DNA of 21,424 nucleotides from a virus. Below are positions 1 through 21,424 of the stretch, piece by piece; within the stretch, counting starts at the first letter, position 1, and each line of letters opens with the position of its first letter. Below the pieces are notes generated by a model. It was not told the origin of the DNA. It saw nothing but the letters and a program-made list of their open reading frames with translations, and did not search any database. The stretch is taken from positions 1 to 21,424 of IMG/VR virus record IMGVR_UViG_3300034198_014091; one strand, written 5' to 3'. Made by a program: the position numbers and the translations under genes.

Positions 1-444
1 AGCAGCAGGGCCTTCGGTCACGAAGCTGTTGAAGAACACTTCGTTTTCGATGGCGATCTTCAGCTGCTTGGCAGCGTCTTCGGTGAACATGTTCATCAAG
101 TTCATGTCGGCTTGATAAGCCAGCACGTCGTTGACTTGCACGCCGAAGTACTTACCCTTGTTGACCTGCATGTCTTGGTAGATCGGGGTGGGCACTTCGT
201 AGCTCAGCGACTGACCAACGGTGTAATCAGAGATGCTGATGGACGGAGCCAGACGGATACGGATGGTATCGCCTTGGTTCTTCAGTTCACCTTCGTAGTC
301 GGTGTTAGCGACTTCCGACAGCATGGTGTTCTGGTAGAACTTGGCCAGCAACTTGCCAGACCACAGGGTGGGGATAAACGCACCGGAGTACGAGGGGGTG
401 GTGTCAAATGCACCAGAGCCAGTGACGGGGAAAACAGCAGCCAT
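1..444 (-). CDS. Major capsid (coat) protein, N-terminal part
   Basis: The first 148 codons of a leftward gene are visible; the rest lies beyond the window edge. The start ATG at 444 follows a perfect AGGAGG ribosome site (complement of 450-455). The protein begins MAAVFPVTGSG and contains IPTLWSGKLLAKFY, ANTDYEGELKNQGDTIRI and VNDVLAYQADMNLM. This N-terminal pattern is one I associate with coat proteins of podoviruses and related phages: a target-and-attach segment, a 'GDTIRI' beta strand, then a 'DY-VGQ-L-YE' stretch. Its place directly after the scaffold gene is the classical capsid position and strongly supports the call. It builds the procapsid shell around the scaffold. Family membership is recalled, not searched. 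Confidence 0.9.
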   Translation of the reverse strand, partial: MAAVFPVTGSGAFDTTPSYSGAFIPTLWSGKLLAKFYQNTMLSEVANTDYEGELKNQGDTIRIRLAPSISISDYTVGQSLSYEVPTPIYQDMQVNKGKYFGVQVNDVLAYQADMNLMNMFTEDAAKQLKIAIENEVFFNSFVTEGPAA

Positions 445-484
445 TTCGGCCTCCTATAAAACGGGTTGGTTACGCTACCAACAG

Positions 485-1453
485 TCAGGTCACTCGACCT
501 TCCATGTAAGCAGCATCGATTTCAGCTTCAAGTTTTTTCGCTTCTTCGACTTTGCCACGATTACCCAGTTCCGCGACTTGCTTAAACATCTTGTCGATGT
601 CGGCTGTCGTGTACGTCTTTCCTTTTTGGGAGACGGGGGCGTTCGATGACGCAGTTCGATTTGGCTGGACTTGACGTTCAAGTTCTTCGGTCACGTCTTT
701 GGTCGGCTTCACAGGGGTGATGCTCTGCTTGAACATCCCGATGTAATGTGCCACCGCTTCCGCGTCGCCTCGGTTAAACGCGTCTTGCGCAACAGACTTT
801 CGTGGAGCCCGCAGAAGCGGATCAACCTCGTTCAGCCACTCAATCCACTGGGGGTTCACGTTGACATCTTGGAAGTCAGGAACCAAGCGGTGGAGCCGCT
901 GTTCGAAAGTGGCCTCGCTCACCTGAGTGCCGGTAGCCGTCAGCTGATCTCTCAGCTTCTGGTTTTCCGCCTTCATGGCGTCGAGTTCACTACGAAACTC
1001 TGCTGCAACTTCGCGTGCAACTTTGCGCTGGACTTCAATCAAGTCCGAACCGAATGCTTCAACATCAGCATCCGTAACCAGTTTCTCCGGCGTGGTGGGC
1101 TTCACTTCGACAGGCTTGGTCTCAGCGGCTTTGCGGAGGGACTCCACTTGGCTCTTGAGCTCTCGCACGTCGGCGTGCAAGCGAGGAACTTCGGCGTCGT
1201 ACATGCCCTTGAGGGTTTTGTACTTCTGCTCCCATTTCTCTTCCGGCACTTCCGGGTCAACTGGGGCTGGCTTTGGGTCAGCTGGCTTGGGCTCAGGATC
1301 AGCGGGCTTCGGGTCTGCCGGGGGATCAGCGGGCTTGGGGTCTTCCGAGGGTTCTGCAGGTTCTGCAGGCTTCGGTTCGTTACCTTGGGTCAGCTGCTTT
1401 TCCAGCTCCTCCAGTGCTTTCAACTGGGCTTCAACTTGCTTTGGCAATGCCAT
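485..1453 (-). CDS. Head scaffolding protein
   Basis: 322 residues, acidic and low in complexity. I chose the ATG at 1453, which has AGGAG about 5 bases upstream; a TTG one codon earlier is less likely. Residues about 26-70 are a Pro/Ala/Asp/Lys repeat built on 'PKPADP' units. Two charged helical, probably coiled-coil stretches follow (about 73-112 and 130-175). The C-terminal 40 residues are a charged helix (IDKMFKQVAELG... KKLEAEIDAAY), the usual place for the coat-binding helix-turn-helix of scaffolds. It lies between portal-linked genes and the capsid gene, as in most tailed phages. It should assemble inside the procapsid and leave before or during DNA packaging. The function is inferred from position and composition. 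Confidence 0.85.
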   Translation of the reverse strand: MALPKQVEAQLKALEELEKQLTQGNEPKPAEPAEPSEDPKPADPPADPKPADPEPKPADPKPAPVDPEVPEEKWEQKYKTLKGMYDAEVPRLHADVRELKSQVESLRKAAETKPVEVKPTTPEKLVTDADVEAFGSDLIEVQRKVAREVAAEFRSELDAMKAENQKLRDQLTATGTQVSEATFEQRLHRLVPDFQDVNVNPQWIEWLNEVDPLLRAPRKSVAQDAFNRGDAEAVAHYIGMFKQSITPVKPTKDVTEELERQVQPNRTASSNAPVSQKGKTYTTADIDKMFKQVAELGNRGKVEEAKKLEAEIDAAYMEGRVT

Positions 1454-1542
1454 CAATTACTCCTAAAGCTCCAACTCTGTTTCAGGCTCCTACTTCGGTC
1501 TGCCATTCACATAATGGTTTGCTACGGACTACAAAAATCGGA

Positions 1543-1785
1543 TCATTTGATCCGGTCGAAAACCTCTGGCGATTTCTCAACCGCCTCGAGGAAATCTGCG
1601 AGTGCTTCGGCCCGACCTTGAAGGCGGTAGATGCGCGATGGTTCTTCTGCTGCCATCAAAGCGACTTTCGTCTCTTCGAGTCTTGCTCGGAACAACGCAA
1701 GCAACTGCGCACTTTCCGGTAGCTTGCAGCGCATGAGCGCTTGCATCTGCTGTCGGTCGGGCTTCATGCCCACAAAAATTTTCAT
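1543..1785 (-). CDS. Small helical protein between portal and scaffold genes
   Basis: 80 residues, not assigned to a named family. It is strongly predicted helical: two amphipathic segments, about 20-47 and 50-75 (LALFRARLEETKVALMAAEE, then LQGRAEALADFLEAVEKSPE). It lies in the head operon between the 124-residue gene and the scaffold gene, so it may be a minor head or assembly factor (inference). The start at 1785 has no clear Shine-Dalgarno site. A sigma-70-like promoter (1794-1822) would start transcription only 1-3 bases before this ATG, giving a leaderless message. An in-frame ATG at 1767 is the alternative start. Translation-like composition and fit in the gene array support a real gene. 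Confidence 0.75.
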   Translation of the reverse strand: MKIFVGMKPDRQQMQALMRCKLPESAQLLALFRARLEETKVALMAAEEPSRIYRLQGRAEALADFLEAVEKSPEVFDRIK

Positions 1786-1793
1786 GTGCGAAT

Positions 1794-1822
1794 TCTATAC
1801 CCACTTACGGGGTATGTGTCAA
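1794..1822 (-). promoter_or_regulatory. Sigma-70-like promoter for scaffold and capsid genes
   Basis: On the minus strand the -35 is TTGACA (complement of 1817-1822), then a 17-bp spacer, then a -10 of TATAGA (complement of 1794-1799). The TGA inside TTGACA is also the stop codon of the upstream 124-residue gene. It would boost the small gene, scaffold and capsid, which are needed in large amounts. The -10 is only a 4/6 match. Confidence 0.55.
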
Positions 1823-2193
1823 GAAAGATTTTCCAACTTGTACAACGTCGAATCCATCTGGGCCACAATTTCGTCGATCAGGTTCTGCAGCTCAGAGTGA
1901 TCGCACATCTCCATGCGGTTCTCATCGATGTACCGGCGCAGGCTGCGGATCATCATGACCGCGTCGCCCTCAGCCTTGTACGGCAGCTCAGGGTAGTCCT
2001 GAATGCCGTAGCGGCCTTGGTACGCCTCAGCCAACTTGTCCGCGCGGTCGATGATGTTTTCGTAGAACTCGTTGAGCGCCACATGCTGCGCGTAGTTGCG
2101 TGTGCGCAGGTGCAGAACGTGCGCGTTGGTACGCGCGTGGAACAGCTGCATGATCAGGCCAGCTACGCTGGGTGAGGCGGTGATACCCTTCAT
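1819..2193 (-). CDS. Phage helical protein, DUF5856-like
   Basis: 124 residues. The start ATG at 2193 lies 2 bases after the portal stop codon, and its GGAG ribosome site is inside the last portal codons, so the two are translationally coupled. The segment HVLHLRTRNYAQHVALNEFYENIIDRADKLAEAYQGRYG (about residues 24-62) has regularly spaced His, Glu and Tyr in long helices. That recalls Dps/ferritin-like bundles and a phage family I remember as DUF5856. No enzymatic role can be claimed. Its position between portal and scaffold suggests a head or DNA-protection role, or a conserved passenger. The family name is from memory and needs a profile search. Confidence 0.75.
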   Translation of the reverse strand: MKGITASPSVAGLIMQLFHARTNAHVLHLRTRNYAQHVALNEFYENIIDRADKLAEAYQGRYGIQDYPELPYKAEGDAVMMIRSLRRYIDENRMEMCDHSELQNLIDEIVAQMDSTLYKLENLS

Positions 2194-2195
2194 TT

Positions 2196-4280
2196 TTATA
2201 CTCCGTTAGGTCGCGGGGACATCATGTTCGATTCGCGGCCCCCAACCTGCGAACCATCGGGAAGCATGTTCTTGGACTGCATCTTGGGCGGTGTGCCACC
2301 CATGCCGCCGCCCTCGATCTGGCCGACCAACATCTGCAGCTGCTCTTGCAACTGAGCGATGATCTGCTGCTGTTGCTGGATCGTGCTGATCTGCTCACGG
2401 TCGGGGACGATGCGATCGACGTTGCCGTTCAGGTTGCGAGCAGCGTCGCGCAGCAGCTCGGCCGCGCCGTCCATGCCCACCACCTGCTGAGCCACGGGGC
2501 TGTTGAGAACCAGCTGCAGGAACTCGTTGCGACGAACGGCTTCGGCTTCCTTGACCACGAGGCTCGTTGCGCCCTTGGCCACGATGTTCACGTCGCCGAC
2601 CAAGTCCGGGTCTTGGCTGTAGCGCAGGTTGTCTTGGTACAGGCGCTCGATCGCGGGGACGATCACGTTCTGGTCGATGTTGCTGATCACCTGCTTGATG
2701 CCCTTACCAGCGTTGCTGATCAGCATGGACAAGCCAGACGATGTGCGGCCAGCGCCGGGGCTCGACTCACCCGTCATGTAGCGCGGGATCATCGTGTCTT
2801 CGTCGGCACGTGCAGAGAACTTCTCGAACACGGCCATCAACTCAGCGGAGTTGCTATTCGGTTGGAAGAACGTGAGCGGCTGGCTGCCGTCGTTGAATTC
2901 CGAGCTCTGGAACTGCCAGATTTTCCAAGGGTGCATCTCGGTGATGTCCTCACCGGGCGGCAGGCGACTGACGTTCACACCCACCTGCGGGCCAGAGGAA
3001 ATGCCCATGTTGTTGGCCAAGCTGCGAGCCGATGCGTTCACCATGTCTTGCGAGTCACGGCACAGGTCGGTCACGCCCTTACCGTCCACGGAGCCGGGGA
3101 GGTTCTCGTAGCTGGTGAGGTAGTACGGTTTGCGACCCAGCGGGTCGTAGTTGAGCACCGCGCGGATGACGGTGTTGCCGATGAGCCATACTTCGCAGGG
3201 GTAGCTCAAGTCAGGGTCAGGAACTTCCTTGGCGGTCAAGCCCCACTCGCGCAGGAGGCTTCCCTTGACGGAATCCCATAGCTGCAGAGCGTCAACCAAG
3301 TCATCACTCAGAATGGACTCGGTGACATACTTGCCTTCGGCCTGCGCCTTGGAGGCGTCAGTCCACAACCACTGCTTCAAGCCACCACCGGTGAAGTCGT
3401 TCAGGATGGTGCGAATGGCGTCGTCGTTGTAGCCGGGCACACCCAGCAGGGCTTGCAGGTCTTCGGCTGTCATGCGGTGACGCTCGATCACGAAGCCGTC
3501 ACCCAGCTCCCACGACCACGGTGCCCAATAGAGCATGAACGGGTCAACGCGCTGCCACTCGTTGCGGATTTTCTCCACGGGGACGAGCTGGCCATTCTGC
3601 CACTCGAGTGTCTTGCGCTTGCGCTTGATGGGCCCCTTCAACACGCCGTACGGGAACGTGACGATGTCGTCCAAGAACTCGTTGAGCGCCTGAGACCATC
3701 CGCCCTCTGCGAGCTGGTCTTCCATCTTGCGTTCCATGCGGTCAACACGCTCTTCTGCCTCTTCCTTGATGCGACGCATCATCGCGTCCTTCATCCGCAC
3801 GGCGATCTCGCGCAACTGCTCTTGCGACGGCGTCTGCATGCCCTGCTCCATGAGCATCTGCAGCTCTTGGGCCATCTCGGCCTGCAAGCCTTGGAGGATG
3901 TCGGGAGGGAGTGTGGGTTCCGGCGTGGCGTCCAGTGACCATGGCTTGTCGGTGCCTGTGCCGAGGAGGGTGTCACGAAGCCAGCTGGTGGCTGCGCGGC
4001 ACTTGACGGATGTGAGGTTGATGTAGATGTCGGAGCCGCCGTTCTTGCGGATGTCCGCCTCTTTCTCCGGGTCGTACTCTCCGTTGCGCTGGCGCATGCA
4101 CTGCAGCATGCGTTCCTCGAGTTTGCGCTTGGCGATCCTTGCGACATCCCAGCGCTTGCGAATGTGAGCTGCAAGGCCCTGAATGACGGGCGTATTCTGC
4201 ATCTCGTCGCTGCGACGCTTCGACTCGGCCTCTAAGTCTGAAGCCCGAGCGACGGGGATAAGAGCAAGTCCTGTGGCCAT
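2196..4280 (-). CDS. Portal protein (head-tail connector)
   Basis: 694 residues, the size of podovirus-type portals. The N-terminus (RRSDEMQ...RWDVARIAKRKLEERMLQCMRQRNGEYDPE) has the long helix and 'R-GEYDP' pattern typical of phage portals. It is followed by INLTSVKCRAATSWLRDTLLG and, near residue 400, DLCRDSQDMVNASARSLANNMG, a conserved core helix. 'MTGESSPGAGRTSSGLSMLISNAGK' near 510 is another portal hallmark. The C-terminus is Gln-rich (five Gln in a row, then a coiled coil) and ends in a Gly/Met-rich tail, probably the barrel end inside the capsid. Start at 4280 with GGAG 6 bases upstream. It lies directly after the large terminase, which docks on it. It forms the dodecameric DNA channel. 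Confidence 0.93.
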   Translation of the reverse strand: MATGLALIPVARASDLEAESKRRSDEMQNTPVIQGLAAHIRKRWDVARIAKRKLEERMLQCMRQRNGEYDPEKEADIRKNGGSDIYINLTSVKCRAATSWLRDTLLGTGTDKPWSLDATPEPTLPPDILQGLQAEMAQELQMLMEQGMQTPSQEQLREIAVRMKDAMMRRIKEEAEERVDRMERKMEDQLAEGGWSQALNEFLDDIVTFPYGVLKGPIKRKRKTLEWQNGQLVPVEKIRNEWQRVDPFMLYWAPWSWELGDGFVIERHRMTAEDLQALLGVPGYNDDAIRTILNDFTGGGLKQWLWTDASKAQAEGKYVTESILSDDLVDALQLWDSVKGSLLREWGLTAKEVPDPDLSYPCEVWLIGNTVIRAVLNYDPLGRKPYYLTSYENLPGSVDGKGVTDLCRDSQDMVNASARSLANNMGISSGPQVGVNVSRLPPGEDITEMHPWKIWQFQSSEFNDGSQPLTFFQPNSNSAELMAVFEKFSARADEDTMIPRYMTGESSPGAGRTSSGLSMLISNAGKGIKQVISNIDQNVIVPAIERLYQDNLRYSQDPDLVGDVNIVAKGATSLVVKEAEAVRRNEFLQLVLNSPVAQQVVGMDGAAELLRDAARNLNGNVDRIVPDREQISTIQQQQQIIAQLQEQLQMLVGQIEGGGMGGTPPKMQSKNMLPDGSQVGGRESNMMSPRPNGV

Positions 4281-4305
4281 GGCGGCTCCAATGTTAAATG
4301 CTGAA

Positions 4306-4333
4306 ATTGTACCCCGCGCAGGTCACGGGTCAA
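4306..4333 (-). promoter_or_regulatory. Sigma-70-like promoter for the portal gene
   Basis: On the minus strand TTGACC (complement of 4328-4333) and TACAAT (complement of 4306-4311) are 16 bp apart in the 49-bp gap between terminase and portal. The TGA within TTGACC is the terminase stop codon. Transcription would start near 4299, leaving about 19 bases before the portal ATG, enough for its GGAG site. Compare the promoters at 8853 and 12035. Confidence 0.6.
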
Positions 4334-5733
4334 GTGTAAGCGTACGCCACCTTGCGAATCTCCCGGCGCTGAACCTGCATTCCGAACCCTCGGATGTTCA
4401 TGTCGATGACGGCCGCGCCGTACTGCAAAGCGTCGTGGCAGTGGGAGAACTCGTTCTTGTCGGGCTTGTCCTCGATCTCGCCGTTCTTCTTGACTTTGTA
4501 CCGGTACCCGTGGCGGAAGCCCTTGATGAGCTGCTTGCACCGAGGGTCAACGAGGAACATGGCCTTGCCCTCGATCTGCTGGTTGAGCAGACGCTCGACG
4601 GCCTGAATCCGCTTGTCCGGGTCGTTGGTCGGCGGCTTCACGCACTTGAACCCGGCGTCGCGCAGCTGATCGACCAGCGTCATCTCGTTGGCCTGCTGCT
4701 TCATGAACCCGGCCGGGTCAGGCGCGGCCACGAACTGATAACCGGGGTAGTTGTTGGCGATGTGTGGGTTGAGCTTGGTGTTGATGAACGTCTCAAGGCC
4801 CATGTTCTCGCTGGTGAGCTCGGAGAGCACCAGCACACGCCCGCGCGGGTCGCGCTGCATGAAGATGGCGGACGGCGTGCGCCCAAAGTCCACCCCGATG
4901 GTGATGGGGTAGTCCATGTTCTGGATGGGCTTCAACTCATCCTTGGCAATGTGGAAGTCCTCGACGAACGTGCGCTCGTACACCGGCGAGCCCGACAGGC
5001 TGCGACCGAACTTGCCGTGCACGTACACGTCGATCCAGTCCTCGCTCTTGCCTTCGCACAGGTTCTCGTAGTAACCCTTGGGCAAGAAGTCCACCCAGTC
5101 TGCGTCCTCCGAGAGCCCGGAGGGCTGAATGGTGACGTGCATGTTCTTGGGCGGCTCGGTGAGCAACTGCTCCCAAAACGTATCCGCATCGGGCGGGTTG
5201 GTCGCACCCCACGCCTTGTGAATGAGCTTGCCCGAGTCGTCACACGACCCCACGCCGTTCATTGTCTTGTCAGGGTATCTACCTAGACGACCGGTGAGCG
5301 CGTTGAAAATGTCGGGGTTGATCTCGCGAAACTCGTCCATGACGCCGAACGTCAGCTGCAACGAGAGCAGACGACGCACGTCGTTGGCATCGTCAAGCCC
5401 CCGGAACAGCACCTCGCACTCGACATCGTCGAACTTCATCAAGAACTTCGAGTCTGTCTTCATCAACGTCCCCGCCGCCCCGTCCGGGTACCACTTGAGG
5501 AAGTCAGGGATGGTCGTGTCCCACAGCATTTGCCGCGTATTGCGAATGACCGCGCAGCGCGAGCGTCGGATGCCGTCGCTGCACTTGGCAATGCGCTTGG
5601 CCTCCATGGCAATCTTCATCAAAGACGCCGTCGTCTTGGTCGAACCCACCGGGCCCACGATGAAATTGGAAAATTCGTCCGCAATCAGAAACGGCACCAC
5701 CGAAAGCGAGGGGGTGTACTGCACCGAGGCCAT
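4330..5733 (-). CDS. terL: Terminase large subunit (packaging ATPase-nuclease)
   Basis: 467 residues. The ATPase domain has a Walker A loop GPVGSTKT (residues 27-34), in which the Gly normally before the Lys is Thr. It also has a Walker B LTFGVMDEF with D133-E134, and a coupling motif GATNPP (176-181). The C-terminal RNase H-like nuclease shows GVDFGRTP (D282), AAPDPAG (D338/D340) and HDALQY (D434), the expected acidic triad. It cuts concatemeric DNA and drives it into the procapsid through the portal. The start overlaps the small terminase stop by one base (TGATG), so the two are coupled. All key residues are present, so the enzyme looks active. Confidence 0.96.
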   Translation of the reverse strand: MASVQYTPSLSVVPFLIADEFSNFIVGPVGSTKTTASLMKIAMEAKRIAKCSDGIRRSRCAVIRNTRQMLWDTTIPDFLKWYPDGAAGTLMKTDSKFLMKFDDVECEVLFRGLDDANDVRRLLSLQLTFGVMDEFREINPDIFNALTGRLGRYPDKTMNGVGSCDDSGKLIHKAWGATNPPDADTFWEQLLTEPPKNMHVTIQPSGLSEDADWVDFLPKGYYENLCEGKSEDWIDVYVHGKFGRSLSGSPVYERTFVEDFHIAKDELKPIQNMDYPITIGVDFGRTPSAIFMQRDPRGRVLVLSELTSENMGLETFINTKLNPHIANNYPGYQFVAAPDPAGFMKQQANEMTLVDQLRDAGFKCVKPPTNDPDKRIQAVERLLNQQIEGKAMFLVDPRCKQLIKGFRHGYRYKVKKNGEIEDKPDKNEFSHCHDALQYGAAVIDMNIRGFGMQVQRREIRKVAYAYT

Positions 5734-6278
5734 CAGAGGTAGTCCTCGCCTGCGTACTCATAATTTTCGTCTTCAACCAAAAATATCTGCGTTTTTTGCT
5801 CGATTTGTGCAATTTCAGGGGTATTTTTGCCTGTTTCAGCCTCAAAAACCAGCGTTTTTGGGGGTGTCTGACCCACCTGCGGGATGTTAATTGTGATGGA
5901 AAAACCGGGCCCAGAGACCATTTCAGACCCTGTTTTTGGCTTCAATTTGCCCCATTCAACGAAATCTGCAACGATTTGACGCCTCACGGCCGCCGGAGTG
6001 TCCGGGTCATGGGCCATGTGGTACAGAGTCGGCAGGCTGGCCTCGGCCAGCACACGGTTTTTGGCCTCAAAAGAGAAGCCTGACTCCGTCAATTCACGGG
6101 TGTAGTTGTCCACATACCGCTGAAACTGCGGGTTAGTGGCGATTGCATCGTACTCTGTCTGCGTGAGCCCTTCGCCTGCAACAATCTCGTAGGTTGGCCG
6201 TTTGGCACCCACATCATTCCGCGCTATGGCGAGAGCAAGTTCACGCAGCAGCTGATCGGCATGGATTGAGCTGTGCAT
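5733..6278 (-). CDS. terS: Terminase small subunit (probable)
   Basis: 181 residues from the ATG at 6278; a TTG at 6296 in the same frame is an alternative start and neither has a good Shine-Dalgarno site. The middle (SGFSFEAKNRVLAEASLPTLYHMAHDPDTPAAVRRQIVADFVEWGKLKPK, about 67-116) resembles a helical pattern I know from DNA-packaging/terminase small subunits of podovirus-like phages. The C-terminus is acidic and ends EDENYEYAGEDYL, fit for binding the large subunit. It recognises the packaging site and loads the large subunit. The call rests mainly on its place, one base overlapping terL, plus that similarity. Confidence 0.8.
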   Translation of the reverse strand: MHSSIHADQLLRELALAIARNDVGAKRPTYEIVAGEGLTQTEYDAIATNPQFQRYVDNYTRELTESGFSFEAKNRVLAEASLPTLYHMAHDPDTPAAVRRQIVADFVEWGKLKPKTGSEMVSGPGFSITINIPQVGQTPPKTLVFEAETGKNTPEIAQIEQKTQIFLVEDENYEYAGEDYL

Positions 6279-6487
6279 GAGCGCACTGTAAACCAAAAAA
6301 TCTCGGTTGTAAAATTATTTTACTGGTGGGGTTACGCGCGGGTTGTTGGTCATTGAAAATTTCTGGGAAAATTTTGTGGCGGGGTTGTTGTACACGTGTG
6401 GGGATTAAAAAATTGGCCTTGTTGTGAGAGACGCGGATAAGGGTTGGGGGCCGGAGGTGGGGGCCTTGGGGGGCCTGTACCCCCTCT

Positions 6488-6498
6488 ACTACTATCAT
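6488..6498 (+). repeat. ACTACTATCA motif, copy 1
   Basis: ACTACTATCAT, one of five copies confined to the gene-free parts of 6.4-8.2 kb. This copy ends 20 bases upstream of the -35 box of the first early promoter, a position suited to an activator or repressor site. Confidence 0.6.
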
Positions 6499-6518
6499 CC
6501 AGCCGCGCCCTCAACCCC

Positions 6519-6546
6519 TTGCCATGCCCATGCCATGCGCTATAAT
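6519..6546 (+). promoter_or_regulatory. Early sigma-70 promoter for gene 6608
   Basis: TTGCCA (6519-6524), a 16-bp spacer and a perfect TATAAT (6541-6546). The promoter contains a direct repeat TGCCATGC (6520 and 6531) that could be bound by a regulator. Transcription would start near 6553, leaving about 55 bases before the ATG. Confidence 0.75.
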
Positions 6547-6584
6547 TCAATCACTGATTCAGAAATGAACAGTGTTTCAAAATC

Positions 6585-6599
6585 ACTTACTTACTGGAG
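6585..6599 (+). promoter_or_regulatory. Conserved leader/ribosome site, gene 6608
   Basis: ACTTACTTACTGGAG, 8 bases before the ATG. It is one of about ten related leaders in the window (see 12136). Confidence 0.6.
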
Positions 6600-6607
6600 T
6601 TTTCAAA

Positions 6608-7096
6608 ATGGCAAAGCGCACAATCTCTGTTTCTTCACTGCTCAAATCCAAAACTGATGACTTGGCTCGTCAGCGGAAATCCGTCCAAAATTTGCGTGCC
6701 CATTCCGGTGCGCTCGCTCAGGCTCTGGCGCTGACCAACGCTGTCCAGCGTCTGGCCGATTCCACTTGGGCAAACCCCATCGCGTACGATTGGAGCGAAA
6801 CGCTGGTGGAATTGAATGTCGTTTGTCGCATCAAGGTCGATTCCCTCAAGGGCGCGAAAATGGTCGAAATCCTCGAGGCCGCTGAAGCGATTCCCGGTCT
6901 GGATGCCAAGGGCACGCGCGATTGGGCAACAGCATCATGGGCTGAGCGCGAGTTCATTTACCGTGGCAACCCCTACGGAGTGAACGTCATGCTGAAAATT
7001 GAGGCCGAACTGCCCATCGATGGCGAAGCCTGCAAGCGTGTGCAAACCGGTGTGAAACTCGAAGAGGTGCCCCAGTATGAAATCGTTTGCGAGTGA
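6608..7096 (+). CDS. Unknown early protein, 162 residues
   Basis: Not recognised. The start ATG at 6608 is chosen because GGAG lies 8 bases upstream; an upstream in-frame ATG at 6572 lacks a ribosome site. The first 45 residues are basic and helical (KRTISVSSLLKSKTDDLARQRKSVQNLRAHS). The C-terminal half is mixed alpha/beta, with 'ATASWAEREFIYRGNPYGVNVMLKIEAELP' near 115-145. There are no Cys pairs or enzymatic motifs. It is the first gene right of the divergence, with its own strong promoter and, after the small gene 7077, its own terminator. It is therefore probably an immediate-early gene that could act on the host (inference). Confidence 0.8.
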   Translation: MAKRTISVSSLLKSKTDDLARQRKSVQNLRAHSGALAQALALTNAVQRLADSTWANPIAYDWSETLVELNVVCRIKVDSLKGAKMVEILEAAEAIPGLDAKGTRDWATASWAEREFIYRGNPYGVNVMLKIEAELPIDGEACKRVQTGVKLEEVPQYEIVCE

Positions 7097-7172
7097 TCTC
7101 GCTCAGGCCGTGATCATCGCGGCCTTGATCGGCTTGCCCTTCGTGCTGTACTTCATCAGCATGAAGCCCTGA
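7077..7172 (+). CDS. 31-residue membrane peptide
   Basis: ATG at 7077 overlaps the end of gene 6608 by 20 bases, and GAGG lies about 9 bases upstream. The peptide begins MKSFASDLAQ, then has one hydrophobic helix (AVIIAALIGLPFVLYFI) and ends SMKP. It is one of three such single-helix peptides of 31-32 residues in this window (also 10520 and 20789). The intrinsic terminator follows after 6 bases. It should insert in the inner membrane; the function is unknown. Confidence 0.65.
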   Translation: MKSFASDLAQAVIIAALIGLPFVLYFISMKP

Positions 7173-7178
7173 AACCCG

Positions 7179-7201
7179 GCCCGCCTCGCGCGGGCTTTTT
7201 T
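7179..7201 (+). terminator. Intrinsic terminator of the first early unit
   Basis: GCCCGC (7179-7184), loop CTCGC, GCGGGC (7190-7195), followed by six T (7196-7201). Confidence 0.88.
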
Positions 7202-7215
7202 GCGCCCGGCGGTCA

Positions 7216-7226
7216 ACTACTATCAT
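7216..7226 (+). repeat. ACTACTATCA motif, copy 2
   Basis: ACTACTATCAT, just downstream of the first terminator and upstream of the second early promoter. Confidence 0.6.
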
Positions 7227-7284
7227 GTAAGCCCGGTGTGCGACGGGCCGCGCGACGCCACACGCGACGGACGGACGAGCCTCG

Positions 7285-7295
7285 ACTACTATCAC
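7285..7295 (+). repeat. ACTACTATCA motif, copy 3
   Basis: ACTACTATCAC, 29 bases upstream of the -35 region of the promoter at 7325 and 9 bases before a 16-bp palindrome. Confidence 0.6.
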
Positions 7296-7304
7296 GGCCG
7301 CCGC

Positions 7305-7320
7305 TAATTCCGTGGGATTA
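7305..7320. repeat. 16-bp palindrome, copy 1 (variant)
   Basis: TAATTCCGTGGGATTA, with one mismatch in its dyad symmetry. It abuts the -35 box of the promoter at 7325, a natural position for regulator binding. This is the leftmost of 11 copies. Confidence 0.85.
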
Positions 7321-7324
7321 AATG

Positions 7325-7353
7325 CTGGACATACCCGCCAGATAATGTATAAT
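7325..7353 (+). promoter_or_regulatory. Early promoter for gene 7423
   Basis: A perfect TATAAT at 7348-7353 is preceded by CTGGAC (7325-7330, 17-bp gap) or TGGACA (7326-7331, 16-bp gap). The 5' leader would begin with a hairpin: ATCGATT (7360-7366), loop GAGA, AATCGAT (7371-7377). A second hairpin, CCGGG/CCCGG, lies at 7383-7398. These may protect or control the message. Confidence 0.65.
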
Positions 7354-7400
7354 CGATTCATCGATTGAGAAATCGATACCCGCCGGGGGGTTTCCCGGTG

Positions 7401-7415
7401 ACTTACTTAATGAGG
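7401..7415 (+). promoter_or_regulatory. Conserved leader/ribosome site, gene 7423
   Basis: ACTTACTTAATGAGG, a degenerate member of the leader family, with GAGG as ribosome site 7 bases before the ATG. Confidence 0.5.
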
Positions 7416-7422
7416 TTCCATC

Positions 7423-8073
7423 ATGGCAAAAGCCAAGACAACACCCGCCGCAGTTGCGGCACCCGCAACCCGTGACGCCGCCATTGGCACGTTGATCAAC
7501 GAAGCCGGGCAAGCCGCCGCCAGCATGCTCGCCAAGTGTAAAGAAGCCGCCGCGCAAGCCGCGAAACAGCTGGACGCCGCCAAGCCCTTGCCCGAGCGTA
7601 TCGGTGCCGTGGTTTTGCTGTACGCCGCCGATTTCACGGCCGCCGGGCACAATGTGAAAGCCCTTTTCGTGGATGCCCTGACACTGCACGCCGCCGGGCA
7701 AACCCCCGTCATGGTCAACACCATTGGCAAGGATGGCAAAAAAGTGGACACCCCCACAACGGCCGCGCAAGCAGTGGACATGTCAAAACACAACATGCGC
7801 GATGCCGCCAAGCAGGTGCGCGATGTGCACGGCATGGGGCGCAGGTCAGGGGGCGGGCGCAAGAAAACCGCAACCCCGCCAGCGAATGCACCCGCCGCGC
7901 CGGACATGGTGAAAACCGAAGTGGACGCATTTTCGGCATGGCTCGATAATCTCGAGCCCTATTTCACGGACGCGGTTTTTCACGGGCGCATCACTGCCCG
8001 CCTGATCGAAATGGGTTACACCGTCAACAAAGCCGCCAAAGGGCGCATTGTGAAGGGTGCCGCCAGCGAGTAA
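7423..8073 (+). CDS. Ala-rich early protein, 216 residues
   Basis: Not recognised. Residues 1-65 are Ala/Lys/Pro-rich and helical (EAGQAAASMLAKCKEAAAQAAKQLDAAKPLPERIGAVV). A basic Gly-rich stretch, GRRSGGGRKK (about 141-150), looks like a flexible nucleic-acid-binding linker. A Pro/Ala spacer follows, then a C-terminal helical domain (VDAFSAWLDNLEPYFTDAVF... MGYTVNKAAKGRIVKGA). Many Ala codons are GCC, and the GC content is higher than in its neighbours. It is a single-gene unit between its own promoter and terminator. A DNA-binding early protein is possible, but this is inference only. Confidence 0.8.
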   Translation: MAKAKTTPAAVAAPATRDAAIGTLINEAGQAAASMLAKCKEAAAQAAKQLDAAKPLPERIGAVVLLYAADFTAAGHNVKALFVDALTLHAAGQTPVMVNTIGKDGKKVDTPTTAAQAVDMSKHNMRDAAKQVRDVHGMGRRSGGGRKKTATPPANAPAAPDMVKTEVDAFSAWLDNLEPYFTDAVFHGRITARLIEMGYTVNKAAKGRIVKGAASE

Positions 8074-8086
8074 CAGCGCACCATGC

Positions 8087-8113
8087 AAAAGCCCCCGCAA
8101 GGGGGCTTTTTTT
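8087..8113 (+). terminator. Intrinsic terminator of the second early unit
   Basis: AAAAGCCCCC (8087-8096), tetraloop GCAA, GGGGGCTTTT (8101-8110), with a T-run to 8113. It is a perfect 10-bp stem and works on paper in both directions. Confidence 0.93.
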
Positions 8114-8151
8114 CGCTCAAAATTTTTTTCAAAATTTTTCGCCAATACCAA

Positions 8152-8162
8152 ACTACTATCAT
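8152..8162 (+). repeat. ACTACTATCA motif, copy 4
   Basis: ACTACTATCAT, 38 bases after the terminator and 10 bases before copy 5. Confidence 0.6.
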
Positions 8163-8172
8163 GCCCGCATGC

Positions 8173-8183
8173 ACTACTATCAG
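8173..8183 (+). repeat. ACTACTATCA motif, copy 5
   Basis: ACTACTATCAG, spaced 21 bp (two helical turns) start to start from copy 4. Confidence 0.6.
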
Positions 8184-8203
8184 GCAACGCCGGGCGCGTG
8201 ACG

Positions 8204-8219
8204 TAATCCCACGGGATTA
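8204..8219. repeat. 16-bp palindrome, copy 2
   Basis: TAATCCCACGGGATTA, nearly perfect dyad. It stands at the entry to the gene-free AT-rich stretch, just before an 11-bp direct repeat CCGCCGGATGA (8221 and 8252). Confidence 0.9.
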
Positions 8220-8389
8220 GCCGCCGGATGACGGATGAACTGACGGATTAACCGCCGGATGAGCTTGGGGTGTTGTAGATTGGCAACTTTCCTTATTTCA
8301 TGCGGGTTTGCAGCGAAGTGCGCGCTTTTTTAGATTACACGAAACTTACAAATCTACCAATTAAACTGACGGATTACGCGTGGGTTGCA

Positions 8390-8605
8390 TAAGTCATTGA
8401 TTTATAAGGCTTTTTTCTCGGCATAGACAGGCAATAATCTGTAATTAGTTTATTAGTTGTTTAGATTAGAAAAACAACAGCAAAGTTTAGTAACTCGGTT
8501 CGGTAAAGTCCGTTAAGCCCTCAACCCCCGATACCCCCCAATAGAATCCTCTCTCATACCAAAAAACCAAACTAATCGTCTAAAGTCTTATAAATCAATG
8601 ACTTA
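8390..8605. repeat. Perfect 19-bp long-range inverted repeat
   Basis: TAAGTCATTGATTTATAAG (8390-8408) and its exact reverse complement (8587-8605) enclose 178 bases. Beyond the arms, GGGTTGC (8382-8388) can pair with GCAATCT (8609-8615) using G-U pairs, so the stem extends on the RNA level. Confidence 0.9.
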
Positions 8606-8769
8606 CGAGCAATCTAAAATCTAAGACCCAATCTATTAGTCAAGTATTCCAGACTAAAATCGCCCAATCTACAAATCACACAGCCAGAAAGTCCTGTATT
8701 AAATCATTCCCACCGAAAGTCAGCCACATGATAATACCCACGACGCCGCAAGGGTCTAATCTAAAACCA

Positions 8770-8837
8770 AAAACAGCCCAATCTACAAATACCCGACTAA
8801 ATTACTCAAGCCAATCTAAAGATTCGGGGGCTGTTTT
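8770..8837. terminator. Terminator-like stem with a long loop
   Basis: AAAACAGCCC (8770-8779) pairs perfectly with GGGCTGTTTT (8828-8837). The 48-base loop contains AATCTAAAGATT (8813-8824), itself a near-palindrome. A GC-rich 3' arm ending in TTTT resembles an intrinsic terminator for transcripts from the left, placed just before the promoter at 8853. The loop is unusually long. Confidence 0.45.
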
Positions 8838-8852
8838 CTTGGGTGCATTAGC

Positions 8853-8881
8853 TTGACATCCTGCGGGTAATCTGGTACAAT
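8853..8881 (+). promoter_or_regulatory. Strong sigma-70 promoter of the rightward operon
   Basis: TTGACA (8853-8858), a 17-bp spacer and TACAAT (8876-8881) with an extended -10 (TGG before it). The spacer shares GCGGGTAAYCTG with the promoter at 12035. A 13-bp dyad TGAGCATTGCTCA (8881-8893) covers the expected start site and could be an operator or a 5' hairpin. Confidence 0.88.
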
Positions 8882-8942
8882 GAGCATTGCTCATCTGGGA
8901 ATGGGTCTAGCGGTTCGCCACTACCCCACCAAGTGAGTGGCT

Positions 8943-8958
8943 TAATCCCACGGGATTA
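8943..8958. repeat. 16-bp palindrome, copy 3
   Basis: TAATCCCACGGGATTA in the 5' leader, about 55 bases after the expected start of transcription from 8853. Confidence 0.9.
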
Positions 8959-8970
8959 GGCGGTTCCTTC

Positions 8971-8994
8971 AACTTATTCACTGACCCTGAAAGG
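8971..8994 (+). promoter_or_regulatory. Leader/ribosome site, gene 9001 (diverged)
   Basis: AACTTATTCACTG followed by AAAGGA, 6 bases before the ATG. It is a distant member of the leader family. Confidence 0.45.
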
Positions 8995-9000
8995 ATCATC

Positions 9001-9687
9001 ATGTCAATGTCAAATAGCAATGTTGCCGTACAGATGTTCGAGCTGTACGAGCACACCCCCGTCAAACTCAAAGCCTACACCGGCTCAAACTTCCGCGTCA
9101 TACGCGAGTCAGCCCCCGACGTTGCAGGGTTCACCACCATTGCCACGGCGATCTCATACCGCACCGAGGTTGCGCGGCTGGTGCACAACGACAACGGGTT
9201 TGACCCCGGCTTGTCACGCTACGAGTTGTGGATTGACTCGCACTGGTACTCGCACACGACTGACAGGCAGATCAGCCACATCACGAGCGCTTTGTATGCG
9301 CACAACACATCACGCATTGCACGCGGGTTGCCGCCTATTGCATCGTACAGGTTCCCGTTCGGTGGTATCACGCACCGGCTCAACTCTGACAAGCTGATGG
9401 GAGCGAAGCTCAAGGCGCGGATTGAGCGTTCACGCATCGTGCAGAAGGGCTTGCATGATCACACTCGCCTTGGTGCCTTGGGCAAAGCCATCGACGCGCT
9501 GGAGGACGCCATCAAGACCGCCGAGAGCAACGTGCCTGCCAACGTCATCGGCATGTGGTTTCCCAACACAGGCGAGCAGCTGGTGCTTGCGCGAAACATG
9601 CTGGAAGACCTGATCACGTTGCGTGGGTTGCACGTCAACGACCTGCGTGTGTCTGTCAACGCCATGATCGCGTTGGAAAAGTACTGA
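9001..9687 (+). CDS. Unknown protein, 228 residues
   Basis: Not recognised. ATG at 9001 with AAAGGA 6 bases before it; a second ATG two codons on is possible. It is the first gene behind the strong promoter at 8853, so it is probably made early and abundantly. The N-terminal half is mixed alpha/beta and aromatic (FELYEHTPVKLKAYTGSNFRVIRES; YELWIDSHWYSHTTDRQISHITSALYAH). The C-terminal half is helical (LGALGKAIDALEDAIKTAESNVPANVIGMWF... LEDLITLRGLHVNDLRVSVNAMIALEKY). Several His residues are present, but no clear metal or catalytic motif is seen. Confidence 0.82.
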   Translation: MSMSNSNVAVQMFELYEHTPVKLKAYTGSNFRVIRESAPDVAGFTTIATAISYRTEVARLVHNDNGFDPGLSRYELWIDSHWYSHTTDRQISHITSALYAHNTSRIARGLPPIASYRFPFGGITHRLNSDKLMGAKLKARIERSRIVQKGLHDHTRLGALGKAIDALEDAIKTAESNVPANVIGMWFPNTGEQLVLARNMLEDLITLRGLHVNDLRVSVNAMIALEKY

Positions 9688-9697
9688 TGGCAACGAC

Positions 9698-9713
9698 TAA
9701 TCCCATGGAATTA
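9698..9713. repeat. 16-bp palindrome, copy 4 (CATGGAATTA variant)
   Basis: TAATCCCATGGAATTA, identical to copies 7 and 11. It is followed directly by the AAGGAG ribosome site of the next gene. In the frame of that gene it reads N-P-M-E-L. Confidence 0.9.
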
Positions 9714-9722
9714 AGGAGAACG

Positions 9723-9965
9723 ATGATGAAAACAATCAATGGAAAACAAACCAAAGCGAAGAAGTTCGCGTTCGACGGATGCCACAAGATTTACCTGATT
9801 GAGTCAGCAAAAGATGCACGCGAAGCTCTCGAGGTTGGCTATGACATTTACCCCATCGCCGAGTTGCAAAGTGCGTATGAGGATAGCTGCGGGCTACGGT
9901 TTATCAGTAACTGGGCTCTGACCGTCGATTTTGTCGCACAGTTTGAAGACGCCACATTCGCATAA
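9723..9965 (+). CDS. Unknown small protein, 80 residues
   Basis: Not recognised. ATG at 9723 with AAGGAG (9714-9719) upstream; a second ATG follows at once. An in-frame ATG at 9687, overlapping the previous stop (TGATG), would add a 12-residue extension including N-P-M-E-L from the palindrome, but it has a poor ribosome site. The N-terminus is basic (KTINGKQTKAKKFAF); the rest is mildly acidic: KIYLIESAKDAREALEVGYDIYPIAELQSAYEDSCGLRFISNWALTVDF. It resembles the small single-domain proteins common in phage early regions. Confidence 0.78.
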   Translation: MMKTINGKQTKAKKFAFDGCHKIYLIESAKDAREALEVGYDIYPIAELQSAYEDSCGLRFISNWALTVDFVAQFEDATFA

Positions 9966-9975
9966 GGAGAGGCAA

Positions 9976-10179
9976 ATGAAATACACAGTCAAGAACGTGA
10001 CAGGATATTGGAACGACATGCCCATCGCAAGCAACGTGCGCGTTGCGCTGGAGGAGTGGGACGGCGTCGAGGATGCCGAGGATGAGGGCATTTTCTATTA
10101 CATGGACGGCGAGCCGTTGACCGTTGGCAGTGTCATCGCTGGCAACTTCGTCGTTGTGGCGATTGAGGAGGACGTATGA
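9976..10179 (+). CDS. Unknown acidic small protein, 67 residues
   Basis: Not recognised. The start at 9976 is set by AAGGAGAGG (9964-9972); an in-frame upstream start at 9931 lacks one and lies inside the previous gene. The protein is acidic (VALEEWDGVEDAEDEGIFYYMDGEPLTVGSVIAG) and probably all beta. Its stop codon overlaps the next start (ATGA at 10176), so the genes are coupled. Confidence 0.78.
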   Translation: MKYTVKNVTGYWNDMPIASNVRVALEEWDGVEDAEDEGIFYYMDGEPLTVGSVIAGNFVVVAIEEDV

Positions 10180-10523
10180 AAACAAGTGAACTGCAAGGTG
10201 CCGCCCTTGACTGGGCGGTGATGAAAGCAGAGGGGCCCGACTCACTTGCGGCCAACTTTTACTATGATGCAAACACGCCCCTGTGCATAGAGGATTGCAT
10301 CGATCTTTCGCCCCAATGGCAGCCCTCGATTGATTGGACACAAGGCGGCCCGATCATTGAGCGGGAAAGAATAGAGCTTGTCTTCAATGGCAATGGGTGG
10401 GACGCCATGCAAGCTGACCAGCACATTCCCAATGAAGGTCCCACGCCCTTGATCGCCGCCATGCGGTGCTACGTTGCGTCCAAGCTGGGCGATGAGGTTG
10501 AACTACCGGAGGGATTGCAATGA
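10176..10523 (+). CDS. Phage ABA-sandwich protein, DUF2591-like
   Basis: 115 residues. It starts MKTSELQGAALDWAVMKAEG and contains WQPSIDWTQGGPIIERERIEL, then GPTPLIAAMRCYVASKLGDEVELP at the end. This combination is the signature I know for the phage family DUF2591 / Phage_ABA_S, common in early regions of enterobacterial, pseudomonad and burkholderial phages. No function is established for the family. Coupled to its neighbours by ATGA overlaps on both sides. The pattern match is strong, though from memory. Confidence 0.9.
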   Translation: MKTSELQGAALDWAVMKAEGPDSLAANFYYDANTPLCIEDCIDLSPQWQPSIDWTQGGPIIERERIELVFNGNGWDAMQADQHIPNEGPTPLIAAMRCYVASKLGDEVELPEGLQ

Positions 10524-10615
10524 ACAACTTTACCCTTTACGAGAAGATCGAGCGCGTAGTATTCTTGCTCGCGATCATTGTGTTGTTGTGTGACTTACTT
10601 TTCTGGAGACCATGA
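10520..10615 (+). CDS. 31-residue membrane peptide
   Basis: ATG at 10520 overlaps the previous stop (ATGA), and its own stop overlaps the next start at 10615 (TGATG). The sequence begins MNNFTLYEKIER, then has one hydrophobic helix (VVFLLAIIVLLCDLLFW) and ends RP. GGAGGG lies 7-8 bases upstream. Its 3' end contains the conserved leader of the next gene (10593-10608), which therefore is also coding. Same size and layout as the peptides at 7077 and 20789. Confidence 0.7.
   Translation: MNNFTLYEKIERVVFLLAIIVLLCDLLFWRP
10593..10608 (+). promoter_or_regulatory. Conserved leader/ribosome site, gene 10615
   Basis: ACTTACTTTTCTGGAG, embedded in the coding sequence of the membrane peptide. GGAG lies 6 bases before the ATG at 10615. 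Confidence 0.5.
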
Positions 10616-10917
10616 TGAGTGCATTCGAGACTTTGAAATACAGCGTTGGCGAGTTTGCCATTCCGTACCTTGTCAATGCTGACGCAACCGGCATCACCGA
10701 GGAAGACCAGTGCCTGATCGACGAGTGGTTCTCTGCCGCGACCGAGGACTGGTACGACGCAGACTACAACCGCTGGACTTACAGCCACCTCAGCGTGGAC
10801 ATGGAGTCAGGCGAGGAGTTTGCCTACGACGAGGTGTCGGGTTACTTCGGCAAGATTTACACCGTCACCATGCTATTCAGCAGGGTTAATCCCGTGGGAT
10901 TAGGGGGAAAGAAATGA
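10615..10917 (+). CDS. Unknown acidic protein, 100 residues, with palindrome-encoded tail
   Basis: Not recognised. ATG at 10615 is preferred over 10612 because its spacing to GGAG is 6 bases rather than 3. It is acidic and aromatic: EEDQCLIDEWFSAATEDWYDADYNRWTYSHLSVDMESGEEFAYDEVSGYFGKIY. The last residues, VNPVGLGGKK, are encoded by and just after the 16-bp palindrome at 10887, so the palindrome seems to have entered or been fitted into the 3' end of the gene. The stop overlaps the next start (ATGA). Confidence 0.78.
   Translation: MSAFETLKYSVGEFAIPYLVNADATGITEEDQCLIDEWFSAATEDWYDADYNRWTYSHLSVDMESGEEFAYDEVSGYFGKIYTVTMLFSRVNPVGLGGKK
10887..10902. repeat. 16-bp palindrome, copy 5 (inside a gene end)
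   Basis: TAATCCCGTGGGATTA, translated as N-P-V-G-L at residues 92-96 of the 10615 protein. It is 12 bases before the next start codon. Confidence 0.9.
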
Positions 10918-11237
10918 TTGAAGCAATGAAACATTACGAAGCCGCACTTCTAGAGGCGTTCCCAAGAGGCGCAACTGGTGATGTTTTTGAGCATTGGAAC
11001 AAGGCTCGCCAAGCCATAGAGCAGGCTGAGAAGCAGGAGCCGGTGGGCAAATTCGCCAAGTTTACTGATGGTATATGGCGAGAAGTTACCGACGGTTCTG
11101 CGGGAATTCCCCTTTACACCACCCCACAACCACAGCGCGAGCGAGTGGTTTTCCCAACCATGCTTCGCAAGATGTGGTCAGGCGGTGAGGTGCAGGCTTG
11201 GCTTGACGAAAATGTTAACAAGGAGAAAAACACGTGA
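10914..11237 (+). CDS. Phage protein with modular early-gene pattern, 107 residues
   Basis: Starts MIEAMKHYEAALLEAF with an ATGA overlap; GGGGGAAAG upstream can serve as ribosome site. A helical N-terminus (EHWNKARQAIEQAEKQ) leads into EPVGKFAKFTDGIWREVTDGSAGIPLYTTPQPQRE. The 'EPVG... G-PLYT-PQ' pattern is widespread in hypothetical proteins of phages and prophages of Proteobacteria, usually in short early genes. No function is known. It ends in a charged tail; its stop overlaps the GTG start of the next gene. Confidence 0.8.
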   Translation: MIEAMKHYEAALLEAFPRGATGDVFEHWNKARQAIEQAEKQEPVGKFAKFTDGIWREVTDGSAGIPLYTTPQPQRERVVFPTMLRKMWSGGEVQAWLDENVNKEKNT

Positions 11238-11437
11238 CCAAACCCGAAGTGAATCTCGGCGTGCAAGCGCTCTACGAGGTGGCGTTGCGTGAGCCTTTGC
11301 GTACTGGATGGCCACCGGGCTTGTTGCAGGACGACTGCGCAGGCTTGAGCCGTTGGCTTGCAACAAGACCAGACGCCAGACGCAGGGTGCGCGAGGCGCT
11401 GGAAACATTGGACAAACAGGAGAAGAACCATGAGTAA
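11234..11437 (+). CDS. Unknown small protein, GTG start, 67 residues
   Basis: The start is GTG at 11234 (GTGA overlap with the previous stop), supported by AAGGAG (11220-11225) 8 bases upstream. The sequence (VQALYEVALREPLRTGWPPGLLQDDCAGLSRWLATRPDARRRVREALETLDKQEK) is helical with a basic patch, RPDARRRVREAL. Not recognised. It overlaps the next gene by 8 bases. Confidence 0.75.
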   Translation: MTKPEVNLGVQALYEVALREPLRTGWPPGLLQDDCAGLSRWLATRPDARRRVREALETLDKQEKNHE

Positions 11438-12038
11438 AGATTTTGAACACGAAGAGACGTACACGCACAAGAACGGAAAGACGTACAACGTGCGCTGGTA
11501 CACCGACTACGACATGGGCTCGCCCCTCGAGTGGGAGGACACGCACGGCGTCACCGAGTTTATGGACTGGAACCCCACCAACGAGGAACAGCTCGAGCAG
11601 CACATCGTTGACGAAGAGCCCGAGCTCGAGGAGGAGACACGCCTGCGTCTCATGCGTCCGCTGACAGCGGGTCAGACATGGCGTCATCCGGGTCTGTACT
11701 ACGACTTCATGAAGTCGTGCGAGCTTGCCCGCACCGAGTGGGGCATTGCACCCGAGCGCGTGGTGGAGGTGGTCGAGGCTGACTACAAATACATCAAGTC
11801 GTGGTATGACCTTGACTGGCACTGGGTGAGAATTGGCGTGGCTCCGATCGATGAGGACGGCGAGATCATGGAAGATCAGCGCGACTACCTCGGTGGCATC
11901 GAGTCAACTATCATGCTTTCCCGCGATGCTGACGACGTCGCATACCGCGAGGAGCTCATCGACGACAGGATCACCGAGGTCGAGTACACACTGCGCAGGG
12001 AGCTTCACAAGGGTCAGCTGGAGCTGTCCTTCGCTTGA
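11430..12038 (+). CDS. Unknown acidic protein, 202 residues
   Basis: Not recognised. ATG at 11430 with AGGAGAAG 6 bases before. Very acidic and rich in Trp/Tyr: KTYNVRWYTDYDMGSPLEWEDTHGVTEFMDWNPTNEEQLEQHIVDEEPELEEETRL, later YKYIKSWYDLDWHWVRIGVAPIDEDGEIMEDQRDYLGG. Such strongly acidic phage early proteins sometimes act as DNA mimics or host-protein inhibitors, but nothing here proves that. Its stop codon TGA forms part of the -35 box of the promoter at 12035. Confidence 0.8.
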   Translation: MSKDFEHEETYTHKNGKTYNVRWYTDYDMGSPLEWEDTHGVTEFMDWNPTNEEQLEQHIVDEEPELEEETRLRLMRPLTAGQTWRHPGLYYDFMKSCELARTEWGIAPERVVEVVEADYKYIKSWYDLDWHWVRIGVAPIDEDGEIMEDQRDYLGGIESTIMLSRDADDVAYREELIDDRITEVEYTLRRELHKGQLELSFA

Positions 12039-12063
12039 CACGTGGCGGGTAACCTGCTACAAT
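12035..12063 (+). promoter_or_regulatory. Second strong sigma-70 promoter of the rightward operon
   Basis: TTGACA (12035-12040), 17-bp spacer, TACAAT (12058-12063), with TGC before it (extended -10). The core GCGGGTAACCTG of the spacer matches the promoter at 8853. The start site near 12070 leaves a leader of about 93 bases holding a palindrome and a conserved ribosome site. Confidence 0.88.
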
Positions 12064-12109
12064 AGAGTCTGTTCAGTTGGAAAGCGACAGCGATTCAGCT
12101 GACAGCCGC

Positions 12110-12125
12110 TAATCCCACGGGATTA
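12110..12125. repeat. 16-bp palindrome, copy 6
   Basis: TAATCCCACGGGATTA, about 40 bases into the transcript from 12035. Confidence 0.9.
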
Positions 12126-12135
12126 AGCGTTCATT

Positions 12136-12155
12136 AACTTGTTTACTTACTGGAG
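12136..12155 (+). promoter_or_regulatory. Conserved leader/ribosome site, type example
   Basis: AACTTGTTTACTTACTGGAG, followed by AATCAAA and the ATG at 12163. This is the fullest copy of a leader found in related form at 6585, 7401, 8971, 10593, 13619, 14477, 15833, 18733 and 20855. The conservation reaches well upstream of the GGAG core, so it is more than a Shine-Dalgarno site. Confidence 0.75.
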
Positions 12156-12162
12156 AATCAAA

Positions 12163-12519
12163 ATGGATCAATCACAACTGCTTTCTATTGTCGGTGGCAT
12201 TTACGACAAACTCGTCGCTGATGTCTCGGACGCTGTCATCATCAAGCTCAAGGCTGAGAATAGCGCGGCTATCGCACTGGAGCCTGACAACTTGCGTGGT
12301 CACCTGATCGACCTGCTTGCGGGTGATGACGGTGTGCGTGACACCATCCGCGACCTCATCGACGTCAAGATTGACGACATCGACCTCGACAACTACGGGC
12401 AGTTCAACAGCCTCGAGTCGCGCGTGGAAGAGCTCGAGAGCAACGACAGCTCCGCCATCGACGCTGACAACGACACCTTCGCAGACGCTGTGTGCGAAGT
12501 TATCCGCAACAAAATCTAA
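12163..12519 (+). CDS. Unknown acidic protein, 118 residues
   Basis: Not recognised. ATG at 12163, first gene behind the promoter at 12035. Residues 1-45 are helical (SQLLSIVGGIYDKLVADVSDAVIIKLKAENSAAIA). The middle is extremely Asp-rich (DLLAGDDGVRDTIRDLIDVKIDDIDLDNY), followed by a short coiled coil (FNSLESRVEELESNDSS) and a helix to the end (ADNDTFADAVCEVIRNKI). A second in-frame ATG at 12139 lies inside the leader and is unlikely. Acidic, single-domain; function unknown. Confidence 0.8.
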   Translation: MDQSQLLSIVGGIYDKLVADVSDAVIIKLKAENSAAIALEPDNLRGHLIDLLAGDDGVRDTIRDLIDVKIDDIDLDNYGQFNSLESRVEELESNDSSAIDADNDTFADAVCEVIRNKI

Positions 12520-12529
12520 GGGGAACACC

Positions 12530-12694
12530 TTGAACACCGAAGACCTGTTCGACGCAGACGGCAAAGCATTGCAAGCTGCGCTCGACCTGATCGAAGTCAT
12601 CATGAAGACCGACCCCGGTGTGTATGACGACATCGCCCTGCCCGTCATTGGCTTGCTCAAGGAACGCCTGAGCAGCTCGTGGCGCGGTGAGTAA
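12530..12694 (+). CDS. Small protein with TTG start, 54 residues
   Basis: No ATG fits; TTG at 12530 has AAGGGGA 6-7 bases upstream and gives NTEDLFDADGKALQAALDLIEVIMKTDPGVYDDIALPVIGLLKERLSSSWRGE after the initiator. It is helical and acidic, similar in flavour to the 12163 product. It lies between two well-supported genes with short gaps, which argues for a real gene. Not recognised. Confidence 0.65.
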   Translation: MNTEDLFDADGKALQAALDLIEVIMKTDPGVYDDIALPVIGLLKERLSSSWRGE

Positions 12695-12699
12695 CCATC

Positions 12700-12715
12700 T
12701 AATCCCATGGAATTA
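12700..12715. repeat. 16-bp palindrome, copy 7 (CATGGAATTA variant)
   Basis: TAATCCCATGGAATTA followed at once by AAGGAG, exactly as at 9698, then the ATG at 12727. Confidence 0.9.
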
Positions 12716-12726
12716 AGGAGTAAATC

Positions 12727-13608
12727 ATGAGTATCAAAAACAACGCCCTGCTTGTGTCCCTCACGGTCAACAAGCCCCAGATGACGCAGAAGGACATCAA
12801 GGCGACCATCTCTGCCGAGGTTGCCAACAACGCCCACGGCGCGGGTCAGTACCGCAAAGACCTGTACCCCAAGGCGCTGGTGCAACCCATCCTGCAGGTC
12901 GAGTCGTCAGCCCGTGCGTACATCGAGAGCACCACCTACCCGTGGTCACGTGGCGAGAGCCTGTTGCCCACCGCCCGCTTCATGGAGTTCGCCGAGCGCA
13001 TTGGCAAGTTCCAGCTGGAGTTCGACCAGTGCGTCACTGCGTTCCTCAACAACTGGAGCAACGTGATGACGCAGGCACAGCAACGTCAAGGCGAGCTGTT
13101 CGACCCGAGCGTGTACCCTGACATGTCTGACCTCAAGGCTGACTTCCGCTTCCGTGTGCACTACCGCCCCGTCACCGACATGGGTGACTTCCGTGTGTCC
13201 ATGCAGGAAGAAGAGCTTGACTCACTGCGCGAGCAAGTCGAGGCTGCTACCAAGGAAGCCATGAACAACATGCTGCGTGCCCCGCTCGAGCGACTGCGTG
13301 AGGCTGTGCAACGTCTGCACGAGGTGTCTGGCAAGACCGACCGCGAGGTCGTCAACAAGAAGACTGGCTCGACTGAGGTGCGACCGCCCATCTTCCGCGA
13401 CTCTGTGGTTGACAACCTGATGGAAGAGATCAAGCTGTTGCATGACTTCGCTGACGTGTTGCCCTCTGACGTGCTGGCTGTAGCCAAAGACATTGCTGAC
13501 GCGACACCGCACCCGCAGTCCATGCGTGACGACCCTGACGTTCGCAAGAGTGTCAATGTGTCCACAACTGCGTTGCTTGCATCGATCGATGCCATGCTGG
13601 AAGATTAA
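12727..13608 (+). CDS. DUF3150-like partner of the MoxR/VWA pair
   Basis: 293 residues; ATG at 12727 with AAGGAG 8 bases upstream. The order LLVSLTVNKPQMTQKD, NNAHGAGQYRKDLYPK, STTYPWSRGESLLPTARFMEF, LNNWSNVMTQAQQRQGELFDPSVYPD and FRFRVHYRPVTDMGDFRV follows a phage protein family that I recall as DUF3150 or a close relative. The second half is a long helical region (EELDSLREQVEAATKEAMNNML...). In phages this family tends to sit with a MoxR-type ATPase and a VWA protein, and both are found here (14503 and 15855). It may be a scaffold or substrate adaptor for that ATPase (inference). No catalytic motif is seen. Confidence 0.8.
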   Translation: MSIKNNALLVSLTVNKPQMTQKDIKATISAEVANNAHGAGQYRKDLYPKALVQPILQVESSARAYIESTTYPWSRGESLLPTARFMEFAERIGKFQLEFDQCVTAFLNNWSNVMTQAQQRQGELFDPSVYPDMSDLKADFRFRVHYRPVTDMGDFRVSMQEEELDSLREQVEAATKEAMNNMLRAPLERLREAVQRLHEVSGKTDREVVNKKTGSTEVRPPIFRDSVVDNLMEEIKLLHDFADVLPSDVLAVAKDIADATPHPQSMRDDPDVRKSVNVSTTALLASIDAMLED

Positions 13609-13618
13609 CCCCCCAACC

Positions 13619-13634
13619 AACTTACTAACTGGAG
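13619..13634 (+). promoter_or_regulatory. Conserved leader/ribosome site, gene 13641
   Basis: AACTTACTAACTGGAG, then AATCAC and the ATG at 13641. Confidence 0.6.
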
Positions 13635-13640
13635 AATCAC

Positions 13641-13991
13641 ATGATCGACATCAAAAAAGAAACCATCGCCAAGTACGTGCGCATCCTCGCCAACCTTGGC
13701 TGTCAGTTCAAAGTCATCGAGGCTGACGGCACCGAGCACGGCGAGCTTGTCGTGGCGAAGAACAAGCCGTCAAAGCCGCGCGTGTCTGTGCTTGCGCAGG
13801 TGGACTACAAGACACCCTTGCTGGCTATGCAACCCGGTGACGTCATCAGCTTGTCCGCGACTGCCGATATGCCACTGGAGTCACTGCGCTCTTGCGTCTC
13901 GAGCTTCGCCGCGCATACGTTCGGCACGGGTTCAGTGACGACAACGGTTGACCGCAACGACAACACCGTGGTCATCCTGCGCGTGGAGTAA
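13641..13991 (+). CDS. Unknown protein, 116 residues
   Basis: Not recognised. ATG at 13641 with GGAG 6 bases upstream and the conserved leader. A short N-terminal helix (KKETIAKYVRILANLGCQFKVIEADG) is followed by a beta-rich stretch (HGELVVAKN; PRVSVLAQVDYKTPLLAMQPGDVISLSA; GSVTTTVDRNDNTVVILRVE). The many small beta segments suggest a compact barrel or sandwich. It sits inside the DUF3150/MoxR/VWA segment. Confidence 0.8.
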   Translation: MIDIKKETIAKYVRILANLGCQFKVIEADGTEHGELVVAKNKPSKPRVSVLAQVDYKTPLLAMQPGDVISLSATADMPLESLRSCVSSFAAHTFGTGSVTTTVDRNDNTVVILRVE

Positions 13992-13994
13992 CAC

Positions 13995-14225
13995 ATGACG
14001 GACAAGCACATCCCCCGTGCACTCGTCACCTTGGGCGGCACACATGTTGTGTTGCCTGTCGAGGATGCTGTGGCTGCGTTCACTTTACTATGTAAGGGAG
14101 ACGTGGTAAATTACGACTGGTCATCGAAGACATACAAGCGAGCCGAGGCAAACAGCAGCGATTACCCTTCGCTCAAGATGTTCTCACTTGCTGACTATGC
14201 CGCGCTGACTCTTAACACTGACTAA
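13995..14225 (+). CDS. Unknown small protein, 76 residues
   Basis: Not recognised. ATG at 13995, 3 bases after the previous stop, with GTGGAG in the end of that gene as ribosome site. Sequence features: ALVTLGGTHVVLPVEDAVAAFTLLCKGDVVNYDWSSKTYKR, then an aromatic tail SLKMFSLADYAALTLNTD. Probably an alpha/beta fold. Confidence 0.75.
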   Translation: MTDKHIPRALVTLGGTHVVLPVEDAVAAFTLLCKGDVVNYDWSSKTYKRAEANSSDYPSLKMFSLADYAALTLNTD

Positions 14226-14239
14226 CTTTGGAGTACCAA

Positions 14240-14434
14240 ATGGAATTCACATTCAAGCTCAACGAAGAGCAACTCAACGTCATCATCAAGCACCTCGACA
14301 TGGGTGCGCACAAGGAAGTGCGAGGTGTGCTGGACTACCTGATCGGCAATGCCAACGAGCAAGCTGCCAAGGCACGCGAGTCCATGATGCCCGCGCCTAC
14401 CCCCGATGGTGCACCCTCTTCGACCAACCCCTAA
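14240..14434 (+). CDS. Unknown small protein ending in the palindrome, 64 residues
   Basis: The start ATG at 14240 has TTGGAG (14228-14233) upstream; a TTG start at 14228 would consume that site. The first 50 residues are amphipathic helix (FKLNEEQLNVIIKHLDMGAHKEVRGVLDYLIGNANEQAAKARES) and the tail is Pro-rich (MMPAPTPDGAPSSTNP). The stop TAA is the first three bases of palindrome copy 8, so the tail may have been trimmed or created when the palindrome arrived. Confidence 0.75.
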   Translation: MEFTFKLNEEQLNVIIKHLDMGAHKEVRGVLDYLIGNANEQAAKARESMMPAPTPDGAPSSTNP

Positions 14435-14447
14435 TCCCATGGGATTA
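14432..14447. repeat. 16-bp palindrome, copy 8 (perfect dyad, supplies a stop codon)
   Basis: TAATCCCATGGGATTA, an exact palindrome. Its TAA ends the gene at 14240. A second dyad follows: ACCGGTG (14453-14459) and CACCGGT (14466-14472). Confidence 0.92.
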
Positions 14448-14476
14448 ACCGTCACCGGTGCGGTTCACCGGTACCC

Positions 14477-14495
14477 AACTTGTTTACTTAAAGGA
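14477..14495 (+). promoter_or_regulatory. Conserved leader/ribosome site, gene 14503
   Basis: AACTTGTTTACTTAAAGGA, then AATCAAA and the ATG at 14503. Confidence 0.65.
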
Positions 14496-14502
14496 AATCA
14501 AA

Positions 14503-15510
14503 ATGCGTATCGCACACGTTACCCCTATCCTCGTCAAGCGTTACCTCAATGACAACACTCGTCGTCGCACCACGTTCTTGCGTGGCCCGTCAGGTATCGG
14601 CAAGTCCGAGGTTGTGTTCCAGACTTCACAGCTCTTGGCCGAGCACGTTCCTAACTGGAAGGGTGTCATCGACCTGCGCCTCGCACAGATGGAGCCGACC
14701 GACCTGCGTGGCATCCCGCACGTTGTCGAGGGCCGCACACGCTGGGCACGTCCTGACTTCCTGCCTGCTGACGGTGCTGGCATTCTGTTCCTTGACGAGA
14801 TCACGTCAGCTCCGCCCTCTGTGCAGGCTGCCGCATACCAGCTGTGCCTGACGCCCGAGGACTTCGGCATCCCTGCCGAGTGGATGGTGATCGCCGCTGG
14901 CAACCGCAAGACCGACCGAGGTGTCACGTTCAACCTCGCCGCGCCGTTGCAGAACCGCATGTGCGACATCGACGTGTCCACCACCATCGACGACTTCGTC
15001 AACCATGCCATTACCCGTGGCATCAAGCCGGAGATTCTGTCGCTGTTGCAAGACCGCCCTGACTTGTTGCACAAGTTCGAGCCCACCGGTGACATCAAGC
15101 CGTTCCCCAGCCCCCGCTCGTGGTTCGCTGTGTCGCACACTCTCGAGCTCGACCTGCCTGTGCAAGACCGTGTCGAGCTTATCAAGGGTGACGTTGGCGA
15201 GGAAGCTGCCATGATTCTCGAGACACACCTGCGTGTCTGGGAGACGATGCCGCGCATCGAAGACATCTTGCAAGGCAAAGACGTGCCTGTGCCCAAAGAG
15301 CTCAACGTGCGGTACTGCGTGGCCATGGGTCTTGCGACTCGCCTCGACGCCAACAACTTCGACAAGGCATGGAAGTTCCTCGAGAAGATGCCCGGTGACG
15401 TGCAGACGCTGACCATCAAGCTGGCACACAAGCGCGACAAGACCATCACTCGCAGCCCTGCATTCAGCAAGTGGGCGATGGCTAACCAAGCTGCCTTCTC
15501 GATGCGCTGA
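14503..15510 (+). CDS. MoxR/CobS-like AAA+ ATPase
   Basis: 335 residues from ATG 14503 (leader AAAGGA upstream). Walker A GPSGIGKS (28-35); Walker B ILFLDEI (94-100, D98-E99); sensor 1 VIAAGNR (N134); arginine finger in PLQNRM (R152); sensor 2 near PSPRSW (R205). The insertion 'LRLAQMEPTDLRGIPHV' after strand 2 is typical of MoxR-family ATPases. MoxR proteins use ATP to remodel partner complexes, usually with a VWA protein that carries a metal site, here the 15855 product. T4-like cyanophages carry a comparable 'cobS' gene. The target in this phage is unknown. All ATPase motifs are intact. Confidence 0.93.
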   Translation: MRIAHVTPILVKRYLNDNTRRRTTFLRGPSGIGKSEVVFQTSQLLAEHVPNWKGVIDLRLAQMEPTDLRGIPHVVEGRTRWARPDFLPADGAGILFLDEITSAPPSVQAAAYQLCLTPEDFGIPAEWMVIAAGNRKTDRGVTFNLAAPLQNRMCDIDVSTTIDDFVNHAITRGIKPEILSLLQDRPDLLHKFEPTGDIKPFPSPRSWFAVSHTLELDLPVQDRVELIKGDVGEEAAMILETHLRVWETMPRIEDILQGKDVPVPKELNVRYCVAMGLATRLDANNFDKAWKFLEKMPGDVQTLTIKLAHKRDKTITRSPAFSKWAMANQAAFSMR

Positions 15511-15511
15511 T

Positions 15512-15808
15512 ATGCCGCCAGCTGTAAAACATCCTTACACTGGGCAACCTGCCTTGGTGTTCGAGCGTTACGGTGCGGTGTGGAACGCGCATGTTGAGCG
15601 ACACGCTTCGTATGCGCGGGGCCGACCGTACGTTGTGCGGGAACCCTTCGCAACGATACGGCCTGCGTACAACGATGCAGTTATGTTGGACGAGACTTGT
15701 GGATGGGTTGTCACGCGCAACTCGTTCGACGAGATCAGATCGTTTAACACAGTCGAGGAAGCGAAGATATACGTGAAGTCACTGTTCGCCCTCGAATCGA
15801 CTTCTTAA
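15512..15808 (+). CDS. Unknown protein between the ATPase and VWA genes, 98 residues
   Basis: Not recognised. ATG at 15512, 1 base after the ATPase stop, without a clear ribosome site, so probably translated by coupling. Sequence: YTGQPALVFERYGAVWNAHVERHASYARGRPYVVREPFATIRPAYNDAVMLDETCGWVVTRNSFDEIRSFNTVEEAKIYVKSL, a small alpha/beta protein. Its TAA stop is provided by palindrome copy 9. Its place inside the MoxR-VWA pair suggests a linked role, but nothing in the sequence shows one. Confidence 0.75.
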   Translation: MPPAVKHPYTGQPALVFERYGAVWNAHVERHASYARGRPYVVREPFATIRPAYNDAVMLDETCGWVVTRNSFDEIRSFNTVEEAKIYVKSLFALESTS

Positions 15809-15821
15809 TCCCACGGGATTA
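15806..15821. repeat. 16-bp palindrome, copy 9 (supplies a stop codon)
   Basis: TAATCCCACGGGATTA; its TAA ends the 15512 gene. It lies 33 bases before the next start, with the conserved leader between. Confidence 0.92.
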
Positions 15822-15832
15822 GAATACTGATT

Positions 15833-15848
15833 AACTTGTTTACTGGAG
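15833..15848 (+). promoter_or_regulatory. Conserved leader/ribosome site, gene 15855
   Basis: AACTTGTTTACTGGAG, then AAAATC and the ATG at 15855. It lacks the internal CTTA repeat of the full form. Confidence 0.65.
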
Positions 15849-15854
15849 AAAATC

Positions 15855-17000
15855 ATGAGTTCATTGCAAAACCGCATCGACCTAGCGTACAGCAAGCTCG
15901 GCCTGCGCGAAGCATTCATCGCTGCGGTGATGACGCGCGTCAAGCGCGAGGTGTCTGACAAGGTGTCCACCGCTGGCACCAACGGCTCGTGGGTGCGGTT
16001 CAACCCCACGTGGTGCGAGCCCCTGACTGACGAAGAGCTGTTCGGTCTCGTGTTGCACGAGGCGTGTCACGTTGTGCTGATGCACATGTGGCGGCGCGAG
16101 AGCCGCGACCCACGTCTGTGGAACTACGCCAACGATGCCATCATCAACGCGTACATCAAGTCGCGCGGCTGGCAGCTGCCCAAGGGCGGCGTCAACCTCA
16201 GCTGGGTCAAGGAAGAGCACAGCTCCGAGTACGTGTACAACAAGCTCAAAGAGCAACAGCAGCAACAGGGCGGCAAGGGCGGCGGCAGTGGCGACGGCGA
16301 CGAGGAAGATGACGGCATGGGCGGTGGCTTCGATGGCCATGGTGACCTCGAGGATGCACAAGACGAGGCGACCCGTGTTGACATGGAAGCGACCATCGTT
16401 GCAGCTGCCAAGATGGCCAAGGACTGCGGTCAAGGCTCATCGCTGATCGACCGTGTGCTCGAGCATGTCGGCGAGTCCAAGGTGCGTTGGCAAGATGTCA
16501 CGCGCTCCATGCTGACCGAGTCGGCAGCTGCGGACTATTCGTACCTGCGACCATCGCGCCGCTTCATCGGCTCTGGCCTGTACCTGCCCTCGCTGCGCAC
16601 TGATGCGCTCGGCGGCTTGGCCATCGGCTTCGACACATCAGGCTCCATGGGCCCCAAGGAATGCAACCAGATCGGTGCAGAGCTGCAAGCCATCGTTGAC
16701 GACCTCAACCCTGCCTTCGTCGAGGTTGTGTATTGCGACTACCATGTCACACACTCGGAGCGATTCGAGCGTGACGAGCCGCTCAAGCTGCATCCCAAGG
16801 GTGGCGGTGGCACGCGGTTCCAGCCTGTGTTCGAGCACTTTGCCGAGACGGGCGAGCAATACTGCGGCATGATCTTTTTCACCGACATGGAAGGCAACCT
16901 GCACGAGTGCGTCGAGCCAAGCCATCCTGTCATCTGGGCCGACATCGGCCATAGCCACCCTGACGCGCCGTTCGGTACGCGCGTCGAGGTACCACTGTGA
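15855..17000 (+). CDS. Fused zinc metallopeptidase-like and VWA-like protein (DUF2201 type)
   Basis: 381 residues. The N-terminal domain has the zinc-binding motif HEACH (68-72) in LFGLVLHEACHVVLMHMWR, followed by WNYANDAIIN (D94 as likely third ligand). A low-complexity linker (135-170: five Gln, Gly/Asp/Glu-rich) leads to a C-terminal VWA domain with a MIDAS metal site: DTSGSM (D260, S262, S264), T320 in GGGGTRF, and FFTDME (D344). This is the layout of DUF2201_N plus the VWA-like domain, the usual partner of MoxR ATPases. It probably forms a chaperone or protease-like complex with the 14503 ATPase in the cytoplasm. Both metal sites look intact. Confidence 0.92.
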   Translation: MSSLQNRIDLAYSKLGLREAFIAAVMTRVKREVSDKVSTAGTNGSWVRFNPTWCEPLTDEELFGLVLHEACHVVLMHMWRRESRDPRLWNYANDAIINAYIKSRGWQLPKGGVNLSWVKEEHSSEYVYNKLKEQQQQQGGKGGGSGDGDEEDDGMGGGFDGHGDLEDAQDEATRVDMEATIVAAAKMAKDCGQGSSLIDRVLEHVGESKVRWQDVTRSMLTESAAADYSYLRPSRRFIGSGLYLPSLRTDALGGLAIGFDTSGSMGPKECNQIGAELQAIVDDLNPAFVEVVYCDYHVTHSERFERDEPLKLHPKGGGGTRFQPVFEHFAETGEQYCGMIFFTDMEGNLHECVEPSHPVIWADIGHSHPDAPFGTRVEVPL

Positions 17001-17010
17001 GTACAACAAA

Positions 17011-17292
17011 ATGAATGCAAACTTTCACAAAGAACTGGTGACCCGACTGACCCGCATGGAGACCAAGCTCGTGCGGGGCTTCGAGGAGCTGGGCGTCAAC
17101 ATCGACAAAGACAACGAGTGGATCACTGTTGACGACGAGGCAAGGGTCGTGTACATCTCAACGATCGGTCGTTCCATGACCGTGATGCTGAGTGACATGG
17201 CGCGGCTGGGCGCTACCCAGTATGGCAAGGAGTACGACATCGTCCACCGTGGCGATCTCATTGGCACCGTCATCTTCCGCAAAATCTTGTGA
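17011..17292 (+). CDS. Unknown protein, 93 residues
   Basis: Not recognised. ATG at 17011, 10 bases after the VWA stop; the ribosome site is weak (GTGAG). Helical N-terminus (FHKELVTRLTRMETKLVRGFEELGVNID), then beta-rich (EWITVDDEARVVYISTIGRSMTVMLSDMARLG... YDIVHRGDLIGTVIFRKIL). Composition and tight packing support a real gene. Confidence 0.75.
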   Translation: MNANFHKELVTRLTRMETKLVRGFEELGVNIDKDNEWITVDDEARVVYISTIGRSMTVMLSDMARLGATQYGKEYDIVHRGDLIGTVIFRKIL

Positions 17293-17301
17293 GGAACTAT
17301 C

Positions 17302-17604
17302 ATGAGCAACGAATTCAAAGGCGTGAAATTCAGCACCATGGCGATGCCGTGGATTCCTGTCGGGCACCCTGACTATCGCTGGACAAACCACACAGACACA
17401 GATGTAACTAGAACTTGGAGCAAGTATGGCTGGAAACCCATGGACGTATCGCGACCCATCACCGACGGAGCAGTCAACGGAAAGGTCGGGACACCCGCTC
17501 AAGAAGTGCAACAGCTGCGAAAAGGCAGCCGAGCAACTCGGCGGCGTGCAGATAAAGTCAAAATGGATTTGCGCACGCTGCTGGATCAAGCACATCAACC
17601 GTAA
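17302..17604 (+). CDS. Unknown protein overlapping a zinc-ribbon gene
   Basis: 100 codons if read to its stop. ATG at 17302 with GAGGA upstream. Residues 1-42 (FKGVKFSTMAMPWIPVGHPDYRWTNHTDTDVTRTWSKYGWKP) look like a genuine small phage protein, 'DVT-TW-KYGW-P' being a pattern of short early proteins. From residue 42 on it shares its DNA with the zinc-ribbon gene at 17426 in another frame. The tail (QLRKGSRATRRRADKVKM) looks like a by-product of that frame. Either the two overlap by 179 bases, or the real product is shorter through a frame change. Confidence 0.6.
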   Translation: MSNEFKGVKFSTMAMPWIPVGHPDYRWTNHTDTDVTRTWSKYGWKPMDVSRPITDGAVNGKVGTPAQEVQQLRKGSRATRRRADKVKMDLRTLLDQAHQP

Positions 17605-17608
17605 ATAA
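17426..17608 (+). CDS. Zinc-ribbon protein, 60 residues
   Basis: ATG at 17426 with TTGGAG (GGAG 6 bases upstream), a very good ribosome site. Two CxxC pairs, CNSC (28-31) and CARC (49-52), are separated by 17 residues including a Lys-rich strand (VQIKSKWI): a classic zinc ribbon. It may bind nucleic acid or a host polymerase-type protein (inference). It overlaps the frame of the 17302 gene throughout. The terminator 17607-17638 follows directly. Confidence 0.72.
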   Translation: MAGNPWTYRDPSPTEQSTERSGHPLKKCNSCEKAAEQLGGVQIKSKWICARCWIKHINRK

Positions 17609-17638
17609 AAAAGCCCCAGAGCTTGTGGCTCCGGGGCT
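17607..17638 (-). terminator. Terminator of the leftward two-gene island
   Basis: AGCCCC and GGGGCT arms plus GAGC/GCTC give an 11-position stem (17612-17622 with 17628-17638) with one mismatch. In the minus direction the stem is followed by TTTTTT (complement of 17607-17612). On the plus strand no T-run follows, though the hairpin may also slow rightward transcription from 17608. Confidence 0.85.
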
Positions 17639-17644
17639 CAAGGT

Positions 17645-17660
17645 TAATCCCGTGGGATTA
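17645..17660. repeat. 16-bp palindrome, copy 10 (supplies a stop codon on the minus strand)
   Basis: TAATCCCGTGGGATTA, directly between the terminator and the leftward gene. The TAA read on the minus strand (17658-17660) is that gene's stop codon. Confidence 0.9.
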
Positions 17661-17861
17661 GTGGAAGTTGAGCACGATGTTGTACGTCTTGCAGCAACAA
17701 TCCTTCTCCGGGTCTGGGCTCGGGGTAGGTTGATTTGAAGAGTGGTACACAATGTCATCGTCATCAATAACGCTGGATGCTGGCACAACGCTGGAGCCGC
17801 CGGAGCTGCTTACGCTTGCCGAGCTTCCGCCCGCAGACACAGACACGTTACTCGTTGCCAT
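17658..17861 (-). CDS. Ser-rich protein with CCC motif, 67 residues
   Basis: ATG at 17861, 1 base after the stop of the 17863 gene, so coupled to it; the ribosome site is weak. An N-terminal Ser/Gly/Val low-complexity stretch (VSVSAGGSSASVSSSGGSSVVPASSV), an Asp run (DDDD) and a Pro-rich turn precede DPEKDCCCKTYNIVLNF. The tri-cysteine tail recalls the 'CCC' ends of some Gly/Gln-rich phage structural-module proteins, in which that tail belongs to the same protein as the 17863 type; here it is on a separate gene. Function unknown. Confidence 0.65.
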   Translation of the reverse strand: MATSNVSVSAGGSSASVSSSGGSSVVPASSVIDDDDIVYHSSNQPTPSPDPEKDCCCKTYNIVLNFH

Positions 17862-17862
17862 T

Positions 17863-18630
17863 TCAGTTGACTCGAGTGTTGGTGTTGGTGTTGGTCGGGT
17901 TGGCGGTAAGCGTGCCTGCACCGATGTTGATGGCTTGGTTCGTGGCACGAATGCTTTGAACTGCGTCACTCAACATGTTGTACAGGTTGCCCCACTGCTG
18001 CTGCTGTTGCTGTTGCGCTTGAGCTTGGTTCACCGTCTGCGTCACGTTGATCTCACTCTCGTGAGCATGACGGGCAGCGCGGTTGTCACTACGCAACTCG
18101 ATGATGGCAGCGTTGGCTTCGGCCAGCTGACGGTTCAACGTGTCTTGGTAGTTGCTGGTGATCAGCGCACGGGTTTTCTCGCCATCGTTGGTGATGTTGG
18201 TGTTGGTCTGGTTGATCATCTGCATCAGAGCCACGGTGTTGGAATTCACCGCATCCTTGACGCCGTTGACCGTGCCAGTCAGTGCCGCAGCAACGCCAGA
18301 CAACTGAGACTGAATGGTGCTCGATTGCAGAGCTTGCGAGGCTTCCATCGCGGCGGTCGAAACTGCCACGGCTTTGTCCACTTGCCCAATGCTCGCCATC
18401 AAGTCCATGTTGGCTTGGTTTTGCTCAGGGGGGTTGCGAAGAACCGCACCGCCAATAGCACCACCGCCGTCACCACCGAACAGGTTGCCGTTGTTACGCA
18501 GCAAAGAGCCGAGGATCAAACCGCCAATGAGACCATTGCCACCGAACATGCCATCGCCGCCGCCGCCACCCTTGGTAGCCATCGACATCAACATCGGGCC
18601 CAGCCCGTCCATACCAGAAGATTCAGCCAT
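17863..18630 (-). CDS. Gly/Gln/Asn-rich protein, possible virion component
   Basis: 255 residues, ATG at 18630 with AGGAG 6 bases upstream. Residues 20-66 are Gly-rich with a hydrophobic core (GLIGGLILGSLL, 33-44). Residues 75-195 are long, polar helices (QSSTIQSQLSGVAAALTGTVNGVKDAVNSNTVALMQMINQTNTN). Then comes a run of seven Gln near 205-212, and the C-terminus repeats Thr-Asn (TNTNTNT). Similar low-complexity proteins with a Gly-rich head and a Gln/Asn helical body are common in phage genomes near structural genes. It is transcribed leftward like the head genes, yet placed inside the rightward block. Role in the virion is inference. Confidence 0.78.
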   Translation of the reverse strand: MAESSGMDGLGPMLMSMATKGGGGGDGMFGGNGLIGGLILGSLLRNNGNLFGGDGGGAIGGAVLRNPPEQNQANMDLMASIGQVDKAVAVSTAAMEASQALQSSTIQSQLSGVAAALTGTVNGVKDAVNSNTVALMQMINQTNTNITNDGEKTRALITSNYQDTLNRQLAEANAAIIELRSDNRAARHAHESEINVTQTVNQAQAQQQQQQQWGNLYNMLSDAVQSIRATNQAINIGAGTLTANPTNTNTNTRVN

Positions 18631-18700
18631 GATTAACTCCTAAAAACACCGTCCAATCGACGGCAAGGGAACTGTAAGATTTTCCATATAAAATTTATAT

Positions 18701-18754
18701 ACGACTGAAGGATGTACGACTGATGGATAATTAACTTGTTAACGACTGGAGAAT
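18701..18754 (+). repeat. Three ACGACTG repeats
   Basis: ACGACTGAAGGAT (18701), ACGACTGATGGAT (18716) and ACGACTGGAGAAT (18742). The first two are 15 bp apart; the third contains the GGAG ribosome site of the LuxR-type gene, so a protein bound here could block transcription or translation. Confidence 0.7.
18733..18751 (+). promoter_or_regulatory. Conserved leader/ribosome site, gene 18759
   Basis: AACTTGTTAACGACTGGAG, 7 bases before the ATG; merges the leader family with the third ACGACTG repeat. Confidence 0.6.
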
Positions 18755-18758
18755 TGAC

Positions 18759-19139
18759 ATGAGTCAATTTGTTTTAACACCGCGCCAGCAGGATGTTCTT
18801 GAGGAACTCTGCAAGGGGGGATCAAACAAAGAGATCGCCCGCCGACTTGAAATGGCAGAGGCAACTGTGAAGTTGCATTTGACTGAAATTTTTAAGACAA
18901 TGGGTGTTCGTAACCGATCAGAGGCAATCATCAGGGCGAGTGACATACCAGTCACAAGGCCAGAACTTAATAACTTGACCGATCAAGCGATTCTTGAAGA
19001 GTACACCAACGTGTCGTTCGATGTGAGTGACATGTCGTGGTCTCAGCGGGTGATCTGTCTTGGCAGGGCGATCGTCACACGGATGAAAAAAGAAAATGAG
19101 GAAGAAGTCAAAGTACAAGCCAAGGGCGATACTAGCTAA
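18759..19139 (+). CDS. LuxR/GerE-type HTH transcription regulator
   Basis: 126 residues. Residues 5-60 are a canonical LuxR-type DNA-binding domain: LTPRQQDVLEELCKGGSNKEIARRLEMAEATVKLHLTEIFKTMGVRNRSEAI. There is no receiver or ligand domain; the C-terminal 65 residues are an unrelated helical tail (AILEEYTNVSFDVSDMSWSQRVICLGRAIVTRMKKENEEE) that could mediate dimer contacts. It would bind DNA as a dimer. The repeats upstream of its own gene and the 16-bp palindromes are both candidate sites; neither is proven. It may time the switch between gene blocks. The end overlaps the next gene by 44 bases. Confidence 0.92.
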   Translation: MSQFVLTPRQQDVLEELCKGGSNKEIARRLEMAEATVKLHLTEIFKTMGVRNRSEAIIRASDIPVTRPELNNLTDQAILEEYTNVSFDVSDMSWSQRVICLGRAIVTRMKKENEEEVKVQAKGDTS

Positions 19140-19572
19140 CCCAATGGGTTATGTGCTGGAGAGCATGACGCCCGTGTCGAAGCACAACAGCTTCATGGTT
19201 GACTTGATGATTAAGAACCACGGTGCAATGACATCGCTGATGCAGGGCAAGGCAACCCGCAAAGACATCGATGCGTTGATTCAGATGACGAACATCAGCG
19301 AGGCGTTGTATCGCCTTGGGTTTGGCACTGAGTACAAAGACGTTGTCAGTGCTGGGCTTGAGGCATTGCGCGAAGTCGCTGCGCGTGGTGCGAAGGACAA
19401 CAGGTTCATTCTGCGTGCGTCAGAGATCAAGGCGCTGAATGATGCGATGGAGTTGCATGACGCGCAGATGGAGGTGATCACAATCAAAGACATGGAACGA
19501 GCAATCAAACTGGTGTACGAAGAAATCAGAAACAAACGGGCAACAACAATCAAAGGAATCCATCATGACTGA
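19096..19572 (+). CDS. Conserved phage protein of unknown function, 158 residues
   Basis: Starts MRKKSKYKPRAILANPMGYVLESMTPV and continues with VDLMIKNHGAMTSLMQGKATRKDIDALIQMTNISEALYRLGFGTEYKDVVSAGLEALREVA... RFILRASEIKALNDAMELHDAQMEVITIKDMERAIKLVYEEIRNKRA. I recognise this as a widespread family in phages of Proteobacteria, usually next to replication genes; no function is known to me. The start overlaps the LuxR-type gene by 44 bases, with only a weak ribosome site, so coupling is likely. Confidence 0.85.
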   Translation: MRKKSKYKPRAILANPMGYVLESMTPVSKHNSFMVDLMIKNHGAMTSLMQGKATRKDIDALIQMTNISEALYRLGFGTEYKDVVSAGLEALREVAARGAKDNRFILRASEIKALNDAMELHDAQMEVITIKDMERAIKLVYEEIRNKRATTIKGIHHD

Positions 19573-19906
19573 GCCACTGCCGGGTCGCGTAATCCGTGAC
19601 TTACATGCCAAGAGCTTGGACTTCATGGAGTTCGCAAGAATGATCGAGGAAAAACATGGGATCAAGAAAAGTAAAGTACGGGGGAACGGTAGAAAAGATA
19701 GTCCAACTCATCACAGACTTGGGGCCAATGTCAACCTGCGAGTTATGCGAGGAGCTGGGGGTCAACCGGATGTATGTGTCGGCAGTCCTGTCGAGGATGC
19801 GGCGGCCAACGAAGACGCTGCCCAAGCGGCTGTACGTGATCAGGTACCTGTACCAGATGGAGTCAGCCAAGAATTATCCACGCGCAGTGTTTGCACTGGG
19901 GGATAA
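19565..19906 (+). CDS. Short protein with doubtful C-terminus overlapping gene 19656
   Basis: ATG at 19565 overlaps the previous stop (8 bases) and has AAAGGAAT upstream. Residues 1-34 (TEPLPGRVIRDLHAKSLDFMEFARMIEEKHGIK) look like real coding sequence. After that the frame runs for 250 bases through the gene at 19656, with a composition typical of an out-of-frame reading. It could be a gene whose 3' part is dispensable, a frameshift partner of 19656, or a true long overlap. Confidence 0.45.
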   Translation: MTEPLPGRVIRDLHAKSLDFMEFARMIEEKHGIKKSKVRGNGRKDSPTHHRLGANVNLRVMRGAGGQPDVCVGSPVEDAAANEDAAQAAVRDQVPVPDGVSQELSTRSVCTGG

Positions 19907-20036
19907 GCGAGACGCACCCAAGCCGGTATTTGATCGGCGTGCAAGCCGCAAGGCGTCAGATCAGCGGCGACGAGCGCTCAACACAATGAACAGCGTTTTC
20001 AATTTAGCAACACCGAGACGCGAGTTCCGGCTGTAA
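19656..20036 (+). CDS. Predicted winged-helix/HTH protein, 126 residues
   Basis: ATG at 19656 with GAGGAAA upstream. TVEKIVQLITDLGPMSTCELCEELGVNRMYVSAVLSRMRR (11-50) has the pattern of a DNA-binding helix-turn-helix, followed by TKTLPKRLYVIRYLYQM, a possible wing. The C-terminal part is very basic (PVFDRRASRKASDQRRRALN). A phage-encoded regulator or replication accessory protein. It overlaps the doubtful 19565 frame for 250 bases. Confidence 0.78.
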   Translation: MGSRKVKYGGTVEKIVQLITDLGPMSTCELCEELGVNRMYVSAVLSRMRRPTKTLPKRLYVIRYLYQMESAKNYPRAVFALGDKRDAPKPVFDRRASRKASDQRRRALNTMNSVFNLATPRREFRL

Positions 20037-20053
20037 ATTTAATGGGGGAAAGA

Positions 20054-20254
20054 ATGAATGAAGGAATCATCATTGAACAACTCACGGCGGAGAACCGATA
20101 CCTACGCCACCAACTTGATCGAACTTTCGAGGAAGCACTTCGACTGCGACACAAGCTGGAACACATCTATGCCCTATCCCACTTGGCCCTTCAGTCGGGT
20201 GTCGGGGACGGAGCTGGAGAAGGGCCACAAGCTGGCGATGAAGAAGCAATTTGA
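20054..20254 (+). CDS. Small coiled-coil protein, 66 residues
   Basis: ATG at 20054 with GGGGGAAAG directly before it; an in-frame ATG at 20042 has no ribosome site. Residues 5-42 form a coiled coil (IIEQLTAENRYLRHQLDRTFEEALRLRHKLEHIYALSHLAL), and the tail is Gly-rich and acidic. An alternative frame, 20058-20279, reads on to end in LEKGHKLAMKKQFDQTEEAPL, which also looks protein-like, so a frame change near 20200 is possible. Function unknown. Confidence 0.6.
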   Translation: MNEGIIIEQLTAENRYLRHQLDRTFEEALRLRHKLEHIYALSHLALQSGVGDGAGEGPQAGDEEAI

Positions 20255-20275
20255 TCAAACAGAGGAAGCACCTTT

Positions 20276-20509
20276 ATGACGGAACAACAGAACCCACTCG
20301 ACGTGCAGGTTGCGGGAAACCACTACAAAGGCAAACGCATTCAGCCCGTAGAATACATCTCTGCGAACAACTTGAATTTTCTTGAAGGTTGCATCGTCAA
20401 GCGCATCACGCGCTGGCGTGACAAAGAGGGCAAGTCCCGCTTTGAAGACCTTGAGAAGATCAAGCATGAAGTTGACTTATTGATTGAGATGGAGAAGAAA
20501 TATGGTTGA
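20276..20509 (+). CDS. DUF3310 phage protein
   Basis: 77 residues; ATG at 20276 with GAGGAAG 8-9 bases before. VAGNHYKGKRIQPVEYISANNLNFLEGCIVKRITRWRDKEGKSRFEDLEKIKHEVDLLIEME matches the DUF3310 signature (GNHYK, IQP-EYI-AN-L-F-EG, KY-TR, EDL-K-KHYL). The family is frequent in phage replication regions and is sometimes labelled nucleotide-kinase-like; the activity is unproven. Overlaps the next gene by 8 bases. Confidence 0.92.
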   Translation: MTEQQNPLDVQVAGNHYKGKRIQPVEYISANNLNFLEGCIVKRITRWRDKEGKSRFEDLEKIKHEVDLLIEMEKKYG

Positions 20510-20792
20510 GCAAAAAGCTGCTGCCCAAAGCTCGTTGCTGGGTATACAAGGCGCTGGCGTGTCGATTGGGAATAGCACGACTGGGCCATGGTATGGCCAT
20601 CAGGGGCAGCAGGGACAGTTGTTCCCGAACGATGTGGGGCCAATTCGACGAGGGATCAACCTGAGCATCACCCCAGTTGAGAATGGATTCATTGTGGTTC
20701 TGGGTGGCAAGCACTTTGTCGCCGCAGACTTCGCAGGGGCTATGGAGATCGTGACTGCGCAGACTGCGTCAGTTCTGTTGGAAAACACATGA
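20502..20792 (+). CDS. Unknown phage protein, 96 residues
   Basis: ATG at 20502 with GGAGAAG upstream, inside the end of the DUF3310 gene; an in-frame upstream start at 20484 is less likely. A Gly/Gln-rich N-terminus (SLLGIQGAGVSIGNSTTGPWYGHQGQQGQLFPND) precedes a conserved-looking domain, INLSITPVENGFIVVLGGKHFVAADFAGAMEIVTAQTASVLLE. I have seen the second half as a recurring small domain in phage genomes, but I know no function. Its stop overlaps the membrane peptide start (ATGA). Confidence 0.78.
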   Translation: MVEQKAAAQSSLLGIQGAGVSIGNSTTGPWYGHQGQQGQLFPNDVGPIRRGINLSITPVENGFIVVLGGKHFVAADFAGAMEIVTAQTASVLLENT

Positions 20793-20887
20793 GCCCGCTG
20801 GCAGTGCTGATCTTCCTGATGGTGGTCGGCCTGCCAATTTTTCTCGTGTTAGCGACTTGTTTACTCTTACTAATTCTTGGTGATTAA
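20789..20887 (+). CDS. 32-residue membrane peptide
   Basis: ATG at 20789 overlaps the previous stop; its TAA is directly followed by the DNA polymerase ATG. The peptide is almost wholly hydrophobic (LAVLIFLMVVGLPIFLV, then LATCLLLLILGD), one or two short membrane helices. The conserved leader motif (20855) lies in its 3' part, which explains the Cys-Leu-Leu-Leu-Leu codons. Confidence 0.65.
   Translation: MSPLAVLIFLMVVGLPIFLVLATCLLLLILGD
20855..20880 (+). promoter_or_regulatory. Leader motif before the DNA polymerase gene
   Basis: ACTTGTTTACTCTTACT followed by AATTCTTGG, 7 bases before the ATG at 20888. It is a member of the leader family, but with a poor ribosome core (TTGG). Confidence 0.45.
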
Positions 20888-21424
20888 ATGGATATTTTGA
20901 CTGTTGACTTTGAGACGTACTACGACCAGCAGTACAGCCTCAGCAAGATGCAAACTGATGCGTACATCAACGACCACCAGTTTGAGATGATTGGCGTGGC
21001 TGTCATCAAGAACGACGAGCCCGCAGTGTGGTTCAGTGGCTCCGAGCTGGAGACCATCGGCTGGCTGCATGGCAACTTCGACTGGAAGAACAGCGCCGTG
21101 CGCTGCCACAACACGTTGTTCGACGGGTACATCCTGACGCAGCGCTGTGGCATCGTGCCTAAGCTGTGGATGGACACTGTCGCGCAGGGTCGCATGCTGC
21201 TGCCTTACCTCGTGTCGCACTCACTGGCGAACCTAGCCAAGTACCACTCGTTGCCTGACAAGGGCACCGCTGTGGTCAAGGCGCTGGGCAAGCGGCGCAA
21301 AGACTTTAATCCCATGGAATTAGAGGAGTACGCTGAATACTGCAAGCACGACACATGGCTGTGCAAAGAGCTGGGCAAACGCTTCGACCCGCGCACGCCC
21401 GCGCTGGAGTTCAAGCTGATCGAC
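20888..21424 (+). CDS. DNA polymerase, 3'-5' exonuclease domain (partial)
   Basis: 179 codons before the window ends. The start ATG at 20888 is the base after the previous stop. Exonuclease motifs of the DnaQ/DEDD type: DFET (D7, E9), CHNTLFD (D79) and YCKHD (Y151, D155). 'YYDQQYSLSKMQTDAYI... FEMIGVAV' is the N-terminus typical of phage family A (Pol I-like) polymerases. The polymerase domain lies beyond the window. N-P-M-E-L (141-145), between motifs II and III, is encoded by palindrome copy 11. It copies the phage genome and proofreads. Confidence 0.92.
   Translation, partial: MDILTVDFETYYDQQYSLSKMQTDAYINDHQFEMIGVAVIKNDEPAVWFSGSELETIGWLHGNFDWKNSAVRCHNTLFDGYILTQRCGIVPKLWMDTVAQGRMLLPYLVSHSLANLAKYHSLPDKGTAVVKALGKRRKDFNPMELEEYAEYCKHDTWLCKELGKRFDPRTPALEFKLID
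21307..21322. repeat. 16-bp palindrome, copy 11 (inside the DNA polymerase gene)
   Basis: TAATCCCATGGAATTA, identical to copies 4 and 7, but here fully within coding sequence, read as N-P-M-E-L in the same frame as copy 5. Confidence 0.92.

Follow-up and report, generated by a model that had tools for sequence, protein, structure and literature searches.

A virus fragment carries three genes whose products, I think it reasonably probable, form a three-component MoxR-class AAA+ machine that remodels or processes other proteins, is made along with the replication gene products, and acts before the virion is assembled. Two of the components, a MoxR ATPase and a protein that fuses a metallopeptidase to a VWA domain, are already known as a pair. 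What is new is that a third protein belongs to the machine. The window analyzed is the whole 21,424 nucleotides of IMG/VR record IMGVR_UViG_3300034198_014091, which is itself a 21 kb fragment. The open reading frame list bears out the gene positions given between 12727 and 17000 by a sequence-only reading of this DNA.

The genes lie on the + strand along with those for DNA polymerase, helicase, and exonuclease, opposite the genes for portal, terminase, capsid, and tail fibre, which occupy the - strand in a 60 kb relative. At the head of the cassette is a predicted sigma70-like promoter, TTGACA-17-TACAAT (12035..12063, +), with 11 of 12 positions matched and TG ahead of the second hexamer, and it recurs upstream in most relatives. 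The window contains four such sites matching at 11/12 or better on the + strand and none on the - strand, where order-1 resamples lead one to expect 0.05 per strand. There is also a palindrome, TAATCCC-NN-GGGATTA, found in 11 copies against 0.05 expected. One copy, TAATCCCACGGGATTA, lies in the leader of small gene 12163 (12110..12125), and a second copy of it lies 5' of vwa (15806..15821). Another, TAATCCCATGGAATTA, with one mismatch, ends 11 nt ahead of the start of gene 12727 (12700..12715), and TAATCCCATGGGATTA is found 5' of moxR (14432..14447). The arrangement is shared by relatives: the palindrome precedes gene 12163 in 31/31 of them, gene 12727 in 38/47, moxR in 47/54, and vwa in 54/68, while the small embedded genes are almost never preceded by it. 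A LuxR/GerE-type protein encoded at 18759-19139 is a candidate to bind the palindrome.

The identity of the ATPase is clear. Gene moxR (14503..15510, +; 335 aa) was said by the earlier reading to bear all the MoxR/AAA+ motifs, and so it does. Its product matches Pfam AAA_5 (E 2.3e-9, 37.8 bits against a cut-off of 22) and, over residues 21-332, PHROG 1297 'ATPase' (E 1e-71), the family of N4 gp24. Across 22 phage and plasmid sequences there is no variation at G31, G33, and K34 of Walker A (GPSGIGKS, residues 28-35, 14584..14607, +), at D98 of Walker B (ILFLDE, residues 94-99, 14782..14799, +), at N134 (sensor 1), at R152 (arginine finger), or at R205 in the sensor 2 region. Membership in the MoxR class is judged in part by an adjoining VWA partner gene, and vwa lies 3' of moxR in 57/57 relatives with enough flanking sequence to tell.

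The partner, vwa (15855..17000, +; 381 aa), belongs to the family of N4 gp25, PHROG 1314 (E 2e-82, residues 3-380). It combines a DUF2201_N metallopeptidase (Pfam, E 1e-39) with a DUF2201 VWA domain (E 1e-19), confirming the earlier view that one protein joins a HEACH zinc site (residues 68-72, 16056..16070, +) to a DTSGSM MIDAS site (residues 260-265, 16632..16649, +). Both sites are intact. H68-E69-x-x-H72, H77, D94, and N98 do not vary across 23 sequences or across another set of 29, and the same holds for the complete MIDAS, D260-x-S262-x-S264 with T320 and D344. The VWA domain continues up to the C-terminus at residue 381, with no effector domain fused to it. The VWA end of the predicted model matches VWA folds (Z 13), and its top Foldseek matches are the NorQD VWA and the midasin MIDAS domain, at E about 0.02; against PDB, all Foldseek E-values for this model and for that of the 12727 product lie above 0.001. 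The N-terminal part is weakly similar in sequence to minigluzincins (MJ1213 selecase, E 0.003) and, as a predicted model, to minigluzincin structures (E 0.07-0.15), and no third zinc ligand could be made out. In most of the RefSeq phage records examined, this second gene of the pair is labeled 'HNH endonuclease'.

Then there is the third gene, 12727 (12727..13608, +; 293 aa), whose mostly helical product had been called DUF3150-like. It falls short of the Pfam gathering cut-off for PF11348 (E 0.021, 14.6 bits, where 24.9 is needed), and the highest score within the aligned family, 22.1 bits, is too low as well. Profile-profile comparison with canonical DUF3150 nonetheless gives a probability of 94.5% (hhalign, E 8e-8, residues 1-184), so the likeness stands, formal membership does not, and 'DUF3150-related' is the proper description. 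In BFVD its best match, 71% identical, is a protein that UniProt labels 'DUF3150'. The Pfam model was below cut-off or silent in 60 kb relatives and in one Burkholderiales genome, and absence as judged by that model therefore says little. The median dN/dS of the gene among relatives is 0.19. Compared with PDB folds, the model of the protein finds only helical bundles (OspC, E 0.05; best Z 10.1), which I read as uninformative. Neither Pfam, NCBIfam, nor PADLOC offers a function for it or for the small genes of the cassette, and DUF3150 is not named in the literature searched.

The evidence that this protein is part of the machine comes from the company it keeps. Counting only those relatives and contigs with sufficient flanks, gene 12727 lies 5' of moxR in 36/36, and cyanophages of the MinM2 type carry the same trio. 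Plasmids and contigs of Burkholderiales have it as an operon in 33 of 34 loci, the remaining locus being truncated. For the third protein, the plasmid operon shows 23-30% identity. Its order is MoxR-DUF3150-VWA, without small genes, whereas in the phage it is DUF3150-MoxR-VWA with small genes, and the plasmid operon is flanked by PRTRC and type IV secretion genes. The operon is annotated, but no description of it was found in the literature. A more distant trio is found on IncA plasmid pRA1 and IncT plasmid Rts1: a CbbQ-type AAA+ protein, canonical DUF3150, and a CobT-like VWA protein with HExxH, which in pRA1 lies ahead of the VWA domain. The three roles are the same, but the AAA+ and VWA proteins are of other lineages than the phage's, so DUF3150 is not tied to a single lineage of MoxR-type AAA+/VWA pairs. 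These genes are interleaved with or adjoin bet/recT and exo, and plasmid forms in general adjoin recT/bet, exo and SSB or PRTRC genes. Counted by homologs of the pRA1 protein, DUF3150 occurs in over a thousand plasmid records. For a deletion of the trio region in Rts1 (gene numbers inferred from order), no conjugation defect is listed, a point against the machine proposed here, though the vwa region of Rts1 contains an IS2.

The earlier reading took 12727 for a third conserved partner and the three genes for a functional cassette, a claim that would be in trouble if the neighbors did not co-occur elsewhere. They do: the phage clade, cyanophages of the MinM2 type, and plasmids of bacteria all have the three large genes together, and both claims come through. 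It is not so that every phage with the pair has the third gene. No DUF3150-like neighbor was detected by hhalign in N4, phage G, CRP-7, phiFa, RHph_TM3, or the 38%-identity group, a screen whose single-sequence templates reduce its power, whereas in the phages considered here the gene is invariably present. The only such gene in that screen of binary-pair phages and MinM2 was MinM2's own. The absence of the third subunit from many phages that run the pair counts against the explanation I favor. In trees of MoxR or VWA, the carriers of three genes do not form one clade, but resolution is poor.

How does the cassette compare with known systems? The pair described in jumbo phages by Iyer et al. 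2021 (PMC7824862) and N4 gp24/gp25, core genes with middle transcripts (PMC4193335), are of the same families, with the same metallopeptidase-VWA fusion and gene order. NorQ/NorD, CbbQ/CbbO, and RavA/ViaA also consist of a MoxR AAA+ ring and a VWA partner, but NorD, CbbO, and ViaA lack this type of metallopeptidase domain, no DUF3150 protein accompanies them, and their clients are respiratory enzymes or Rubisco. The ternary VMAP/iSTAND conflict systems (Kaur et al. 2020, PMC7159879) share the three-gene plan and the order third component-MoxR-VWA. However, no VMAP or STAND domain is reported for 12727, and the phage VWA protein carries no effector. With E values as high as 1 admitted, Pfam showed no VMAP-C or inactive STAND domain in the third component, the presence of the VMAP-C profile in the libraries being unconfirmed. 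PADLOC matches no component of the cassette, and kinship with known conflict systems finds no support.

I propose that MoxR forms an ATP-driven ring, as its family would lead one to expect, and that the metallopeptidase-VWA protein serves as adaptor, its VWA/MIDAS end linking the ring to a client that the N-terminal zincin-like domain, its site intact and invariant, may cut or hold. Because of its strict co-occurrence, the DUF3150-related protein would be a third subunit proper to the machine, its likeliest task being to recognize the client or to act as a bridge. The machine would be made alongside the replication genes, ahead of virion assembly, and its client may be a protein complex important for DNA replication, recombination, or takeover of the host.

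The earlier reading held that a role in phage is not established, and the literature found agrees, although there is a published proposal that the two-gene form serves virion assembly (PMC7824862). According to that proposal, the pair is a chaperone-protease of morphogenesis whose substrates, both remodeled and cleaved, are structural proteins, with a precedent in the tails of Acidianus two-tailed virus. Structural genes surround the pair in cyanophage S-TIM5, where it adjoins Hsp20, and the record of the PA5oct ATPase bears an ESI-MS/MS note; both fit a virion-related role and count against an early-acting machine. In N4-like roseophages, what may be a second structural module lies close to gp24/25 (PMC4193335). 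But the cassette here shares a strand with replication genes and opposes structural genes, N4 gp24/25 is middle rather than late (PMC4193335), and a strictly linked third protein common to plasmids, which form no virions, speaks against confining the role to assembly. I consider assembly unlikely, though to be taken seriously. The early position of the cassette and its occurrence on phages and conjugative plasmids, adjoining recombination genes, would also suit a counter-defense or takeover protease that disables some complex of the host, for instance a nuclease or defense assembly. Against this are the lack of a PADLOC match and the unusually strong conservation of MoxR and VWA among relatives (median identities of 91% and 82%, median dN/dS of 0.08 and 0.13). 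Conflict proteins mostly diversify quickly. Such a protease is decidedly unlikely.

Insertion of a metal or cofactor into a phage or host enzyme, in the manner of NorQD or CobST, is the best-studied role of MoxR/VWA proteins (PMC9976466), and CobT and CbbQ_C domains are found in the plasmid cousins. Yet no metalloenzyme gene adjoins the cassette, and the pair is found in phages with very different gene sets, leaving this role very improbable. Finally, the genes might adjoin merely through kinship, since within a clade much of the gene order could be inherited. It is too much to ask of coincidence that the same trio be found in unrelated plasmids, bacteria, and cyanophages, and I give chance hardly any credence.

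If the three-component machine is real, then its strict linkage offers a concrete complex to purify, the uncharacterized DUF3150 family gains its first testable assignment, and light may fall on a core pair of N4-like phages that has no assigned function. A speculative extension, to my mind something of a long shot, is that the trio serves mobile elements in general as a machine for stripping off or cleaving proteins that are bound to their DNA in early replication or recombination. If so, it would be an ATP-driven counterpart of SprT/Spartan-type proteases, common to phages and conjugative plasmids.

A further lead comes from Mycobacterium phage Dylan, where a BFVD match to 12727, S5YZA3 (E 4.5e-4), agrees in length with gp94, which adjoins a classical AAA gene; sequence profiles did not confirm the relationship.

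The four embedded small genes, offered earlier as adaptors or substrates, divide evenly. Genes 13995 (13995..14225, +; 76 aa) and 15512, between moxR and vwa (15512..15808, +; 98 aa), are kept in 28/36 and 57/63 relatives and keep their candidacy. Genes 13641 (13641..13991, +; 116 aa) and 14240 (14240..14434, +; 64 aa, within a frame opening at TTG 14228) are present in only 13/36 and 14/36, which makes them unlikely core parts. Leader gene 12163 (12163..12519, +; its frame opens at TTG 12139, with ATG at 12163) is kept in 27/36 close relatives. The last gene of the run, 17302 (17302..17604, +), is found in 42/71 and is followed by a hairpin of 12 pairs (17611..17639) whose T-run is on the - strand side, so that the hairpin may work for the opposing gene or for both genes. 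Between vwa and 17302 lies gene 17011 (17011..17292, +), which the earlier reading did not list, and it is kept in 71/71 relatives.

The pairing of a MoxR ATPase with a metallopeptidase-VWA protein is already known; the new part of the cassette is the third gene, at 12727-13608. Among those relatives that reach far enough, it lies upstream of moxR (14503-15510) in 36 of 36, vwa (15855-17000) lies downstream of moxR in 57 of 57, and the small gene at 17011 follows vwa in 71 of 71. The third gene and moxR are separated by about 90 bp in eight relatives without the intervening small genes, and cyanophage MinM2 has MoxR, DUF3150 and VWA genes all inside 4.5 kb. Profile comparison around the pair found no counterpart of the third gene in N4, phage G, CRP-7, phiFa or RHph_TM3, nor at 32 loci of a 38%-identity group, so there exist both two-gene and three-gene forms. 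In trees, whose deep branches are weak, the three-gene carriers do not form one clade. Neither the strict three-part form nor its link to plasmids was found in the literature searched, which leaves out most subscription journals.

The third protein is termed DUF3150-related here, not a DUF3150 member. Its match to Pfam DUF3150 falls under the cut-off, and 8 of 18 members of its family match at E <= 0.05. The family profile aligns with canonical DUF3150 (94.5% probability), and the predicted viral structure that matches best belongs to a protein, 71% identical, with the UniProt name DUF3150. The gp94 of Mycobacterium phage Dylan (gp94-gp95, locus L188:27933-30525) agrees in length with the BFVD structural hit for the third subunit, and its gene adjoins that of a classical AAA ATPase; sequence profiles gave no confirmation of homology to the third subunit.

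The MoxR protein has hits to AAA_5 and PHROG 1297 and, by tblastn, in 768 phage records; for the metallopeptidase-VWA protein the hits are to DUF2201_N, DUF2201 and PHROG 1314, and in 418 phage records. The zinc motif, the entire MIDAS and the main AAA+ motifs are invariant in alignments that took in homologues from N4-like phages, phage G, Thermus phage phiFa, cyanophage and plasmids. H77, D94 and N98 of the VWA protein are also invariant. A profile search of PDB with MoxR puts midasin at the top (E 1e-38), CbbQ and NorQ lower in the list. The VWA protein model has a clear VWA domain (residues 251-381, Z 13), and its N-terminal part weakly resembles minigluzincins of the selecase/jannalysin type. 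Plasmid MoxR proteins from loci L144, L145 and L147 have D-D in place of the usual Walker B D-E. RefSeq phage records label the PHROG 1314 family 'HNH endonuclease', for example N4 gp25 (L153:11164-12306) and phage G gp576 (L141:7992-9170); Pfam finds no HNH domain in the window's protein, and the name is likely a widely copied annotation error.

I propose, by analogy with NorQD, where an AAA+ ring is plugged by one VWA protein whose MIDAS binds the client (PMC9976466), that the VWA protein would serve as an adaptor powered by the MoxR ring. The putative zincin domain of this adaptor would either cleave the client or keep hold of it, and client recognition or bridging would fall to the DUF3150-related protein. 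To what end? Iyer et al. (PMC7824862) proposed virion assembly with processing as the role of the pair. The N4 genes 24 and 25 are middle genes (PMC4193335), and in the window the cassette and the replication genes run on one strand, with the structural genes on the other. What counts against virion assembly as a general role is the presence of the trio on plasmids, and that role is less favoured on this account. The third protein is found on 40 plasmids, mostly of Burkholderiales (tblastn); in all five plasmids examined, the three genes stand in a single same-strand run, and all three occur in 33 of 34 Burkholderiales contigs, the remaining locus being cut by the contig end. On IncA plasmid pRA1, a canonical DUF3150 protein (298 bits), with homologues in 1,128 plasmid records, adjoins an HExxH-bearing VWA protein, and bet, exo and a CbbQ-type AAA+ gene lie directly upstream. 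The gene order on IncT plasmid Rts1 is SSB, RecT, exonuclease, MoxR, DUF3150, VWA. A role in plasmid transfer is also less favoured, because the trio, judging from gene order, is not listed among the 32 conjugation genes from a deletion study of every Rts1 gene except repA; this argues against transfer with the caveat that the VWA gene adjoining MoxR and DUF3150 on Rts1 has an IS2 element in its region (L202:10480-13642).

The window, an IMG/VR virus record of 21,424 bp, is a fragment. On the left, portal and terminase (PHROG 332 and 2) are encoded by the - strand; on the right, the + strand carries small genes, the cassette and the beginning of a DNA polymerase gene. Among isolates, Rhizobium phage RHph_TM3_14A has the closest portal protein (35% identity), and HMO-2011-type podoviruses come next. 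In the structural arm, the product of 1819-2193 (-) has hits to DUF5856 (E 1e-22) and to a PHROG labelled 'starvation-inducible transcriptional regulator', a name that looks doubtful. Near-consensus sigma70 promoters lie on the + strand at 6519, 7326, 8853 and 12035, one heading the cassette run; that there are four on this strand versus none on the - strand of the window suggests that host polymerase transcribes the early genes.

A 16-bp palindrome, TAATCCC-NN-GGGATTA, its centre nearly always purine-pyrimidine, has 11 copies in the window when up to 2 mismatches are allowed (7305, 8204, 8943, 9698, 10887, 12110, 12700, 14432, 15806, 17645 and 21307), versus 0.05 expected. It turns up in at least 119 viral contig stretches. 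A relative of 60.7 kb has 13 copies, every one of them within its first 18 kb, in the half that contains the cassette and early genes. Counting palindromes that start within 130 nt of a start codon, one precedes 12727 in 38 of 47 relatives, moxR in 47 of 54 and vwa in 54 of 68, and hardly ever a small gene (13641, 1/14; 13995, 0/24; 14240, 0/8; 15512, 0/22). The three large genes thus have a putative control element in common, which may be an operator, a processing site or a leader element. A candidate reader of the palindrome is the 126-aa protein of 18759-19139, which has a LuxR/GerE helix-turn-helix (Pfam E 4.9e-18).

The sequence-only reading took the four embedded small genes as possible adaptors or substrates. 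Two of them, 13641 and 14240, are patchy among relatives and unlikely to belong to the core. The idea survives for 13995 and 15512, widespread and fast-diverging at 39-42% identity, which together with 17011 may encode adaptors or substrates.
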